Both the position numbers and the translations under genes were made by a program. From the NCBI RefSeq assembly GCF_014058705.1, contig NZ_CP059692.1, positions 1,369,001 through 1,433,000 of the forward strand: DNA of 64,000 nucleotides, given 5' to 3'. Within the stretch, counting starts at the first letter, position 1. Each line of letters begins with the position of its first letter. This document shows, piece by piece, positions 1 through 64,000 of the stretch. This DNA is from Aureimonas mangrovi. Its GTDB lineage: Bacteria; Pseudomonadota; Alphaproteobacteria; Rhizobiales; Rhizobiaceae. The notes beneath the pieces were generated by a model. That model was not told where the DNA came from, searched no databases, and was given only the letters and a program-made list of their open reading frames with translations.

Positions 1-1113
1 CCCTTCTTCCACCGGGTGGACAGCGACGGTCAGCAGCTTCCCTACATCGACACGGTTTCAATGAGCATCGCCAGCGCGGGGCTGATCCCGGCCATGATCT
101 CCTCGGGGCAGAGCGACCTTCAGACGACGGCGTTGACGCTCGGCAACTACGCGTTCGTGAAGCAGGGCGAGGATCGCCAGGACTACGACGTCCTGCGCTG
201 GCCGAGTGGCAAAGGCTCGAGGATGGTCCTGTTCCCCGATCTCAACGCGAGCGACCCGGACTGGAGCGAGCTCCTGCGCCAAAGCGATTTCCGCCGCGCC
301 CTGTCGCTCGGCATCAACCGCGAGGACATTGCGCAGGCGATCTACTACGGTCTTGCGCGGCCCGCGGGCGATACGGTGCTGCCGGGCTCGTCGCTCTTCT
401 CGCCCGATCTCGCGACGCGCTGGACCCGCTTCGACCCAGACGAGGCGAACCGGCTCCTCGACAGCCTCGGGTTGACCGGGCGGGACGTCTCGGGAACGCG
501 CCTCATGGCGAACGGGCGGCCGCTCGATCTCGTGGTCGAGTTCGCCGGCGAGGACGGAGAACAGACCGACGTCCTCCAGCTCGTCGCCGAGGACTGGCGG
601 CGCATCGGCGTGCGGATGCTCTTCAAGGCCGTCGAGCGCGATACGCTGGCCGCGCGCCTCGCCGCAGGCTCACCGATCGTGTCGGTCGGCACTGGCCTCG
701 AGAACGGGACGCCGCGCCCCGAAGACAGCCCCGCCGCGCTCGCCCCGACGGACTCTTCGCAGGCCTCCTGGCCCGCGTGGGGGCTGCATTTCGAGAGCGC
801 CGGAAGGCTTGGTGCCGAACCGGACCTGCCTTTTGCGCAGGAGCAGTTGCGCCTGAACGAAGCCTGGCGCCGCACGCTCGACATGGGGGAGAAGGAACGC
901 CTCTGGCGCCGTATGCTGGAGATCGACGCCGACGAACTGCCCCGCATCGGCCTCGTGGCGGATGTCGACCAGATCGTCGTCGCGTCGCGCCGTCTGCGCA
1001 ACATCCCCCGCACCGGCCGTTGGAACTTCGAGCCGGGTGCCTTTTTTGGCTCCCACCACCCGGACACCTTCTTCTTCGCCCCTCCGACGGCGACGGCTCA
1101 GGCGCAGCCCTAA
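1..1113 (+). CDS. ABC importer substrate-binding protein, family 5 (5' truncated)
   Basis: C-terminal 370 residues of a periplasmic solute-binding protein of the peptide/nickel type (SBP_bac_5). The reading frame is open from base 1, so the start and signal peptide lie outside the window. The first residues (PFFHRVDSDGQQLPYID) match the conserved N-P-Y-x-W-x-V-D-x-x-G-x-x-L-P-Y-I-D segment in the middle of this family. The segment FRRALSLGINRE is the usual dimerless binding-core signature of these proteins. The next gene starts 3 bp after the stop and encodes the cognate permease, so the protein should deliver a peptide or similar oligomeric solute to it. The exact ligand cannot be read from sequence. 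Confidence 0.9.
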   Translation, partial: PFFHRVDSDGQQLPYIDTVSMSIASAGLIPAMISSGQSDLQTTALTLGNYAFVKQGEDRQDYDVLRWPSGKGSRMVLFPDLNASDPDWSELLRQSDFRRALSLGINREDIAQAIYYGLARPAGDTVLPGSSLFSPDLATRWTRFDPDEANRLLDSLGLTGRDVSGTRLMANGRPLDLVVEFAGEDGEQTDVLQLVAEDWRRIGVRMLFKAVERDTLAARLAAGSPIVSVGTGLENGTPRPEDSPAALAPTDSSQASWPAWGLHFESAGRLGAEPDLPFAQEQLRLNEAWRRTLDMGEKERLWRRMLEIDADELPRIGLVADVDQIVVASRRLRNIPRTGRWNFEPGAFFGSHHPDTFFFAPPTATAQAQP

Positions 1114-1116
1114 CGC

Positions 1117-2115
1117 ATGCTGCGCTATCTCGCCTTCCGCGTCGGCACGATGATCTCGACGCTGCTCGTCACCAGCGTCCTCATCTTCACGATCATCCAG
1201 CTTCCGCCGGGCGATTATCTGACAAACTATATCGGCGAGCTGCGGGCCGAGGGCGATTCGCAGGCCGAAGAGAAGGTCGCTTTCCTGCGCGAGCAGTACG
1301 GCCTCGACCAACCGCTTCCCATCCAGTACCTGCGGTGGATTTCGGGCTTCGTGCGCGGCGATTTCGGCTACTCCTTCGAATATGCCGCGCCGGTCTCGGA
1401 AGTGATGGGGGACCGTGTCTTCCTCACCCTCGTCCTGAATTTCGCGACGGTGCTTTTCGTCTATCTGGTCTCGTTTCCCCTTGGGCTTTACGTCGCGCGG
1501 CGAAAGGGCAGCCTGGCCGACCGATCCCTGACTCTGACCGGCTATCTCGGTCTTGCAACGCCCAATTTTCTTCTCGCGCTGATCCTTCTGTATCTGGCGA
1601 ACGCCTTGTTCGGCATCTCGATCGGCGGCCTGATGGACCCTGCCTACGCCGACGAGGGCTGGTCGGCCGCAAAGATCGGCTCGATGCTCGCCCATCTCGT
1701 CGTGCCCGTCGTCGTGATCGGCACGTCGGGCACCGCCGCCATGATCCAGCGCCTGCGCGCCAACCTTCTGGACGAGTTGCGGCGCCCCTATGTCGTCGCC
1801 GCGACGGCGCGCGGCCTGCCCGGCGGCTTCGTCCTGCGAAAGTACGCGCTGCGCTCGGCGCTCAACCCGTTCGTCTCCGATATCGGAGACATCCTGCCCC
1901 AGATCGTTTCGGGCTCGGTCATCATCTCCGTCATCATGTCGCTGCCCACGACCGGGCCGATGCTCCTGTCCTCGCTGCGCAGCCAGGACATGTATCTCGC
2001 CGGCTCCTTCCTCATGTTCCTCGCGATACTGACGGTCGCGGGCATGCTGGTGTCTGACATCATCCTGGCGCTGGTGGACCCGCGCGTGCGCCTGAGCGCG
2101 CGGCGCGGCGCATGA
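1117..2115 (+). CDS. ABC importer permease, DppB/OppB type
   Basis: Inner-membrane permease of 332 residues, the normal length for the DppB half of a peptide-type ABC importer. It has one N-terminal transmembrane segment (about residues 9-31), a long periplasmic loop containing the family motif LREQYGLDQPLPIQY, and then five more hydrophobic segments. The cytoplasmic EAA-type coupling helix is visible near residues 228-245 (ATARGLPGGFVLRKYALR). The start lies 3 bp after the binding-protein gene, and the stop overlaps the next permease by 4 bp, so the three genes form an operon. No ATPase gene of the system is in the window; it may lie upstream. Confidence 0.93.
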   Translation: MLRYLAFRVGTMISTLLVTSVLIFTIIQLPPGDYLTNYIGELRAEGDSQAEEKVAFLREQYGLDQPLPIQYLRWISGFVRGDFGYSFEYAAPVSEVMGDRVFLTLVLNFATVLFVYLVSFPLGLYVARRKGSLADRSLTLTGYLGLATPNFLLALILLYLANALFGISIGGLMDPAYADEGWSAAKIGSMLAHLVVPVVVIGTSGTAAMIQRLRANLLDELRRPYVVAATARGLPGGFVLRKYALRSALNPFVSDIGDILPQIVSGSVIISVIMSLPTTGPMLLSSLRSQDMYLAGSFLMFLAILTVAGMLVSDIILALVDPRVRLSARRGA

Positions 2116-3272
2116 GCGAAAGCGTGCCCCACTGGGTCAGCGAGAAGCCGTTCGACCCAGAGCGGGAAGCGGGCGAACACACACAGATTTCGGCGGCCTA
2201 CGCCAAGGCGTCGCAGCGACGGCTGTTCTGGTGGCGGCTTCGCCGCCATCGGCTCGCGGTCATCTCGCTCGTCTTCCTCGTCCTCGCGTATCTCGTCGCC
2301 GCCTTTGCCGAGTTCGTGGCGCCCGCCGGCGTCGCCACGCGCGACACGCAGAACATCTTCATGCCGCCGCAACTCGTCCGCGTCATGCACGAGGGCCGCC
2401 TCGTCGCGCCGTTCGTCTACGCAATGGACGGTGCGCTCGACATGGAGACGTTGCAGCGGCGTTACGCGGAGGACCGCTCGCGGCCGATGCCGCTGCGCTT
2501 CTTCTGCCGCGGCGAGCCTTACCGCTTCTGGGGCCTGTGGGAGGCCGACCGCCATCTCTTCTGCGCGCCGGAAGGCGGCACGGCCTTCCTCCTTGGCACC
2601 GATCGTCTCGGCCGAGACATGCTCTCCCGCCTCGTCCACGGTGCGCGGATTTCGCTGACGATCGGCCTTGTCGGTGTCACGCTCACGATGGCGCTCGGCC
2701 TTCTGTTCGGCGGCATTGCCGGCTATCGCGACGGCGCTGCCGATTTCTGGCTCGGCCGCGCCACCGAGATCCTGCGATCGCTGCCGCATCTGCCGATCTG
2801 GATGGCGCTCTCGGCTGCCCTGCCGGTCACCATGAGCCCGCTTCTGGTCTACTTCTTCATCACAGGCATCCTGGCGTTCCTCGAATGGCCCGGCCTTGCG
2901 CGCGCGGTGCGATCCAAGCTCCTGTCGCTGCGCGAGGAGGATTTCGTCGCCGCCGCCGAGATGATGGGGGCGGGAAGCGCGCGCGTCATCGCGCGTCATC
3001 TCCTGCCGAACTTCATCAGCCACATCGTCGTCTCGGCGGCGCTCGCCATTCCGACGATGATCTTGGCCGAAACGGCTCTCAGCTTCCTCGGTCTCGGCCT
3101 GCGTGCGCCCATCACGAGCTGGGGCGTTCTCCTAACGGAGGCGCAGAACATTGAGGCCGTCGTGCTCTATCCCTGGCTCTTGCTGCCGATGGCGCCGGTC
3201 ATGGCGACGGTCCTCGCCTTCTCGTTTCTCGGCGACGGGCTGCGCGACGCGCTGGACCCCCTGTCTGACTAA
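2112..3272 (+). CDS. ABC importer permease, DppC/OppC type
   Basis: Second permease of the peptide-type importer, 386 residues. After the first transmembrane helix (about residues 48-70) comes a roughly 100-residue periplasmic insertion, longer than in plain DppC. It precedes the family motif LLGTDRLGRDMLSR at about residues 158-171. Extended loops of this kind are known in YejE-like members. The EAA coupling loop is seen as AAEMMGAGSARVIARHLLPN near residues 282-301, and five further membrane segments follow. It starts inside the end of the upstream permease (ATGA overlap), and its stop overlaps the convergent cyclase gene by 4 bp. Confidence 0.93.
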   Translation: MSESVPHWVSEKPFDPEREAGEHTQISAAYAKASQRRLFWWRLRRHRLAVISLVFLVLAYLVAAFAEFVAPAGVATRDTQNIFMPPQLVRVMHEGRLVAPFVYAMDGALDMETLQRRYAEDRSRPMPLRFFCRGEPYRFWGLWEADRHLFCAPEGGTAFLLGTDRLGRDMLSRLVHGARISLTIGLVGVTLTMALGLLFGGIAGYRDGAADFWLGRATEILRSLPHLPIWMALSAALPVTMSPLLVYFFITGILAFLEWPGLARAVRSKLLSLREEDFVAAAEMMGAGSARVIARHLLPNFISHIVVSAALAIPTMILAETALSFLGLGLRAPITSWGVLLTEAQNIEAVVLYPWLLLPMAPVMATVLAFSFLGDGLRDALDPLSD

Positions 3273-4498
3273 ACCGACACGAGGGCTTCGTCACGCAAGG
3301 CGAAAAGGCTCGTCTCATGGTGCGTGCCGGGCAGTCGGAAGTTTCCGATAGGCTCCCACTGATCTGGATCGCAGGCCGCGACCTCGTCTTCGGCCAAGAC
3401 CGGTATGCCGAGGCGCTTCGTTTCCTTCTCGATGCGCTCCGCCTCATTGACGGATGGGCCGATCACCGAGAAGGAGAGCCGCTGGTGGATCCCAATATTC
3501 CCGAAGCGCACGTCTCCGATGCACAGCGCGATACCGAAGTCGAAAGCCTGCTCGCCGCTGGCCTGGCGGCGCACATTGACGGTCTCGCGAACCGCCCGCG
3601 CGGCGCGTGCTGCCTTCACGGCGGCAGCGCTCGCCTCCCGCTCCGTGGTCTCTCCCTCGCGGATCGGGAAGATCGCCAGAACCGCATCGCCGATGAAGGC
3701 CAGGATCTCCCCTCCAGCTTCCACCGCCGCACGGCCGGCGCAATCGAAATAGTCGTTGAGGAGTTCCAGATACCGCTCTTCCCGGAGATCCTCCGCGAGA
3801 CCGGTCGAGTTGCGCAGGTCCGAGTACCAGATCAGCGCGCGCACCTGGCTGCCGCTGCCGAGCCGGATTCGCCCGCCCAGCACCTCGCGGGCGATCGTCG
3901 GGCCGAGATAGGTGTCGGTCACGTTGGAGATGAGACGCGGGTAGATGTTGAGCTTGCAGACCAGCGCCATGTATCGCTGCAACTGCTGAAGGGCCTCGAT
4001 GACCTTGTCCTCGAAGCCGCCCGGCAGACGGGTCGCCCAGGTCATGTAAAGCCCGATGTCGTCCATGCGCGGCGGAAGCAGGGAGCGCGAGGTGAACATC
4101 TCGGTGCGAAAGCCGACCAGATCGGTATAGCCCTGATCCCGCAGCTCGACATAGAGGTCGAAGGGCAACGGCCCCGAACCGTCGAGCCGGCTGCGCAGGG
4201 ATGTCTCCCCGTGATCCAGCATCCATTTGATGGGGCTTCGGAGCCACTCCTCCGAATCCTCGTCCTGATGCGGGAAGCGGCTCGTCGACACGCCCCCATC
4301 AGCGCGCCACAGCACCGTCTCTGCCTCGAAGAGCGGATGGAGCGTCGACCAGGACATGCGGCATCGATCGATGGGGATGCCGAGATGAACGAGCTTGCCG
4401 GCAAGCGCCTCAAGTACGGTTTCGTTCGACTTTTCCGCCAGAGCCTGACGCAGCAGCCAGTCGCCGATCTTCATGATGTCGGACGTATCGAGCGTCAT
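3269..4498 (-). CDS. Class III adenylate/guanylate cyclase-type protein with non-standard purine site
   Basis: Protein of 409 residues with a soluble, poorly characterised N-terminal half and a C-terminal class III cyclase homology domain (about residues 215-365). The metal-binding aspartates are present (D227 in SDLRNST and D271 in FIGDAVLAIF), as are the transition-state residues N351 and R355. The two residues that normally select the purine are changed: the Lys three residues before the second metal-site GD is Ala267, and the Asp of the R-L-D-F-T motif is Ser342. Whether it makes cAMP, cGMP or another product is therefore open. It is the last gene of a four-gene minus-strand unit that includes a cyclic-nucleotide-binding protein. 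Confidence 0.88.
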   Translation of the reverse strand: MTLDTSDIMKIGDWLLRQALAEKSNETVLEALAGKLVHLGIPIDRCRMSWSTLHPLFEAETVLWRADGGVSTSRFPHQDEDSEEWLRSPIKWMLDHGETSLRSRLDGSGPLPFDLYVELRDQGYTDLVGFRTEMFTSRSLLPPRMDDIGLYMTWATRLPGGFEDKVIEALQQLQRYMALVCKLNIYPRLISNVTDTYLGPTIAREVLGGRIRLGSGSQVRALIWYSDLRNSTGLAEDLREERYLELLNDYFDCAGRAAVEAGGEILAFIGDAVLAIFPIREGETTEREASAAAVKAARAARAVRETVNVRRQASGEQAFDFGIALCIGDVRFGNIGIHQRLSFSVIGPSVNEAERIEKETKRLGIPVLAEDEVAACDPDQWEPIGNFRLPGTHHETSLFALRDEALVSV

Positions 4499-4514
4499 CC
4501 GGTCCTCCCCGATC

Positions 4515-5372
4515 TCAGTCCCGATCGGCCTTCATGCCCAGATCGATCCTCAGGCCCGGCCGCGCGGAGATCGCGCCAGGGAAGATCGACTGGGTGTCGG
4601 CCTCGATTCGCGCAAGCTCGGCATCCGCGTGCTTGTGGGAATGGTGAAACAGCACGAGCCTTTCGACTCCCGCCCGCCTGCACAGGCGGACGCCTTCCTC
4701 GTTCGACGAATGACCGTAGCCCTCGTAACGAGGCATTTCGGCATCGGTGAAGGTCGTGTCGAAAACGAGGACGTCCGCGCCCCGAACGAAATCCTCGAGC
4801 GCCGCGTCGCGTCGCCCCGGCACATGCTCGTGGTCCGTCGCATAGACGATCGTGCGCCCGCCCGCCTCCACCCGGTAGCCGACGGCACCGTTCGGGTGGC
4901 ACAGCTCGTGTGTTCGCATGCGGATGCCCGGTGCCGGAACGAGCTCGTCCCCCGGCCGGAACGTCACATAGTCGATCCGCGCCTTGAATTTCTCCAGTCC
5001 GACCGGATGAAAGGGCGGCCGCAAAAGGTCCGCCAGGAGTTCCCGGCAGTCCTTACCGTCCTGCATGTGCCCGGCATGGATGCGGATGGAACAGGCGGGG
5101 TCGTAGAGCGGTGCGAAATAGGCAAGACCCATGACGTGGTCGTAGTGGGCGTGGCTGAGGAAGAGGTCAAACTCGCGGCGCCCCTCGGCCATCAGCCGGT
5201 TGCCGAGCGCGATGGCTCCGGTGCCGGCATCGAAGACGAGCATCCGGTCCAGCGCTTCGATGGAAACGCAGGCGGTTCTCGCCCCGAAGGCGGAAGGGTC
5301 GTCCGGCGCGGCCGGAATAGATCCCCGCGCTCCCCAGACCTCCAGGCGCATCGCCGCTGGTGAAATTGTCAT
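4515..5372 (-). CDS. MBL-fold metallo-hydrolase
   Basis: Metallo-beta-lactamase-fold hydrolase of 285 residues. The metal-binding motif is complete: H74-A-H76-Y-D78-H79, then H159, D180 and a C-terminal His at about 243. The N-terminal WGARGSIP and VFDAGTG segments place it in the widespread COG1235-like group, which includes phosphodiesterases. The gene lies 16 bp upstream of the cyclase and 4 bp downstream of the cyclic-nucleotide-binding gene, so it is cotranscribed with both. A role in hydrolysing the nucleotide made by the cyclase is a reasonable inference but is not shown. Met8 is an alternative start without a clear ribosome site. Confidence 0.85.
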   Translation of the reverse strand: MTISPAAMRLEVWGARGSIPAAPDDPSAFGARTACVSIEALDRMLVFDAGTGAIALGNRLMAEGRREFDLFLSHAHYDHVMGLAYFAPLYDPACSIRIHAGHMQDGKDCRELLADLLRPPFHPVGLEKFKARIDYVTFRPGDELVPAPGIRMRTHELCHPNGAVGYRVEAGGRTIVYATDHEHVPGRRDAALEDFVRGADVLVFDTTFTDAEMPRYEGYGHSSNEEGVRLCRRAGVERLVLFHHSHKHADAELARIEADTQSIFPGAISARPGLRIDLGMKADRD

Positions 5373-5376
5373 CGGG

Positions 5377-5844
5377 TCACGCGGGAGGCTCGGCCGCCTC
5401 CGCGCGTGCCGCCACCAGTTCCGCCGAGGTCCGGTTCAGCCGCAGCGCCATCTCACGCAGCATCGCGCGCGCCATCGACGGGAAGGCATCGAGCATGTCG
5501 GAGAGGCAATCCTTGCCGATCTGGAGCGTTGCGAGGTCGCTCTCCGCCCTGACGGTCGCCGTCCTTGGAATATCGCACAGGATTCCGATCTCGCCGACGA
5601 TGTCGTTCCTCCCGAACCGGGCGAGCTCGATCTCGCCGATGGGCGAGCTGGCCAGCACCACGGCCTCACCGGACATGATCAGATAGGCGCTGTCACCCAC
5701 CTCGCCCTGATGGAAGAGCACGTCGCCCGCCGCGAAACACATCACCCGCGAGGTGTAGGCGACCAGCTTCAGCCGGCTCGGCTCGATGCCCTGGAAGAGG
5801 GGCGCGCGCCGGAGGATTTCGACCTCGTTCGAAAGAAGGCTCAT
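5377..5844 (-). CDS. Cyclic-nucleotide-binding domain protein
   Basis: Small protein of 155 residues consisting almost entirely of one cNMP-binding (CAP_ED) beta-roll domain, residues 14-125. The phosphate-binding cassette is intact: GEIGILCDIPRTATV with Glu85 for the ribose 2'-OH and Arg94 for the cyclic phosphate. There is no C-terminal helix-turn-helix, so it is not a CRP-type DNA-binding regulator. It more likely acts as a regulatory subunit for a partner. The start codon lies 3 bp after the stop of the ABC protein gene, which points to that protein as the partner. The C-terminal 30 residues form an Ala/Glu-rich helix. Confidence 0.88.
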   Translation of the reverse strand: MSLLSNEVEILRRAPLFQGIEPSRLKLVAYTSRVMCFAAGDVLFHQGEVGDSAYLIMSGEAVVLASSPIGEIELARFGRNDIVGEIGILCDIPRTATVRAESDLATLQIGKDCLSDMLDAFPSMARAMLREMALRLNRTSAELVAARAEAAEPPA

Positions 5845-5847
5845 GGC

Positions 5848-8595
5848 TCAAGCTCTCCGCTGCGATCCGCCAGCCTCGAAATTATCGCCGCCCTGCGACG
5901 ACGATAGGACGAGGTCGGCGGGCTGTGCAAGCTCGTCCTCCACGACCTGCCCGCGTTCGAAACGCAGGGTCCGGTCGAAACGTTCGGCCGCCATGGCGGC
6001 CGAGCTCACCCAGAACAGGCCGAAGGGGCGTTCAGGATCGCGCGCTCGCTTAAGGACGGCCTCGACGATGCGCAACTGCGTATCGGTGTCGAGCGCCGAG
6101 AGGCAGCGGTTCGCGACGAGATAATCCGGCGCCTTCAGAAGTGCGCGGGCCAGTGTCAGCTTCTGCTGCTGCCCCAGACTGAGGCGCTTGGCGCCGGAGC
6201 CGAGGTCGAATTCGAGCGCGGTGCGCAGGACGAAGGCGCGAAGGCCGGCGAAGTCGATCGTCTTCTCCAGGATCGCGCCGATCTTTGCGGCAACGCGCGG
6301 CGTGGTGTCGGCAAGGCGCCCGAAGACGATGTTGTCCTGCAAGGTGGCGGCAGGATTGAAGGCGCCCGGATCGTTGAAGACGATGCTGTCGCGCACGAGC
6401 GGAGAGGCGGTCTCCTGGAAGAGATGCCGCGCCTCGATGATCCGGGCGCGCAACGCGTCGTCGATGAGGCCGAGGCGATAGCGCGGCTCGACATAGGTCA
6501 AGGCCAGCCTGATCAGCGAGCTTTGGTCCTCCGTCGTCAGCGAGTTGGCCTCATCCGGGTCGACGCGCATCAGGAGCTGGCGGTAGAAATCGATTTCGTC
6601 GGGGCTGATGATGTCGATGCGCCGCAGGATCGGATTGTCCGTGCCGACCTCGCCGAAGAGCTCGACCAGGGTCGTGGCGATGGTGAGGCCCATCCTGGCG
6701 AGCGTATCGTCGAGCCCGGTCTCCTGCAGGACGCGACGCGCGTCCGAGCGCACGAGAAGGCGCGTGGCGGCCAGATCGCTTTCGCCCGATGCGCCGAAGA
6801 CGATGTTCTCGAAAATCGTCGCATTGTGGAGGAACCGGTCGAGTTCGAACCGCTCCACCACCTCGCCGAGGCCGGCTTCTCTCATCGCCGCGTCGAAACG
6901 GGCGCGGGCGACGAGCACCCGGGGGGCGGCAGCTTCGGCCCGCGAGAGAGGGATGCGGCGCGAAAGCCCGAGCCGCATGATGTCGCCCGTCAGTTCCACG
7001 ATCGAAATCGCCTCTTCGATCAATGCGCCTTCGCGGTCGGGGTCGAGCGGCAGCACCGAATGATCGATCCAGTCATCCCGCGCATCCAGAACCGTGTTGC
7101 CGGAGGCCTTCGCCTCGTTGCGCATCTGGATCTCGGCCCGGCTGGCGGAGTCGGCGACCGCAGGGGAGGGGTGATGCATCAACGGGTAGAGGAGGGCCTC
7201 ACGCAACGTGGACTGGGAATAGTAGGGTGCGGCCTCCGCATAGGCGAGGCGCCGGCCGGTGACGGATTCCGGCCAGGACGCGAAGGGCCGGCCGGCAAGT
7301 TCGAGCCGCCCCGCCGCGACCGGCGCGAGCCCCACGAGCGCCTCCGCGACGCTCTCGGCCCCCTCGCCGAGCGGCGCGAGCACGAGGACGCTCTCGTGCA
7401 GCGGAAGGTCGAGCGTCACCGAGGTCGCGAGCGGCGAGCCGGTCTCGTCGCGGATCGTCACGTCCAGGAGGCGGAAACCACCGGAAAGCGCCGCCACGGT
7501 TTCGCCGACCGGGGCCTGCGTCTTCGCATCGAGAAGATTGTCGATCTCGAACTGCTGAGCGACCTGCTCGTACTTCACGTTGACGTCGAGCCGCATCAGG
7601 TCCCAGTCAATCAGATCCTTCAGCGGCGAGGGAAGCTCGCGATAAGCCGCGATCACCGCGACGAGCTCGCCGATGTCGATTTCGCCGCGGATCGCGAAAT
7701 AGCCGCCGAACAGGTAGAAGATGAAGGGCGTGGCCTGCGACAGGAAGTTGTTGAGGAATTTGACGAAGAACTTCCACTGGTAGATGTCGAAGCGGATCAG
7801 GAAGATCCGGCCGAGCTGCTGAGCCGTTCGCGCCCGTACGATGTTCGAGGTGTCGTTGGTGCGGATCGTCGGCATGCTTTCGATGATCTCGCCGATGCTG
7901 CCGGCGAGCCTGCGCGCCGTTAGCTGTCTCTCGCGGCCCAGAACCAGCAGCCTTCGGCGCATGCGCGGGATCACCGCCGCCTGAAGCAGCGTCACGCCGA
8001 GAGCGATGGCGCCGAGCGTCGGGCTTTGCAGGAAGATGAATACCATCGCCGTCAGGATCTGGCTGGCGAGGTACAGCGGCTGGACGAAGGCGTCGCCGAT
8101 GAAGCCGCCGATCGGCTCGAGCTCGTCCTTGATCATGGAGGCGACTTCGGCCGGCCGCACGCGCCGGAACTGGCGGATCGGAAAGCGCAGCACCCGGTCG
8201 ACCATCTCGTAGCGCATGCGACGCAGCATCCGCTCGCCGAGCCGGCCCTTGTAGGTGTTCAGATAGAACTTGAACGCTCCGTTCACGATCACGAAGAACA
8301 GGAACAGCATCGAGAGGGCGACGAGGGCCTCGATCCGCTCCAGCGGGATCGCGTCGAAGAGGACGAGTTCTTCGGGTCCGCCGATGAAGCCCGGCAGCGG
8401 CACGGCGAGGCGGAAATAGTCGACCGTGGCCCCGGCGGCCTCGAAGCCCTGACCCTGGATCGGGCCGTTGATGATGAGCTTCGGCAGGTTCAGCGACAGG
8501 AACAGGGGGATGATGGATACGAGAACCACCACCAACATCCAGATCTGCTGGGGGCGCGTGTGGTTCCACACATAGCGATAGAGAGAGGTAGCCAT
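5848..8595 (-). CDS. ABC exporter-like membrane protein with degenerate, expanded nucleotide-binding domain
   Basis: Protein of 915 residues. Residues 15-330 form an ABC exporter-type membrane domain with about six hydrophobic segments. Residues 360-890 correspond to a nucleotide-binding domain that is about 300 residues too long and has lost its catalytic residues. The Walker A position reads A-P-L-G-E-G-A-E-S (407-415, Lys replaced by Ala413). Walker B reads L-V-A-N-R-C (Asp and Glu replaced by Asn829 and Arg830), and the switch His is Ser near 864. The signature survives as LSLGQQQ (805-811). Three short segments like the region after the Q-loop occur at 463-470, 593-601 and 751-759, suggesting internal repetition. 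It heads the operon with the cyclic-nucleotide genes. Confidence 0.85.
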   Translation of the reverse strand: MATSLYRYVWNHTRPQQIWMLVVVLVSIIPLFLSLNLPKLIINGPIQGQGFEAAGATVDYFRLAVPLPGFIGGPEELVLFDAIPLERIEALVALSMLFLFFVIVNGAFKFYLNTYKGRLGERMLRRMRYEMVDRVLRFPIRQFRRVRPAEVASMIKDELEPIGGFIGDAFVQPLYLASQILTAMVFIFLQSPTLGAIALGVTLLQAAVIPRMRRRLLVLGRERQLTARRLAGSIGEIIESMPTIRTNDTSNIVRARTAQQLGRIFLIRFDIYQWKFFVKFLNNFLSQATPFIFYLFGGYFAIRGEIDIGELVAVIAAYRELPSPLKDLIDWDLMRLDVNVKYEQVAQQFEIDNLLDAKTQAPVGETVAALSGGFRLLDVTIRDETGSPLATSVTLDLPLHESVLVLAPLGEGAESVAEALVGLAPVAAGRLELAGRPFASWPESVTGRRLAYAEAAPYYSQSTLREALLYPLMHHPSPAVADSASRAEIQMRNEAKASGNTVLDARDDWIDHSVLPLDPDREGALIEEAISIVELTGDIMRLGLSRRIPLSRAEAAAPRVLVARARFDAAMREAGLGEVVERFELDRFLHNATIFENIVFGASGESDLAATRLLVRSDARRVLQETGLDDTLARMGLTIATTLVELFGEVGTDNPILRRIDIISPDEIDFYRQLLMRVDPDEANSLTTEDQSSLIRLALTYVEPRYRLGLIDDALRARIIEARHLFQETASPLVRDSIVFNDPGAFNPAATLQDNIVFGRLADTTPRVAAKIGAILEKTIDFAGLRAFVLRTALEFDLGSGAKRLSLGQQQKLTLARALLKAPDYLVANRCLSALDTDTQLRIVEAVLKRARDPERPFGLFWVSSAAMAAERFDRTLRFERGQVVEDELAQPADLVLSSSQGGDNFEAGGSQRRA

Positions 8596-8733
8596 CTGCG
8601 TTCGGCTCCACTCCAGACACGCATCATCACCAAAGTGGGAGAAGGGCAGGTCGGGCGCAGCGCGTCAAGCTGGACGGCTTGCGAGCGTGCGAGCGCCGGG
8701 ATACGGCTGCGCTGAACGGGGAACCTGAAAGCA

Positions 8734-9879
8734 GTGCCAACCCGACCGCCGGCCGCAAGCCTGCCGATCGCGTTCTACGCTCCCTTGAAGTCGCCGGATG
8801 ATCCGGTGCCTTCCGGAGACAGGACCCTTGCGCGTCTTCTCCTGGCCGCGCTGACGACCGCCGGCTTCGAGCCGGCGCTGGCGAGCACGCTGCGAAGCTT
8901 CTCGGTGGATGGGGCCAGGCAGAACGCGCTTCTGGAAGCCGGCGAGACGCAAGCCAACGAAGTTGCCGCACGGCTCATGCAGCTTGCATCGCAACGACGT
9001 CCGCGCCTGTGGTTCACATATCACAACCACTACAAGGCCCCTGACCTTCTGGGGCCTGCGGTCTCTCGTGCGCTCGCCATCCCCTACGTGATCGCCGAGG
9101 CCTCGCACGCGCCCAAACGAGCCGGAGGGCCGTTCGACCGGTTCCACCACATGGCGGCGCAGGCATCGCTCGCAGCCGATCTCCACCTCGTCCTGAACCC
9201 ACGCGACGGCGCCGGTCTTGCCGCGCTCCGCGCCGGCACCGAAGGTCTCGTACCTTTCGCCCCATTCACGGCTGCGGCCATGGGGCCGGCACCCTTGCCC
9301 ATCCCGGAAGACGGGCCGCTGCGCCTGATGACCGCCGCGATGATGCGGCCGGGTGACAAGTTCCAGTCCTATCGGGTGCTGGCCGATGCGCTCGGCCGCC
9401 TCGATTGCGACTGGACGCTGGATGTCGCCGGGGACGGCACGGCGCGCGCCGAAGTCGAGGCGCTTTTCGAAGGGCTTGGCGCACGGGTGCGCTTCCACGG
9501 CCTCATCGATGGTCCCGCCGAACTCGCCGCCTTCTATCGCGCGGGCGACCTTCTCGCCTGGCCGGGCGTGAACGAGGCCTTCGGAATGACCTATCTGGAA
9601 GCGGCCCGCGAGGGCCGTGCCGCAGTCGCTATGCGCTATGGCGGCGTCGCGACGGTCGTTGCGGACGGGGCTTCCGGCATCCTGACTGAAGCGGGCGACG
9701 TCGCGGCCTTCTCGGCGACGCTGGACCGGCTCGCGCGCAACCGCGCTCTTCTGCGGCGGCTCGGCGCGCAGGCGCGAAACCACACGATGGAGCATCATGG
9801 ACCGGAGGCCGCGGCGCGCCGCCTCAGGGAAACGCTGTGCCCGCTTCTCAAAGTGGGGGATGCGCGATGCGCGTCCTGA
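8734..9879 (+). CDS. Glycosyltransferase family 4
   Basis: GT-B fold glycosyltransferase of 381 residues that should transfer a sugar from a nucleotide donor during surface or capsular polysaccharide synthesis in the cytoplasm. The C-terminal donor-binding half is typical of GT4. It has the retaining-enzyme E-x7-E segment NEAFGMTYLEAARE at about 285-298, preceded by AGDLLAWPG. The start is a GTG. The divergent ABC gene begins 138 bp away, so the two share an upstream region. The stop overlaps the next gene by 13 bp, and the two are probably translated together. Sugar and acceptor cannot be inferred. Confidence 0.88.
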   Translation: MPTRPPAASLPIAFYAPLKSPDDPVPSGDRTLARLLLAALTTAGFEPALASTLRSFSVDGARQNALLEAGETQANEVAARLMQLASQRRPRLWFTYHNHYKAPDLLGPAVSRALAIPYVIAEASHAPKRAGGPFDRFHHMAAQASLAADLHLVLNPRDGAGLAALRAGTEGLVPFAPFTAAAMGPAPLPIPEDGPLRLMTAAMMRPGDKFQSYRVLADALGRLDCDWTLDVAGDGTARAEVEALFEGLGARVRFHGLIDGPAELAAFYRAGDLLAWPGVNEAFGMTYLEAAREGRAAVAMRYGGVATVVADGASGILTEAGDVAAFSATLDRLARNRALLRRLGAQARNHTMEHHGPEAAARRLRETLCPLLKVGDARCAS

Positions 9880-11771
9880 TCGCGGTCACGCATCTTCTCG
9901 GCAGCGGTCATCTGGCGCGCGCTGCGCTCCTAGGCCGCGGTCTGGCGGCCGCGGGTCACGAGGTCTGTCTGGCGAGTGGCGGCAGGCCGGTCCCCAACAT
10001 CGACACGAGCGGCGTCGAATTCGTTCAGCTTCCGCCGGTTCATTGCCGTGGCGCCGATTTCCGCACGTTGTGGGGCGAGGGCGATCTGCTTCTTGACGAC
10101 GTCTTGCGAGGAAAACGGCGCGACGCGCTTCTCGCGGCCTTCCGGCGTCTGCGGCCCGACGTGGTGGTGACGGAGACCTATCCCTTCGGCCGCCGCACCC
10201 TCGCGCTCGAGTTCGATGCGCTTGTGGAGGCGGTCTGGAAGCGTGCCGATCGGCCTGCGCTGCTCGCCTCGGTTCGCGACATCCTCGCTCCGCCGTCCTC
10301 GCCGCAGAAGGGCGCGCGCACCGAGGCGATGATCGTGGAGCGATATGACGGCGTTCTCGTCCACGGGGATCGCGACACCATTGCTCTCGAAGCCTCATGG
10401 CCGGCCAGCGGCCGGCTGCTGTCGCACCTCCATTACACAGGCTACGTTACGGATGCCGCTTTGCCGGATGAAGTCGAGCGCGGCGACGAGATCATCGTGT
10501 CGGGCGGCGGCGGCATCGCCGGCCTCCCGCTCTTCGCAGCCGCCTTGGAAGCGTCGGAAAGGAGGGAGAACAGCGCGACCTGGCGCGTTCTCGTCGGCCA
10601 CGGGGTGCCGGAGCCCGAGTTCGAGCGGCTTGCGGCCCGCGCACATCCGAGGTTGATCGTGGAGCGCGCCCGGCGTGACTTCCGCCGCCTTCTTGCCGGC
10701 GCGGCCGTCTCCGTCAGCCAGAGCGGCTACAACACCGTTCTGGACCTCGCCGCCACCCACACCCCGGCGGTTCTAGTGCCTTTCGAGGAAGGGGGAGAGA
10801 CCGAGCAGCGCACCCGCGCGCAGGCCTTGGCGGCGGGCGGGCACGCGGTGCTCCTGCCGGCGCAGGACCTGTCGGCCGAACAGCTCCTCCTTGCCGTAGA
10901 TCGCGCGCGTCACGAGCTTCGGCCGCTCGATCAGAGCACCGCGACGGACGGCGTCACGCGCAGTGTCGCTCTGATCGAGGCGGCTGGGGAGAAGGCGCGT
11001 CGGGTCGCATCGGCGTGGCGCGCGCTGGAGGCGCGGCTCGACGCGCTGCACGATGCCGGCCGACCGGCTCGCATCTGGTGGCGCGATGACGACGCGGCCG
11101 AGCCGACGCCGGCTCTGGAACGCCTTCTCGACCTGCGCGCGGAGCTCGATGTGCCGATCGCGCTCGCCGTCAGCCCGCGCCTCGCCACGGACACTCTGGC
11201 GCAGAGGCTGGCCGGGGAGGGCGCATCGGTCTGTGTCCTCGTCCACGGCGTCGCGCATGAGAACCACGCTCCGCTGGGAGAGAAGTCGCGCGAACTCGGC
11301 TTTCGCCCTGCCACCGAGACCCTCTCGGCGCTCGGCGATGGTCTGGCGGATCTGCGGGAGAGCCTGGGCGAACGGGTGCTGCCGGTGCTTGTGCCGCCCT
11401 GGAACCGGATCGACGAGGAACTGGTGCCTCGGCTATCCGCGCTCGGCTATCGCGGCCTGTCCACCTTCGGCGCACGAGCTTCTCGGTGCCGCGATGGCCT
11501 GGCGATCTGCAACACGCATTGCGATCCGATCGACTGGCGCAGGGGCGGGGGCCTTGTCGACGAAGAGACCCTCCTGCTTCGGCTCGTGCGGGACATCGAA
11601 CGCGAGGAGGAGATCGGCATCCTGACGCACCATCGCGTCCATGACGAACGGATCTGGCACGTCACGAAGCGCCTCCTCCGTCTCTTCGCGAACCATGCTG
11701 GCGCACGGATCGTGGACGCGGCCGCGATCTTCCCCGACCCTTCACCCGAACAGCCAAGGATGGCGCGATGA
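9867..11771 (+). CDS. Fusion of MurG-like glycosyltransferase and polysaccharide deacetylase-like domain
   Basis: Protein of 634 residues with two enzyme-like parts. Residues 1-375 resemble a GT28/MurG-type glycosyltransferase: an N-terminal GSGHLARA loop and a donor-site segment SQSGYNT at 284-290. Residues 400-634 resemble a NodB/CE4 or DUF2334-like polysaccharide deacetylase: a metal-site RDDDA at 406-410, a VHGVAHEN segment, PPWNR, and LTHHRVHDE near the end. The start was placed at the ATG giving MRVLIAVTH, since the ten residues upstream are not family-like. It overlaps the upstream GT4 gene and is followed, with a 4-bp overlap, by a UDP-sugar dehydrogenase. Combined transfer and N-deacetylation of an amino sugar is the inferred role. 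Confidence 0.85.
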   Translation: MRVLIAVTHLLGSGHLARAALLGRGLAAAGHEVCLASGGRPVPNIDTSGVEFVQLPPVHCRGADFRTLWGEGDLLLDDVLRGKRRDALLAAFRRLRPDVVVTETYPFGRRTLALEFDALVEAVWKRADRPALLASVRDILAPPSSPQKGARTEAMIVERYDGVLVHGDRDTIALEASWPASGRLLSHLHYTGYVTDAALPDEVERGDEIIVSGGGGIAGLPLFAAALEASERRENSATWRVLVGHGVPEPEFERLAARAHPRLIVERARRDFRRLLAGAAVSVSQSGYNTVLDLAATHTPAVLVPFEEGGETEQRTRAQALAAGGHAVLLPAQDLSAEQLLLAVDRARHELRPLDQSTATDGVTRSVALIEAAGEKARRVASAWRALEARLDALHDAGRPARIWWRDDDAAEPTPALERLLDLRAELDVPIALAVSPRLATDTLAQRLAGEGASVCVLVHGVAHENHAPLGEKSRELGFRPATETLSALGDGLADLRESLGERVLPVLVPPWNRIDEELVPRLSALGYRGLSTFGARASRCRDGLAICNTHCDPIDWRRGGGLVDEETLLLRLVRDIEREEEIGILTHHRVHDERIWHVTKRLLRLFANHAGARIVDAAAIFPDPSPEQPRMAR

Positions 11772-13126
11772 GCGAGCCTCGAGCCGAACCCGACAACGCG
11801 CTGGCCCGCGAACTTCTTTCGCGCATCGAGGCGCGTTCGGCGCGCATCGGCGTCATCGGGCTCGGCTATGTCGGCCTTCCGCTCGCCCTCGCGCTGTGCC
11901 GCGCGGGCTTCCCGGTGATCGGCTTCGACATCGACGAGCGGCGCGTCGCCCTCCTCAATGGCGGCGAAAGCGGCATCCGGCACATCGAATCGGACGCGAT
12001 CCGCATTGCGCTCGCTGAGAATCGTTTTGAAGCCACGGCCGACTTCACGCGTCTTGGAGAGGCGGACGCCGTTCTCATCTGCGTGCCGACGCCGCTGACG
12101 CGCCAGCGCGAGCCAGACCTGACCTTCGTGGAGCGCGCCAGCCGCCAGATCGCGCAGACCTTGAGACCGGGCCAGCTCGTGGTGCTGGAATCGACGACAT
12201 GGCCGGGCACGACGCTCGAAATCGTCAAGCCGATCCTTCAGGCGGGCGGCGAGCGCTCCGGCGAAAGCTTCTTTCTCGCCTTCTCGCCGGAGCGCGAAGA
12301 CCCCGGAAACCCGCACTTTGCCACCGGCAACATCCCGAAGATCGTCGGCGGCGACGGCGAGGCGGCCTTGCGGCTGGCCGACGCCCTTTACGGCGCGACG
12401 GTCACGGCGACAGTGCCCGTCTCGAGCCCTTCAGTCGCCGAGGCCGTGAAGCTCACCGAGAACATCTTCCGCTCGGTCAACATCGCGCTCGTGAACGAGT
12501 TGAAGATGGTCTACGGCGCGATGGGCATCGACGTCTGGGACGTCATCGCAGCCGCCGCCACCAAGCCCTTCGGCTTCATGCCCTTCCAGCCGGGCCCGGG
12601 GCTCGGCGGCCACTGCATCCCGATCGACCCGTTCTATCTCGCCTGGAAGGCGCGCGAGTTCGATGCGCCGACGCGCTTCATCGAGCTGGCCGGCGAGATC
12701 AACACGGCGATGCCGCGCCATGTGGTGGATCGTCTGGCCGAAGCGCTCGACCGACGCTTCCAGCGAGGGCTGAACGGCGCGCGAATTCTTGTTCTCGGCG
12801 TCGCCTACAAGCCCAATGTCGAGGACACGCGCGAGAGCGCCTCGTTCCGCCTGATCGAGCTTCTGCAGGATCGCGGCGCCGTTACCGAGTATCACGACCC
12901 GCATGTGCCGGAGATTCCACGCACGCGCGAGCATGCGCAGCTGGCTGGTTCACGTTCGGTGGCGTTGACGCCCGATACCATCGCCGGCTTCGACGCGGTT
13001 CTGGTGGCGACCGACCACGACGATGTGGACTACGGGCTGATCGCCCGGCACATGCGGCTCGGCGTCGACACGCGCAATGTCTTCGCGCGCACGGGGGCGG
13101 ATCAGTCGCGCGTCGTCAAGGCGTGA
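11768..13126 (+). CDS. UDP-N-acetylhexosamine-type 6-dehydrogenase (WbpA/TviB/WecC family)
   Basis: Nucleotide-sugar dehydrogenase of 452 residues that oxidises a UDP-linked hexose or N-acetylhexosamine at C6 to the uronate with two NAD+. The N-terminal Rossmann motif GVIGLGYVGLPLA (about residues 26-38) is clear. The catalytic cysteine lies in the family motif GLGGHCIPIDPFYL (about 278-291), and the C-terminal domain contains GVAYKPNVEDTRES. The sequence resembles WbpA/TviB more than UDP-glucose dehydrogenase, so a UDP-GlcNAc or UDP-GalNAc substrate is likely. It overlaps the fused transferase gene by 4 bp and ends convergently, overlapping the next gene by 11 bp. It probably supplies uronate donors to the neighbouring transferases. 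Confidence 0.92.
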   Translation: MSEPRAEPDNALARELLSRIEARSARIGVIGLGYVGLPLALALCRAGFPVIGFDIDERRVALLNGGESGIRHIESDAIRIALAENRFEATADFTRLGEADAVLICVPTPLTRQREPDLTFVERASRQIAQTLRPGQLVVLESTTWPGTTLEIVKPILQAGGERSGESFFLAFSPEREDPGNPHFATGNIPKIVGGDGEAALRLADALYGATVTATVPVSSPSVAEAVKLTENIFRSVNIALVNELKMVYGAMGIDVWDVIAAAATKPFGFMPFQPGPGLGGHCIPIDPFYLAWKAREFDAPTRFIELAGEINTAMPRHVVDRLAEALDRRFQRGLNGARILVLGVAYKPNVEDTRESASFRLIELLQDRGAVTEYHDPHVPEIPRTREHAQLAGSRSVALTPDTIAGFDAVLVATDHDDVDYGLIARHMRLGVDTRNVFARTGADQSRVVKA

Positions 13127-14417
13127 GGGTGGGGCGCCGCGCTAGGCTGGCATCGAGGAGGCCGACGAGCGTCGCGATGCCGCCATCGAGGGAGAATTCG
13201 TCGCGAAGGCGCCGGAAGGCCGCTTCGCCCAGCCGTTCGCGCGCTGCGGGGTCGGCGATCAGCGCCTCCAGAGCCTGCGCGAGAGCGGACGCATCGGCGG
13301 GCGGCACAAGGCGGCCGTTCTGTCCGTCCCGTATGAATTCGGGCACACCCGCGTAATTCGTGGAGACGAGGGCGAGTTCCTGCGACGCCGCTTCCATCAG
13401 GACGTTCGGAAGCCCGTCGCGATCGCCCTTGTCGCCCTCGCGGCAGGCGAGCACGAAGAGGTCCGCTTCGCTCAAGGCCGCGACCACCTCGTCCTGAGGC
13501 TGCGAGCCGCGCCATTCGATCCGATCCGCGAGCCCGAGCCGTTCGGCCTGTGCCTTCAGTTCGTCCTTCAGTTCTCCCGATCCCACATGGACGAAGCGCC
13601 AGTGCTGGTCGGCCGGCAGGCGCGAGAGCGCTTCCAAAATGTCGGCGAAGCCCTTCTTGGCCACCATTCTGCCGACCGAGACGATGCGCACCGGATCGAG
13701 CGGATCGGTGCCGTCGCGCCGGGCGCTCCGCAAGGGAGGCGCGGGAAAGCGGCGAAGGTCGAGGCCGTGATAGGCGAGCTGTACGCGCGCCGGCTCGCCG
13801 GACGGTGAAAGTCGTCGCAGCTCCTCGTAGCCCTGCTTCGTGCAGGTCACGCCCCAGCCGCTGTCGGCGATCTTCTCGCGCCGTTCCCATTCGGGCGTTG
13901 TCCAGATGTCCTTGGCGTGGGCCGAGAAGCTGAACGTCCCCTGCCGCAGAAGCGCCGCGTAGCGGGCGACGGAGCCGGGCGTGTGCAGGAAGTGGACGTG
14001 AATGTGGGCGAGTTCGGGATCGAGTTCGCGCGCCAAGACCGCGGCCTGTCCGATCCGTCGCAGGCGATTGGGTGATGGGTCGCGCCGAAGGTCGCGCAGC
14101 GCTGTGTGCAGGAATGCGCCGAATCCTGGTAAACGCCGGGCTTGAAGAAGGCCGGCGAGAACGCGGCGCGGTGCCCTGTAGAGATACTCCGGCAGATAGC
14201 GCACACTCGCGCGGATGCGTCGATGCAGCTCGTGGCGGTCCGTGTCGGTAGGCTCGCGCAGCGACCAGATATCGATCTCGAAGCCGGCTTGCTCCAAAGC
14301 CAGGATTTCCTGCGCGATGAAGGTTTCCGACAGGCGCGGATAGCCCTTCACCACAACGGGAAGCCGCCGGGCCGGCCTTGCGCCGCCGCCCGGATCTGTT
14401 TCTGTCTCCCGCCTCAT
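13116..14417 (-). CDS. Glycosyltransferase family 4
   Basis: GT-B glycosyltransferase of 433 residues. The N-terminal domain contains YPRLSETFIAQEI near residue 27, typical of exopolysaccharide transferases of the ExoL/WcaL type. The C-terminal domain has SVGRMVAKKGF around 250 and the donor-site run DGLPNVLMEAASQ around 350, which carries the conserved acidic pair. The start codon overlaps the stop of the upstream MurG-like gene by 4 bp, so the two are cotranscribed on the minus strand. They converge on the dehydrogenase gene with an 11-bp overlap. It should act in the cytoplasm on a polysaccharide intermediate; specificity is unknown. Confidence 0.9.
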   Translation of the reverse strand: MRRETETDPGGGARPARRLPVVVKGYPRLSETFIAQEILALEQAGFEIDIWSLREPTDTDRHELHRRIRASVRYLPEYLYRAPRRVLAGLLQARRLPGFGAFLHTALRDLRRDPSPNRLRRIGQAAVLARELDPELAHIHVHFLHTPGSVARYAALLRQGTFSFSAHAKDIWTTPEWERREKIADSGWGVTCTKQGYEELRRLSPSGEPARVQLAYHGLDLRRFPAPPLRSARRDGTDPLDPVRIVSVGRMVAKKGFADILEALSRLPADQHWRFVHVGSGELKDELKAQAERLGLADRIEWRGSQPQDEVVAALSEADLFVLACREGDKGDRDGLPNVLMEAASQELALVSTNYAGVPEFIRDGQNGRLVPPADASALAQALEALIADPAARERLGEAAFRRLRDEFSLDGGIATLVGLLDASLARRPTLTP

Positions 14418-15676
14418 GCCCGAGCGGCCCCCGAGTCTGTCCTTGTCGAGCCGTCCTTCAAAAGGTCGCGCGTCGCCGCTTCGATCCGTTCGAGACCACT
14501 CAGGAGACCGGGTGGGAAGCCGTTCGACGGAAGCGGCTGATGAGCCAGTGAACGGATCGCCTGCGCCATGACGCCGGGGTCACGCCGAACGTTCGGCTCC
14601 AGCAGCGCCCCGTCCAGCGTGGTGACGAGGCCGAGCCTGGCGGCTCGCTCGGCGCGGATCGCCTGTTCGAGCCGGGGCGTGCGCCGTGGCACGATCAGGG
14701 CGCGCTTGTCGAAAGACAGGATTTCGCAGAAGGTGTTGTATCCGCCCATGGCGATCACGCCCTCGGAGCGATGCATCAGATGCTCGATCTTGGTGTCGAA
14801 GGTGATCGCTTCCACCTTCGGCAGCCGCGCGATTCGCTCCATCAGCGCCATGCGGCGCTCGCGCGGGACGAAGGGGCCGAAGACGAGAAGGGCGCCCAGC
14901 ACGAGCGTCTCGTCCGCCTCGTAGGCCGAGACCACCCAGTCGAACAACTCGTCTCCGTCGCCGCCACCGCCGGTCGTCACCAGAGCGAAGGGCTCTCGCG
15001 TGAGCCTTGGATAGCGCGTCGTCTGCGTGCGCGGCGGCAGGTCGCGGCGGATATAGCCCGTGTAGATGATCCTTTCGGACGCCGACGGGCTTAGCTCGAA
15101 GGCCGAAAGCGGCTCGTAGATTTCTGCGAGGCCGTAGACCCAAACTTCGTCGTAGAAGCGCTCCAGAGCCTCCAAGGCACCTTTACGCTGCCATTCTGGA
15201 ACGATGACGGAGGGCTCATCGAGGACATCGCGCAAGCCGAGGACGATGCGCGTGCCGGCCTTCTTCAGATGGTCGAGCGTCCTCACGAGCTCGTCGCGAA
15301 AGCCGGTGGGCTCCTTGTCGACGATCAGAATGTCCGGCCGCAACTCGCGCGCGGTCGCCATGATGATCGCCTCGCGCATGCGGACCGCTTCGTCGAGATC
15401 GAGCGACAGGCTGGAGGTGGAGTAGCTGCCGTCGGGGAGCTTCACGACCCCTGGAACGCGGACATAGTCGACGCCATCGGCGAACTCGAAGTTTCCGATC
15501 ACGGGAGAGCCGGAGATGATCACGATGGATGCATGGGCAAAGCCCGTCGCCAACTGGTTGGCGATCGCCCGGCATCGACGGATGTGACCCAGCCCGAACG
15601 TGTCGTGGCTGTAGATGAGGATACGCGGACCGCTGGACCTGCCTCGACGGGCTGCTTCGAGCGATGTGACGGACAT
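14414..15676 (-). CDS. MurG-like glycosyltransferase family protein
   Basis: Protein of 420 residues with a GT28/MurG-like GT-B architecture. The N-terminal YSHDTFGLGHIRRC segment (about residues 22-35) corresponds to the glycine loop that contacts the acceptor phosphate. The C-terminal AMGGYNTFCEILSF segment (about 311-324) corresponds to the nucleotide-binding region. Proteins of this type with SHDTFGLGH are common in alphaproteobacteria next to GT4 genes and are not well characterised. It is the first gene of a two-gene minus-strand unit with the GT4 at 13116-14417. The long 479-bp region upstream probably carries its promoter. Confidence 0.85.
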   Translation of the reverse strand: MSVTSLEAARRGRSSGPRILIYSHDTFGLGHIRRCRAIANQLATGFAHASIVIISGSPVIGNFEFADGVDYVRVPGVVKLPDGSYSTSSLSLDLDEAVRMREAIIMATARELRPDILIVDKEPTGFRDELVRTLDHLKKAGTRIVLGLRDVLDEPSVIVPEWQRKGALEALERFYDEVWVYGLAEIYEPLSAFELSPSASERIIYTGYIRRDLPPRTQTTRYPRLTREPFALVTTGGGGDGDELFDWVVSAYEADETLVLGALLVFGPFVPRERRMALMERIARLPKVEAITFDTKIEHLMHRSEGVIAMGGYNTFCEILSFDKRALIVPRRTPRLEQAIRAERAARLGLVTTLDGALLEPNVRRDPGVMAQAIRSLAHQPLPSNGFPPGLLSGLERIEAATRDLLKDGSTRTDSGAARA

Positions 15677-16155
15677 CTTGGATTCCTGGGTCTCGGGAAA
15701 CGAGGCCGGTGCCGAAGGGACGCACTATAGGCTACGGACGCGCAGTGCGGGATTCCTGTCGCGCTGCTGTCGAGGATTTTTTACAGGGCGCCGCGAAGAC
15801 GCCTGACCCGCTGCCCGACTTCCGTTGGGGACCCGCGTAAAGCCAGCCTCGCCGTCGGTGATGAAGGCGCTGGCGATCATGAAGCGTCCGGCGGTTGCGT
15901 CGGCCGCAGCCATTGCGACGGTTCGGTCACGTCGGCGGGCAACCGCGATGATCTCAACGCGGCTTTAGGCGGCCGGACCCGCTATCGACGAGGCGAATCG
16001 ACCCCCTGCCGAAGTCGCGGGTATCACAGGTGCGAGAAGCGTCGTCGGTGTTGCGGCCGGTTGATTTTCGGGCCGCACCGCGTCCATCACTTCACAACCC
16101 AGCTCGTGAGGCGCGTCGTGCCTCCTCGGCGATCCGCGTTCGGAAGGAAGACAAC
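15677..16155. other. 479-bp intergenic region without a recognised gene
   Basis: The region separates the divergent glycosyltransferase and FAH-hydrolase genes and should contain both promoters. Short open frames exist on both strands, but none has a convincing ribosome site or protein-like composition. A good GGAAGGAAG ribosome site sits just before the ATG at 16156. Confidence 0.5.
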
Positions 16156-17004
16156 ATGAAACTTCTTCGCCACGGTCCGGCCGGATCCGAGAAGCCCGGC
16201 GCGCTGGACGTCGCCGGCGACATCCGAGACCTGAGCTCGATCATCGTCGACATCGATGCAGCCGCGATCTCGCCCGACGGGCTTGCGCGGCTGCGAGAGG
16301 TCGATCTTTCGGCGCTGCCGCGCGTCGAGCGTGGCGTGCGGCTTGGCGTGCCTGTTCGCGGCGTGGGCAATATCGTGTGTATCGGCCTCAACTATTCCGA
16401 CCATGCGGACGAATCGAACGCGCCGATCCCTAAGGAGCCGATCATCTTCACCAAGCACACCGGCGCGCTTTGTGGTGCCGATGACGACGTGATCCTGCCG
16501 CCCGGTTCGAAGAAGCTCGACTGGGAGGTCGAACTCGCCCTCGTCATCGGACAGCCCTGCTGGCATGTCGCGGAAGAGGACGCCCTGTCGCATGTCGCAG
16601 GCTACACGATCCTCAACGACATCTCGGAGCGCGAATACCAGATGGAGCGCGAGGGGCAGTGGTCTAAGGGCAAGAGCTACCCGACCTTTGCACCCTGCGG
16701 GCCGTGGCTCGTGACGGCCGACGAAGTCGGCGATCCGCAGGCTCTCGATCTGTGGCTGGACCTCAATACTAGCCGTGCCCAGACCGGAACGACCTCGCGC
16801 ATGATCTTCGGCTGCGCCCATCTCGTCTCCTATGCGAGCCGCTTCATGGCGCTGCAGCCAGGCGACATCATCACCACCGGCACGCCGCCCGGCGTCGGCC
16901 TCGGCCGCAGGCCGCCTGAGTATCTGAAAGCGGGCGACGAAATGCGTCTTGGCATTACCGGATTGGGCGAGCAGAGGCAGACCGTGCGCATGCGGGCGGG
17001 GTAG
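16156..17004 (+). CDS. Fumarylacetoacetate hydrolase-family protein
   Basis: Protein of 282 residues of the FAH superfamily, metal-dependent enzymes that cleave or decarboxylate 2-oxo acids of sugar-acid, ureide or aromatic catabolism. Conserved elements visible are IGLNYSDHADE, the metal-binding DWEVELALVIG (Glu and Asp ligands), GKSYPTFAPCGPW and TTGTPPGVG. It resembles the ureidoglycolate-lyase-like and 2,4-diketo-3-deoxy-L-fuconate hydrolase subgroups, which cannot be separated by eye. The start was set at the ATG preceded by GGAAGGAAG; 42 in-frame codons upstream look non-coding. There is no pathway neighbour, so the substrate is open. Confidence 0.9.
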   Translation: MKLLRHGPAGSEKPGALDVAGDIRDLSSIIVDIDAAAISPDGLARLREVDLSALPRVERGVRLGVPVRGVGNIVCIGLNYSDHADESNAPIPKEPIIFTKHTGALCGADDDVILPPGSKKLDWEVELALVIGQPCWHVAEEDALSHVAGYTILNDISEREYQMEREGQWSKGKSYPTFAPCGPWLVTADEVGDPQALDLWLDLNTSRAQTGTTSRMIFGCAHLVSYASRFMALQPGDIITTGTPPGVGLGRRPPEYLKAGDEMRLGITGLGEQRQTVRMRAG

Positions 17005-17280
17005 TCTTGTGCGGGACCTTCGGTTCAGAAGATGCGAAGTGAAGCCTGCAGCAGGGCACGGCCGCGCCTCCACGTGCCGCTTCCCCCGTGGATCCGGAAC
17101 TCGGGGCGTTCGGCGGTTCGGCAAGCTGCAGGCGCGCGATGCGTGCGCCCCCACACAGAGCGTGCATCTTCCATTCGAGATATAGAGATGTGCCACTCGC
17201 CGGTGAGGCGAGGGTGTTGACTGTTCTGCTACCGTAGGGCGAATTACCTTTGGGAATGCGCCTTTGGGGAGCGGACCGCC

Positions 17281-17565
17281 ATGCAGGCCAAACTTGATCC
17301 GCAAATGCTGCGCGCCCTTCGCAAAGTAGCCGATAACGCTGGCGTCGTGCGCGTAGCCGATGATCTCGACCCCGAGACCGTGCTCCCTGGCGTTGATCGG
17401 TTGATAGAGGGCGGACTGATTGTATGCCGCCCGGCCGACGAGTTCAGCGACTGGGACAGCTACGTCCTGACGCATTCCGGAAAAGAGGCGATCGCCCTGA
17501 CAGCCCGCCTTTCGCTTTTGAACTATCTGCGTTCATGGCTTCAGCCGTTTACGCGTGCGAACTAG
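17281..17565 (+). CDS. Small hypothetical protein, winged-helix-like
   Basis: Open frame of 94 codons with an ATG about 10 bp after a GGGGAG ribosome site. The middle (LIEGGLIVCRPADEF, then YVLTHSGKEAI) has the look of a recognition helix followed by the wing and the L-T-x-x-G-x-x motif of MarR/PadR-like winged helices. The protein is too short for a full regulator of those families. It stands alone, 276 bp after the FAH gene and upstream of a stretch without intact genes. I do not recognise a specific family. Confidence 0.5.
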   Translation: MQAKLDPQMLRALRKVADNAGVVRVADDLDPETVLPGVDRLIEGGLIVCRPADEFSDWDSYVLTHSGKEAIALTARLSLLNYLRSWLQPFTRAN

Positions 17566-18109
17566 GGTCAGGGGGCAGCACAGGTGGGACGCGACGACAG
17601 ACCGGCGCCGCCCATCGAGGCTAGGCAGTAACGCGCCTGAACTACAGGCAACTTAAGCGTTAAACCACCTTCAGACCGCCACGTCGCCAGCCGTCTGGCT
17701 GCGCGGGTGGAAGACATCGTGAAAAACAATCCGGAGATCGCCGAGGGTCGATATCGACCGTCTCGAAGCGCCCTGGCGCGAAGCGAGCTTCGATCAAAAG
17801 CGCAGCAAAGAGGTTGCGCTATTCCAAGTCGCGCTTGTGGGGTACTTCTGCCAGCGCGGCGCGGACAGTGCGGCCGTGCCAGAGTTCCGCCTCGGAGTGC
17901 AGGACGACGAGATCGACCGCCTTGGCAACGCAGCGCCTTCTCTTCGAATCGCTGCCCACCTGCTTCGAGGCCGTGACCGGCCTCGATCGGCACCGGACTG
18001 TGTGCGGTGCTATCTCGGCGACGGCGGCGACAGGGCGGCCACAAACTGTGAAAGCGCTTCGAGCCCGGGGGGAAGCGCTATCGCAAGTCGTCTTGATCGT
18101 TAAAGATTT
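17566..18109. other. Stretch without an intact gene, possible frameshifted relic
   Basis: No intact gene is visible. On the plus strand, protein-like segments occur in successive different frames: VEDIVKNNPEIAE from 17707, then IDRLEAPWREASFDQKR and VALFQVALVGYFCQRG between about 17748 and 17860, then a third frame further on. This is what a gene broken by small insertions or deletions would look like, but no family was recognised and chance cannot be excluded. It ends beside the tRNA-Lys gene. Confidence 0.3.
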
Positions 18110-18185
<76 letters not shown>

Positions 18186-18508
18186 AAACGCCGAAGCGTG
18201 TCGACGCCGGGTCGCGACGTCGTGCGGCTTCATAGGAGCTTCCGAAGACGCTGTCTATACATCATCGGAAAAAACCGTCGCTTCGCCCTGCGATCACGCT
18301 ACAATCGCGAAGGGATCATGTGCCCAAACAGCCTCCCGGCTCTCGTCTCGGTCGCAAGGTGCTCCAGGCCGTGAGAAGCTCGGTTAACCGTGAGTGCAGG
18401 TATCTCTTGCGCAAGATCGACGATTTACCACCCCGCAATCTTGAGGTGCCAACGTCTCGCTCGAGACGAGAGTCGGCGGACAATCCGGGGGCCGGTGTGG
18501 ATGCTTGC
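18186..18508. other. 323-bp region upstream of the HAD-UbiA gene
   Basis: Holds the leader of the tRNA-Lys gene (minus) and presumably the promoter of the plus-strand pentose operon. A GTG at 18320 is in frame with the downstream gene, but the 63 residues it would add have no HAD or membrane features, so it is treated as upstream region. Confidence 0.5.
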
Positions 18509-19939
18509 ATGACAGACATCGAGCGGCCGATCTATGTCGACCTCGACGGGACGCTGATCCGCGGCGATCTCTTGTGGGAAACCCTGTTCCAGTATGCGCG
18601 CCAGCATCCTGCAGCGCTGTGGCGGATCGTGCCTTGGCTCGGCCGCGGCAAGGCCGGCCTCAAGGCCGCGCTCGCCTCCGCGATCCGCTTCGACGCCTCG
18701 CTGCTGCCGTATCGCGAAGAGGTGGTCGAGGCTCTGCGCCGCGAGCGCGCGCGGGGCCGGCGCATCGTGCTGGCGACCGCTGCCAACGAGAGGCTGGCAC
18801 ACGCCGTCGCCGAGCATCTCGGCCTGTTCGACGCCGTGATGGCGAGCGACGCGACCACCAACCTGTCCGCACGGCGCAAGCTCGACCGCATCCTCCGCGA
18901 CTGCGGGGAAGGCGGCTACGATTACTACGGCAACTCGGCCGACGACGTCTGCCTTCTGGACGCGGCGGGGGAGGCGACCGTCGTGCAGCCCGACAGTGCC
19001 GCAAAGCGCTGGCAGTCCGCGCGCAACGCCCGGCTGCTGGAGGACGAGGGTTCCTCTCTCCTGCGCGGCTGCGTGCGCGCCATGCGGCCACATCAGTGGA
19101 CGAAGAACGCGCTGATCTTCGTGCCGCTGGTACTCGGGCTCGAGTTCTTCCAGTTCTCGCTGTTCGTCGCCGCCGCGTTCGCCTTCGTGTCCTTCTCGGC
19201 GATGGCCTCCGCCATCTACATCATCAACGACCTTCTCGATCTCGATTCCGACCGGCGCCACAAGAACAAGCGCCGCAGGCCCTTTGCGAGCGGCACGGTG
19301 CCGATCCCGACGGGACTTGCCCTTTCGGGTGGCCTATTCCTCTTCTCCTGCGCGGTGGCGTTGTTCCTGCCGCCCGCCTTCTGGCTGGTGCTCGCCAGCT
19401 ATCTCCTCATCACCACCGCCTATTCGGTGGCGCTCAAGCGGATGCTTCTGATCGACGTCCTGACGCTTGCGGCCCTCTACACCACGCGCATCATGGCGGG
19501 CGCGGCGGCTGTGTCGGCTGACGACAGCTTCTGGCTCCTCGCCTTCTCGATCTTCTTCTTCCTCTCGCTCGCTCTCGTGAAGCGATACACCGAGCTGGTG
19601 GAATTCGGCGTGGGTGCCGAGCGCTCCAAGACGGGGCGCGGCTATGTGGACGCCGATCTGGAGACGCTTGCGCAAGCCGGCATGTCTTCTGGCTTCGCCT
19701 CGGTGCTGGTGCTGGCGCTTTATGTCGACAGCGCCGACGTGCGTCAGCTCTACGACCACCCCTATCTCCTGTGGCCGCTGTGCCCCCTGGTCCTCTACAT
19801 CATCGTGCGGATCTGGATCCTGGCGCGCCGCAACCAGATGCACGAGGACCCCGTCGTCTTCATTCTGCGTGACTGGCGCTCGCAAATCATGGTCGCGGCC
19901 GGCGCACTGATGTTCGTGGCCGCGGCTTATGTCGGCTGA
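18509..19939 (+). CDS. HAD phosphatase-UbiA prenyltransferase fusion (polyprenyl-phosphate phosphoribosyltransferase type)
   Basis: Protein of 476 residues joining a HAD-type phosphatase (about residues 1-200; D11-L-D13-G-T motif I and YGNSADDVCLLDAAG motif IV) to a UbiA-family membrane prenyltransferase (about 195-476). The UbiA aspartate motif starts at N240-D241 (NDLLDLDSDRRHKNKRRRP). In mycobacteria the UbiA Rv3806c moves phosphoribose from PRPP to decaprenyl phosphate, and a phosphatase then removes the 5-phosphate. A HAD-UbiA fusion could do both steps. The next gene is DprE1-like and overlaps by 11 bp, which supports this over quinone or haem prenylation. The start at ATG 18509 is the first one giving a HAD-like N-terminus. 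Confidence 0.88.
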   Translation: MTDIERPIYVDLDGTLIRGDLLWETLFQYARQHPAALWRIVPWLGRGKAGLKAALASAIRFDASLLPYREEVVEALRRERARGRRIVLATAANERLAHAVAEHLGLFDAVMASDATTNLSARRKLDRILRDCGEGGYDYYGNSADDVCLLDAAGEATVVQPDSAAKRWQSARNARLLEDEGSSLLRGCVRAMRPHQWTKNALIFVPLVLGLEFFQFSLFVAAAFAFVSFSAMASAIYIINDLLDLDSDRRHKNKRRRPFASGTVPIPTGLALSGGLFLFSCAVALFLPPAFWLVLASYLLITTAYSVALKRMLLIDVLTLAALYTTRIMAGAAAVSADDSFWLLAFSIFFFLSLALVKRYTELVEFGVGAERSKTGRGYVDADLETLAQAGMSSGFASVLVLALYVDSADVRQLYDHPYLLWPLCPLVLYIIVRIWILARRNQMHEDPVVFILRDWRSQIMVAAGALMFVAAAYVG

Positions 19940-21278
19940 GACATTTCAGAGCTGGGGGCGCGTCCAACGCAACGAACGTCGCGCCGTCAGCGAATTCGAA
20001 TGCGGCGATGCTTTCGCCATCTCGGAGGGTAGCGTGCTTCCGGTCGGCTGCGGTCGCTCCTACGGCGACAGCTGCCTGAACGACGCCGGCACGCTGATCG
20101 ACATGCGCCGGCATACCGGTATCTTGTCGTTCGACGAGGAAACGGGTCTTCTCGAGGCGAAGGCGGGAACGCTCCTGCGTGACATCACGCAGCGAGCGGC
20201 CCCGGCCGGCTGGTTCCTTCCGGTGACGCCGGGTACGCAATTCGTTACCCTCGGCGGCGCCATCGCCAACGACGTCCACGGAAAGAACCACCACCTGCGC
20301 GGTACCTTCGGCCGCTGGGTGCGCGCCTTTCCCCTTCTGCGCTCGGACGCGCCCGTCCGGGATCTCGAGCCGGGCGACGAACTCTTCGCGGCGACGATCG
20401 GAGGCATGGGGCTGACCGGGATCGTCGAGCGCGCGACGATCCAGCTCATGCGCGTCGGCTCGACAGCGATCCGACAGACGACGAAGCGCTTCGATCATCT
20501 CGGCGATTTCTTCCCGCTTTGCGAGGAGGCGGAAGAGCGGCACGAATATGTCGTCGCCTGGATCGACAGCCTCGCCGGCGGTGACCGGCTCGGCCGGGGC
20601 CATCTCATCTGCGGCGACCACGAGACGCGGGGCGATCGGAGCGGCGTTGCCCGCAGCCCCATCGCCACGGTGCCATTCACGCCGCCGCTCAGCCCCCTCG
20701 CGGGACCGACACTGCGGGCCTTCAACGAAATCTATTATCGCCGGATGGGCGCGAAGCCGCAGATCGCGAACGTGCCGTTCGACGCCTTCTTCTATCCTCT
20801 CGACCGCGTGCGCTGCTGGAACCGGCTGTACGGCCCGCGTGGCCTGCACCAGCACCAAAGTGTCGTGCCGCTCGGCGATGCGCCGCGGGTGGTGCGCGCG
20901 CTGATCGAGGCGGCGCGGGCGCGCGGGCAGGGCTCGTTCCTGACCGTTCTCAAGCGCTTTGCCGCGTTGCCGAGCCCCGGCCTTCTCAGCTTTCCGCGCG
21001 AAGGCTACACATTGACGCTCGATTTCGCCCATAAGGGTGGGGCGACGCTCGCCCTTCTCGACGAGCTGGACATGATCGCCATCTCGGCGGGCGGAGCGGT
21101 GAACCCTTACAAGGACGGCCGTATGTCGCGCGAGGTTTTCGCTCGCTCCTTCCCGCAGTGGCGCAAGCTGGAAGGCCTGCGCGATCCTCGGATCGCTTCC
21201 GATTTCTGGCGAAGGGTGACGCAGGAAGCCGTAACGGCAGGCCGAGATGACGAAGAATCGCTTCGACAGACGGCGTAA
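19929..21278 (+). CDS. DprE1-like FAD-dependent oxidoreductase (polyprenylphosphoryl-ribose 2'-oxidase type)
   Basis: FAD-dependent oxidase of 449 residues of the vanillyl-alcohol-oxidase/DprE1 class. The FAD-binding region is clear: VLPVGCGRSYGDSCLND (about residues 35-51), then TPGTQFVTLGGAIANDVHGKNH and GTFGRWV (about 98-129), and TIGGMGLTGIV near 157. DprE1 oxidises the 2'-OH of decaprenylphosphoryl-ribose as the first half of epimerisation to arabinose. The gene overlaps the UbiA-fusion gene by 11 bp and is followed by an SDR, matching the mycobacterial DprE1/DprE2 pair. Product identity in this organism is inferred. Confidence 0.88.
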   Translation: MSAETFQSWGRVQRNERRAVSEFECGDAFAISEGSVLPVGCGRSYGDSCLNDAGTLIDMRRHTGILSFDEETGLLEAKAGTLLRDITQRAAPAGWFLPVTPGTQFVTLGGAIANDVHGKNHHLRGTFGRWVRAFPLLRSDAPVRDLEPGDELFAATIGGMGLTGIVERATIQLMRVGSTAIRQTTKRFDHLGDFFPLCEEAEERHEYVVAWIDSLAGGDRLGRGHLICGDHETRGDRSGVARSPIATVPFTPPLSPLAGPTLRAFNEIYYRRMGAKPQIANVPFDAFFYPLDRVRCWNRLYGPRGLHQHQSVVPLGDAPRVVRALIEAARARGQGSFLTVLKRFAALPSPGLLSFPREGYTLTLDFAHKGGATLALLDELDMIAISAGGAVNPYKDGRMSREVFARSFPQWRKLEGLRDPRIASDFWRRVTQEAVTAGRDDEESLRQTA

Positions 21279-21409
21279 AACATCCTTTCACCTTCCAAGC
21301 ACTTCATGCGCAATTCATCCTGAGTCATGCAGGTGTGTGCTTCTGCAGTGCGGCATGACATGATATTACAACCATGCGGCGAGAAGCCCGCGGTGAGGCA
21401 TCCTTCGCA

Positions 21410-21844
21410 ATGTCTAGATACATCCCGTTCATCCTGTTCACCGTGTTGACGAACGCGCTGGCGCAGCTTCTGTTGAAGTACGGCATGACCCATCTCGGCA
21501 GCCTCGGATTTGCCGGCGTGAACCCAATCCTGCGTGTTCTCCAGATCGTCTTCAGCCCTTTCGTCTTCCTGGGGCTCCTGACCTTCGTCATCTCGATGGC
21601 ATCGCATCTTTACGTTTTGTCGAAGGTGGAGCTGTCCTACGCCTATCCGTTCCTCTCGCTTGCCTATGTCGTCGTCGCCGTCGCCGCCTGGCTCCTCTTC
21701 TCGGAGAACCTGAACGGCTGGCGCATCGGCGGCATCGCGCTCATCTGCGTGGGAACGGTCCTCATCGCTCAGGGCGGCAGCCGCGTCGATGGCGAGACGC
21801 CAACCCGTGAAACGCATTCATCCCGGAACGAGGGCGTCCGATGA
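21410..21844 (+). CDS. SMR/EamA-type small membrane protein (probable lipid-linked sugar flippase)
   Basis: Membrane protein of 144 residues with four hydrophobic segments and the small-multidrug-resistance/ArnE-like motifs NALAQLLLKYGM (about residues 12-23) and LSYAYPFLSLAYV near 76-88. Half-size EamA proteins of this type flip undecaprenyl-linked sugars (for example ArnE/ArnF). The position between the DprE1-like and SDR genes suggests it moves the lipid-linked pentose across the inner membrane. The start was placed at MSRYIPF, which begins the first membrane helix; an upstream ATG at 21374 would add 12 polar residues. The stop overlaps the next ATG. Confidence 0.82.
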   Translation: MSRYIPFILFTVLTNALAQLLLKYGMTHLGSLGFAGVNPILRVLQIVFSPFVFLGLLTFVISMASHLYVLSKVELSYAYPFLSLAYVVVAVAAWLLFSENLNGWRIGGIALICVGTVLIAQGGSRVDGETPTRETHSSRNEGVR

Positions 21845-22854
21845 AGCACGTCATTTTCGGAGGCGACGGTTTCGTCGGCCGCCATCTCGCAGCACAACTC
21901 GTCAAGGATGGCGAGGAGGTGATCGTCGCCGACATCGCCCGCAGCGATCTGCCTCACTACCAGCACTCGACCCATCTGACGACGGATGTCACCGATGCGG
22001 CCGCCGTGCGAGCGGTGCCGATCACGGCCGACGACATGGTCTACAACCTGTCGGCCAAGATGCTTTCGCCGATCGTCACGCGCGCCGAGCGCCATGCTTT
22101 CTTCTGGCCGGTGAACTACGACGGCACGAAGAACATCATGGAGGCGATGGACGAGGTGGGGGCCTCCAAGCTGGTCCATTACACGACCGACATGATCTAC
22201 GGGCACACCTACACCTACCCGCAGAAGGAGGACCATCCGGCCAACCCCCTCGGCGAGTACGGTCTGTCGAAGCTGAAAACGGAGGAACTGGCCGCCCAGT
22301 GGCGCACGCGCGGCATGCGCGTCTCCCTGTTCCGGCCGCGTCTCATCATCGGTCCGGGCCGGCTCGGCATTCTCGAGAAGCTGTTCAAGCTCGTCGACAT
22401 GAACCTGCCGGTGCCGATGATCGGCTCCGGCGCGAACCCCTATCAGTTCATCTCAGTCTTCGACTGCGCGCAGGCTGCGCGCCTCGCCTGGAAAGCGGGT
22501 GTGCCGAACGAAGCGTACAATCTCGGCTCCGACAACCCGCCGCCGGTGCGCAAGCTCCTCGGCGATCTCGTCAAGCATGCGGGCTCGAAGTCGATGCTTC
22601 TGCCGACGCCAGCCTTTGCGGTCAAGCGCACGCTCGACTTCCTCGACTGGCTGAACATGCCGATCATGGACCCCGAGCAGTATCTGATCGCCGACGAGAT
22701 GTGCATTCTCGACTGCTCGAAGGCCAAGCGCGATCTCGGCTGGGAAGCGCGTTTCCGTGACGAGGACATGCTGATCGCGGCCTATTCTGAGTATCGGGCC
22801 AAGAAGGAAGGCCGGCCTGTGAAGCCGAGCCTCTTCCCGCAAGCAGCCGAGTGA
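21841..22854 (+). CDS. NAD-dependent epimerase/dehydratase (extended SDR)
   Basis: Extended short-chain dehydrogenase of 337 residues that probably acts on a nucleotide- or lipid-linked sugar. The N-terminal FGGDGFVGRHLA is the G-x-x-G-x-x-G NAD-binding loop. The catalytic pair is Tyr140 and Lys144 in EYGLSKLK, with a preceding T-T-D in place of the usual T/S-S-x. It starts within the stop of the SMR gene and sits 11 bp before an aminotransferase. In the pathway model it could reduce the 2'-keto intermediate (the DprE2 step) or prepare a keto-sugar for transamination. DprE2 itself is a classical, shorter SDR, so equivalence is uncertain. Confidence 0.85.
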   Translation: MKHVIFGGDGFVGRHLAAQLVKDGEEVIVADIARSDLPHYQHSTHLTTDVTDAAAVRAVPITADDMVYNLSAKMLSPIVTRAERHAFFWPVNYDGTKNIMEAMDEVGASKLVHYTTDMIYGHTYTYPQKEDHPANPLGEYGLSKLKTEELAAQWRTRGMRVSLFRPRLIIGPGRLGILEKLFKLVDMNLPVPMIGSGANPYQFISVFDCAQAARLAWKAGVPNEAYNLGSDNPPPVRKLLGDLVKHAGSKSMLLPTPAFAVKRTLDFLDWLNMPIMDPEQYLIADEMCILDCSKAKRDLGWEARFRDEDMLIAAYSEYRAKKEGRPVKPSLFPQAAE

Positions 22855-22865
22855 GGAGCAAGGAG

Positions 22866-24320
22866 ATGCTGGAACGCGTCGAAACCATCGCGCCGAAAGA
22901 CGAGCCCGCCTTCCGCCGCGGTCCTGCCAAGCCTTCGCTCCTCAGCGTCGAGGACGCCAAGGCGATGGATGTCGGCGAGATGGCGAGCCTGTTCAAGGCC
23001 CACATCAACCCCGGCCAGTTCCATTTCATGAAGCTGCTCGGCTTCCACAAGGTGAAGGTCGAACGTGCCGAGGGCATGTACTACATCGACCAGAACGGCC
23101 GCAGGATTCTCGATTTCTTCGGCGGGTTCGGCTCGCTCGCCTTCGGCCACAACCACCCGCGCATCCTCGCCGCGCGTCAGCGCTTCCAGGACGAGAAGCG
23201 CCACGAGATCGCGATCGCCTTCCTGTCGCAGTACGCAGCCGCGCTCGCCAAGAACCTCGCCGCGATCTCCCCCGGCGACCTAGACATGGTCTTCCTTGGC
23301 TCCTCCGGATCGGAGGCAATGGAGGCGGCGGTGAAGGTTGCCGAGCGTGCGAGCGGGCGGAAGAACTGCAAGATCGTCCATGCCGAGAACTCGTTCCACG
23401 GCAAGACGAAGGGCGTCCTGTCGCTGACGGATTCGCCACTCTATCAAGGCGAGTTCAAGCTGACGGGCAACACCTACAAGGTGCCCTTCGGCGATCTGGC
23501 CGCCCTCGAACGGCTTCTGCGCTCCGATCCGGATATCGGCGTCGTGGTGCTGGAGACGATCCAGGGCGGGGCGGGTATCGTGACCGCGCCGACTGCCTAT
23601 TGGCAGGGGGTGCGGCGCCTGTGCGACGAGATGAACGTCCTGTGGGTGGCCGACGAGGTTCAGTGCGGTTTCGGCCGTTCGGGCCGGTTCTATGCCTTCG
23701 AGCATCACGGCGTGGTGCCGGACGTGACCGCGCTCGCCAAGAGCTTCGGCGGCGGCAAGGCCGCGATGGCGGCCATGATCGCGCGGCGTGAGGTCTACAT
23801 GAAGGCCTATGGGACGCCAAAGACCGCTATGATCCATGCGCACGCGACCTTCGGCGGCATAGGCGAGGGATGCATCACTTCGATCGAGGCGCTGAACACG
23901 CTCTACGACGAGGACCTGATCGGCAATTCTGCGGAGGTCGGCGCCTATCTCCTGGAACGGCTGCGGGCGATCGCCGCGAAATACCCGACCATCATCAAGG
24001 AAGTGCGCGGTCAGGGCCTGATGGTGGGGCTCGAGTTCCACGACTTCTCGCGCACGCTGCCGCTGGCGCTGCGGCCCATGGTGGCGATCCTCGACGACAA
24101 GCTGAAGGGTTCGCTGTCAGGCTTCGTCGGTGCACTGCTCCTGCGCGACCACGACGTCCTCGTCGCCTTCACCGAATACAATCGCAACGTCATTCGTCTC
24201 GAGCCGCCGCTGATCTGCACGCGCGAGAACGTCGACCAGTTCTGCGATGCGCTCGACGCGCTTCTTTCGCGCGGGATCGTGGCGATCGTGAAGGACTTCG
24301 TCAAAAGCCAGATCGGCTGA
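22866..24320 (+). CDS. Class III PLP-dependent aminotransferase
   Basis: Aminotransferase of 484 residues of the class III (ornithine/putrescine/glutamate-semialdehyde) type. Conserved features are FFGGFGSLAFGHNHPRI at the N-terminus, FLGSSGSEAMEAAVKVA (PLP phosphate site), ADEVQCGFGRSGRFYAFEHHG, and the Schiff-base lysine K292 in ALAKSFGGGKAA. The ATG at 22866, about 7 bp after GAGGAG, is preferred to the GTG at 22851 that overlaps the upstream stop. Class III enzymes mostly use amines and semialdehydes, but some act on sugars. In this operon it may add an amino group to the lipid-linked sugar or to a lipid head group. A strong terminator follows. Confidence 0.88.
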   Translation: MLERVETIAPKDEPAFRRGPAKPSLLSVEDAKAMDVGEMASLFKAHINPGQFHFMKLLGFHKVKVERAEGMYYIDQNGRRILDFFGGFGSLAFGHNHPRILAARQRFQDEKRHEIAIAFLSQYAAALAKNLAAISPGDLDMVFLGSSGSEAMEAAVKVAERASGRKNCKIVHAENSFHGKTKGVLSLTDSPLYQGEFKLTGNTYKVPFGDLAALERLLRSDPDIGVVVLETIQGGAGIVTAPTAYWQGVRRLCDEMNVLWVADEVQCGFGRSGRFYAFEHHGVVPDVTALAKSFGGGKAAMAAMIARREVYMKAYGTPKTAMIHAHATFGGIGEGCITSIEALNTLYDEDLIGNSAEVGAYLLERLRAIAAKYPTIIKEVRGQGLMVGLEFHDFSRTLPLALRPMVAILDDKLKGSLSGFVGALLLRDHDVLVAFTEYNRNVIRLEPPLICTRENVDQFCDALDALLSRGIVAIVKDFVKSQIG

Positions 24321-24348
24321 GCGACGGCGACGCGAAGTGAAGCTTCGA

Positions 24349-24377
24349 AGGGCCGGGCGGCGACGCCCGGCCCTTTC
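24349..24377 (+). terminator. Rho-independent terminator after the pentose operon
   Basis: Perfect 11-bp GC-rich inverted repeat (24349-24359 with 24364-24374) around a GCGA tetraloop, followed by a short T run. It lies between the convergent aminotransferase and GT-C-like genes and mainly suits plus-strand transcripts. Confidence 0.8.
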
Positions 24378-24382
24378 AGCAT

Positions 24383-26107
24383 TCAGCCTCGCGGGTAGGC
24401 GAGCCAGCATGCCGAGAGACGGATCTCCCGCCGTCCCTCCAGCGCGGGCGCGTAAATGTCGCGCAAGGCCTCGTTCGCCGAGGTGATAGGGCAGGCCGGG
24501 TACAGGATGAGGTCGCTCGCCGAGACCTCGGCCATGGTCCGCTCGTCCGGCGGCTGCGGCACGGTCCGATACGGATCGGCGCCGATCGCGACGTATCGCG
24601 GCCCTTGCCGATCCAGAATGTAGGGGAACGGATTGACGAAGTTCAGCGACAGGATCGTCTCGAAGCGGACGCCGTTCTCGCGCTCATAGGCGAGGATCGC
24701 ATCGGCGGCCTCGTCGGCCGCCATCAGCCAGCCGAGCTGGAAGTCGAGGTCGGAGTAGAGCGAAAGGCCTGGCAGGATGTTCCTGTCCGCAAAGGCCTGG
24801 AACGCGTCCGCGTGCTCGATGTAGACCTCTCGCGACAGCCGGGCGCGCTCCATCGCCTCCGGGCGCTGGCTGACCTGCCCGAGCGCCTTCAGATGCGTAT
24901 GGTCCAGCGCGACGTACCCGTAGGCTTGCCCGATCATCGCGCGCGAAAAGCGATGGAGGGTATCGACCAGAGGCGGCAGCGCCGTTGCGGCGACGAGGAT
25001 CAGAATGACGGCGCGCAGGCGCGGCGCAGGGCGGCGGCTCACCTGCAGGATCGCGAGAAGCACGGGCCAGAGCAGGATGAAGGCCTGTCCGCCGGTGTTC
25101 TGGGTTTCGTAGAAGAGGCCGGCGAAGAGAGTCACGCCGAGCCACAGGGATGGCCTGTCGAGAAGCCTCGTTATCACCTTCACCAGCGGGGCCCGACGTT
25201 TGGCGCCGAGGATCAGGCCGATCTCCCGGCGCTCCGCGAAGAGCAGCGCCAGCAAAAGAAGTGATGCCGAGCCGAAGACGCCGAAATGCAGCGAGGCCGC
25301 CTGGAGGAAACGGGAGAGGAGGCCGCCTTCATTCATCGTGATGAGCGTCGCGATGTCCTGCAGATAGGCCGAAGGCGTGCCGGTCAGCAGTTGCAGCACT
25401 GCGAGCGCGGCCAGAAAGCCGAGGGCCGCGCCGATCGCGGCCTTCCAGCCGACGCGACCGGCCGCGAAGGCGAAGGCGCAGACGAGACCACCGGCCAGAA
25501 AGCCCGTGATCTTGACGAGGAAGAGTGCGAGGCACAGCCAGGCGATCAGGACCGCCAGGATGACGCGGCTGCGCGTGAAGAGAAGAGAGGCGACGAGCAG
25601 GTAGAGAAGCTCGGCGCCGTGGCGGTTGTAGATGCCGTAGCCGTCCACGCTCGGGAAGGTCGAATACTGCTCGACATTCATCGGCATGAGCTGGAAGGCG
25701 AGGAAGGGCAGGAGCAGCGCGAAAGCGATCGAGCGCGAGCGGCGGCCGATATCGAACACCAGAAGCGCGAGCGCGGGCGCGGACACGGCCAAAAGCGACC
25801 ACTGAACGAGAAGCAGCGGCTGGGCTCGCTCGAAAAGCGCCATCCCGGCAGCAAAGAGCCAGTAGGCGAGAGGGCCGACGGGCGCGAAGAAGTCCACGGA
25901 GGGTTGCTGGCCCGTCAGGACCCGTTGTCCGCCATCAAGGTAGACAACGAGGTCCCAGTACATCGCTCCGACAGGAAGCTTCAGTGGAATTGACAGGAGG
26001 AGGACGCACAGGATCAGGACCAGCGCGAGAATCAGAAGCGGCCAGAGCACCCGCTTGCGATCACGCGCATGCCCGGCCTCGTCGCGTATGCCGGCCGCCT
26101 GTGCCAT
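24383..26107 (-). CDS. Large polytopic membrane protein, GT-C glycosyltransferase-like
   Basis: Membrane protein of 574 residues with roughly ten to twelve hydrophobic segments and a soluble C-terminal domain (about residues 400-574). After the first helix comes an extracytoplasmic loop YWDLVVYLDGGQRVLTGQQP followed by DFFAPVGPLAYW. An acidic first loop of this sort is the catalytic hallmark of GT-C transferases that use polyprenyl-phosphate sugars. Its convergent position beside the lipid-linked pentose operon makes it a candidate acceptor-side transferase. No specific family was recognised. The ATG at 26107 is preferred over the GTG at 26146 because of a GAGG-type ribosome site. Confidence 0.7.
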   Translation of the reverse strand: MAQAAGIRDEAGHARDRKRVLWPLLILALVLILCVLLLSIPLKLPVGAMYWDLVVYLDGGQRVLTGQQPSVDFFAPVGPLAYWLFAAGMALFERAQPLLLVQWSLLAVSAPALALLVFDIGRRSRSIAFALLLPFLAFQLMPMNVEQYSTFPSVDGYGIYNRHGAELLYLLVASLLFTRSRVILAVLIAWLCLALFLVKITGFLAGGLVCAFAFAAGRVGWKAAIGAALGFLAALAVLQLLTGTPSAYLQDIATLITMNEGGLLSRFLQAASLHFGVFGSASLLLLALLFAERREIGLILGAKRRAPLVKVITRLLDRPSLWLGVTLFAGLFYETQNTGGQAFILLWPVLLAILQVSRRPAPRLRAVILILVAATALPPLVDTLHRFSRAMIGQAYGYVALDHTHLKALGQVSQRPEAMERARLSREVYIEHADAFQAFADRNILPGLSLYSDLDFQLGWLMAADEAADAILAYERENGVRFETILSLNFVNPFPYILDRQGPRYVAIGADPYRTVPQPPDERTMAEVSASDLILYPACPITSANEALRDIYAPALEGRREIRLSACWLAYPRG

Positions 26108-26425
26108 CACCCCTGCCTCTGCCGACCCCGTTGAGATGCGCAGCACTCTCGCGCGCCAGTTGTTAAGGCCGCGTTCCCGATTCGAGATGCGCGAACGCTA
26201 TGCGCGTCCGGAACTCGGCATCACCTATGAACGGCCGCCTCCATGATCCGGCGCGACGACTGGCTGCAGTTCGGAGCCGCCGCGTGCCGCAAGCTGGGTC
26301 TGGAACTGGCCGGGAGGCCCGTCGGCATTCGCCCCCGCCGCATGAAGACAGCGCGCATGGCGAAACCGGACGACCGTTCGGCAGAAGCCAGCGGCAGGAG
26401 GTTCCGCCGTGAGCGGCCTCGGGTG

Positions 26426-27376
26426 CTATTCGGGGAGCTTGGCCTTCGGCGTCGGCTGCTTCCACATCGCGCTCTGCTCGAAGACGAGCACGATGACGAT
26501 CGCAACTGCGAACGGTACCAGGAGATAGAGGATACGGAAGACGAGGAGCGCGGCGAGAACGTCGGTGTCCGGCACGTCGCTGAGCCCAGTCAGGAATGCG
26601 ACCTCGAGGACGCCGAGCCCGCCCGGCGCGTGGCTGACGAGCGCGAGCGAGAAGGAGATGACGAAGATCGCCATCACCACGACGAAGCCGGGATTGCTCT
26701 CGGGCGGCAGCGCGAAATAGATGATCGCCGCCGCAAAGATGATTTCGGCTGGTGCCACGAGCAACTGGCGCCACACCACCGTTCGCCGCGGATACTCCAG
26801 ATGGAAGCGCCCGATCGACAGCGGTTTGAAGCCGAGGAGGCTGCCGGTCACGTAGAGGCCGACGATCAGCGCGATGCCCGCGACGACGAGGTAGGAGATG
26901 CTCGGCGCCACGTCGAAATAGCGCGTCAGGATTTCCGGCTGGATGGCGAGCGCGACGCCCGCGACGAGTATGACCCCGAGACCGAAGGTGAAGGAACAGA
27001 AGGCGATCAGGAGAGCGACCTCGCCGACCGACAGACCCTTCGACTTGTAGGCGCGATAGCGCACCACGGCGCCCGAGAAGACCGATGCGCCGATATTGTG
27101 CGACAGTGCGTAGGTGGTGAAGGACGTGGCCGCGACAAAGGGAAAGGGGACGTCGCGACGCAGATGCTTCAGCGCGAGCCGATCGTAGAGACCGAGCATG
27201 GCGTAAGCCGCCAGGGCCGCTGCTATCGAGCCCATCCACTGCCAGCGATCGATCGCCTTGAAGCTGCCGAGGATCTCGTCGAGCGAAAGCTCGCGCACTT
27301 CGTGGTAGAGGATCCAGCAGGAGAAAACGACGGCCGCCAGGCCGATGACGGGCCAGACGTAATCCTTCAGTTTCAT
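26426..27376 (-). CDS. YbhN/AglD-type membrane protein (lysylphosphatidylglycerol synthase TM region, UPF0104)
   Basis: Integral membrane protein of 316 residues with about eight hydrophobic segments and the family features YALSHNIGASVFSGAVVRYRAY near 90-110 and SHAPGGLGVLE near 255-265. The group includes the membrane half of MprF and flippase-like proteins often found beside glycolipid or aminoacyl-lipid genes. No MprF synthase domain is attached. The start was chosen at MKLKDYVW, after a GAAGGA site; in-frame codons upstream lack coding character. It may help present lipid-linked products of the neighbouring operon, but this is only suggested by location. Confidence 0.82.
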   Translation of the reverse strand: MKLKDYVWPVIGLAAVVFSCWILYHEVRELSLDEILGSFKAIDRWQWMGSIAAALAAYAMLGLYDRLALKHLRRDVPFPFVAATSFTTYALSHNIGASVFSGAVVRYRAYKSKGLSVGEVALLIAFCSFTFGLGVILVAGVALAIQPEILTRYFDVAPSISYLVVAGIALIVGLYVTGSLLGFKPLSIGRFHLEYPRRTVVWRQLLVAPAEIIFAAAIIYFALPPESNPGFVVVMAIFVISFSLALVSHAPGGLGVLEVAFLTGLSDVPDTDVLAALLVFRILYLLVPFAVAIVIVLVFEQSAMWKQPTPKAKLPE

Positions 27377-27509
27377 CGCGGATCCTTCACTTGCCTGCAG
27401 GCTGGCTGCGCAGACGCTTTCGCGCCTGCGACATGCCCCGCTCATAGAGCATCACGGAGCGATCCGAAACCGCGCGAGGGCGAGTTGTCGGCGATCTTGC
27501 CGGCCTGTC

Positions 27510-27866
27510 TCAACCGCCGCGGGCAAGCCGGCGCCGATTTGCCCGCACGCGATCCGAATAAGGTTTAAGGCCCGCTGACAGGATGCCGTCCGCATCGAAG
27601 AGCTTCCCCGGCGCGCCCGCCATCGCCGCGGCGGTGGCACCGACGAAGGCGCTACCCACTGCTAGGTTCATGGCGAGGACGCTTTCATATCCGGCCTGCA
27701 CCTTCTCCCAAACCATGCGCTCGGCCTCGTCTGAGTCGAGCTTTCCGAGCCCGAAGCCGGAAAGCCACAGGCCGCCGACACGAGATCCGACCACGAGCGG
27801 GGCGAGCGTGGAAAGCGCAAGCATTTCTGCGGCGACCTTGGGGAACGGGTTCTTGCCGGACGTCAT
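27510..27866 (-). CDS. Hypothetical protein, phasin-like in size and composition
   Basis: Protein of 118 residues with no catalytic motif. It begins MTSGKNPFPKVAAEML, has two Ala/Gly-rich amphipathic or weakly hydrophobic stretches (residues 14-35 and 68-90), and ends in a basic tail. The ATG follows a GAGGAATG ribosome site at good spacing, and the upstream in-frame region back to 28232 is clearly non-coding. Size and helix content recall phasins and related alphaproteobacterial granule or stress proteins, but I do not assign a family. It is divergent from the entericidin-like gene, and both may be under general stress control. Confidence 0.65.
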   Translation of the reverse strand: MTSGKNPFPKVAAEMLALSTLAPLVVGSRVGGLWLSGFGLGKLDSDEAERMVWEKVQAGYESVLAMNLAVGSAFVGATAAAMAGAPGKLFDADGILSAGLKPYSDRVRANRRRLARGG

Positions 27867-28012
27867 CGTACATTCCTCGACGGGCGCGTCGATGGATGGC
27901 GCGCGAACGGTTCGACATGTGGGAGCGCGTACTGCTGATTCAAAGTGCGACGGTTGCTCGCACAGGCGCGCGGCGACGCATGAAGAAAAATGCTTGACGC
28001 CGTTCCGGGACC

Positions 28013-28037
28013 GGAACCTTTTCGTGATGATGCGGTT
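28013..28037 (+). promoter_or_regulatory. EcfG-like general stress promoter
   Basis: GGAAC at 28013-28017, a 16-bp spacer, then GGTT at 28034-28037. The alphaproteobacterial EcfG consensus is GGAAC-N16/17-cGTT. It is placed correctly, about 37 bp ahead of the start of the entericidin-like gene, with AGGAG at 28062-28066. A second GGAAC on the minus strand (28002-28006) faces the divergent gene but has a poor partner element. Confidence 0.6.
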
Positions 28038-28073
28038 ATCGCGGAATACCGCCTTGTTCCACAGGAGTATCCA

Positions 28074-28223
28074 ATGTCGCAGCGCCGCATCGCCATTATT
28101 GCCGCCTCTCTCGCCGCCGCTATGGCCCTTTCGGCCTGCGCCAACACCGTGCGCGGTGTCGGGCGCGATCTCGGCAACACTGTCGACGCGACCGAAGGTG
28201 CCGTGAACGACGTCGCTCGCTGA
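28074..28223 (+). CDS. Entericidin A/B-family small lipoprotein
   Basis: Peptide of 49 residues with a basic start, a hydrophobic signal helix and a lipobox L-S-A-C at residues 20-23. The tail ANTVRGVGRDLGNTVDA is characteristic of the EcnA/EcnB family of small envelope lipoproteins, which are induced in stationary phase or under osmotic stress. After cleavage the lipidated mature peptide would be only about 27 residues. An AGGAG site precedes the ATG, an EcfG-like promoter lies upstream, and a strong terminator lies downstream, so it forms its own transcription unit. Whether it acts as an antidote, toxin or structural lipoprotein here is unknown. Confidence 0.9.
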   Translation: MSQRRIAIIAASLAAAMALSACANTVRGVGRDLGNTVDATEGAVNDVAR

Positions 28224-28262
28224 GCGAAGCAAGCGCGGCGCCTGAGCCGCAGATTTCCTGAG

Positions 28263-28293
28263 AGGGCTCCGCCGTTCACTGGCGGAGCCCTTT
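28263..28293 (+). terminator. Rho-independent terminator after the entericidin gene
   Basis: Perfect 11-bp inverted repeat (28263-28273 with 28281-28291) with a 7-base loop, followed by TTT-C-GTT. It also lies just past the end of the convergent ProV-type gene. Confidence 0.8.
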
Positions 28294-28316
28294 CGTTATC
28301 GGCAGGACGCTGGCGT

Positions 28317-29399
28317 TCAGGTGCGCGTCTGCCCCAGCCTTCGAAGCGTGTCCCTTTCCAGACGGCTTGGCCTCGTCAGCGCCGTGACGACGGCATCCAG
28401 GCTGACGATGCCGATCGCTCTCCCGGCGCCGTCGACAACGGCCGCGCTGTCGGCGGGGCCGTCCGAAAGCCGCCTTGCAGCCTCCCGCAAGCGTGTCGTC
28501 GCCGGCAGCGTGAAGCCCGGGGGGGCTATCGTGCCTTCGGCTGGAACCACGAGGCCGGGCAGGGCGCCGATCTCCACAATACGTCCCTGATCCACATCAC
28601 CCACGAAGGCGGCGACATAGTCGCTCTGCGGATCCAGCACGATCTCCTGTCCGGTCCCCTCGCGGACGAGCTCACCGTCCTTGAGGATCGCGATGCGATC
28701 GCCAAGACGCAGGGCCTCATCGAGATCATGCGTGATGAATACGATGGTGCGGCCGAGTTCGCCCTGCAAATCGAGGAGAAGGCTCTGCATATCCGTGCGG
28801 ATGAGCGGGTCCAGCGCCGAAAAAGCCTCGTCCATCAGCATGATGTCGGCATCCGTGGCGAGTGCACGGGCAAGGCCCACGCGCTGCTGCATTCCGCCGG
28901 AAAGCTGAGCGGGATAGCGAGTTTCCTGACCTGCGAGCCCGACGCGCTCGATCCATCGACGGGCCCGCTCCACGCGTTCGGCCCGGCCGACGCCCGCCGC
29001 TTTCAGCCCATACGCGACGTTCTCCTCGACCGTTCGATGCGGCAGGAGCGCGAAGCGCTGGAACACCATGGAAATCTTGCGCCGGCGCACCTCGCGCAGC
29101 TCGCGTTCGGGCAGCCCCAGCATGTCGACGCCGTCGACCTCCACGCTGCCGCTCGTGGGCTCGATGAGGCGGTTGATGTGGCGCACGAGCGTGGACTTGC
29201 CCGAGCCCGACAGGCCCATGATGACCTGGATGTGGCCCTTGGCGACATCCAGATCCACATCCCGCAGCGCCAGCCGCGTGCGATAGCGCTCGATGAGCGC
29301 GGGGCGCTCCTCGGGGTCGCGCATGCGCTCGGCCACTACGCCGGCGTCCGAGCCGAACAGCTTGGTCAGCCCCCTCAGGCGGATGGCCGCATCACTCAT
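28317..29399 (-). CDS. proV: Quaternary-amine ABC transporter ATPase, ProV/ChoV type
   Basis: ATP-binding subunit of 360 residues of a glycine betaine/proline/choline importer. Walker A is GLSGSGKST (about 61-69), the signature is LSGGMQQRVGLARAL, and Walker B is IMLMDEAFSALDP. The extra N-terminal insertion between the first strand and Walker A (VVAERMRDPEERPALIERYR) is typical of ProV. A degenerate tandem CBS region follows from about 275 to 350. The start is placed at MSDAAIRLRGL, overlapping the upstream permease by 8 bp. No ProX-type binding protein is adjacent. Confidence 0.9.
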   Translation of the reverse strand: MSDAAIRLRGLTKLFGSDAGVVAERMRDPEERPALIERYRTRLALRDVDLDVAKGHIQVIMGLSGSGKSTLVRHINRLIEPTSGSVEVDGVDMLGLPERELREVRRRKISMVFQRFALLPHRTVEENVAYGLKAAGVGRAERVERARRWIERVGLAGQETRYPAQLSGGMQQRVGLARALATDADIMLMDEAFSALDPLIRTDMQSLLLDLQGELGRTIVFITHDLDEALRLGDRIAILKDGELVREGTGQEIVLDPQSDYVAAFVGDVDQGRIVEIGALPGLVVPAEGTIAPPGFTLPATTRLREAARRLSDGPADSAAVVDGAGRAIGIVSLDAVVTALTRPSRLERDTLRRLGQTRT

Positions 29400-30282
29400 C
29401 GGAGCCGCCCTCCCGGCGCTGCAACCGCCGCCCCAGAGCCTGACTCGTACGATCGAAGACGATTGCGATCGCCACGATAGCGAGGCCATTGAGGAGACCT
29501 TGCGTGAAATACTGGTTGGTGATCGCCTGCAGGACCGGTTGGCCGAGGCCGCGAACGCCGATAAGCGACGCGACGACCACCATCGCCAGTGCCATCATGA
29601 TCGTCTGATTGATGCCGGCCATGATGGTGGGAAGCGCCAGCGGAAGCTGGACCTCGGTCAGCTTCGCCCACGGGCTTGAGCCGAAGGCGTCTGCTGCCTC
29701 CAGTGTCTCCTTGTCGACGAGGCGGATACCGAGATTGGTCAGCCGGATCACCGGCGGCATGGCGTAGACCACCACCACGATGACGCCGGGAATAAGCCCG
29801 ATGCCGAGAAGCATGACGATCGGGATGAGATAGACGAAGGACGGCATGGTCTGCATCACGTCCAGCACCGGGTTCAGCGTAGCCTGAAGCCTGTCGGAGC
29901 GCGACATCGCGATGCCGACGGGAACGCCGATCGCCACCGCGAGGAGGGTGCAGACAAGGATGACGGCGAGCGTGCGCATCGCGTCGTCCCACATGCCGAG
30001 GAGCCCGATCAGGACGAATGCGACAAGCGCACCGAGCGTGATGGCGCGCGAGCGCGAGGAAAACCAGATGATCGTGCCGAAGACGGCGAGCACCAGCCAC
30101 CAGGGGGCGCCGAGTAGAAGCTGTTCGAACCACAGCAGAAAGTCGAGGAGCGGCCGAAAGATCGCTTCGATTGTCGTCCCGTAGCTTCTCGAGAACGCAC
30201 GATACTGCCCGTCGATCGCCCTCGCGATCTCACGCAGCACGCGCGGCTCGATCTGCGGGAAGGCCCAGAGCCAGTCCATCAT
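29392..30282 (-). CDS. proW: Quaternary-amine ABC transporter permease, ProW type
   Basis: Inner-membrane permease of 296 residues for a betaine- or choline-type osmolyte. An N-terminal soluble stretch (1-50) precedes about six membrane segments. The conserved EAA-like cytoplasmic loop reads EAADAFGSSPWAKLTEVQLPLALPTIMAGINQ... at about 190-220, and MQTMPSFVYLIPIVMLLGIG is the family's central helix. It is the first gene of a two-gene minus-strand unit with the ATPase, which it overlaps by 8 bp. The substrate-binding protein must come from elsewhere in the genome. Confidence 0.9.
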   Translation of the reverse strand: MMDWLWAFPQIEPRVLREIARAIDGQYRAFSRSYGTTIEAIFRPLLDFLLWFEQLLLGAPWWLVLAVFGTIIWFSSRSRAITLGALVAFVLIGLLGMWDDAMRTLAVILVCTLLAVAIGVPVGIAMSRSDRLQATLNPVLDVMQTMPSFVYLIPIVMLLGIGLIPGVIVVVVYAMPPVIRLTNLGIRLVDKETLEAADAFGSSPWAKLTEVQLPLALPTIMAGINQTIMMALAMVVVASLIGVRGLGQPVLQAITNQYFTQGLLNGLAIVAIAIVFDRTSQALGRRLQRREGGSDE

Positions 30283-30391
30283 CCGCCTTCTCGTTCATGG
30301 CGGCAGGCCCTGCCCGCCGGATGGCGCCCGGAAAGCCGGACAAGTGGTGGCAGATGTGCGCCGGTGGGGCGATGTCAAACGCCTGCGACGA

Positions 30392-30724
30392 TCAGGCCGG
30401 CAGCATCCGCCGGATCTCGGACGGGCGGAACGGCTTGGCGATCCGCGGGACGTCGCGGAAGGCCTCGGGCAACGACGGAAGGCTGCCGGAGACGAAGCAG
30501 AACGGAACGTGCCGCTTGAGAAGATCGTGGGCAACCGCCAGCGAATTGCGCGAACGGCTGCCGAGATCAAAATCGAGGAACGCGAAATCCACGCCCTCGG
30601 CCACACGGTCGAGACCGCTTTCCACGTTGCCAGCCAGAACGCACTCCGCGCCGCAACCGTCGAAAACGATATCTTCGAGGTCCATCGCGATCAGCGGCTC
30701 GTCTTCAAGGATCAGGATACGCAT
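30392..30724 (-). CDS. Single-domain response regulator (CheY-like receiver)
   Basis: Protein of 110 residues that is a bare receiver domain. The acidic pocket is seen in LILEDEPLIAMDLE (Glu7/Asp8), the phosphoacceptor Asp sits in FAFLDFDLGS (about residue 54), a Ser is in FVSGS, and the switch Lys is in IAKPFRP (about 98). There is no output domain, so it must act on a partner protein or as a phosphate sink. Similar stand-alone receivers are common in Rhizobiales. The true start is MRILILEDEP; the longer in-frame extension upstream is not protein-like. It is followed by no kinase, and the nearest upstream minus-strand gene encodes the GGDEF/EAL protein 122 bp away. Confidence 0.88.
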   Translation of the reverse strand: MRILILEDEPLIAMDLEDIVFDGCGAECVLAGNVESGLDRVAEGVDFAFLDFDLGSRSRNSLAVAHDLLKRHVPFCFVSGSLPSLPEAFRDVPRIAKPFRPSEIRRMLPA

Positions 30725-30846
30725 GACTTCGCCCTTTGCCTTCTGTTTCAAAGCAACGATATGGCCAAGGCGTGGTTTCGTGTCCGATCGATCTTTACGA
30801 AAATTCGCAGAGAATTCGACAATTCTTGGTAAATGCATCGTTAAAT

Positions 30847-32832
30847 TCACTGCACGCTGAGCGAGGCCGGCTGCAGGACGGTAATGGGTTGGGACCGTCT
30901 TGTGCTCATCGACTGGAGAAGTTCGCCTGCCACATGGGTCGCCGAGACAGGGCGACCGAAAAAGAAACCCTGCAACTGGTCGCAACCGAAGGCACGCAGA
31001 AGATCGGCCTGCTCTTGCGTCTCGATGCCTTCGGCCGTGACCTTCAGGCCGAGATTGTGCGCGAGCGCAATAATGGTTTCGAGGATCTGGGGAATGCTCG
31101 TTTTGCCCTCATCGAAGGCCGCCATGAAAGACTGGTCGATCTTCAGCTTGTCGAACGGGAAGCGCCAGAGGTAGCCGAGCGAGGAGTATCCGGTGCCGAA
31201 GTCGTCCATGTCTACGGAAACGCCGAGCGTCTTGAGCGCGCGCAACTGTTCGAGGATGGCGTCGGACTGCTCCAGCAACAGTGACTCGACGACTTCGATG
31301 CCGAGCCGGTGGCCGGGTATGCCAGCTTCGGCCAGTGCTCGACGCACGATCTCGACGAGGTCGCCGTCATGGAACTGCACGGCTGACAGGTTGACGGAGA
31401 CGAACAGATGTTCGGGCCAAAGGGCTGCCTGGCGCGCGGCCTCGCCGATGACCCACGAGCCGATGTCCTTGATGTAGCCGCGCGCTTCCGCGATCGGAAT
31501 GAACACTGATGGTGGTACGAACCCGCCTTCACCGTCGGGCATTCGGATCAATGCCTCAAATCCTATCAACTCCTGAGACTGACCGGAGACGATGGGCTGG
31601 TAGAAGAGCTCGAAGCCGTTGCCGGAGAGCGCCTCGCGAAGAAGCTGCTCCATCTGGCGTCGACGATGAGAATCGGTATCCATCGATGGGCGGAAAAGCG
31701 TGAATTCTTCCCGCCGCACGGCCTTCTGATGAAGGAATGCAAGTTCAGCGTGTTTAATGAGGTCGGTGTAGCTGCGCCCGTGCTCGGGCGTCATCGCCGC
31801 ACCGATCGAGAGACCAGGAACGACACGCCCTCCGTCCAGTTCGATCGGGTCGCTCATCGCGGCAGTGATCCGGTGCGCGAACGCGTGAAGGTTCTCCTCG
31901 GCTCGCACCCCGCGCTGAAGAATGGCGAATTCGTCCGGGCCGATGCGGGCCACGAGGTCGCCCCGCTCTGCGATTTCGCCGAGCCGCGCTGCGATCGCTC
32001 GCAGGAGTTCGTCGCCGCAGGCCTGGCCCATGCTGTCGTTGATGTCGCCGAGGCCGTCCACGTCGATGAACCAGAGCGCCATGCGCTCGCGGGTGGCGCG
32101 GGATGTGGAGAGGATGCGGTCCGTCTCCTCGTGCATGCGCCTGCGGTTGAGGAGAGTCGTCAGAGAATCGTGGTTGTGAAGGAAGACGATACGCTCGTCC
32201 GCCTCGTCCATGCGTCGCTTTCGGCGCATGTAAAGGAGCGCGGGCAGTCCTGCGGCCACGAAGAGAATGGCGAGAAGCTGCAGGGAGGCCAAGCTGAGCG
32301 TCCTCGCGAACGCGATGTTCTCTGCGGTGGTGTCGATCTGGGCCGAGAGATAGGCGACTGGCCTCCCGTCCTCGATCAGCGGCATGACGATGGAGGGAAT
32401 GTCTCCGGCCCCACTCGCCATCTGCCAATAGCCCTCGCGCGCCAGCGTCTCGTGCGAGAGGCGCCGGCCTTGCGAAACGCCGCCGGGCCGGTCCCGCAGC
32501 ATCCAGGCCTCGCCCTTAGCCCCGGTGCTGAACACCTCGGCGCCCGTCTGGTCGAAGATGCTGAAGCCGGTGATCTGCGCGAGGGCAGCCGCATTCCTGA
32601 TCCGCGTCTCGATGTCGGGCACGCGCGCGACGCCGGTCACGAGCGCGTCCAGCCGTTCGCGATTGGCGAGCAGATAGTCTGCGAAGGTTGCCGCGCGATG
32701 ATTGGCGTTTTCCTGCACGAGCCGTTCGATCGTCGACTGGCCAAGCCAGGTCGTGCCGAGTGCAATGAACGCCGCGATGGCCAATCCGCCGCCGAACGTC
32801 GCCAGGTATCTTTTCGCGATCGTCAGAAGCAT
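30847..32832 (-). CDS. Membrane GGDEF-EAL protein, probable c-di-GMP phosphodiesterase
   Basis: Protein of 661 residues: a transmembrane helix (6-28), a periplasmic sensing region (29-180), a second helix (181-202), a GGDEF domain and a C-terminal EAL domain. The GGDEF signature is G-P-D-E-F at 298-302, so cyclase activity is doubtful. The EAL domain looks complete: EALIR at 426-430, NLSAVQF, DDFGTGYSSLGYL, KIDQSF, TAEGIET and QGFFFGRP. It therefore most likely degrades c-di-GMP, with the GGDEF part perhaps regulating by GTP binding. The ATG at 32832 is preferred over an upstream TTG at 32859 because the first membrane helix follows at normal distance. Confidence 0.9.
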   Translation of the reverse strand: MLLTIAKRYLATFGGGLAIAAFIALGTTWLGQSTIERLVQENANHRAATFADYLLANRERLDALVTGVARVPDIETRIRNAAALAQITGFSIFDQTGAEVFSTGAKGEAWMLRDRPGGVSQGRRLSHETLAREGYWQMASGAGDIPSIVMPLIEDGRPVAYLSAQIDTTAENIAFARTLSLASLQLLAILFVAAGLPALLYMRRKRRMDEADERIVFLHNHDSLTTLLNRRRMHEETDRILSTSRATRERMALWFIDVDGLGDINDSMGQACGDELLRAIAARLGEIAERGDLVARIGPDEFAILQRGVRAEENLHAFAHRITAAMSDPIELDGGRVVPGLSIGAAMTPEHGRSYTDLIKHAELAFLHQKAVRREEFTLFRPSMDTDSHRRRQMEQLLREALSGNGFELFYQPIVSGQSQELIGFEALIRMPDGEGGFVPPSVFIPIAEARGYIKDIGSWVIGEAARQAALWPEHLFVSVNLSAVQFHDGDLVEIVRRALAEAGIPGHRLGIEVVESLLLEQSDAILEQLRALKTLGVSVDMDDFGTGYSSLGYLWRFPFDKLKIDQSFMAAFDEGKTSIPQILETIIALAHNLGLKVTAEGIETQEQADLLRAFGCDQLQGFFFGRPVSATHVAGELLQSMSTRRSQPITVLQPASLSVQ

Positions 32833-32913
32833 CACGCCGTCCAGCTCTTGCCGAGCCAACCTACACGCGCTTCCTTAAAAAATCGGTGAGACAAAGTCGA
32901 AAGGGCGGTCGCT

Positions 32914-33834
32914 TCAGACTTTCCAGCGACGGTGGAACCACATCCACTGTTCGGGTGCTTCGCGCACCCAGCCTTCCACCACGTCATTGAGAAGCTGGCA
33001 GCTTGCGTCGACGTCGATCGCTCCGCCTTCATCGCGTGGAAGGTCCAGCCTCGGGCTCAAAACAAGACGATAGCGCCCGTCGGCAAGACGAAGCGAGCGC
33101 ACGGGGTAGACTTCTGCGTCGAACTGACGCGCAAGTTTCGGCAAAAGCGGGTTGGTGCGAACGGGCCGTCCGAAGAAAGTTCCCGGCCGGCCGCGCGCGA
33201 ACTTCTGGTCGACGAGCATTCCGACGGATTTTCCGTCCTGCAGTGCGGCGGCAAGCGGCCACACCGCGCCCGCCTTCGAGGGAACGAGATGGCCGCCGCG
33301 CGTGCGCCGCGCGCCGAGCACCTTGCGCCCGATGAAGCGGTTGTTGGGCGGCCGGAACAGCACTGTGACCTCCAGGTCGAAGGTCGCCGCGCAGATTGGC
33401 AGGAGCTCGAAACAGCCCAGATGCCCCGTGAAGAAGAGGAACGGACCCTTTCGCTCGCGAAGCTCGATGAAGGTCTCGATGCCTTCCACCTCTACGATGC
33501 CGGAGCCGTCCGGGCGTTCGGGATCGTAGTCGAAGATCTCATCGAGATAGACGTACTCGGCCGCCAGGCGCCCCATATGGCCCCAATTCTCGCGCGCGGT
33601 GGCGCGCACCCACGCCTCTTCCCTTTCGGGGAACGCCTTGCGCAAGTTGTCGAGCGCGAGGCGGTGGCGCGGTGTCAGCGGGCCAACCGCTCGGGCGATC
33701 GCGGCAGCGGCATCGATGCCGGCCCGCGCAGGGAACCGGCGCAGCACGGCGAGAATTGCGAAGACGAGCTGCGCGAACAGCCAGTCCCCGACGAGATCCA
33801 GCTTCTTCTTGAGCCGGAAGAGCGTGGTCTTCAT
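32914..33834 (-). CDS. lpxXL: Lipid A very-long-chain acyltransferase LpxXL
   Basis: Acyltransferase of 306 residues of the LpxL/HtrB family, anchored by an N-terminal hydrophobic segment (about residues 15-40). The catalytic motif is H-x4-E in FFTGHLGCFELLP, as in LpxL, and the late motif FFGRPVRTN is also present. In Rhizobiales the paralog encoded at the end of the acpXL cluster transfers a 27-hydroxy-octacosanoate-type chain from AcpXL to lipid A. The cluster position here (last, 4-bp overlap with adh2XL) supports that identity over a general lauroyltransferase. An in-frame extension upstream to 34572 is just read-through of the antisense-like frame of adh2XL. Confidence 0.88.
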   Translation of the reverse strand: MKTTLFRLKKKLDLVGDWLFAQLVFAILAVLRRFPARAGIDAAAAIARAVGPLTPRHRLALDNLRKAFPEREEAWVRATARENWGHMGRLAAEYVYLDEIFDYDPERPDGSGIVEVEGIETFIELRERKGPFLFFTGHLGCFELLPICAATFDLEVTVLFRPPNNRFIGRKVLGARRTRGGHLVPSKAGAVWPLAAALQDGKSVGMLVDQKFARGRPGTFFGRPVRTNPLLPKLARQFDAEVYPVRSLRLADGRYRLVLSPRLDLPRDEGGAIDVDASCQLLNDVVEGWVREAPEQWMWFHRRWKV

Positions 33835-34883
33835 GCCGCGTTCTGGGCCACGTCTTGCCGCATGTCGAGAACGATCTTGCCGAAGACCTCGCGGCCTTCC
33901 ATGCGCTTCAGTGCCACCTCGATCCCGTCCATGTCGACGCGCGTATCGATCACGGGCGCAACCATGCCCTCCGCCATCTTGGTCATGGCGTTCGCCATGT
34001 TCTCCATCCGGCAGCCGAAGGAGCCGAGGAGCTTGAGCTGCTGCTGGAACAGCATCATCAGATTCACTTCGGTCGAGACGCCGGATGTGGAGCCGCAGGT
34101 CACGAGCCGCCCGCCGCGCTTCAGGCACAGCATGGAACCGGCGAACGTGTCCTTGCCGACATGCTCGAAGACGACGTCGACGCCCTTCTTCTTCGTCAGC
34201 TTGCGCACCACGCCCTCGAAGCGATCGGAGCGGTAATTGATCACGTGATCGGCGCCGAGCGCCCTGGCAGGCTCGATCTTCGCGTCCGATCCCACCGTGG
34301 TGATCACCGTCGCACCGTGACGCTTGGCGAGCTGGATCGCGGCCGTGCCGATGCCCGAGCCGCCGGCATGGACGAGGATCGTTTCGCCCGGCCGCAGCCT
34401 GGCATTGTCGAACAGCATATGCTCGACCGTGCCGAATGTGACGGGCGCGAGCGCCGCGCCGACCGCGTCGCAGCCGTTCGGGGCTGGCACGAGAAGGCGG
34501 GCCGGCAGGTTCACCCGCTCGCAGGCGAAACCGTCGAGATGGAAACCGTGGACGCCCGAGACGTGCTCGCACAGATTGTCACGACCCTCGCGGCAAGGCC
34601 GGCAGAGGCCGCAGGTGCGTGCGCCGTAGATCGAGACGCGCTGTCCGGGAACGAGGCCGGAAGCTCCGGGGCCCAGCGCCTCCACGATGCCGGCCGCCTC
34701 GGCTCCGATCGTCAGCGGCATCTTGCGCTTGGCGAAGGCCATGCCGCGCCAGCCCCAGACGTCGATGTGGTTGAGCGCCACGACCTCGATGCGCACAGTG
34801 ACCTCGCCGGCGCCGGGCGCGCCGGGCTCCTCGATCTCGACCTGCCTCAGATCGCGGTCGCCGACGAGTTGAAGTGCACGCAT
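33831..34883 (-). CDS. adh2XL: Zinc-binding MDR dehydrogenase of the AcpXL cluster
   Basis: Medium-chain dehydrogenase/reductase of 350 residues. It has the structural-zinc cysteine cluster CGLCRPCREGRDNLC (about residues 95-109), and the catalytic-domain and NAD(P) Rossmann segments VHAGGSGIGTAAIQLAKRHGA (about 170-190). In rhizobia the equivalent gene of the acpXL cluster (orfE/adh2XL) is required for normal VLCFA assembly, possibly in reducing or oxidising a chain intermediate; its exact reaction is not settled. It starts 31 bp after fabF1XL and overlaps lpxXL by 4 bp, so it belongs to the same operon. Confidence 0.88.
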   Translation of the reverse strand: MRALQLVGDRDLRQVEIEEPGAPGAGEVTVRIEVVALNHIDVWGWRGMAFAKRKMPLTIGAEAAGIVEALGPGASGLVPGQRVSIYGARTCGLCRPCREGRDNLCEHVSGVHGFHLDGFACERVNLPARLLVPAPNGCDAVGAALAPVTFGTVEHMLFDNARLRPGETILVHAGGSGIGTAAIQLAKRHGATVITTVGSDAKIEPARALGADHVINYRSDRFEGVVRKLTKKKGVDVVFEHVGKDTFAGSMLCLKRGGRLVTCGSTSGVSTEVNLMMLFQQQLKLLGSFGCRMENMANAMTKMAEGMVAPVIDTRVDMDGIEVALKRMEGREVFGKIVLDMRQDVAQNAA

Positions 34884-34914
34884 GGAAAAGCTCGTTCTCT
34901 GATGGGAGGCGGCG

Positions 34915-36198
34915 TCAGGAGCGCGGTTCGCGCCCGAGCACCAGCGACACGTTCTGGCCGCCGAAGCCGAATGAGTTCGACAAGGTCGCCGAGACGTCAG
35001 CGTTCCGCGCCTTGTTCGGCACCGTGTCGAGCGCGATCGCCGGGTCCGCCTGCTCGTAGTTGATGGTCGGCGGGAGGCTCCCGTCGCGCATGGCCAGAAG
35101 CGAGATCACCGCCTCGATCGCCCCCGCGGCCGTCAGCGTGTGTCCGATCATCGACTTGGACGAGGAGACGGGGGTGCCGGCCAGCGCCTCGCCGAACACG
35201 GCGGACAGGCCAAGATGCTCCATCCGGTCGTTCTCGGGCGTCGAGGTGCCGTGGGCGTTCACGTAACCGATGTCTGAGGGCGACAGCCCCGCATCGTCGA
35301 GCCCGGCCTTGATCGTAGCGATGATCGGCGAGCCGTCCGGCTTGGAGCGGGTGCGGTGGAAATCGTCGGCCTTCTCGCCGCAACCCAGCAGCACACCGTA
35401 GACCGTCGCGCCGCGCGCGCGCGCCGATGCCAGCGATTCCAGAACGACCGCGCCGGCGCCCTCGGCCATGACGAAGCCGTCGCGATCCTTCGAAAAGGGC
35501 TTGGACGCCTTTTCCGGCACGTCGTTCTGCGTGGAGAGCGCAGAGAGCAGGGAAAAGCGGATCAGCGCTTCGGCCCCGACTGAGCCGTCGGTGCCGATGG
35601 CGATGCAGCGGCTCGTCTCGCCGCGCCGGATGGCTTCCACGCCGAGCTGGATGGCGCTCGCCCCCGAGGCGCATGCGGTGGACAGGGTCACGGGCAGGCC
35701 GCGCGTGCCGAGAATATCGGCGAGGCGCTCCGAGATGCCGCCGAACAGCGTCAGATCGTAGGTCGCGCTGGAGCGGTGAGAGCGCGCGATCTCCATCAGG
35801 CGTTCGTAGCCGGCCTCTTCACGTGCCGAGCCGTCCATCGCGTCGAGGGCGAAGCGGGCGGGCCATTCGAGCTCGATGGGCGGAGCGGCGAGGAAGAGCG
35901 GGCCGCCGATCTCGCCTGCCGAAAGGCCGGCCATGGCCAGCGCTTCGCGCCCGGCGCTTTCGGCCAGCGCATAGGAGAGATCGATGCCCGTCCATGGCTC
36001 GACCTTCATGAAGTCGACGGTGCCGGCGATCGTTGTGCGCAGGTTCTGCGTGGAGAAGCGCGTGATCGAGTGGATCCCGGAGCGCCCTTCGCGCAAGGCC
36101 GCCCAATTGTCCTCCACGCCCTGCCCGAGCGAGGTGACGAGGCCGAGCCCGGTGACGGCGACGACGGGACGTCCGAGATGATCGAAGTCGGCGCTCAT
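34915..36198 (-). CDS. fabF1XL: Beta-ketoacyl-ACP synthase FabF1XL (catalytic KS)
   Basis: Condensing enzyme of 427 residues that elongates acyl chains on AcpXL toward the very-long-chain fatty acid of lipid A. The active site is complete: Cys176 in TLSTACASG, His in NAHGTSTPENDR, and Lys and His in SSKSMIGHTLTAAG. The C-terminal NSFGFGGQN is also intact. It overlaps the upstream Cys-less paralog fabF2XL by 4 bp, and the arrangement looks like the KS/chain-length-factor pair of type II polyketide synthases. It is the second ketosynthase gene of the minus-strand operon. Confidence 0.92.
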   Translation of the reverse strand: MSADFDHLGRPVVAVTGLGLVTSLGQGVEDNWAALREGRSGIHSITRFSTQNLRTTIAGTVDFMKVEPWTGIDLSYALAESAGREALAMAGLSAGEIGGPLFLAAPPIELEWPARFALDAMDGSAREEAGYERLMEIARSHRSSATYDLTLFGGISERLADILGTRGLPVTLSTACASGASAIQLGVEAIRRGETSRCIAIGTDGSVGAEALIRFSLLSALSTQNDVPEKASKPFSKDRDGFVMAEGAGAVVLESLASARARGATVYGVLLGCGEKADDFHRTRSKPDGSPIIATIKAGLDDAGLSPSDIGYVNAHGTSTPENDRMEHLGLSAVFGEALAGTPVSSSKSMIGHTLTAAGAIEAVISLLAMRDGSLPPTINYEQADPAIALDTVPNKARNADVSATLSNSFGFGGQNVSLVLGREPRS

Positions 36199-37415
36199 GC
36201 TGATCGCTCCTGCGCTCCCGGGCCGATGGCGGAGAGGAGGGCGACGCCCTCGCTGCGGGCGTGGCCGACGCCGGTGACGAGTGCCGCGCGCGGCGCGAAG
36301 TCCGCCGCCGCTTCCTCGCCGCCGCCTCCGAACGGAGCGGGCATGATGCCCTTGGAAAGCAGGCCCGCGCCGAGCGCGAGGCCGGCCAGGAAATGTGCCT
36401 CGAAGGCGTGGCCGAGAAGGCTGCCATAGGCGCGCAACGGCGCGCCCGGCACAGCGGAAGCCAACGCGGCGCGCTCGGCCGCGACTAGGGCGCCAAGGCC
36501 CGTGGCGCCTGAGAGAACCAGAAGATCGGCCTGTGCTGCCTCGCTCGCTTCGATCAGACCGGCAATCCGCTTTTCAAGCGCATCGGCGTCGCGCGGCCCG
36601 CGATCGCCGGCGACGTGATCGAGCCTGGCATAACCGGGGGCGGAGCGCGCTGCGGCGTGTTCGGCCGATTCGAGGACGAGGAAGGCGCCGACGCTGCCCG
36701 GTACCAGCGCGCCTGGCTCGCCGCGCGAGAAGACCGGGCGCCAGTCGCCAGGCGAGAGGAAACCGCCGAGCTCGTAGTTGACGAGAAGGTCCAGCCGCTC
36801 GGCCGAGAAGGCGCCGCCGACGAGGCAGACGTCGCTCTGGCCGGCCGCAATCCGTGCGGCCGCCGTCTCGACCGCCGAGATGCCCGCGCCTTCCTCACCC
36901 ATGAAGGTGCGCGAGGAGCCCGTCACCTTGTGGACGATGGAGATGTTGCCGGCCATCAGGTTGGAGAGCTGGGCCAGGAACAGTGTCGGCCGCAGTTCGC
37001 TCGACAGGACCTCGTTCAACAGCGGTCCGCGATCGTCGACGCCGCGCAGACGCTGCATGACGAGAGCATCGACGGCCGGATCGCGTTCGCCGCCGCCGGC
37101 GGCCACGATCATGTCGACGCCGGAGCGCGTCTGCTCGTCGGGCGAAATGCCCGCATCCGCGAGCGCGAGCCCGGCCGCGTAGACGCCGAGCCGCTGCCAG
37201 GTCTCCATCTGGCGCTGATCGCCCTTCTTGGGGATCTGCGCGGACCAGTCGAGCGCGGGCAGGGGATGGACGACGTTGGGCGTGAAACGTTCGGTCTCGA
37301 GCACCGGCTGGATGGCGCGGCCACCCTCCATGAGCGACAGATGCGCCCCGATCCCTTCGCCGAGCGAGCTGACGAGCCCGATCCCGCTGACGAGCACGTC
37401 CCGCGTCATTGGCAA
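36195..37415 (-). CDS. fabF2XL: FabF2XL, ketosynthase homolog without catalytic cysteine (CLF-like)
   Basis: FabF-family protein of 406 residues that keeps the fold but not the active site. The region of the nucleophile reads GSSRTFMGEEGAG (166-178) instead of T-A-C-A-S-G, and the first His motif (N-A-H-G-T-x-T) is not recognisable. A late LLGHAFEAHFLAGLALG segment remains. Such proteins act as chain-length-factor-type partners of an active KS. It sits directly after acpXL (33 bp) and overlaps fabF1XL by 4 bp, matching the order in Rhizobium except that fabZXL is missing before it. Confidence 0.9.
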   Translation of the reverse strand: MPMTRDVLVSGIGLVSSLGEGIGAHLSLMEGGRAIQPVLETERFTPNVVHPLPALDWSAQIPKKGDQRQMETWQRLGVYAAGLALADAGISPDEQTRSGVDMIVAAGGGERDPAVDALVMQRLRGVDDRGPLLNEVLSSELRPTLFLAQLSNLMAGNISIVHKVTGSSRTFMGEEGAGISAVETAAARIAAGQSDVCLVGGAFSAERLDLLVNYELGGFLSPGDWRPVFSRGEPGALVPGSVGAFLVLESAEHAAARSAPGYARLDHVAGDRGPRDADALEKRIAGLIEASEAAQADLLVLSGATGLGALVAAERAALASAVPGAPLRAYGSLLGHAFEAHFLAGLALGAGLLSKGIMPAPFGGGGEEAAADFAPRAALVTGVGHARSEGVALLSAIGPGAQERSA

Positions 37416-37448
37416 TGTTCCCGTCCCGTCACGCGAAAGCCTTCGGCC

Positions 37449-37730
37449 TCAGGCCGACTTGGCTGCGCGCAGTTCGTCGATCTTGGCGACGAGGTTCTTC
37501 ATCACGAAGTATTCCTCGGTGTCGGCCTCGCCGTCATTGACGCGCTGCGTCCACTTCTCGAGCGGGATCTTGATCCCGAATTCCTTGTCGATCGCGAAGA
37601 CGATGTCGAGGAAGTCGAGCGAGTCGATCCCCAGATCGTCGATCGTGTGGCTCTCGGGCGTGATCTGGGCGCGGTCGATCTCGCTCGTTTCGGCAATGAT
37701 GTCGGCGACCCGGTCGAACGTGGAAGACAA
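37449..37730 (-). CDS. acpXL: Acyl carrier protein AcpXL
   Basis: Acyl carrier protein of 93 residues. The phosphopantetheine site is Ser37 in [16 protein letters not shown], and the sequence is very close to the AcpXL type of Rhizobiales ([18 protein letters not shown] start, [14 protein letters not shown] middle). It carries the growing very-long-chain fatty acid for lipid A. The start is a TTG, 5 bp after GAGGGA, and aligns with known AcpXL N-termini, so the non-ATG start is well supported. It is the first gene of the operon and divergent from dusA, with about 160 bp between. Confidence 0.95.
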
Positions 37731-37890
37731 GGCGGTCCCTCGAATGCAAGGTTTGTACGATTTGGCGGGGAGCTATAAGGGCTCGTGCCGACTTTGGAAA
37801 GCTTTGCAAGAGTGACGAAACGGAGGCGCCACCGCTCGCCTCGTGTCGAATGATTGGCGAAGCGCCTGCTTTCCGCGCTATAGGGCGGCC

Positions 37891-38886
37891 ATGATGCAAA
37901 AACGCCAGCCTGCGCGCGCTCCGGTCTTCGCCGTAGCGCCGATGATCGATTGGACGGATCGTCACTGCCGCTACCTGCACCGGCAGCTCAGCGCGCGTGC
38001 CCGGCTGTTTACGGAAATGGTGGTCGATCAGGCGATTCTCCACGGCGAACGCGACCGCCTTCTCGGCTTCGCCTCGCAGGAGCATCCGGTCGTTCTCCAG
38101 ATCGGCGGATCGGACCCGCAGCGCCTCGCGGAAGCGGCGGCGATCGGCGAGGCCTTCGGCTACGACGAAATCAACCTCAATGTCGGCTGCCCGTCCGACC
38201 GCGTCCAGTCCGGAGCTTTCGGCGCCTGCCTGATGCTGACGCCCGATCTTGTCGGGCGGTGCGTGGCGGCCATGCGCGCCGCGGTCTCCATCCCCGTCAC
38301 GGTCAAGTGCCGGATCGGCGTCGACGACCAGGATCCGGGCCCTGCGCTCGACATGCTGGCCGACCATGTGGTGGAAGCGGGGGCCGACGGCATCTGGGTT
38401 CATGCGCGCAAGGCGTGGCTGAAGGGGCTCTCGCCGAAGGAAAATCGGGAGATCCCGCCGCTCGACTACGGCCGCGTTCTCGCGCTGAAGGCTCGGATGC
38501 CGGAGGTCTTCATCGGACTCAATGGCGGGTTGGGGAGCGTGGAGGCTGCACGGCCCTTCCTCGAACATCTTGACGGGGTGATGCTCGGGCGCGCCGCCTA
38601 CGGCCAGCCGGGCGATCTCCTGAATGTCGATCCGCTCTATCGCGAAGCGCCGCGCCACGATCTTCACGGCGTCGTCGCGGCGATGGCCGACTATGCGCGA
38701 GATCATATCGAGGCGGGAGGGCGCCTCATCCATGTCACGCGGCATATGACGGGGCTCTTCACAGGGCGCCCCGGTGCGCGGCGGTGGCGCCAGATGCTCT
38801 CGGAGGGGGCGACGCGTCCCGGCGCCACGGCCGATCTGATCCTCGAAGCCTATGCCTGCGTGGAGCCAACGGCCGACGCCGCATGA
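37891..38886 (+). CDS. dusA: tRNA-dihydrouridine(20/20a) synthase DusA
   Basis: FMN-dependent tRNA dihydrouridine synthase of 331 residues. The N-terminal VAPMIDWTDRHCR, EMVVDQAI and the catalytic-cysteine motif NVGCPSDRVQSGAFGACLM are those of DusA rather than DusB or DusC. GLNGGLGS and GVMLGRAAYGQP form the phosphate-binding end of the TIM barrel. It reduces U20/U20a of tRNA with NADPH. The start is one of two adjacent ATGs (37891 or 37894); in-frame codons back to 37843 are less likely. It is divergent from acpXL, and the downstream exporter gene begins 25 bp after the stop. Confidence 0.93.
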   Translation: MMQKRQPARAPVFAVAPMIDWTDRHCRYLHRQLSARARLFTEMVVDQAILHGERDRLLGFASQEHPVVLQIGGSDPQRLAEAAAIGEAFGYDEINLNVGCPSDRVQSGAFGACLMLTPDLVGRCVAAMRAAVSIPVTVKCRIGVDDQDPGPALDMLADHVVEAGADGIWVHARKAWLKGLSPKENREIPPLDYGRVLALKARMPEVFIGLNGGLGSVEAARPFLEHLDGVMLGRAAYGQPGDLLNVDPLYREAPRHDLHGVVAAMADYARDHIEAGGRLIHVTRHMTGLFTGRPGARRWRQMLSEGATRPGATADLILEAYACVEPTADAA

Positions 38887-38911
38887 TCCGTACCCCGAAA
38901 GCCTCTCCCTC

Positions 38912-39733
38912 ATGACGCTCGACGCATCGTCCATCCTGTGGCTCGCCGCGATCCTGATCGTGGCCAGCCTCGTCGCCGGCTTCCTCGCCGGCCTCTTCGG
39001 CATCGGAGGCGGGGCCGTCACCGTGCCCGTCCTGTTCTCGGCCTTTAACGCCTTCGGCGTCGACCAGAGCCTGACGATGCACATGGCCGTCGGTACGTCG
39101 CTAGCGCTCATCATTCCCACCTCCATCCGCTCGCTGTTCGCGCATATGAGGAAGGGAGCGGTGGACAGGACCCTGCTGCGGCAATGGTTGATCGCGGTGC
39201 CGCTTGGCGCCGTCGCCGGCGGGTTCCTCGCTGCGATCCTTTCCTCCGAGGGGCTGCGCGGTGTCTTCGCGGTGATCGCTTTCGTCCTTGGCATCCGCAT
39301 GGCGATCGGCAGGTTGCCGTTCAAGCTGGGGGACGACCTGCCGGGCCGCCTCGGGCGCAGCATCGCCGGCTTCATCATCGGCGCGATCTCGGCCATAATG
39401 GGGATCGGCGGCGGCGTTCTCAACAACACCTTCATGACGCTCTACGGCCGCCCGATCCATCAGGCGGTCGCGACATCGGCGGGGGTCGGCCTGTTGATCG
39501 CGCTGCCGGGCGTGATCCCCTATGTCGGTTCCGGCTGGGGCGAGGCGGGGCTGCCACCCTTCAGCCTCGGTTATGTCAATCTCGTCGCGCTCGCCGTCCT
39601 CATCCCGTTGTCGATGCTGGCGGTCCCGTGGGGCACGACGCTCGCGCATAGGCTGACGCAGCGCCAATTGCAGATCGGCTTTGCGATCTTCCTGTTCTCG
39701 GTCTCGGCGCGTTTTGCCTGGAGCCTGCTGTAG
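38912..39733 (+). CDS. TauE/SafE-family membrane exporter
   Basis: Membrane protein of 273 residues with about eight hydrophobic segments and the duplicated TauE/SafE signature. AGFLAGLFGIGGGAVTVPVL lies in the first half, and GAISAIMGIGGGVLNNTFM in the second. Members export sulfite, sulfoacetate or other organic anions, or act as permeases of unknown substrate. The start is placed at the ATG giving MTLDASSILW, since 20 upstream in-frame residues are polar and overlap the dusA end. It is probably cotranscribed with dusA but functionally unrelated. The stop faces the convergent aspartic protease gene 3 bp away. Confidence 0.87.
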   Translation: MTLDASSILWLAAILIVASLVAGFLAGLFGIGGGAVTVPVLFSAFNAFGVDQSLTMHMAVGTSLALIIPTSIRSLFAHMRKGAVDRTLLRQWLIAVPLGAVAGGFLAAILSSEGLRGVFAVIAFVLGIRMAIGRLPFKLGDDLPGRLGRSIAGFIIGAISAIMGIGGGVLNNTFMTLYGRPIHQAVATSAGVGLLIALPGVIPYVGSGWGEAGLPPFSLGYVNLVALAVLIPLSMLAVPWGTTLAHRLTQRQLQIGFAIFLFSVSARFAWSLL

Positions 39734-39736
39734 CGC

Positions 39737-40435
39737 TCAGTCGCGCAGGACGAGCCGGTCGCCGCGAAAGTCGACCGAGGAGAGCGTTCCGAGGAAACTC
39801 ATGCCGAGCAGCGCGAAGCCCGGGCCGCCGCCCTGTGTAACGACAGCCTCGACATTGCGGCGCTCGATGTCTCCGACGCGAAGCGTGTCGATTCGCACCG
39901 ATGCGGCATCCGCCACGCCGTTGGCGGTCATGATGCGGGTCCCATAGCGCAGCGTGCTGGTGTCGATGCCGATGGCCGCGGCCGTCTCTGGATCGATCGC
40001 GACGATGCTCGCGCCGGTGTCGACCAGCATCGGCCCCCGCTCGCCGTTCAACTCGGCATCGAGGTTGAAGTGATTGTCGCGACCGCGCATCACCATGACC
40101 TCGCCTGCGTCGGTGACGATGGCGCTGCCGGGTAGAAGCACGGCCCGGATGCGCTGGCCGGCGATGCGAAAATCGTCTGCGAAGGCGTAGGCCGCGATCA
40201 GCGCCAGGAAGACGAGACCCCAGATGCCGGCCTGTACCAGAGCGCGACCCGGCCTCGCACGCGCCGCGAAGAGCGTCGTCGTGCCGATGACGAGCCCGAG
40301 CGTTCCAAGGAAGACGAGGCGGACGAAATCGTCGTCGTCCATGCCTCCCACGCTGCCGCCGGCCAGACTGACAAGCAGGACGAAGCCGCCGATGATGGCG
40401 GCGAGGACGAGGAGGATGAGGAGGTTCGTGTTCAT
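39737..40435 (-). CDS. Membrane-anchored retroviral-type aspartic protease (clan AA, TIGR02281-like)
   Basis: Protein of 232 residues: three hydrophobic segments in the first about 115 residues, then a periplasmic domain with the aspartic protease motif LVDTGASIVAID (D-T-G-A) and a second flap-like strand FALLGMSFLGTLSSV. The single D-T-G-A means it would act as a homodimer like retropepsin. Alphaproteobacteria commonly encode this family next to a DUF1289 gene, and here the DUF1289 gene overlaps the start by 4 bp. Substrates are unknown. The ATG at 40435 gives a natural membrane-anchored N-terminus (MNTNLLILLVLAA). Confidence 0.9.
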   Translation of the reverse strand: MNTNLLILLVLAAIIGGFVLLVSLAGGSVGGMDDDDFVRLVFLGTLGLVIGTTTLFAARARPGRALVQAGIWGLVFLALIAAYAFADDFRIAGQRIRAVLLPGSAIVTDAGEVMVMRGRDNHFNLDAELNGERGPMLVDTGASIVAIDPETAAAIGIDTSTLRYGTRIMTANGVADAASVRIDTLRVGDIERRNVEAVVTQGGGPGFALLGMSFLGTLSSVDFRGDRLVLRD

Positions 40436-40692
40436 CGGGCGCCCACAGGCTTCTTCGCGAAAGCGTCCGCCATCCGCGCGGGGAGGGCGGCCATTACCGC
40501 GCGCCGCCCCTTTTCGCCCATCGCCACCCAATTCGCGATTTCCTCGCCGCTGCGCCCGCAGCCGATGCAAATGCCGGACGCGGGATCGAGATGGCAGACG
40601 AGGATGCAGGGGCTTTCGATGGGGCACCTTCGCGTTCGTCGTGTCCGGCGTGTTGGCGCGAGATAGGTGCGGCGCCGTTGGCCGGCAAGCAC
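40432..40692 (-). CDS. DUF1289 small cysteine protein
   Basis: Protein of up to 86 residues with the DUF1289 pattern S-P-C-I-x-V-C-x-L-D-P-x-x-G-x-C-x-G-C-x-R-x-x-x-E-I-x-x-W. Four cysteines at about 29, 33, 42 and 45 look like a zinc or Fe-S site. The only start available is a GTG at 40692, and the first about 20 residues are Arg-rich and unlike the family, so the true start is uncertain. It overlaps the aspartic protease gene by 4 bp and begins 7 bp after the histidine kinase stop. Function of the family is unknown. Confidence 0.8.
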   Translation of the reverse strand: MLAGQRRRTYLAPTRRTRRTRRCPIESPCILVCHLDPASGICIGCGRSGEEIANWVAMGEKGRRAVMAALPARMADAFAKKPVGAR

Positions 40693-40699
40693 GCAGGGC

Positions 40700-42202
40700 T
40701 CAGAGATAGTCCGTCATCGCCGGCATGACCTCGAGCACCCGCGAATGCGGGAAGATCGCCAGCGCCTCGGTGCCTCTGCCGGCCTCCGAATCGAGCCGCA
40801 GTTCGCCGCCGTGCAGATGGACGAGCGCCTGGACGATCGGCAGGCCGAGGCCGCTGCCCTGCTCGGCGCTCTTGATGGCGGTGGAGCCCTGTCCGAAGGA
40901 GGAGAGCACGAGCGGGATCTCGTCGGCGGGAATGCCCGGTCCCTGGTCGGCGACGGAAACGTACTGTCCGCCGCCCGCGGTCCAGCCGACGCGCACGACG
41001 ATCTCGCTGCCGGCTGGCGCGAATTTCACGGCGTTGGACAGGAGGTTCAGGACCACCTGCCGCAGCGCGCGCGGATCGCCCCACAGGAGCGGCAGGCCCC
41101 TCTCCAGCTTCGTGACGATGGTGATGCTCTTCGCCTGCGCCTTCAGGCCGAGATAGGAGCGGCAGTCGGCGGCGATGGCGACGAGGTTCACCGCCTCCTC
41201 GTTCAGGACGTAGCGGCCGGCCTCCACGCGTGAGAGGTCGAGGATTTCGTTGATGAGATCGAGGAGATGGCGGCCCGAGGCGTGGATGTCGCCGACATAT
41301 TCGCGGTAGGTCGGATTGCCGACGGGGCCGAGGATTTCCTTGGTGATGACCTCCGAGAAGCCGAGGATGGCGTTGAGCGGGGTGCGCAGCTCGTGGCTCA
41401 TCGTCGCGAGGAAGCGGGACTTGGCGTGGTTGGCGTCCTCGGCGCGCCGCCGCGCCTCGTCTGAGGCGATGCGTGCCTCTTCGAGTTCGGCGACCAGCGC
41501 ATCCTTCTCGACGCGATGGTTGAAGCGCTCGCGCGCGCCGGCCCTCAGGCGATCGGCGACGATGGCAAAGAGCGGCACCGCGCCGGCCGGGATGAGAAGC
41601 GCCGAGGCTAATGCGGCATCAGGGGCCTGCGTCGCCCGCAATGCGAGGATCAGGGCGGCGGGCAGGAAGGTGAGAAGCACCGTATGGCGCAGCGAAGAGC
41701 CGAGTGTCGCCACGATCGCCAGACCGACGAGAAGGACCGCGACCTGCAGCATGTCGAAGGCGGCCGGGTCGCATGAAGTACACCCGAGCGCGGCGAAGCC
41801 CGCCCATGACAGGCCGGCCAGCGCGTGGGCGCAGCAGAAGAGGCGCGTCCACCGCTCGGCGCGTAAGCCGTTGCGATCCTCGACGCGCAGGCGCGCAGCG
41901 AGATAGGCAAGGGCGGCGAGCGAGACGGCGCCGCTGAGCGACCAGAGGGCCGCCGTCGTCCAGTCGAGGAAGGCGGCGAGCCCGCTCGCGGCAAGAAGGA
42001 GATGAAGCGCCATCACCCCGACACCCGAGCGGATCGCGATCGCGTGCCGCAGGAGCAGCGAGCGCTCGACCTGCGAGGCGAGCGGGTGCCCCCAGACCAG
42101 CCGCTCGCGCACACGCTTCAGGACGCCGGCCACCTCGCTGCCCTCGTCGTGGCCAACGGTGCTGTCATATCGCCGGGTCTGGGATGGGGCGAGCGCGGAC
42201 AT
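40700..42202 (-). CDS. Membrane-bound sensor histidine kinase
   Basis: Histidine kinase of 500 residues. About six membrane helices occupy residues 55-215, followed by a coiled-coil linker (225-262). The H-box is FLATMSHELRTPLNAILGFSEVI with phospho-acceptor His270, and an HATPase domain follows (N-box QVVLNLLSNAVKF, G1 DQGPGIP, G2 GSGLGLPIV). The H-box resembles PleC/PdhS kinases of alphaproteobacteria, but there is no PAS domain. The start was set at MSALAPSQ; an ATG at 42256 would add 18 residues that look non-coding. No cognate regulator gene is next to it. Confidence 0.88.
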   Translation of the reverse strand: MSALAPSQTRRYDSTVGHDEGSEVAGVLKRVRERLVWGHPLASQVERSLLLRHAIAIRSGVGVMALHLLLAASGLAAFLDWTTAALWSLSGAVSLAALAYLAARLRVEDRNGLRAERWTRLFCCAHALAGLSWAGFAALGCTSCDPAAFDMLQVAVLLVGLAIVATLGSSLRHTVLLTFLPAALILALRATQAPDAALASALLIPAGAVPLFAIVADRLRAGARERFNHRVEKDALVAELEEARIASDEARRRAEDANHAKSRFLATMSHELRTPLNAILGFSEVITKEILGPVGNPTYREYVGDIHASGRHLLDLINEILDLSRVEAGRYVLNEEAVNLVAIAADCRSYLGLKAQAKSITIVTKLERGLPLLWGDPRALRQVVLNLLSNAVKFAPAGSEIVVRVGWTAGGGQYVSVADQGPGIPADEIPLVLSSFGQGSTAIKSAEQGSGLGLPIVQALVHLHGGELRLDSEAGRGTEALAIFPHSRVLEVMPAMTDYL

Positions 42203-42358
42203 GGCGAAAGGCTGGAACTCCGAACAAGCCAGACAAGCGGATGGCCTGCCGATCATCTTGCCGAAAGTTTAAGAATTTGCCTTAAGAAAAGGCGAAACAG
42301 GTGAGGCGCGACGACTTCATCCAAAATCTCTGCTCAGCAGCGGGAGGGCGTTGATACG

Positions 42359-42973
42359 ATGAAGCTTTTCGATGGAGGGCGCGCTCCCAATCCGCGCCGC
42401 GTCCGCATCTTCATGGCCGAGAAGGGTATCACGCTGGACATAGTGCCGGTGGATATGGGAGCGCTCGGCCACCGCCAGCCGGAGATCGCCGATCGCAATC
42501 CCCTGAGACGCCTTCCCGTGCTCGAGCTCGACGACGGGCGCGTCATCACAGAGAGCGTCGCGATCTGCCGCTATCTGGAGGAGACGCTCGCCCCCGAACC
42601 ATCGCTCTTCGGCAACGATGCCTTCGCCCGCGCGAGGGTGGAGGAGTGGAACCGGCGTCTGGAACTCAATTTCTATGCCGCCGTCGCCGCCGCCTTCCGC
42701 CATATCCATCCGGCGATGGCCGAGTGGGAGGTGCCGCAGCTGCCCGAATGGGGCGAGGCGAACAAGCCGAAGGCGCTCGACTTCCTGCGCATGCTCGACG
42801 CGCATCTTGTGGACAAGCCCTTCGTTGCGGGAGAGGCGTTCTCGATCGCCGACATCACCGGTCTTGTCGCGCTCGACTTCACGAAGCTCGCGAAAATCGC
42901 AGTGCCCGAAGAACTGACCAACGTCCGGCGCTGGCACGCGGATCTTGCCGCCCGAGAGAGCGCGAAGGCTTGA
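42359..42973 (+). CDS. Glutathione S-transferase
   Basis: Cytosolic GST of 204 residues. The N-terminal thioredoxin-like domain has the GSH-binding L-P-V-L-E-L and D-G-R-V-I-T-E-S-V-A-I segments, the latter carrying the Glu-Ser pair that binds the gamma-glutamyl group. The C-terminal helical domain contains FSIADITGLVALDF, the N-capping motif of GST helix 6. The catalytic Ser/Tyr position near residue 7-12 (GGRAPNPRR) is not clear-cut, so class cannot be named. The stop overlaps the start of the following UDG-family gene, so the two are translated together. Confidence 0.9.
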   Translation: MKLFDGGRAPNPRRVRIFMAEKGITLDIVPVDMGALGHRQPEIADRNPLRRLPVLELDDGRVITESVAICRYLEETLAPEPSLFGNDAFARARVEEWNRRLELNFYAAVAAAFRHIHPAMAEWEVPQLPEWGEANKPKALDFLRMLDAHLVDKPFVAGEAFSIADITGLVALDFTKLAKIAVPEELTNVRRWHADLAARESAKA

Positions 42974-43602
42974 GCGAGGCCCCCGATCCCGCGGCGTTGG
43001 GGAAGACGATCCGCGCCTGCCGCATTTGCCGGGACGATCCACTGGGCGCGCCGCTGCCGGTGCCACCCAATCCGATCCTGACCCTATCCTCCACCGCGCG
43101 CCTCTGCATCGCGGGGCAGGCGCCCGGCAATCTCGCCGACAAGGCCGGGCGGCCTTTCAGCGACCCGTCCGGCGTGCGGTTGCGGGACTGGATGGGGGTC
43201 GGGCCGGAAACCTTCTACGACGCATCGCGCGTGTGCGTCGTGCCGATGGGGTTCTGCTTTCCGGGCTACGACAAGGCTGGCTACGACCTGCCGCCGCGCC
43301 GCGAATGCCGGGCCCGCTGGCATGACGAGGTCTTTGCGGCGATGCCGCAGGTCGAGTTGGTTCTGGCCATCGGCCTCTATGCGCAGGACTGGCATATCCC
43401 GCGTGTCGCGGGCCAGCGGCGATCGGTGACGGGGACCGTCGCGGACTGGCGGGCGATCCTGGAGGGCCGGGGGCGGCACGCGCCTGTCCTGCCGTTGCCG
43501 CACCCCTCCTGGCGCAACAACGCCTGGATCAAGCGCAATCCTTGGTTCTCCGAGGAACTCCTGCCGGAACTCAAGAAACGGGTCGCGACACTGGTTCGGT
43601 AA
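42970..43602 (+). CDS. Uracil-DNA glycosylase superfamily protein
   Basis: Protein of 210 residues of the UDG superfamily (COG1573-like). The motif A region is GQAPGNLADKAGRPFSDPSG, with a bulky Asn-Leu-Ala in place of the family-4 E-x-x-x-D, and motif B is LPHPSWRNNAWI. Only one N-terminal Cys pair (CRICRD) is seen, so a family-4 iron-sulfur cluster is unlikely. It may excise damaged bases or have another role. The start is a TTG that overlaps the GST stop (T-T-G-A); no ATG is available at a sensible place. Confidence 0.85.
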   Translation: MSEAPDPAALGKTIRACRICRDDPLGAPLPVPPNPILTLSSTARLCIAGQAPGNLADKAGRPFSDPSGVRLRDWMGVGPETFYDASRVCVVPMGFCFPGYDKAGYDLPPRRECRARWHDEVFAAMPQVELVLAIGLYAQDWHIPRVAGQRRSVTGTVADWRAILEGRGRHAPVLPLPHPSWRNNAWIKRNPWFSEELLPELKKRVATLVR

Positions 43603-43652
43603 GCACGCGCATCCGTGCTATGGCATTGCCGGGCAACAACCGGAGGATATGG

Positions 43653-44138
43653 GTGGACAGGCTCGACAAGAAGATCCTGAGGCTTCTTCAGGAGGACGCG
43701 ACGCTCGCCGTCGCGGACATCGCCAAGCGCGTCGGTCTTTCCACGACGCCGTGCTGGCGCCGCATCCAGAAGCTCGAGGAGGAGGGCGTCATCAAGCGGC
43801 GTGTCGCCATCCTCGACCCGGTGAAGGTCAATGCCCGCGTCACGGTCTTCGTGTCGATCCGGGTCGCCGCTCACTCGGCCGAGTGGCTGCGCCGCTTCTC
43901 GGAGGTGGTCGGAGACTTCCCGGAGGTGGTCGAGTTCTACCGGATGAGCGGCGATGTCGACTACCTCCTGCGGGTCGTCGTGCCGGACATCGCAGCCTAC
44001 GACGCCTTCTACCAGCGGCTGATCGCCAAGATCGAAATCCGCGACGTCTCCTCCTCCTTCGCGATGGAGCAGATCAAGTACACGACGCAGATGCCGCTCG
44101 ACTATCTCGTGCTCGACAAGGACGGCCGCGAAAGTTGA
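43653..44138 (+). CDS. Lrp/AsnC-family transcriptional regulator
   Basis: Regulator of 161 residues: an N-terminal winged helix-turn-helix (LDKKILRLLQEDATLAVADIAKRVGLSTTPCWRR...) and a C-terminal RAM ligand-binding domain with FYRMSGDVDYLLRVVVPDI. The T-P-C-W-R-R recognition helix is the common one in alphaproteobacterial AsnC proteins. It should sense an amino acid and act as dimers or octamers. The start is the GTG at 43653, six bases after GGAGGA, and gives the typical V/M-D-R-L-D-K-K N-terminus; an ATG at 43620 lacks a site. An amino-acid importer operon lies convergently downstream and is a possible target. Confidence 0.92.
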   Translation: MDRLDKKILRLLQEDATLAVADIAKRVGLSTTPCWRRIQKLEEEGVIKRRVAILDPVKVNARVTVFVSIRVAAHSAEWLRRFSEVVGDFPEVVEFYRMSGDVDYLLRVVVPDIAAYDAFYQRLIAKIEIRDVSSSFAMEQIKYTTQMPLDYLVLDKDGRES

Positions 44139-44153
44139 ATTGACGTTGCGGAA

Positions 44154-44188
44154 GAATCGGTTGCGGCCTGCGGCTCGCGAACCGATTC
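44154..44188. terminator. Hairpin between convergent Lrp and permease genes
   Basis: Nine-base inverted repeat GAATCGGTT (44154-44162) and AACCGATTC (44180-44188), extended by GCG/CGC inside. No long T run follows, so it may be a weak bidirectional terminator. Confidence 0.45.
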
Positions 44189-44207
44189 CGCCGCTTCATG
44201 CGATGAT

Positions 44208-45008
44208 TCAGCGCTGGGTATGGCGGGTTATGCGGCGCTCGACGAAGTTCGTCGCGTGGCGCAGCGTCTCGACGAGCGCCAGGTACAGGATCGCCGCCCA
44301 GAGATAGGTCTGGAAGTCGAAGGTCCGACCGAAGGCGCGGCGCGTCTCTCCCATGAGGTCGAAGACGGTGATGATCGCGACGATTGCCGACGCCTTCACC
44401 AGGAGGATGATCTCGTTGGCGTAGGGGCGCAGCGCCACGATCATCGCCTGCGGGAAGACGATGCGCGCCAGGATCACGGGCGTCGGGAGCCCGAGCGAGC
44501 GCCCGCCCTCCCACTGGCCGCGCGGAACGCTTTCGACCGCGCCGCGCAGGATCTCGGCCTGGTAGGCCGCGGTGTTGAGCGAAATGGCGAAGATCGCGCA
44601 GTACCAGGCTTCGCGGAAGAACCACCACAAATTCACCGCCTCGAACGCGGCGCGGAACGAACCGAAGCCGTAATAGACGAGGAAGATCTGCGCGATCAGC
44701 GGGGTGCCGCGAAAGAAGCTCACATAGGCGAAGCTCGTGCCGCGCGCGATCGGGTTGGATGATCTGCGGCCGATGGCGATCGGCACCGACAGGAGCGCCC
44801 CCAGCGCGAAGGAGATGGCGACCAGCGACACGGTCGTCCACAGGCCGGAGAGGTAGACGGGCGTATAGCGCGCCATCAACGCCGCATCCCAGCGCGAAAG
44901 GAGATAGGCGGCGAGCGCGACGGCGCAGAGCGCCCAGAAGCCAAGAAAGATCAGGCCGGCAGGGCCCGGGCGCGCCTGTGCCGTGGCGGGCGGGGGGAGG
45001 GTGCTCAT
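44208..45008 (-). CDS. Polar amino-acid ABC permease (HisM/GlnP type)
   Basis: Permease of 266 residues of the HisMQ group with an N-terminal Pro-rich cytoplasmic stretch and five to six membrane segments. The family motifs SFFRGTPLIAQIFLVYYG (about 108-125) and AYQAEILRGAVESVPRGQWEGGRSLGL (about 157-183, containing the EAA loop) are clear. It pairs with the permease gene just upstream, which it overlaps by 4 bp, and with the binding protein at 45790-46563. The ATPase gene usual at the end of such operons is absent; the Lrp gene follows convergently instead. Confidence 0.92.
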   Translation of the reverse strand: MSTLPPPATAQARPGPAGLIFLGFWALCAVALAAYLLSRWDAALMARYTPVYLSGLWTTVSLVAISFALGALLSVPIAIGRRSSNPIARGTSFAYVSFFRGTPLIAQIFLVYYGFGSFRAAFEAVNLWWFFREAWYCAIFAISLNTAAYQAEILRGAVESVPRGQWEGGRSLGLPTPVILARIVFPQAMIVALRPYANEIILLVKASAIVAIITVFDLMGETRRAFGRTFDFQTYLWAAILYLALVETLRHATNFVERRITRHTQR

Positions 45009-45715
45009 CGCGAGACCTCGCCGCGCTTCGACCAGCGCTCGACCCGCGAGATGACCGCCACCGAAGCGAAGGTCATGACGAGGAACAGCGCGCAGGCGAC
45101 TGTGTAGAACAGGAAGGGCTCACGCGTGACGCGCGCGGCGACGCCCGCCTGACGCATGATGTCGGCGAGGCCGATGACGGACACCAGCGCCGTGTCCTTC
45201 AAGAGGTTCAGCCAAACATTCGTCAGCCCCGGCAGCGCGATGCGGATGAGCTGCGGGAAGGTGATGAGCCACAGGATGCGGGAGCGCGAAAGGCCGAGCG
45301 CCCTGCCGGCCTCCTCCTGCCCCTCCGGGATCGCGCGGAAGGCCGACAGGAAGACTTCCGAGGAGAATGCCGAGAAGACGAAGCCGAGGGCGAGCATACC
45401 GGCGACGAAGGCCGAGAGCGACAGATCCGGCAGGCCGGCCGCACCGGTCATCGCGTTGATGAGTGCCTGCCCGCCGTAGAAGACGAGGAACAGGGTCAGA
45501 AGCTCGGGCAGGCCGCGAAAGATCGTGGTGTAGATGTTGGCCGAAAGGTTCAGCGCCCAGTCATTCGAACGCTTGGCGAGCGCGAGCAGGAGCCCTGCTG
45601 TCAGGCCGAAGGGGAGCGTTGCGAGAGCGAGCGAAGCCGTGACGAGGACGCCGCGCGCGATCTCGTCGCCCCAGCCCGTGTCGCCGAACGCCAAGAGGGA
45701 TAGAAGGTCGTCCAT
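45005..45715 (-). CDS. Polar amino-acid ABC permease (HisQ type)
   Basis: Permease of 236 residues, the HisQ-like partner of the HisM-like protein encoded next. Five membrane segments are visible. The motif TIFRGLPELLTLFLVFYGGQ (about 88-107) is the HisQ form of the family signature, and AIPEGQEEAGRALGLSRSRIL (about 146-166) is the EAA coupling loop. It lies 74 bp after the binding-protein gene on the same strand. Together they import a basic or polar amino acid across the inner membrane. The ATPase must be encoded elsewhere. Confidence 0.92.
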   Translation of the reverse strand: MDDLLSLLAFGDTGWGDEIARGVLVTASLALATLPFGLTAGLLLALAKRSNDWALNLSANIYTTIFRGLPELLTLFLVFYGGQALINAMTGAAGLPDLSLSAFVAGMLALGFVFSAFSSEVFLSAFRAIPEGQEEAGRALGLSRSRILWLITFPQLIRIALPGLTNVWLNLLKDTALVSVIGLADIMRQAGVAARVTREPFLFYTVACALFLVMTFASVAVISRVERWSKRGEVSR

Positions 45716-45789
45716 TCAGGTCGCGCCGCAGTGCGGCCGCTCAGGCCTTGCCGTGCGGGCAGGCTCGAGCGGGCCGCTGCCGGGTGTCG

Positions 45790-46563
45790 TCAGTCGCCGT
45801 AGACGTCGAAGTCGAAATACTTGTCCTGGATCTCGGCATAGGTGCCGTTCTCGCGGATGGCGTCGATCGCAGCGTTGAAGCGCTCCGCCAGTTCGTCCTC
45901 GCCGAGGCGCAGCGCAATGCCGATGCCTTCGCCGTAGATCGCAGGATCGGCAGGCAGCGTATCAACGAGGCGGCAGCACGCGCCGGCATCCGTGTCGAGG
46001 AATTCAGATAGAACGACGACATCATCGACCGCGCCATCGAGGCGGCCGTTCTCAAGGTCGAGCTGGTATTCCTCAGCCGTTGGGTAGATCCGCACATCGG
46101 AGTCGGCAAAAAGGGCCTCCGCTGCCTGCGAATGGGTAGTCGAGCCTTGCGCGCCGACCGAAAGCCCCGACATGGCCTCCGCGCTCGCTTCGGTAATCTC
46201 GCTGTCCCGCGGCACGATCAACGCGGGCGGGGTCTGATAATACTTGTTGGTGAAGAGCACCTGCTGCTGACGCTCGGGCGTGATCGACATGGAGGCGATG
46301 ATCGCGTCGAAGCGGTTGTTCTGGAGGGCCGGAATGATGCCGTCCCAGTCCGAGGTGACGAACTCGCAGGTCACTTCCATCTGGTCGCAGAGCGCACGGG
46401 CGATGTCGATGTCGAAGCCTTCCAGCTCGCCCGCCGCGTTCGTAAAGTTGAACGGCGCGTAGGCCCCCTCCGTGCCGATGCGCAGCGTTTCCTGCGCCTG
46501 TGCAGCGCTGGCGGTCAGCGCCAGCGCGGCGGTGAGCATGGTGAGGGTGCGGGACAGATGCAT
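45790..46563 (-). CDS. Amino-acid ABC transporter periplasmic binding protein (HisJ/ArgT-like)
   Basis: Periplasmic binding protein of 257 residues (SBP_bac_3). A signal peptide of about 23 residues ends at A-A-Q-A, followed by ETLRIGTEGAYAPFNF and GFDIDIARALCDQME, both typical of the HisJ/ArgT/ArtJ group. The pattern EFVTSDWDGIIPALQNNRFDAIIASMSIT carries the ligand-contacting region and suggests a basic or polar amino acid. The start was set at MHLSRTL, 12 residues inside the longest frame, giving a normal signal peptide. It is the first gene of the three-gene importer operon. Confidence 0.92.
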   Translation of the reverse strand: MHLSRTLTMLTAALALTASAAQAQETLRIGTEGAYAPFNFTNAAGELEGFDIDIARALCDQMEVTCEFVTSDWDGIIPALQNNRFDAIIASMSITPERQQQVLFTNKYYQTPPALIVPRDSEITEASAEAMSGLSVGAQGSTTHSQAAEALFADSDVRIYPTAEEYQLDLENGRLDGAVDDVVVLSEFLDTDAGACCRLVDTLPADPAIYGEGIGIALRLGEDELAERFNAAIDAIRENGTYAEIQDKYFDFDVYGD

Positions 46564-46653
46564 GGGCGAGGAGCCTTTCGGGGTTCGGCGGCCGGGCAAG
46601 AACGAAAGGGCGATGTTGCGCGATTCCCAGCGAATGGCAACCGCGCGGCGCGC

Positions 46654-47292
46654 TTAAAGTGCCCGATTAACAAGCATGCTTCGAGCTGCCGCAAGATCGC
46701 CTGGCGTATTGACGTTGAAGAACGGATCCCCGCCCGGCGCCCTCGGATCAGGTTCGAAGGAGATGGCTTCCCAGCCGCAGTCTTCGAGAAAGGCGCGCAC
46801 GGAAAGGCTCACGCCCGGTCGGTCGAGATAAGGGCCGAGGCGGCCGAGCTGGCACACGGGCCAGAGCGCGACGGTCGGATGCGTGCCGGTGGCGCTCCTT
46901 GCGACGCGGACGGTCTCTCCTGCGTCTGCTGCAAGGCGCGGCACGAGGTCGGCGGGCAGGAAGGGCGTGTCGCCGGGAATGCTGACGAGATAGGCGGTGT
47001 CCGGAGCGTTCACCGCCAGCCAGCGCGCTGCGGCCTCCAGCCCTGCCAGGGGGCCGAGCCTGCCTTCGCGCAAATCGTCGACGAGCGGCAGGGAGAGGCT
47101 GGCGAATGCCACGGTGTCGGCGGCGCTCACAAGGATCGGGGCACAGTGAGCGCGCACTGCGTCCAGCGTGCGCTCGGCGAGCGTGCGCCCTGCAAGGTCG
47201 ATCAAGGGCTTCGGGATCGCACCGCCCATGCGCGAGCCGCGTCCGCCGGCGAGGAGCACGGCGGCCGGAAGCGCGACGGCGGGACCGATCAC
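46654..47292 (-). CDS. mobA: Molybdenum cofactor guanylyltransferase MobA
   Basis: Nucleotidyltransferase of 212 residues that attaches GMP to molybdopterin-Mo to give the dinucleotide cofactor. The N-terminal AAVLLAGGRGSRMGGAIPKPLIDLAG is the GTP-binding loop with the conserved Lys, and SIPGDTPFLPADL (with Asp in G-D-T-P) is the Mg-binding motif. A C-terminal FFNVNTPGDL is typical of MobA. The GTG at 47292 gives a standard start and overlaps the MFS transporter stop by 4 bp. moaA is encoded about 3 kb away on the same strand, consistent with a molybdoenzyme-using organism. Confidence 0.9.
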   Translation of the reverse strand: MIGPAVALPAAVLLAGGRGSRMGGAIPKPLIDLAGRTLAERTLDAVRAHCAPILVSAADTVAFASLSLPLVDDLREGRLGPLAGLEAAARWLAVNAPDTAYLVSIPGDTPFLPADLVPRLAADAGETVRVARSATGTHPTVALWPVCQLGRLGPYLDRPGVSLSVRAFLEDCGWEAISFEPDPRAPGGDPFFNVNTPGDLAAARSMLVNRAL

Positions 47293-48506
47293 GATATCTC
47301 GACGCGGCCGGCGCGCAGGGCACACGCGACCGCGATCGCGCCGCCGACAACCATCAGGAGAGCGGTGATAGCTGGCGTGTAGGCGAAGGCCGCGGCCGTG
47401 ACCGAGAAGACCGCGCCGGTGCCGATCTGAAAAGCGCCGAGGAGACCGGCCGCCGCGCCCGCCGCCTCAGGGCGGACACTGACGCTCGACGCCGTTGCGG
47501 TGGGAACCGAAAGGCCGTTTCCGAAGCCGACGAGCATCATTGGACCGAACAGTGTCAAAGGGGAAATCCAGCCCCCTAGAAAGAGGATCAGCATCAAGGC
47601 GGAGGCGCTTCCAGTGATCGCGGATCCGACGATCATCATGCGCTTCAAACCGAGGCGCTGCGAGAAGCGGCCCGTGATGAAGTTGCCGGCGATGTAGCCC
47701 AGCGCACACAGCATGAACCAGAGGCCGTACTCGGCCGGCGTCATTCCGAGGGCCTGCGCCGCGATGAAGGGCGCGCCGCCGAGAAAGGCGAAGAAGGCCG
47801 CCGAGACGAAGGCCGCGACGCCGGTGAACTTCCAGAAGGCCGGCGTGCGAAGAAGCAGCCCGTAGGAGCGGAACTGCGCGCCCATCGGCGCCCCGCGCGC
47901 CTTGTTCGTCTCCGACAGGTCGAAAGCGAGAAGGCCGAGCGTCAAGACGCCGATCCCGCCCAGCATCCAGAAGACGGCACGCCAGCCGAAGGCATCGTCG
48001 AGAAGTCCGCCGATGGCGGGGCCGAACATCGGCGCGACGGCAAAGCCCATCGTGACGTAGCCGAGCATGCTGGCGGCCTGGTCTCGGGCGTAGAGATCGC
48101 GCACGATGGCGCGCGAGAGCACGATGCCGGTGGCGCTCGCCGCCTGCACCACCCGGCCGGCGAGGAACATGGCGGCATCGCCGGCGAAGATGCACATCAA
48201 GGTGCCGACGAGGAACAGCGCCATGCCGGCGAGGATGATCGGCCGGCGGCCGTAGCGGTCCGACAGCGGGCCCGCGACGAGCTGGATGATCGCTGTCGCG
48301 GCAAGGAACAGCGACAGGCCGAGCCCGATCTGGCCGGAACTGGCCTGAAGGTCCTGCGCAATCGAGGCCATCGAAGGCAGGAAGATGTTGATGGCGAGCG
48401 GCGACAGCGCCGAAGCGACGATCAGCGTCAGCAGCATCGGGCGACGCGCGGGCGGGGTCGGCGCAACACGCAGTTCGGCCGCGTGGGCGGGACAGTCGTC
48501 TCTCAT
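47289..48506 (-). CDS. MFS drug/metabolite transporter, Bcr/CflA type
   Basis: Transporter of 405 residues with 12 hydrophobic segments. The N-terminal half has LPSMASIAQDLQAS and GPLSDRYGRRPIIL, the loop 2-3 motif A of the major facilitator superfamily. IVRDLYARDQAASMLGYV is characteristic of Bcr/CflA multidrug exporters. It probably exports a drug or metabolite by proton antiport. The start at ATG 48506 overlaps the DMT gene stop by one base; the frame continues further upstream to 49025, but that part is antisense-like read-through of the neighbouring gene. Confidence 0.9.
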   Translation of the reverse strand: MRDDCPAHAAELRVAPTPPARRPMLLTLIVASALSPLAINIFLPSMASIAQDLQASSGQIGLGLSLFLAATAIIQLVAGPLSDRYGRRPIILAGMALFLVGTLMCIFAGDAAMFLAGRVVQAASATGIVLSRAIVRDLYARDQAASMLGYVTMGFAVAPMFGPAIGGLLDDAFGWRAVFWMLGGIGVLTLGLLAFDLSETNKARGAPMGAQFRSYGLLLRTPAFWKFTGVAAFVSAAFFAFLGGAPFIAAQALGMTPAEYGLWFMLCALGYIAGNFITGRFSQRLGLKRMMIVGSAITGSASALMLILFLGGWISPLTLFGPMMLVGFGNGLSVPTATASSVSVRPEAAGAAAGLLGAFQIGTGAVFSVTAAAFAYTPAITALLMVVGGAIAVACALRAGRVEIS

Positions 48507-49423
48507 CAATGCACCTGGTTGCGCAAGGGTGCGAGCCGTCCGAGCCTGCGCTCGCGGGCGAATACGAACACGCCGCTGGCGACAACGATCGCCGCCCCCA
48601 CCACGTCGAGAAGGGCTGGCGCGTCGCCGAAGAACACGAAGCCGAGGATCGTGGCAAAGACGAGGATCGTGTAGCGGAAGGGCGTGACGAAACCCACTTC
48701 GCCAAGCCGCATGGCCGCGACGATGGCGATGTAGCCGAGCGATATGGCGCAGGCCGCCGCGACGATGGACAGCGTCAAGGTCGGCGTCATCGGCTGCCAG
48801 CCCTGGAAAGGCAGGAGGATGAAGCCGACAAGGCCGACCGAGATGGCCGTCACGGTCGAGACGAACACCGAGGGAACGTTTGCCGGCAGCCGCCGCGTGA
48901 CCAGATCGCGCAGCGCCGAGAAGGCGACGGAGAGGAGGACGCTGATCGAGTGGACGGTGAAACCGTCCGTTCCCGGCCGGATGATGATCATCACCCCGAC
49001 GAAGCCGAGTGCGATCGAGGACCAACGGCGCCAGCCCGGCCGCTCGCCGAGAAAGATGACGGCGCCGAGCGTCACGACGAGCGGCAGCGCCTGATAGATC
49101 GCCGAGGCGTTGGCCAGCGGCAGATGGATGAGAGCGTTGATGTAGGCGAGCGTCGCGCCGATGTCGGCCAGCGAACGCACGATGACCGGCAGTCGCAGTG
49201 CCGCCCGCGCCCCGCGAAGCTCGCCGCGGAAGGCAGCCAGGGCCAGGAGCAGCATCGAAGCAAGGGTGCTTCTCACCGTCAGGAGCTGCGCCGTCGAAAT
49301 CTCGGTCATCGCCTGCTTGACGATAGCGTCGTTGAAGGCGAAGGCGCCCATCGCGCCCACCATCAGGAGGGCGGCCTTGCCGTTGTCGCTGATTGACGAC
49401 GCTTGCGGAAATGCGAGGGACAC
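48506..49423 (-). CDS. DMT-superfamily (EamA) transporter
   Basis: Membrane protein of 305 residues with ten predicted hydrophobic segments arranged as two EamA repeats. Repeat 1 ends in YQALPLVVTLGAVIFLGERPGWRRW, and repeat 2 in FGDAPALLDVVGAAIVVASGVFVFARE. The typical helices for drug/metabolite exporters (RhtA/YdcZ-like) are clear, with no binding motif that names a substrate. It shares its last base with the MFS transporter start, so the two exporters are translated in sequence. It was not found with a regulator. Confidence 0.9.
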   Translation of the reverse strand: MSLAFPQASSISDNGKAALLMVGAMGAFAFNDAIVKQAMTEISTAQLLTVRSTLASMLLLALAAFRGELRGARAALRLPVIVRSLADIGATLAYINALIHLPLANASAIYQALPLVVTLGAVIFLGERPGWRRWSSIALGFVGVMIIIRPGTDGFTVHSISVLLSVAFSALRDLVTRRLPANVPSVFVSTVTAISVGLVGFILLPFQGWQPMTPTLTLSIVAAACAISLGYIAIVAAMRLGEVGFVTPFRYTILVFATILGFVFFGDAPALLDVVGAAIVVASGVFVFARERRLGRLAPLRNQVH

Positions 49424-49495
49424 GGACGACCGATCGAGGCGGGAATGATCAGCCTTCCTTACGCCAACAGGTGCCGCTTGGCGAGGCAGCGTGCA

Positions 49496-49531
49496 TAAAA
49501 ACAGGCCGCCGCCCGAGGCGAGCGGCGGCCT
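49496..49531 (-). terminator. Rho-independent terminator for the glycine-zipper lipoprotein gene
   Basis: Inverted repeat AGGCCGCCGC (49503-49512) and GCGGCGGCCT (49522-49531), followed on the minus strand by G and five T. A textbook terminator 16 bp past the lipoprotein stop. Confidence 0.85.
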
Positions 49532-49546
49532 CCGACTTTCGTGCGA

Positions 49547-49756
49547 TCAGCGCGTATTGCGGCCGACAACCGCGCCCGCCGTGCCCCCGGCCAGCGCGCC
49601 GACGACGGCACCGCCCGATCCGCCCACCGCATCGCCGATGACGGCACCGCCCGCGCCGCCGATGCCGGCGCCGGCCAGCGTGCGTTCCGTGCGCGTGCAG
49701 CCAGTCGCGATGAGAAGGGCAGCCGTCACGGCCAGGATGGGCTTGAGCGTCTTCAT
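49547..49756 (-). CDS. Glycine-zipper small lipoprotein
   Basis: Peptide of 69 residues: a signal helix with lipobox I-A-T-G-C (Cys20), then a Gly/Ala-rich region built of two G-x-x-x-G zipper repeats (AGAGIGGAGGAVIGDAVGG and SGGAVVGALAGGTAGAVVG). Such YMGG-like or OmpA-associated lipoproteins are envelope components, and glycine-zipper stretches can insert in or pack against membranes. It has its own terminator and stands alone between the DMT gene and moaA. Function is unknown. Confidence 0.88.
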   Translation of the reverse strand: MKTLKPILAVTAALLIATGCTRTERTLAGAGIGGAGGAVIGDAVGGSGGAVVGALAGGTAGAVVGRNTR

Positions 49757-49864
49757 GGTCGTCTCCTCGAAGGATTGGTCTTGTCGAAGAGCGAACTAGC
49801 GCCGGTCCCGCGCCTTTCCAGAGAGAATCAGACCTGCGGGCAAGCCGCAGCCAGGCCGGCCGGC

Positions 49865-50911
49865 TCAGCCGCCCGTCATGCTCATGTGTCGCGAGACGGC
49901 CGGCGCTCGGGTCGTGCGGTCAATGACGAAATCGTGTCCCTTCGGCTTGCGCGAGATGGCTTCTTCGATAGCCGTGTGGAGGAGGTCGTTGCCTTCGGAG
50001 GCGCGCAGCGCGCCGCGCAGGTCGGCGGCATCCTCCTGGCCGAGACACATGAAGAGCGTGCCGGTGCAGGTGACGCGGACCCGGTTGCAGCTTTCGCAGA
50101 AATTGTGGGTTAGCGGCGTGATGAAACCGAGGCGCCCGCCGGTTTCCTCCACGCGAACGTAACGCGCCGGACCGCCTGTCTGATACGAAATGTCCGTCAG
50201 CGTGAATCGCGCGGCGAGGTCGCGCCGCACTTTCGAAAGTGGAAGGTAGCGATCCGTGCGATCCTCGCCGATCTCGCCGAGCGGCATCGTCTCGATCAAG
50301 GTGAGGTCCATGCCTTCACCGTGTGCCCATTCGATCATGAACGGGATTTCGCCCTCGTTGAAATTGCGCAGGGCAACGGCGTTGAGCTTGATCGCGATGC
50401 CGGCCTTCTGCGCCGCACGGATGCCGTCCATCACCTTGCCGAGATCGCCCCAGCGCGTGATGGCACGGAACTTGTCCGGGTCGAGCGTATCGATCGAGAC
50501 GTTGAGGCGGCGCACACCGCATTCGGCGAGTTCGTCCGCAAAGCGGGCGAGCTGCGAGCCGTTCGTCGTCAGGGTCAGTTCGTCGAGGGCGCCGTTGTCG
50601 ATATGGCGCGAGAGCGAGCGGATGAGCGACATGACGTTTTTGCGCACCAGCGGCTCGCCGCCCGTCAGCCGCAGGCGCCGCACGCCGCGCTCGACGAAGG
50701 CGCTGGCCAGCCGGTCGATCTCCTCCAGCGTCAGGAGATCGCGCTTGGGCAGGAACTCCATGTCCTCCGCCATGCAGTAGACGCAGCGAAAGTCGCAGCG
50801 ATCCGTGACCGAGACACGCAGGTAGGTGATCGGGCGCGCGAACGGATCGATCAGCGGCGCCGCCGGCCGCTTCGCTTCGAGCGGCATCTTGATGTGGGCG
50901 GCGGAACTCAT
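49865..50911 (-). CDS. moaA: GTP 3',8-cyclase MoaA
   Basis: Radical SAM enzyme of 348 residues that starts molybdopterin synthesis by converting GTP to 3',8-cyclo-7,8-dihydro-GTP. The N-terminal [4Fe-4S] site is Cys39-x3-Cys43-x2-Cys46 (CDFRCVYC), and the radical-SAM GGEP is seen as TGGEPLVR. The second cluster has CESC and a further Cys in [10 protein letters not shown], and the conserved C-terminal double glycine (SMTGG) is present. Length fits the family. It is transcribed alone on the minus strand, divergent from the DUF971 gene, with mobA nearby. MoaB, MoaC and MoaE are not in the window. Confidence 0.97.
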
Positions 50912-51015
50912 CAGAAGGAAGGCCTTGTCACAAATCGCATGGATGCCTGCCGAATGTGGAAGGCGACCCTGCAGGGGTCAAGATGGCGCCGCGTGACGGA
51001 AAGGTGAAGGCTGGA

Positions 51016-51375
51016 ATGTCAAAAAACGCCACGCCGAAGGAATTGCGCGTCTCGCGCGACAGGCAGACCCTGACACTCGTCTACGATGACGAGGCGAGCG
51101 AGGCCTTCAGTGCAGAGATGCTGCGCGTGCTCTCTCCTTCGGCAGAGGTGCAAGGCCATTCGCCAGAGCAACGCGTCACCGTTGGGAGCAAGCGCGCTGT
51201 CGCCATCCGCGACCTCGTGCCGGTCGGTCACTACGCCGTACGCATCGTCTTCGACGACGGCCACGACACGGGACTCTTCACCTGGAGCTATCTCGCCGAA
51301 CTCGCCGCTCATCGCGAGGAGCGCTGGCAGAATTATCTCGATGAACTCGCCGCCAAAGGCCTTACCCGCGACTGA
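51016..51375 (+). CDS. DUF971-domain protein
   Basis: Protein of 119 residues consisting of one DUF971 / gamma-butyrobetaine-hydroxylase-like N-terminal domain. It starts PKELRVSRDRQTLTLVYDDE, and the core has the family's YAVRIVFDDGHDTGLFTWSYL run (residues about 73-95) and E-R-W-x-x-Y-L-x-E-L end. Stand-alone members occur widely in proteobacteria near Mrp/ApbC or molybdenum genes and may bind metal or an Fe-S partner; the role is not established. Here moaA is divergent from it. The ATG at 51016 is preferred to earlier in-frame starts. Confidence 0.88.
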   Translation: MSKNATPKELRVSRDRQTLTLVYDDEASEAFSAEMLRVLSPSAEVQGHSPEQRVTVGSKRAVAIRDLVPVGHYAVRIVFDDGHDTGLFTWSYLAELAAHREERWQNYLDELAAKGLTRD

Positions 51376-51384
51376 GAAGGCCGG

Positions 51385-52143
51385 TCAGGAGGCGATCGCC
51401 TTCGGATGGCCCTTCGGTACGAAGGGCGGCAGGCTGTCGAAGGCGGATCGAAGGGCGTTGGACCAGCCGCCGGATATCTCGCGATAGTAGGGATCGCTGT
51501 CCTCGATGCGCTGGTGATAGCCGCGCACGAGACTGTCGGTGCGGTACATCTGAAGGTCGATCGGAAGGCCGACCGAAAGGTTCGACTTCACGGTGGAATC
51601 GAAGGAGACGAGGAGAAGCTTGGCCGCTTCGTTCATCGACATCGCGGGATCGTAGGTGCGCACGATGATCGGGCGGCCATACTTGTGCTCGCCGATCTGG
51701 AAGAACGGGTTGTCGGCGCCGGCTTCGATGAAGTTGCCTTCCGGGTAAATCAGGAAGAGGCGGGGGCGCCCGCCCTTGATCTGGCCGCCGAGGATGAAGG
51801 AGCCGGAGAATACGCCATCGGCACGCTGCCCGCTTTCGGCGGTGAAGGAGATCGCTTCCTTCAGCGTCTCTCCGACGAGCTTGGCGGTCTGGAACATCGA
51901 GGGTTGGCCGAGAAGCGTCGGCTTGCGCTCCGCGGGTGCGGCGAACCGCTCCTCGAGCAGCGAGATCGCCGACTGGGTCGTCGCCAGATTACCCGCCGAC
52001 AGGAGGCAGAGGAAGCGCTCGCCGGGCACCTCCCACGTCTTCATCTTCGTTACCGTGGAGACGTTGTCGACCCCCGCGTTGGTGCGGGTGTCCGACATGA
52101 AGACGATGCCTTCCTCCACCAGAAGGCCGACGCAATAGGTCAT
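51385..52143 (-). CDS. Anbu, proteasome-type peptidase
   Basis: Proteasome-like N-terminal nucleophile protein of 252 residues of the Anbu class (COG3484, ancestral beta subunit). It begins MTYCVGLLVEEGIVF, so removal of Met exposes Thr2 as nucleophile. SDTRTNAGVDNVSTVTKM and the Lys that follows match the proteasome active site. Anbu assembles as a spiral dodecamer or similar, and its proteolytic function is weak or unproven. The two genes upstream on the same strand encode the alpha-E protein and the ATP-grasp ligase that normally accompany it. The usual transglutaminase-like partner gene is missing. Confidence 0.93.
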   Translation of the reverse strand: MTYCVGLLVEEGIVFMSDTRTNAGVDNVSTVTKMKTWEVPGERFLCLLSAGNLATTQSAISLLEERFAAPAERKPTLLGQPSMFQTAKLVGETLKEAISFTAESGQRADGVFSGSFILGGQIKGGRPRLFLIYPEGNFIEAGADNPFFQIGEHKYGRPIIVRTYDPAMSMNEAAKLLLVSFDSTVKSNLSVGLPIDLQMYRTDSLVRGYHQRIEDSDPYYREISGGWSNALRSAFDSLPPFVPKGHPKAIAS

Positions 52144-52277
52144 CGTTGGGCATGTTCCTGCTGCGCGCCCTTCGACGCACGAAAATCGACACGATTAATC
52201 TTTGCTCCGCCACGTGCCGCAGCGCAAGCGCGCGCAGGCGCCATCCCCCGATTGTGCCTCAGGAACGCTTCAGTCCG

Positions 52278-53219
52278 TCAGGAATGGAACCGGTAGCTCT
52301 GCGCGATCTCGTTCGACAGGCGGTTGTTGTCGAGGATCAGTCGCTCGATGAACTCGTGCAGCCCGAAATCGATGATTTCGTTGACGTCCGTCTCCTCCAG
52401 CCGCGCGGCGATTTCGCGCGCGGTTTCGTGGCAGGCGTGCGTCTCGCCATAGGTGCGCGCGATGAAGCTCAGGCTCTCCTCGATGCAGCGGTACGAGTAA
52501 GCGAGCGAGCGCGGCATGCGGCGGTTGAGAATTAGGAAGTCGATGATGTCGTTGGCGCGGAACTCGGCGTCGTACTCCCAGGCGTAGGCCCGCAGGGCCG
52601 AGACCGAGCGCAGGATCGACCCCCATTGAAAATTGTCGAGCGGCGAGCCGACGGAGGAGTGCTGCGGCAGGAGCACCCAGTACTTCACGTCGAGGATGCG
52701 GGCGGTGGAATCGGCGCGTTCCAGGAACGTGCCAAGATTGCAAAAGTCGAAGATCTCGTTGCGCAGCATGGTGCCGTAGAAGGAACCGCGGATGAGCGCC
52801 GTGCGCTGCTTGACGAGGTTCAGGACGGCAGGAAGGTCGTCGGCCGGCCGCGAAAGGCGGTTCTTCAGCACCATCCAGCCTTCGTTCAGCGCTTCCCATG
52901 TCTCACGCGTCAGGGCCGTCCGCACCATGCGCCCGTTGGTGCGCGCGACGTCGAAGGAGGAGAGGACGCTCGACGGATTGTCGAGGTCGCGGAGCAGGAA
53001 GTCGACGATCGTGTCGGGATCGAAGTCCGCGTGCTTCGCCTTATAGGCGTTCTCGACGCCGGCCGAAACGAGCACCGAATTCCACTCGTCCGGCTCCGCC
53101 GAGAGATTGGTGAGTGAGAGGCGCAAGCCCGCATCAAGAAGGCGCGCCATATTCTCGGCCCGCTCGATATAGCGGTGCATCCAGAACAGGCCGTTGGCAG
53201 TGCGTCCGAGAAGGGGCAT
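52278..53219 (-). CDS. Alpha-E domain protein of the Anbu cluster
   Basis: All-helical alpha-E protein (DUF403, COG2307) of 313 residues. It starts MPLLGRTANGLFWMHRYIERAENMARLLD, the near-invariant signature of the family, and ends in the conserved HEFIERLILDNNRLS. Family members are found with circularly permuted ATP-grasp enzymes, transglutaminase-like proteins and Anbu, forming a peptide-ligating or peptide-modifying system of unknown product. The gene lies 56 bp downstream of the ATP-grasp gene. Between its stop and the anbu start are 134 bp with no gene. Confidence 0.94.
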   Translation of the reverse strand: MPLLGRTANGLFWMHRYIERAENMARLLDAGLRLSLTNLSAEPDEWNSVLVSAGVENAYKAKHADFDPDTIVDFLLRDLDNPSSVLSSFDVARTNGRMVRTALTRETWEALNEGWMVLKNRLSRPADDLPAVLNLVKQRTALIRGSFYGTMLRNEIFDFCNLGTFLERADSTARILDVKYWVLLPQHSSVGSPLDNFQWGSILRSVSALRAYAWEYDAEFRANDIIDFLILNRRMPRSLAYSYRCIEESLSFIARTYGETHACHETAREIAARLEETDVNEIIDFGLHEFIERLILDNNRLSNEIAQSYRFHS

Positions 53220-53275
53220 TCAGAACTCTTTCGGCAAAGCGATGCAGGCAGGGCGGCAGGGTCAGGTGGCGAGCG

Positions 53276-54685
53276 CTATTCTTCGAGCACCCAGGTGTCC
53301 TTCGTGCCGCCGCCCTGGCTCGAATTGACGACGAGTGAGCCTTCCTTCAGCGCCACGCGGGTGAGCCCGCCGGGTATGATCTTCACCGTGTCCGAGACGA
53401 GAACGAACGGTCGCAGATCGACATGGCGGGGCGCAAGGCCCTTGTCGACGAGGATCGGCACGGTGGAGAGCGCCAGCGTCGGCTGGGCGATGTAGTTGCC
53501 CGGGCGCTCCCTCAGCTTCGCGGCGAAGGCTTCACGCTCGGCCTTGGAGGCGGCCGGGCCGACAAGCATGCCGTAGCCGCCGGAGCCGTGGACTTCCTTG
53601 ACGACCAGCTCTTCCAGATGCTCGAGGACGTAGGCGAGGCTGTCCGCCTCCGTGCAGCGCCATGTCGGCACGTTCTGAAGGATCGCCGGCTTGCCCGAAT
53701 AGAACTCCACGATCTCCGGCATGTAGGAGTAGATCGCCTTGTCGTCGGCAATGCCGGTGCCTGGTGCGTTGGCGATGGTGATGCCGCCGTTGCGGTAGAC
53801 CTCCATGATGCCGGGAACGCCCAGCACCGAATCCGGCCGGAAGGCCTTGGGGTCGAGATAGGCGTCGTCGACGCGGCGGTAGAGGACGTCGATCGGCAGG
53901 TAGCCCTGCGTCGTGCGCATCGCGATGCGCCCGTCCACCATGTCGAGATCGGTGCCTTCGACGAGCTCGACGCCCATCTGGTCGGCCAGGAAGGCGTGTT
54001 CGTAATAGGCCGAGTTGTGGATGCCCGGCGTCAGGATGGCGATGCGAGGCGTGCCCTTGCAGGCTGAAGGGGCGACCGCCGCGAGGGAGCGGCGCAGATG
54101 GTGCGGATAGGTCTCGACAGGGCGCACGCGGTTCTGCGCGAACAGCTCCGGGAACATCTGCATCATCGTCTCGCGGTTCTCGATCATGTACGAGACGCCG
54201 GAGGGCGTGCGGGCGTTGTCTTCCAGGACGTAGAACTGATCCTCGGCGGTGCGCACGATATCGACGCCGATGATATGGGTGAAGACGCCGCCGGGCGGCG
54301 TGAAGCCGACCATCTGTGGCAGGAAGGCCTCGTTACCCTTGATGAGACGTTCCGGGACGATGCCCGCCTTCACGATCTCCTGGTCCTGGTAAATGTCTGC
54401 GAGGAAGGCGTTGAGCGCGGTCACGCGCTGCTCGATTCCCTCGGCGAGGGCCGACCATTCGCGCCCCGAGATGATGCGCGGCACGAGATCGAAGGGGATC
54501 AGCCGCTCGGCTGCCTCCTGTTGCCCGTAGACGTTGAAGGTGATTCCCGTTCGGCGGAAGACGCTCTCGGCCTCGCCGGCCTTCTCCATCAGGATATGCG
54601 GGTCCTGCTTCCGGAACCAGGCGTCGAAGCGTCCGTAGGGCGCACGCACGCCCGATCCCGAATCGAGCATCTCGTCAAATGGCAT
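53276..54685 (-). CDS. Circularly permuted type 2 ATP-grasp protein
   Basis: Circularly permuted ATP-grasp ligase (COG2308) of 469 residues. Conserved runs are GITFNVYG, IPFDLVPRIISGREW, LEDNARTPSGVSYMIENR (the acidic metal-binding loop), ILTPGIHNSAYYEHAFLADQMGVELVEG, and VKEVHGSGGYGMLVGP near the C-terminus. It is expected to form an amide bond from a carboxylate and an amine with ATP. It is the first gene of the Anbu cluster. A GTG at 54691 with AAGGGA upstream is an equally possible start. The D,D-carboxypeptidase gene upstream on the same strand ends 122 bp before it. Confidence 0.93.
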   Translation of the reverse strand: MPFDEMLDSGSGVRAPYGRFDAWFRKQDPHILMEKAGEAESVFRRTGITFNVYGQQEAAERLIPFDLVPRIISGREWSALAEGIEQRVTALNAFLADIYQDQEIVKAGIVPERLIKGNEAFLPQMVGFTPPGGVFTHIIGVDIVRTAEDQFYVLEDNARTPSGVSYMIENRETMMQMFPELFAQNRVRPVETYPHHLRRSLAAVAPSACKGTPRIAILTPGIHNSAYYEHAFLADQMGVELVEGTDLDMVDGRIAMRTTQGYLPIDVLYRRVDDAYLDPKAFRPDSVLGVPGIMEVYRNGGITIANAPGTGIADDKAIYSYMPEIVEFYSGKPAILQNVPTWRCTEADSLAYVLEHLEELVVKEVHGSGGYGMLVGPAASKAEREAFAAKLRERPGNYIAQPTLALSTVPILVDKGLAPRHVDLRPFVLVSDTVKIIPGGLTRVALKEGSLVVNSSQGGGTKDTWVLEE

Positions 54686-54806
54686 CGGCACGGCATCCCT
54701 TCACGCTTGTTCCCCAACGATACAATGCGGCAGCACGCAGACTTGCCAAGGGCTCTGCTGCCCATGACACGTGCAAAGATGCGATTTGTGTGAATTCAGG
54801 TCAGTC

Positions 54807-56030
54807 TCAGCCGGCAAAGCCGGCGACATAGGCGTAGGCGGTACGGCCCGCCTCGCGCGACCAGCCGCGCAGATACAGCCCGGCCTGCGCCGAATAGGCG
54901 AGGAGCCCATCCCACGCGCGGCGGAAGAATGGCGCGCGGTCGACGGCGTCCACCGCGTGCAGCGTCGCCTCCTGCAGCGTCTCGCCGCCCCGCTCGATGC
55001 GCACCCGACCGATCTCCTGGCCCGCCGCAACGGGCGCGGAGACCGGATCGATGCCGTAGAGCACGACGTTGAAATCCGCCTCCTGACCGCGCGCCGCGAG
55101 GATCGAAAGATCTACATCGGTGGCGAGGCGGACCGTCGGCGCGATACCGCCCAGGACGTCCACCTGACCTGCAGGGGTGCCGGCCGCCAGCACCACGACG
55201 TCCTGGAAGGAGCGCAGCCCCCACGTCATCATCTTGCGCGCCTCCTCGGCGCGCTCGCCGGCCGTGCGCATCCCGCTCATAGCGAGAATGATGCGGCGGT
55301 TGCCGTCGGGCGCGGAAGCGACGAGACCGTATCCCGCCTCCTGCGTATGGCCCGTCTTGAGGCCGTCGGCGCCGAGCGCGAGCAGCGGATTGCGACTGCG
55401 CTGCGTGATGTTGTTGAAGGTGAATTCAGTTTCGCTGAACCACGGATAATATTGCGGATACTCGCGGATCAGGTGCTCGGCGAGGATCGAAAGGTCGCGC
55501 ATGGTGACGTGCTGCTCAGGGTCCGGCAGGCCGTGCGGGTTGGTGAAATGCGAACCGGTCAGCCCGATCTCGGCGGCGCGCTCGTTCATCATCGTCGCAA
55601 AGCCCGGAACCGAGCCCGCGATGCCTTCCGCCGCGACGATGGTCGCGTCGTTGCCGGACTGGATCACGATCCCCTTGATCAGGTCTTCCAGATCAACCTG
55701 CGAGTTCAGCGGCAGGAACATGGTCGAGCCGCCGGAGGACGCGCCGCCCGTGCGCCAGGCGTTCTCCGAAACGGTGAAGGTATCGGTCAGCGCCAGGCGG
55801 CCCTTTTCGATCTCGTGAAAGATGACCGCGACAGTCATCAGCTTGACCAGGCTGGCGGGGGGCGTCGCCTGATCCGAGTTCTTCTCGAAGAGGACGGTGC
55901 CTGTCGCGAAATCGCGCAGGATCGCGGTGGGGGCGCTGGTGTCGAAGTCCTGCGCCGTGGCAGGTGCGGCCAGGCCGACGGCCAGAAGGGCGAACGCCGC
56001 GGCGGTTCTGCGCAAGCTCGCACTACCCAT
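54807..56030 (-). CDS. Serine-type D-Ala-D-Ala carboxypeptidase (PBP5/DacA family)
   Basis: Penicillin-binding carboxypeptidase of 407 residues that trims the terminal D-alanine of peptidoglycan stem peptides in the periplasm. A signal peptide ends at A-T-A-Q (residue 27). The catalytic triad motifs are S60-L-V-K63, S124-G-N126 and K224-T-G226. A C-terminal beta domain (about 270-375) and a terminal amphipathic helix (about 378-405) serve as membrane anchor, as in PBP5. The start was set at ATG 56030 after GAGGGG; the frame is open further upstream but without a signal peptide. Transcribed separately from, and divergent to, the NUDIX gene. Confidence 0.93.
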   Translation of the reverse strand: MGSASLRRTAAAFALLAVGLAAPATAQDFDTSAPTAILRDFATGTVLFEKNSDQATPPASLVKLMTVAVIFHEIEKGRLALTDTFTVSENAWRTGGASSGGSTMFLPLNSQVDLEDLIKGIVIQSGNDATIVAAEGIAGSVPGFATMMNERAAEIGLTGSHFTNPHGLPDPEQHVTMRDLSILAEHLIREYPQYYPWFSETEFTFNNITQRSRNPLLALGADGLKTGHTQEAGYGLVASAPDGNRRIILAMSGMRTAGERAEEARKMMTWGLRSFQDVVVLAAGTPAGQVDVLGGIAPTVRLATDVDLSILAARGQEADFNVVLYGIDPVSAPVAAGQEIGRVRIERGGETLQEATLHAVDAVDRAPFFRRAWDGLLAYSAQAGLYLRGWSREAGRTAYAYVAGFAG

Positions 56031-56292
56031 CCCGTTCCCCTCTTTCGATCGTATGTCTTGGTATCGCGCGGCGGATCGCCATCTTACACGCAGAACGCTG
56101 GCGAGTTTCGATTCGGCGGTCAATTCCATAGCTCCGCCTTCTGACGAAGACGTGAAGGCCCCCGCGCGGAATGGCTCCGGCGTTCCCGTTTGGGGCAAGC
56201 TTGGTGCTTGTCATCGCGCCCGGCCATGTCATTGTCGGTGCAGAGAATCTCCGGTTTTCCAGCCGAATCGAAGAGGCCACCAGCGCAAGATC

Positions 56293-56820
56293 ATGTCCCG
56301 ATCCGATCCGATCCCTTCCAAGGTCAGCGAGCGCCAGGTCGCGGCTCTGCCGCTGCGCCTCGGGCTGGACGGTTCGCTCGACGTTCTCCTCGTCACCTCG
56401 CGCGAGACGCGCCGTTGGGTGCTGCCCAAGGGCAACCTGATGAAGGGGCTTTCGCTCGCCGATGCCGCGGCAACGGAGGCCGAGGAGGAGGCGGGCGTGA
56501 GGGGACGTGTCGTCGCCGAACCCTATCGCCGCTTCGACTACTGGAAGCGACGTCCGGACGCTTTCCATTTGTGCCATGTCGACGTGTTCCTTCTGGTCGT
56601 GACAGAGGAACTGGACGACTGGAAGGAGCGAGCCGAGCGTCAGCGTGAATGGGTCTCGCCCGCTCGCGCCTTCGAGATGGTGCTCGAGCCGGGTTTGCAG
56701 TCGATCTTCCGCGAACTCGAGAAAGACGAGGCCGTGCGGGATCTTGCACGCCCCAAGCGTGAGCGCGCCGGCCAGCGCCGCTGGCGTGCCGTGGCGCGCG
56801 CCGTCTGCGCGCCGGCCTGA
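56293..56820 (+). CDS. NUDIX-family hydrolase
   Basis: NUDIX protein of 175 residues. The NUDIX box runs from K-G-L-S-L-A-D to E-A-E-E-E-A-G-V (about residues 51-69). The E-E-x-G-V core and metal-binding glutamates are present, but the first E and the R of G-x5-E-x7-R-E-U-x-E-E-x-G-U are A and T. VLPKGNLMKG before the box and YRRFDYWKRR after it match the diphosphoinositol-polyphosphate-hydrolase-like group of alphaproteobacterial NUDIX proteins. The likely substrate is a nucleoside diphosphate linked to another group. The ATG at 56293 gives the shortest protein covering the whole domain. Confidence 0.85.
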   Translation: MSRSDPIPSKVSERQVAALPLRLGLDGSLDVLLVTSRETRRWVLPKGNLMKGLSLADAAATEAEEEAGVRGRVVAEPYRRFDYWKRRPDAFHLCHVDVFLLVVTEELDDWKERAERQREWVSPARAFEMVLEPGLQSIFRELEKDEAVRDLARPKRERAGQRRWRAVARAVCAPA

Positions 56821-56888
56821 TCCGCGACAGTCCGCCCCGGCTTTCCGCCGAGCGCCGGCGCACCATCTGTCCACCGTGAGGTGAGGGT

Positions 56889-57905
56889 GTGAACGAATTT
56901 CAGCGGGAACAGGCGCGCAGCGACGCTAGGGCGAGGCAGGCGACAGCCCTGTGGGTCGTGGGCGAGCGCGAGGTCGAACTCCGCCGCGAGGCACTGCGGG
57001 CGCCGGGCGAGGATGAGCTCCTCATCGAGAGCCGGTTCGGTGCGATCAGCCGCGGCACCGAGGCGATCGTCCACGAAGGCCGCGTGCCCACCGGCGAGAC
57101 CGAGCGCATGCGCGGGCCGTGTCAGGCCGGCGATTTTCCGTTTCCCGTCAAATACGGCTATGCCGTCGTCGGGCGAGTCACGGAAGGACCGTCCGAGCTC
57201 TGCGGTCGCTACGTCTTCTGCCTCCACCCCCATCAGGACCGTTTCGTGGTTCCGCTGAGCGACGTCGTGCCCCTTCCGGACGATGTGCCACCGGAGCGCG
57301 CCGTGCTGGCCGCCAACATGGAGACGGCGCTGAACATCGTCTGGGACGGCGAGGCCGCTCCCTGCGAGCGCATCTGCGTCGTCGGCGGCGGGCTCGTCGG
57401 GCTTCTCGTCGCCACTCTCGCGGCGAAGCTGCCGGGTGCGGACGTCACGCTCGTCGATATCGATCCTGCCCGCTGCGAGACGGCTGCGGCCCTCGGCCTT
57501 CGCTGCGCCTTGCCACAGGATGCTCCGAAAGATTGCGACCTCGTGGTCCACACCTCGGCCAGCGAGGCGGGCCTTGCCACAGCGCTCGGCGCCGCCGGCT
57601 TCGAGGCGCGCGTTGTGGAGGCGAGCTGGTACGCGGACCGCGCGGTGCAGCTATGGCTCGGCGAAGCATTCCACAGCCGTCGGCTGCGACTGATCTCCTC
57701 GCAGGTCGGTGCCGTGCCGCCCGGTCGTCGTGCCCGCTGGTCACGCAGACGCAGGCTAGAAGCGGCGCTCGCGCTGCTGACGGAGCAACGTCTCGATGTC
57801 CTCTTTTCGGGTGAGACACCGTTCAGCGAGCTCGTCGGGGCCTATGGCGGGATTCTCGCGGCGCCGGGCACGCTCTGCCACCGCATTCGCTACGAAACGC
57901 TTTGA
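56889..57905 (+). CDS. MDR oxidoreductase lacking zinc ligands, first gene of the pterin-like cluster
   Basis: Protein of 338 residues with the medium-chain dehydrogenase fold. The catalytic-zinc cysteine region is replaced by [20 protein letters not shown], as in BchC- and other zinc-less MDR proteins. [10 protein letters not shown] forms the conserved turn, and the Rossmann fold [27 protein letters not shown] (about 162-188) is intact. It likely reduces or oxidises a keto or aldehyde group with NAD(P)H. The start is a GTG. It lies 16 bp ahead of the PTPS-like gene, and both are in the same seven-gene cluster, so the substrate may be a pterin or sugar intermediate. Confidence 0.82.
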
Positions 57906-57921
57906 AGGAGCACGCCGACAG

Positions 57922-58320
57922 ATGTTTGCCGTCGAGGTCCGCGACCACATTATGATTGCTCATTCGCTGCCCGGAGAGGTCTTCGGGCCGGCACAGGGCC
58001 TGCACGGCGCGACCTTCGTGGTCGACGCTGCCTTCTTCGCCGAAGAATTGGATGCGGACGGCCTCGTGGTCGATATCGGGCTCGCGACGCAGGCGCTGGC
58101 TGCGATCCTCCAGCCGCTCAACTACAAGAACTTGGACGATCTGCCCGAGTTCGCCGGCAAGACCACAACGACCGAGTTCCTCTGCCGCCACGTCTTCGAC
58201 GGCCTCGCAAAGGCGGCGCGCGGTGGCGCGCTGGGGCAAGGCGGGATGCGGCTGGCGAAGCTGCGCGTCCAGCTCCATGAATCGCACACCGCCCGCGCCT
58301 GGTACGAGGCGCCTCTTTGA
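57922..58320 (+). CDS. 6-pyruvoyltetrahydropterin synthase/QueD homolog with altered active site
   Basis: Protein of 132 residues of the PTPS/QueD fold. Aligned by eye to E. coli QueD, the zinc ligands H16 and H31 correspond to His14 and His28, but the third (H33 of H-G-H) is Ala30. The nucleophile Cys27 is replaced (region GPAQGLHGA, about Ala24), and the D-H dyad corresponds to Asn67-Tyr68 in LNYKNLDD. Glu120 remains. The usual lyase reaction is therefore unlikely. It starts after a GAAGGAG site and shares its stop with the next start, tying it to the glycosyltransferase. Confidence 0.82.
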
Positions 58321-59363
58321 TGCGGCAGGTCGCCTTCGCGATCCCCGGAGATCTTCAGACGATCAGCGGCGGCTACGCCTATGACCGCCGGATCATGGCG
58401 GAGCTTGAGGCGCTCGGCTGGGAGGTCAACCATGTCCGCCTTCCGGATGCCTTCCCGCGTGCCGGCGAGACCGACCTCGTCGCGACCCTCGATGCCCTGA
58501 ACGCGCTGGACGCCGGAGCCCTTGTGGTGGTCGACGGGCTGGCCTTCGGCGCGATGGCCCCGATCGCCGGCACGCTCGGGGCGCGGCTGCGCCTTGTTGC
58601 GCTTGTCCATCACCCGCTGGCGCAGGAGACCGGCCTTACAGAGGCTGTTCGCGCGGAACTCGCGGACGGCGAGCGGCGCGCCCTGCGCCACACCGCGACC
58701 GTGATCGCGACGAGCTCGTCAACGGCAAAGGCTCTGGAGGCGGACTACGAGGTGCCAGCGAACCGGCTGCATGTCGTCCGGCCCGGTACGGACAAGGGGC
58801 CTGCGGCACACGGCGGCAACGAGCCAGCCGTCCTTCTCTCGGTCGGTTCGGTGATCCCGCGAAAGGGCCATGATACGATGGTCGCCGCGCTCGCAAAACT
58901 GTCGGACCTGCCGTGGCGCTGCCGGATCGTCGGAGGGCTCGATCGCGACGCCGCGTTCTCGGCTTCGATCCGGGCACAGATCGATCGTGCCGGTCTGGCG
59001 GACCGCATCGAGCTCGTGGGCGAGGCGCCCGATTCACGCGCCGAGATGGCAGCGGCGGATCTCTTCGTCCTGCCGACGCGTCACGAGGGCTACGGCATGG
59101 TCTTCGCCGAGGCACTTTCGCAGGGGCTGCCCGTGGTGGCCTGCTCGGTCGGGGCTGTCCCGGATGTAGTGCCCGCTGAGGCGGGTGTTCTCTTGCCGGC
59201 GGACGACCCCGAAGCCTTGGCCGATGCCCTGCGCGGCCTTCTGGCGGATCGCCGCGAAGTGGCGCGGCTTGCGCGGGGCGCGAAGGCAGCCGGCGAGGTT
59301 CTGCCGAACTGGCAGGAGGCCGCGCTCGACTTCGAGCGCGCGCTCAGGGACGCAGCACGATGA
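58320..59363 (+). CDS. Glycosyltransferase family 4 (pterin-like cluster)
   Basis: GT-B glycosyltransferase of 347 residues. The N-terminus FAIPGDLQTISGGYAYDRRIM has the glycine-rich acceptor loop of GT4. The C-terminal half contains SVGSVIPRKGHD (about 178-189), the donor-binding HEGYGMVFAEALSQGLPVVA (about 258-277, with the conserved E-x7-E), and VLLPADDPEALADAL. It starts in the stop of the PTPS-like gene and overlaps the methyltransferase gene by 4 bp. Its placement in the middle of a GTP-derived-metabolite cluster suggests glycosylation of a small molecule rather than of a polysaccharide. Confidence 0.9.
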   Translation: MRQVAFAIPGDLQTISGGYAYDRRIMAELEALGWEVNHVRLPDAFPRAGETDLVATLDALNALDAGALVVVDGLAFGAMAPIAGTLGARLRLVALVHHPLAQETGLTEAVRAELADGERRALRHTATVIATSSSTAKALEADYEVPANRLHVVRPGTDKGPAAHGGNEPAVLLSVGSVIPRKGHDTMVAALAKLSDLPWRCRIVGGLDRDAAFSASIRAQIDRAGLADRIELVGEAPDSRAEMAAADLFVLPTRHEGYGMVFAEALSQGLPVVACSVGAVPDVVPAEAGVLLPADDPEALADALRGLLADRREVARLARGAKAAGEVLPNWQEAALDFERALRDAAR

Positions 59364-60178
59364 CGGGTTTTGCTCTCGATTGGCTGGCTCTGCGCGAGCC
59401 TGCCGATGCAGCCGCCCGTGCTCCTCAGCTTCTTGCAATGGCCAGGCACTATCTGGAGGGGGTGCCGGAGGGCAGCGTCGTGGATCTCGGCTCCGGCACC
59501 GGCTCGACCATGCGGGCCTTCGGCGAGACGAGCGCGGGCTGGACGCTGGTCGATCATGATCCCGCGCTCCTGGCCGCTGCGCGATCAATGCTTGGGGCGC
59601 GAGACGACGCGACTTTTCTCGAGGCGGACCTGCGCGACCTGGACGCCCTCCCTCTGGAGGGTGCGAGCCTGGTGACGGCATCGGCGTTGTTCGATCTCGT
59701 CTCGGCCGATTGGCTCGCCGAGTTCGCAGGCCGGCTCGTGCGGGAGCGGACCGCCCTTTATGCCGCTCTCAGCTACGACGGCACGATGGTCTGGGAGGAG
59801 CAACACGAACTCGATGCCGTGGTTGTCGAGGCCTTCAATGCTCATCAGGCCGGAGACAAGGGTTTCGGCGCGGCGCTCGGCCCGAAGGCGGGCGAGCAGC
59901 TGGTGTCGCATTTCGTCGCAGGCGGCTTCGCGGTCGGCGTCGATGACAGCACGTGGCGGCTGGAGCCGGGCGATCTCTATACTGCCTTCGTGGAAGGTGT
60001 CGTCGACGCTGTCTCGCAAACCGGCCGCTGCGACTTAGACGTTCTGGCGCAATGGCGCGCGTTCCGCCTCGACCGAGCCCGAAGCGGATTGTGCACCGTC
60101 GGCCATGTCGATGTCCTCGCGGTGCCTAAGGATGACGAGGGCCGGGGCGCTCTGCGCGCGAGTGAACTCACGCGGTAG
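59360..60178 (+). CDS. Class I SAM-dependent methyltransferase
   Basis: Methyltransferase of 272 residues. The SAM-binding motif I is VVDLGSGTGSTMRAF (about residues 40-54), followed by the acidic motif WTLVDHD (about 60-66) and ATFLEADLRDLDALPL (about 83-98). A VTASALFDLVS motif at about 105-115 is the usual catalytic loop. No conserved substrate motif names a target. It overlaps the glycosyltransferase gene by 4 bp and is followed, after 82 bp, by a GTP-cyclohydrolase-like gene. The predicted role is O-, N- or C-methylation of the cluster product. Confidence 0.87.
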   Translation: MTGFALDWLALREPADAAARAPQLLAMARHYLEGVPEGSVVDLGSGTGSTMRAFGETSAGWTLVDHDPALLAAARSMLGARDDATFLEADLRDLDALPLEGASLVTASALFDLVSADWLAEFAGRLVRERTALYAALSYDGTMVWEEQHELDAVVVEAFNAHQAGDKGFGAALGPKAGEQLVSHFVAGGFAVGVDDSTWRLEPGDLYTAFVEGVVDAVSQTGRCDLDVLAQWRAFRLDRARSGLCTVGHVDVLAVPKDDEGRGALRASELTR

Positions 60179-60260
60179 GCAGAGCACGCGCGAACACCAT
60201 ATAGAGTCAGCCCCGCGACGCCTAGAATCGCGGGTGTCATGGACCTTCGGGAGCCAAGTA

Positions 60261-61394
60261 TTGAACCGGATCGACAGGATAGGGGCTCTGCCCGACCAGC
60301 CCCAGCGCGCGGCGTTCGGCGTCGATACGGCGGTGCGTTGCGAGCGCGCGGCGGCCGAACTGCGGTCGGGCCGCCCTGTTCTGATCGAGGGCGATGGCGA
60401 GGCGGTCGCGGTTCTGTCGCTCGACACTGCAACGCCCGACTCCTATCGCGCCTTCGCGCACGCTGCCCGTGATCGCCACCAGCTCTTCCTGACGGCGCCG
60501 CGTGCCGGCGTCCTCGGGCTCGACGTCGAATATGGCGCGCTCGTGCCTCTCGCCGGAAAGAGCTTCGAGGCGGCGTCGAGCATCGGCTATCTGAAGGATG
60601 CGCCGGCGCCCGGCAACTGGGCGGCTGCAGACGAGGCGGATGGGGAGGCGGCGGCGCTCGCGCGCCTTTCGCTGCTCCTGCCAGCGGTCGTCATCCTTCG
60701 CGACCCTGACATGCGCGCCTTCGGCGATTGCCTGCGTCTGCGGCGTGGCGATCTGCGTGCCGCCAACGAGCAGGTCTCGCAGAGCTTCGAGATCGTCGCG
60801 CGCACGCCTGTGCCGCTGCGCGGGATCGAACAGGCGGAGTTCGTGGTTTTCCGCGGAGGCCTCGCCCAGCGCGACCAGATCGCCATCGTCGTCGGCGATC
60901 CGGATCCCTCGAGGCCGGTTCCCGTGCGCGTGCATTCCTCCTGCCTGACGGGCGATCTCTTCGGCTCTCTGAAATGCGACTGCGGCGACCAGTTGCGCGG
61001 TGGCCTCGCTAAACTGCAGGAGCGCGGCGGCGGTGTCCTCGTTTATCTCGATCAGGAAGGGCGCGGGACCGGGATCGGCTCGAAGATGCGCGCCTACGGC
61101 CTTCAGTGCGAGGGGCTCGACACGGTGGATGCGGACGCCGTGCTCGGCTTCGGAACCGACGAGCGGCGCTACGAGGCGGCCGTCGCGATCCTGCTGGCGC
61201 TCGGCTATACACGCGTCGATCTTTTAACCAACAACCCTGCCAAGATCGCGCATCTGCGGGCCGGGGGTATCGAGGTGGTGGGACGCACGCCTTCGGTCGG
61301 CGAGGTCACGGACCAGAACCGCGACTATCTACGCACCAAGGCGCGACGTGCGGGCCACATGATCGATGTCGACGGGCCCGACTGGGCCCGCTGA
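60261..61394 (+). CDS. RibA-like GTP cyclohydrolase II with N-terminal extension
   Basis: Protein of 377 residues. The C-terminal half is a GTP cyclohydrolase II domain with a complete zinc site Cys228-x10-Cys239-x-Cys241 (CLTGDLFGSLKCDC), YLDQEGRGTGIGSKMRAYGLQ and LTNNPAKI. It could open the imidazole ring of GTP and release formate and pyrophosphate. The N-terminal about 170 residues resemble the RibB/DHBP-synthase-type half of bifunctional proteins but without its acidic catalytic loop. The start is the TTG at 60261 after GGGAG; a GTG at 60234 is an alternative. Eight bp later the CDP-alcohol phosphotransferase gene begins. It may be a second, non-riboflavin RibA. Confidence 0.85.
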   Translation: MNRIDRIGALPDQPQRAAFGVDTAVRCERAAAELRSGRPVLIEGDGEAVAVLSLDTATPDSYRAFAHAARDRHQLFLTAPRAGVLGLDVEYGALVPLAGKSFEAASSIGYLKDAPAPGNWAAADEADGEAAALARLSLLLPAVVILRDPDMRAFGDCLRLRRGDLRAANEQVSQSFEIVARTPVPLRGIEQAEFVVFRGGLAQRDQIAIVVGDPDPSRPVPVRVHSSCLTGDLFGSLKCDCGDQLRGGLAKLQERGGGVLVYLDQEGRGTGIGSKMRAYGLQCEGLDTVDADAVLGFGTDERRYEAAVAILLALGYTRVDLLTNNPAKIAHLRAGGIEVVGRTPSVGEVTDQNRDYLRTKARRAGHMIDVDGPDWAR

Positions 61395-61401
61395 ACCCGC
61401 C

Positions 61402-62193
61402 ATGCTGGACACTGCCGCTCCCAAGGTCCTTCCGTCCACGGCCCTCGTCGCACCCGGCCCGGCATTACCCCTCGGCGCGCAGGCGTTTTCGTGGGTCGTG
61501 CTGGGCGGCGGTGTTCTGGCGGTCGCGCAATGGTGGCTCGGCAGTCGTCTCGAGCTCGATTTCTGGTTCTTCACCGGAGCGACGCTGATCTACGGCGCCA
61601 TCTCCTGCATCGTGCTGCTCGGCCTGCGCCACCACGAGCACGCCCGTTTCGGGATGGCGAACGGCATCACTGTCGTGCGGGCTGCGATCACCTCTATCAT
61701 TGGTGGTCTGATGGCCGAGTTCATCGTCCTCGGCGTGCCGGCCGCGCCGGGGTGGCCGTGGTGGTTCGGGGGCCTTGCCTTCGTTGCCGTCACGCTGGAT
61801 GGCGTGGACGGTCGTATCGCGCGTCGACAGGGGCTCTCCTCGCCCTTCGGAGCGCGCTTCGACATGGAGGTGGACGCACTCCTCATTCTCTTTCTGTCGG
61901 CGCTCGCCTTCCTCGCAGACAAGGCCGGGCCGCTGATCCTCGCTGCCGGGCTGATGCGCTATGGTTTCCTTGCCGCAGCGTGGTGCGCGCCGTTCCTGAA
62001 CCGGGAACTGCCCGAATCCTTCCGTCGGAAAGCCGTCTGCGTGGTGCAGGGTGTCGTTCTCGGCCTCATGCTCCTGCCCTTTGTGCAGCCGCCCCTGTCC
62101 GAGACGCTCGCCGCCTTTGCCTTCGCCACGTTGGCAGGCTCCTTCCTCGTGGATGTCGTCTGGCTCTGCCGGCATCGGCACGCGGCGCGGTGA
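61402..62193 (+). CDS. CDP-alcohol phosphatidyltransferase-family membrane protein
   Basis: Membrane protein of 263 residues with about six hydrophobic segments and the complete CDP-alcohol transferase motif D-G-x-x-D-G-x-x-A-R-x8-G-x3-D-x3-D: D133, D136, G137, A140-R141, G150, D154 and D158. The family transfers a phosphoalcohol from CDP-linked donors to another alcohol (for example PgsA, or CDP-DAG-using inositol-phosphate synthases). The start is set at the ATG giving MLDTAAPKV, 8 bp after the RibA-like gene. The stop overlaps the next GTG by 4 bp. In this cluster it might join the GTP-derived product to a lipid or polyol. Confidence 0.88.
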   Translation: MLDTAAPKVLPSTALVAPGPALPLGAQAFSWVVLGGGVLAVAQWWLGSRLELDFWFFTGATLIYGAISCIVLLGLRHHEHARFGMANGITVVRAAITSIIGGLMAEFIVLGVPAAPGWPWWFGGLAFVAVTLDGVDGRIARRQGLSSPFGARFDMEVDALLILFLSALAFLADKAGPLILAAGLMRYGFLAAAWCAPFLNRELPESFRRKAVCVVQGVVLGLMLLPFVQPPLSETLAAFAFATLAGSFLVDVVWLCRHRHAAR

Positions 62194-62975
62194 CCGCGCT
62201 TTCCGCCCGCCTCGGGCTCCTTCGGTCCATCGCGATGTATCATGGCCAGCCCTGGCGAAAGCGTGGGCTGAAAAAGCTCTACGCCTCGTTCCTGTGCCCC
62301 GGCGACCTCATCTTCGACGTAGGCGCGCATGTCGGCAACCGCGCGCGCATCGCACAGAAGCTCGGCGCGCGCGTCGTGGCGCTGGAGCCGCAGCCCCTCT
62401 TTGCCGCTTTCCTGCGTCGGGGGGCGCGGAACGGATTGGAGGTCGTCGAGAAGGCTGTCGGCGCGGCTGCGGGCCATGCAACCTTGCGGATTTCACGGCT
62501 GCATCCGACGGTCTCGACGCTTTCGGCGGGATGGATCGGGACGGTCGGGGGAACGAAAGGCTTCTCGGCCGTAATCTGGGACGCCGAAGCCGAGGTCGAG
62601 GTGACCACGCTCGACGCGCTGATCGTCGAATATGGCATGCCGGCCTTCTGCAAGATCGACGTGGAGGGCCTGGAGGCCGAGATTCTCGATGGGCTCTCGC
62701 AGCCTGTCGAATTGGTCGCCTTCGAGTATCTGCCGGCCGCGCTCGATGTGGCGCAAGCGTGCCTCGATCGCCTGGCCGCGCTCGGCGACTACGAGTTCAA
62801 CCGCGTGGAAGGCGAGGGCTGGCGGTTCCGGTCCGAGGAATGGCTCTCCCGCGAAGCGATGGCCCTCGAACTTTCCCTGCTGGACGAAACCGATCGCTCC
62901 GGCGACATCTACGCCCGCTTACGGCGCAGCGCCAGAAGACCAGGCAGCGCGCCGGCGAGGCTGATCAGTCCGTAG
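62190..62975 (+). CDS. FkbM-family SAM methyltransferase
   Basis: Methyltransferase of 261 residues of the FkbM type, commonly O-methylating sugars or hydroxyls. SAM motif I is IFDVGAHVGNRARIA (about residues 41-55), VVALEPQP follows at about 62, and the late FCKIDVEGLEAEIL motif is typical of FkbM. It starts at a GTG that overlaps the CDP-alcohol transferase stop by 4 bp and is the last gene of the plus-strand cluster. Its C-terminal codons overlap the convergent flippase-like gene by 67 bp. A second methyltransferase besides the one at 59360 suggests a heavily methylated product. Confidence 0.87.
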   Translation: MTALSARLGLLRSIAMYHGQPWRKRGLKKLYASFLCPGDLIFDVGAHVGNRARIAQKLGARVVALEPQPLFAAFLRRGARNGLEVVEKAVGAAAGHATLRISRLHPTVSTLSAGWIGTVGGTKGFSAVIWDAEAEVEVTTLDALIVEYGMPAFCKIDVEGLEAEILDGLSQPVELVAFEYLPAALDVAQACLDRLAALGDYEFNRVEGEGWRFRSEEWLSREAMALELSLLDETDRSGDIYARLRRSARRPGSAPARLISP

Positions 62976-63910
62976 AGAACGGCCGAGGCGACGCCGGCAG
63001 AGGACGGAAGAAGGATAAGCGGCCAGAGCGCGGCGGCAACCGCCTCGCGCAGGCCCCAGCCCGAGATCGAGACCGGCACGAGCATCGTCAGGAGGGCGAG
63101 CGGGATGACGGTGATCCATGCAACGGCTGGCACGGGCCGCCCGATGGCGAGCGCGGCCAGCGCGAAGATCCCGACATAGGTGAAGACGAGCGCGACGCTG
63201 AGCAGGCCCTGGATCAGCCATGCTCCGTCCTGCCAGTAGGCGCGTTTCAGGTCTGGGCCGAAGCTCTTGATGAAGGCGCGCACGCGGCCCGGCCCGAAGA
63301 ACGCGGCGAGCGCGGCGCTCAGCGCGAGGACGCCCACGAGGACGAGGCCGGATATCAGCACCTGCGTCGATTCGTCCGGTGCCCGGCGACCCACCACGAA
63401 GGGCCACGCGATGAGGCCTACCGCCGTGACGGCGAAGAATGCGATCTGGCCGGCGGCGCGCTCGAGTACGATCGCGCGAACCGTCAGTCCCCAGCGCGCC
63501 TTGCCCTTCTCGTCCCGCGTACGGTTGCGCGCGGCCCGCAGCGCATCGCCTCCCATGCCGCCAGGCACCACCTGGTTGACCAGCGTCGTCAGGTAGTATT
63601 CCCGATAGGCGATCTTGCGCGGAATGCGCTGGCCGAGCCGTGCTGCGGTGAAGCGCCAACGCTCAGCCGAGAGGAGGATCTGCACTTGCATCACCAGCAA
63701 TCCGCCGAGCACCGGCAGGATGTCGGCGCGCCGCAGAGCGGAAAGGGCGGCGTCGGCGTCGATCGCGATGAAGGTCAGCGACAGGATCAGGATCGGCGCG
63801 ACGATCCGCAGCACCGGCAGCCACGCGCGTGGACTGCGCGCGGCGCGCAGCAGCGAGCGCTTTCGGCGCGGCGCCGTCACGGTCGTCGTTTCCAGGGCGC
63901 GATCACTCAT
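62909..63910 (-). CDS. YbhN/AglD-type membrane protein (lysylphosphatidylglycerol synthase TM region, UPF0104)
   Basis: Integral membrane protein of 333 residues with about eight hydrophobic segments. LTTLVNQVVPGGMGGDALRA (about 109-128) is the conserved first motif of the family, and VPVSISGWGLREAVA (about 275-289) the second. The group includes the MprF membrane half and flippase-like proteins linked to glycolipid genes. It overlaps the FkbM gene by 67 bp on the opposite strand, and its start overlaps an upstream stop codon (ATGA), so it is probably the second gene of a minus-strand operon continuing beyond the window. Confidence 0.85.
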   Translation of the reverse strand: MSDRALETTTVTAPRRKRSLLRAARSPRAWLPVLRIVAPILILSLTFIAIDADAALSALRRADILPVLGGLLVMQVQILLSAERWRFTAARLGQRIPRKIAYREYYLTTLVNQVVPGGMGGDALRAARNRTRDEKGKARWGLTVRAIVLERAAGQIAFFAVTAVGLIAWPFVVGRRAPDESTQVLISGLVLVGVLALSAALAAFFGPGRVRAFIKSFGPDLKRAYWQDGAWLIQGLLSVALVFTYVGIFALAALAIGRPVPAVAWITVIPLALLTMLVPVSISGWGLREAVAAALWPLILLPSSAGVASAVLYGLISLAGALPGLLALRRKRA

Positions 63911-64000
63911 GCGGCGGGGCGTCCTTGAACGTTGAGGCGGCGCGGAGCGGTCGTGTCGCGCCGATCGCGATGGGGGTGCGGATCGCCATCGGCATCCTCG
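63907..64000 (-). CDS. C-terminal fragment of an upstream gene (window edge)
   Basis: The minus strand is open from base 64000 to a TGA at 63907-63909 that overlaps the ATG of the flippase-like gene by 4 bp (ATGA). About 30 residues are visible, Asp/Arg/His-rich and ending in Q-G-R-P-A-A. The translational coupling makes a real gene end likely, but nothing identifies it. Confidence 0.4.
   Translation of the reverse strand, partial: EDADGDPHPHRDRRDTTAPRRLNVQGRPAA

What the first reader, a model, noticed from the sequence alone, without database searches (positions are those of the whole stretch)
3269..8595. Four-gene operon linking a nucleotide cyclase, cNMP-binding protein and MBL hydrolase to an ABC exporter-like protein
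Seen: four minus-strand genes with gaps of 3, 4 and 16 bp encode, in order, an ABC-type membrane protein, a bare cNMP-binding domain, an MBL-fold hydrolase and a class III cyclase. Known: each family exists separately, and cNMP-binding domains usually gate channels, kinases or CRP regulators. Inferred: synthesis, sensing and possible breakdown of a cyclic nucleotide are packaged with one membrane protein, which could make it a nucleotide-gated transporter or receptor complex. I know of no described function for this combination, although related gene sets may exist in Rhizobiales.
Basis: partly seen in the sequence, partly recalled or inferred. Interest (0 to 1): 0.78.

Follow-up and report, generated by a model that had tools for sequence, protein, structure and literature searches.

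The report
Nucleotide-linked dead ABC protein, glycan cluster
A bacterial gene set couples an enzyme predicted to make a cyclic-nucleotide messenger and a protein predicted to sense it to a transporter-like membrane protein whose ATP-burning engine looks dead, beside sugar-polymer genes, which hints at an unrecognised way for a messenger to control what the cell makes or exports.

Summary
The four genes are real and operon-like (gaps 3, 4, 16 bp). The ABC-type protein is no ordinary exporter: it has the type IV exporter fold, but none of 142 family members examined has the full set of four catalytic residues checked, and its nucleotide-binding domain holds a ~280-residue insert that is partly a repeated helical region. 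The cNMP-binding protein (CNB) is the next detected gene in 79 of 80 named loci and adjacent or fused in 56 of 60 class-wide loci, fused in 8. In 24 genus and family relatives all four orthologues are present together in 12 and absent together in 12. A cyclase lies near (within 8 kb, or 10-14 kb upstream) in 76 of 80 named loci, but within about 8 kb in only 6 of 60 class-wide loci. CYC is the only PF00211 match in this genome. Best reading: a cNMP-controlled pseudo-ABC receptor or gate for a glycan pathway (0.5). Function is inferred; nothing biochemical is shown. I found no paper describing the pairing; HetC is the closest known protein.

The parts
5848..8595 (-). ABC: type IV exporter-fold membrane protein with degenerate nucleotide-binding domain (915 aa)
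   Evidence: Pfam ABC_membrane 80 bits, ABC_tran 26.9 bits; AF2 model pLDDT 84.9; PDB matches to ABC exporters
7348..7380 (-). Former Walker A (residues 406-416, LAPLGEGAESV): Lys to Ala, Ser/Thr to Glu
6340..7170 (-). Stretch inside the NBD (residues 476-752), mostly helical, with a repeat of the Q-loop/helical subdomain
6157..6189 (-). Degenerate signature motif (LSLGQ)
6088..6126 (-). Former Walker B (residues 824-836): Asp to Asn, catalytic Glu to Arg
5377..5844 (-). CNB: stand-alone cyclic-nucleotide-binding domain (155 aa)
   Evidence: Pfam cNMP_binding 67.4 bits; such a domain is fused to the ABC protein in other lineages
5536..5598 (-). Phosphate-binding cassette of CNB (VGEIGILCDIPRTATVRAESD), Glu85 and Arg94 kept
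   Evidence: E85 in 67 of 71 relatives (D in 4), R94 in 71 of 71
4515..5372 (-). MBL-fold hydrolase (285 aa), metal ligands intact
   Evidence: Pfam Lactamase_B_2 74.4 bits; H74, H76, D78, H79, H159, D205, H243 in 42 of 42 relatives
3269..4498 (-). CYC: class III nucleotide cyclase with a ~200-residue N-terminal region; the only PF00211 match in the genome
16..1113 (+). Solute-binding protein, family 5 (gene begins upstream of the window)
   Evidence: Pfam SBP_bac_5; longer open frame in L217
1117..2115 (+). Opp-type permease
   Evidence: Pfam BPD_transp_1
2112..3272 (+). Opp-type permease, convergent with CYC (4 bp overlap)
   Evidence: Pfam BPD_transp_1, OppC_N
8734..9879 (+). GT4-type glycosyltransferase, divergent from ABC
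   Evidence: Pfam Glyco_trans_1_4
9837..11771 (+). GT28-like glycosyltransferase with a C-terminal part resembling the cluster's polysaccharide deacetylase
   Evidence: Pfam Glyco_tran_28_C only; deacetylase-like part judged by eye, not searched alone
11768..13126 (+). UDP-glucose/GDP-mannose dehydrogenase family protein
   Evidence: Pfam UDPG_MGDP_dh
13116..14417 (-). GT4-type glycosyltransferase
   Evidence: Pfam Glycos_transf_1
14414..15676 (-). GT28-like glycosyltransferase; strong matches in the same 12 of 24 relatives as ABC, plus one weaker match (G003)

Best explanation
ABC and CNB form one functional unit: an ABC-exporter-fold membrane protein that has lost ATPase catalysis and serves as a receptor or gate switched by a cyclic nucleotide bound to CNB. 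CYC makes the nucleotide and the MBL hydrolase probably removes it. The switched membrane protein controls export or assembly of a surface or secreted glycan made by the neighbouring glycosyltransferases, deacetylase and sugar-nucleotide dehydrogenase. Shown by sequence: gene linkage, co-presence and co-absence, fusion of ABC with a CNB domain in other lineages, an intact cassette in CNB, intact metal ligands in CYC and MBL, and a degenerate NBD family-wide. Inferred: nucleotide binding, complex formation, gating, MBL acting on the cyclic nucleotide, and the glycan as the target.
For: CNB next after ABC in 79 of 80 named loci. CNB adjacent or fused in 56 of 60 class-wide loci, fused in 8, plus two plasmid-borne fusions. 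Co-presence in 12 and co-absence in 12 of 24 relatives for ABC, CNB, MBL and CYC; one glycosyltransferase of the cluster shows the same 12 plus one weaker match. A cyclase near ABC in 76 of 80 named loci (44 within the 8 kb flanks; 32 more 10.0-14.2 kb upstream on the same strand). CYC is the only PF00211 match in this genome and no class I cyclase was found. None of 142 members has the complete Lys, Ser/Thr, Asp, Glu set. Glycosyltransferases within the fetched flanks in 67 of 80 and 40 of 60 loci.
Against: No biochemical or genetic data were found for any member. In the class-wide sample a cyclase lay within about 8 kb in only 6 of 60 loci and MBL in 1 of 60, so a dedicated cyclase and hydrolase are not universal. 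Four of 60 loci have no CNB near, even at lenient thresholds. Glycosyltransferases were not seen in 13 of 80 and 20 of 60 loci (some on short contigs); in G021 and G024 the GT match is on another contig than ABC, so linkage there is not shown. 36 of 142 members keep the Walker A Lys and 35 the catalytic Glu, so rewired nucleotide binding or slow hydrolysis is not excluded. HetC's cNMP domain was reported to bind ppGpp best rather than cAMP, cCMP or c-di-GMP (PMC10986499, passages), so the ligand of CNB is open.
Confidence: 0.5

Rival explanations
1. The ABC protein is still an active glycan or glycolipid exporter. It uses a rewired ATP site, or pairs with another ABC half-transporter, and CNB is an on/off regulator.
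For: Exporter fold kept; often next to glycosyltransferases. 118 of 142 members have an acid at the Walker A Ser/Thr position and none at the Walker B Asp position (one of them, L048, is cut before it), a swap that could preserve metal binding. 36 of 142 keep the Walker A Lys and 35 of 142 the catalytic Glu.
Against: The window member lacks Lys, Ser/Thr, Asp and Glu (A, E, N, R; the commonest combination, 53 of 142). Neighbouring ABC ATPases that I looked at match an Opp-type importer profile, not exporter halves (6 loci asked, 5 returned a hit; one upstream of the window in L217).
Confidence: 0.22
2. ABC-CNB is a cNMP-responsive scaffold or sensor that allosterically regulates membrane-associated glycosyltransferases and translocates nothing.
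For: Degenerate NBD; conserved GT linkage; no translocation evidence.
Against: Most invariant columns of the family lie in the transmembrane half, which suggests a kept membrane function beyond anchoring.
Confidence: 0.18
3. The genes merely share a locus; CYC and CNB signal to other targets, such as Crp-type regulators of the genome.
For: Three further cNMP domains exist in the genome: one in a stand-alone-sized frame and two in longer, Crp-sized frames.
Against: Co-presence and co-absence in 24 relatives, and ABC-CNB fusions.
Confidence: 0.07
4. A Pycsar-like anti-phage system: cyclase plus cNMP-binding membrane effector.
For: PADLOC PycC models match CYC (best 71.8 bits) and a PycTIR model matches CNB (54.1 bits).
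Against: These matches cover only the generic cyclase and cNMP domains. CNB carries no TIR or TM effector, and the unit is linked to glycan genes in many genomes.
Confidence: 0.03

Closest known systems
HetC (Nostoc PCC 7120), peptidase-based ABC exporter with a cNMP-binding domain (PMC10986499, passages read)
   Same: An ABC exporter-fold protein tied to a cyclic-nucleotide-binding domain that is required for function.
   Different: HetC has a C39 peptidase domain and an essential ATPase catalytic residue; its cNMP domain bound ppGpp best. The window protein has no peptidase match and a degenerate NBD; its CNB is a separate protein next to a cyclase.
CFTR and SUR (ABC-fold channel and channel regulator; function recalled, fold matches)
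   Same: ABC fold used for something other than ATP-driven pumping.
   Different: Eukaryotic, still bind ATP, no CNB partner (recalled). Resemblance in principle only.
S. meliloti MsbA2 (SMb21191; PMC3687685, PMC12239276 and PMC5596199, passages)
   Same: ABC exporter-type protein beside glycosyltransferase genes; its removal is reported as deleterious only when the upstream glycosyltransferase genes remain.
   Different: The S. meliloti member of this family lies at 841.7-844.4 kb of pSymB, whereas the first gene of the msbA2 operon is near 938 kb. A different gene.
NHLM bacteriocin-type ABC exporters and the associated cNMP protein (TIGR03796, TIGR03896)
   Same: Best NCBIfam match of the ABC protein (101.9 bits) and second of CNB (42.1 bits): another association of cNMP domains with exporters.
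   Different: Both far below curated cut-offs (853.3 and 161.05 bits); no peptide substrate gene noted here, though none was searched for.
Pycsar
   Same: Cyclase, cNMP sensor and membrane component.
   Different: See the rival explanation and membership test.

Membership tests
Active type IV ABC exporter | Exporter transmembrane domain and overall fold | tested here: met
Active type IV ABC exporter | Walker A GxxGxGK[S/T] | tested here: not met
   LAPLGEGAESV in the window; 2 of 142 members have K plus S/T
Active type IV ABC exporter | Walker B Asp and catalytic Glu | tested here: not met
   N829, R830 in the window; 2 of 142 members have D plus E; none has all four residues
Active type IV ABC exporter | LSGGQ signature | tested here: not met
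   LSLGQ in the window; Gly808 in 27 of 142
Active type IV ABC exporter | ATP hydrolysis and transport | not testable with these tools
   needs purified protein
cNMP-binding domain proteins | PF00027 with phosphate-binding cassette Glu and Arg | tested here: met
   67.4 bits, cut-off 27.5; E85 67 of 71, R94 71 of 71; roles of these residues recalled
cNMP-binding domain proteins | Binding of a cyclic nucleotide | not testable with these tools
   needs a binding assay
Class III nucleotide cyclase | PF00211 over cut-off and two metal-binding Asp | tested here: met
   27.5 bits, cut-off 21.9; D227 and D271 in 42 of 42 relatives
Class III nucleotide cyclase | Canonical substrate-selecting Lys (ATP) or Glu (GTP) | tested here: not met
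   Ala267 in the window; A 26, S 13, D 2, K 1 of 42 relatives. What this position does is recalled; the position was read from the alignments. Product cannot be predicted.
MBL-fold cyclic-nucleotide phosphodiesterase (NF041851) | Score over the curated cut-off | tested here: not met
   50.8 bits against 400; an RNase Z model scores higher (67.9) but also misses its cut-off of 292.95
MBL-fold hydrolase | PF12706 and metal ligands | tested here: met
HetC/PCAT | C39 peptidase domain | tested here: not met
   no such Pfam match at E up to 0.1
Pycsar | cNMP domain fused to a TIR or TM effector | tested here: not met
   CNB is 155 aa; only the cNMP domain matched
Pycsar | Anti-phage activity, pyrimidine product | not testable with these tools
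   needs assays
MsbA2 | Being the same gene as SMb21191 | tested here: not met
   different position on pSymB

The most novel reading that the evidence does not exclude
A bacterial counterpart in principle to CFTR or SUR: an ABC exporter that lost its ATPase, multiplied its NBD helical lobe and became a conduit or receptor opened by a cyclic nucleotide instead of ATP, with its own cyclase of non-canonical substrate site and its own hydrolase, controlling glycan release.
Probability: 0.2. Interest if true: 0.92.

Novelty: new variant of a known kind. Interest (0 to 1): 0.72.

Why it matters
ABC proteins are treated as ATP-driven machines. A widespread bacterial ABC family (132 of 385 genomes sampled across the class) that has lost ATPase motifs yet is kept with a cyclic-nucleotide-binding protein would be a new way to run an ABC fold. 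It would also give a direct, non-transcriptional target for cyclic nucleotides in Alphaproteobacteria, and a handle on a recurrent glycan gene cluster for which I found no described product, present in plant symbionts such as Rhizobium and Sinorhizobium. Public records annotate members as ABC transporter ATP-binding or transmembrane-domain proteins, which is probably misleading.

Tried and rejected
MsbA2 identity: rejected by position on pSymB. Pycsar: only generic domain matches. Apyc1-like phage phosphodiesterase (recalled): the MBL search against PDB sequences listed 8 sequences, RNase Z and other hydrolases, none named Apyc1; this does not exclude kinship. Partner half-transporter: of six loci asked for a neighbouring ABC ATPase over 200 bits, five returned one, all by an Opp-type profile.

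The first tally of cyclases (44 of 80) was limited by the 8 kb flank. A wider look at 33 of the 36 loci without one found a cyclase 10.0-14.2 kb upstream on the same strand in 32; the three left out (L048, L078, L090) lie on short or ending contigs. That the cyclase is on the same contig is inferred from the coordinates, not stated by the tool. The class-wide loci were not given such a wider look.

The figure of 1 in 2.7 million for identical 12-of-24 sets ignores relatedness of the genomes and is not used as a probability. The DUF3095 search of the own genome rang in no control genome, so its absence is not shown. That DUF3095 is a cyclase relative is recalled, not tested; the 44 of 80 does not depend on it (44 loci have a PF00211-type hit). 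The conservation counts come from loci L023-L119, where some genomes were reached twice, so rows are partly duplicates. Of the 110 NCBIfam matches of the ABC protein only the best 25 were shown.

Literature: nine searches of an open-licence PMC library; judged from listings and the passages named. None listed a paper that I recognised as describing this ABC-CNB pairing; one search listed 15 of 181. Subscription papers are not covered. The locus tags searched were guesses. PMC11103875 (passage) names pRL110056, called an O-antigen biosynthesis gene, as important for root colonisation; by counting genes from repA it should lie in or beside the R. johnstonii cluster, but the tag was not verified.
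Full report
WHAT IS THERE. The four minus-strand genes exist as described: ABC 8595-5848, CNB 5844-5377, MBL 5372-4515, CYC 4498-3269, with gaps of 3, 4 and 16 bp. The window lies at 1,369,001-1,433,000 of a single 3.49 Mb contig. The operon sits between an Opp-type importer (solute-binding protein and two permeases here; its ATPase and a weak polysaccharide-deacetylase match just upstream) and glycosyltransferases plus a UDP-glucose/GDP-mannose-type dehydrogenase.

THE ABC PROTEIN IS DEGENERATE. The best phmmer match against PDB sequences aligns it in two separate stretches, 79-468 and 724-848, with the Walker A lysine and the Walker B acids replaced. I aligned 142 family members (80 from the named genome collection, 60 from class-wide genomes, 2 from plasmids). 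The Walker A Ser/Thr position is Glu or Asp in 122; the Walker B Asp is Asn in 111 and Asp in 9; the Lys position is A 59, K 36, R 22, G 18, others 7; the catalytic Glu is kept in 35. No member has the full set Lys, Ser/Thr, Asp, Glu: two have Lys plus Ser/Thr, two others Asp plus Glu. An acid at the Walker A Ser/Thr position with none at the Walker B Asp position occurs in 118 of 142, one of them cut before the second position. That may be decay or a swap of the metal-binding acid; I cannot tell which. The window protein has Ala, Glu, Asn, Arg at the four positions, the commonest combination (53 of 142; the 80 named loci are enriched in close relatives).

CONSERVATION. Of 41 genomes (own plus 40 relatives) 18 carry a near-full-length orthologue (the other 17 are 31-78% identical to the window protein), after which matches drop to partial ones. 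In a class-wide draw, 132 of 385 genomes and 88 of 277 genera match at E 1e-60. CNB is the next detected gene in 79 of 80 (L048 ends inside the ABC gene). I fetched 60 loci from 59 of the 132 genomes, chosen mostly one per family label; some end early with their contigs. In these, CNB is adjacent or fused in 56 and in one frame with ABC in 8. The four without CNB (L160, L165, L198, L201) showed none at lenient thresholds either. Two plasmid-borne proteins of 1034 and 1020 aa in Sulfitobacter and Azospirillum hold both domains in one chain. Fusion of two otherwise neighbouring proteins is the strongest sequence hint that they act together.

CO-PRESENCE. Among 24 relatives of the same genus or family, the ABC orthologue is in 12. 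Strong orthologues of CYC (E below 1e-90), CNB (E below 1e-38) and MBL (E below 1e-58) are in exactly the same 12. The glycosyltransferase at 14414-15676 has strong matches in the same 12 plus a weaker one in G003; in G021 and G024 it lies on another contig than ABC, and there CYC lies a few kb upstream on the opposite strand rather than in the operon. Weaker hits elsewhere to cyclases and cNMP domains were not counted as orthologues.

CYCLASE LINKAGE. Within the 8 kb flanks, 44 of 80 named loci have a PF00211-type cyclase. For 33 of the other 36 a search with the R. johnstonii cyclase (32% identical to CYC) found a cyclase 10.0-14.2 kb upstream on the same strand in 32, at the far end of the same gene cluster, as the annotated R. 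johnstonii, R. etli and Phyllobacterium records show. Total 76 of 80; L115 has none near, and three contigs are too short. In the 60 class-wide loci a cyclase is within about 8 kb in only 6 (L172, L194, L195, L208, L213, L214) and MBL in 1. So the wider core is ABC plus CNB, often with glycan genes; cyclase and MBL joined or stayed close in Hyphomicrobiales. In the window's genome CYC is the only PF00211 match and no class I cyclase was found.

ACTIVE SITES. CNB keeps the cassette Glu85 (67 of 71) and Arg94 (71 of 71). CYC keeps D227, D271 and R355 (42 of 42), but the position that normally holds Lys or Glu is Ala or Ser in 39 of 42, so its product cannot be named. MBL keeps its metal ligands in 42 of 42 (all; rows partly duplicate genomes). 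The nearest cyclic-nucleotide phosphodiesterase model scores far below its cut-off (50.8 against 400 bits), and an RNase Z model scores somewhat higher, also below cut-off.

GLYCAN CONTEXT. Glycosyltransferases occur in 67 of 80 and 40 of 60 loci. In many class-wide loci a divergent block of glycosyltransferases, a gene resembling the histidine phosphatase annotated in Sulfitobacter and a deacetylase precedes ABC. Hyphomicrobial clusters add the Opp importer, the sugar-nucleotide dehydrogenase, DUF3095 and sometimes a polysaccharide lyase. I found no paper that assigns a glycan to it.

HOW IT MOST LIKELY WORKS. CYC makes a cyclic nucleotide; CNB binds it and, docked on the ABC protein's cytoplasmic part, changes the conformation of an exporter fold that can probably no longer be driven by ATP in the window lineage; this gates or regulates glycan export or assembly; MBL ends the signal. 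Only the linkage, the fusions and the residue patterns are shown. Probability of this reading about 0.5; alternatives are given separately.

COMPARISON. HetC is an ABC exporter with a cNMP-binding domain, but with an essential ATPase residue, a peptidase domain and ppGpp as best ligand (PMC10986499, passages). CFTR and SUR show that ABC folds can be turned into channels or channel regulators (recalled). S. meliloti MsbA2 is another gene. None of the 25 best NCBIfam models shown (of 110 matching) reaches its cut-off for the ABC protein (best 101.9 against 853.3 bits). I rate it a new variant of a known kind: an ABC exporter relative repurposed and paired with a predicted cyclic-nucleotide sensor.

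Noticed in passing
window 9837-11771: A 644-aa ORF matches a GT28 C-terminal domain; its C-terminal part resembles the stand-alone polysaccharide deacetylase of related clusters, suggesting a GT-deacetylase fusion.
   Followed up: partly
L121 15721-18422 and 2477-3775 (S. meliloti 1021 pSymB): In the reference strain the ABC gene and the cyclase gene of the cluster each give two pieces in different open frames. Of ten S. meliloti records listed, five match the ABC protein in one piece and five in two or three; frameshift, sequencing error or alignment gaps were not told apart.
   Followed up: no
L216 5208-5663 (own genome near 491.8 kb): A second stand-alone cNMP-binding protein (151 aa), next to a response-regulator gene; weak matches in most genus genomes, also those without the ABC family, may be its relatives.
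   Followed up: partly
L101 13561-15294, cluster 20: Cyclases with a membrane part, a 2Fe-2S ferredoxin domain and a class III cyclase domain recur near these clusters; reminiscent of the redox-regulated membrane cyclase CyaC of S. meliloti (recalled; CyaC passages).
   Followed up: partly
window protein 5848-8595, residues 414 and 829: Acid at the Walker A Ser/Thr position with no acid at the Walker B Asp position in 118 of 142 family members: a possible swap of the metal-binding acid.
   Followed up: partly
L088 14274-15452: DUF3095 proteins recur in hyphomicrobial versions of the cluster (17 of 80 named loci within 8 kb); function unknown.
   Followed up: no
L123, Phaeobacter plasmid: A shorter protein matching only the transmembrane part lies among copper-related genes on a Phaeobacter plasmid; similar short matches occur on other Roseobacter plasmids. 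Perhaps a related ABC subfamily with another role.
   Followed up: no
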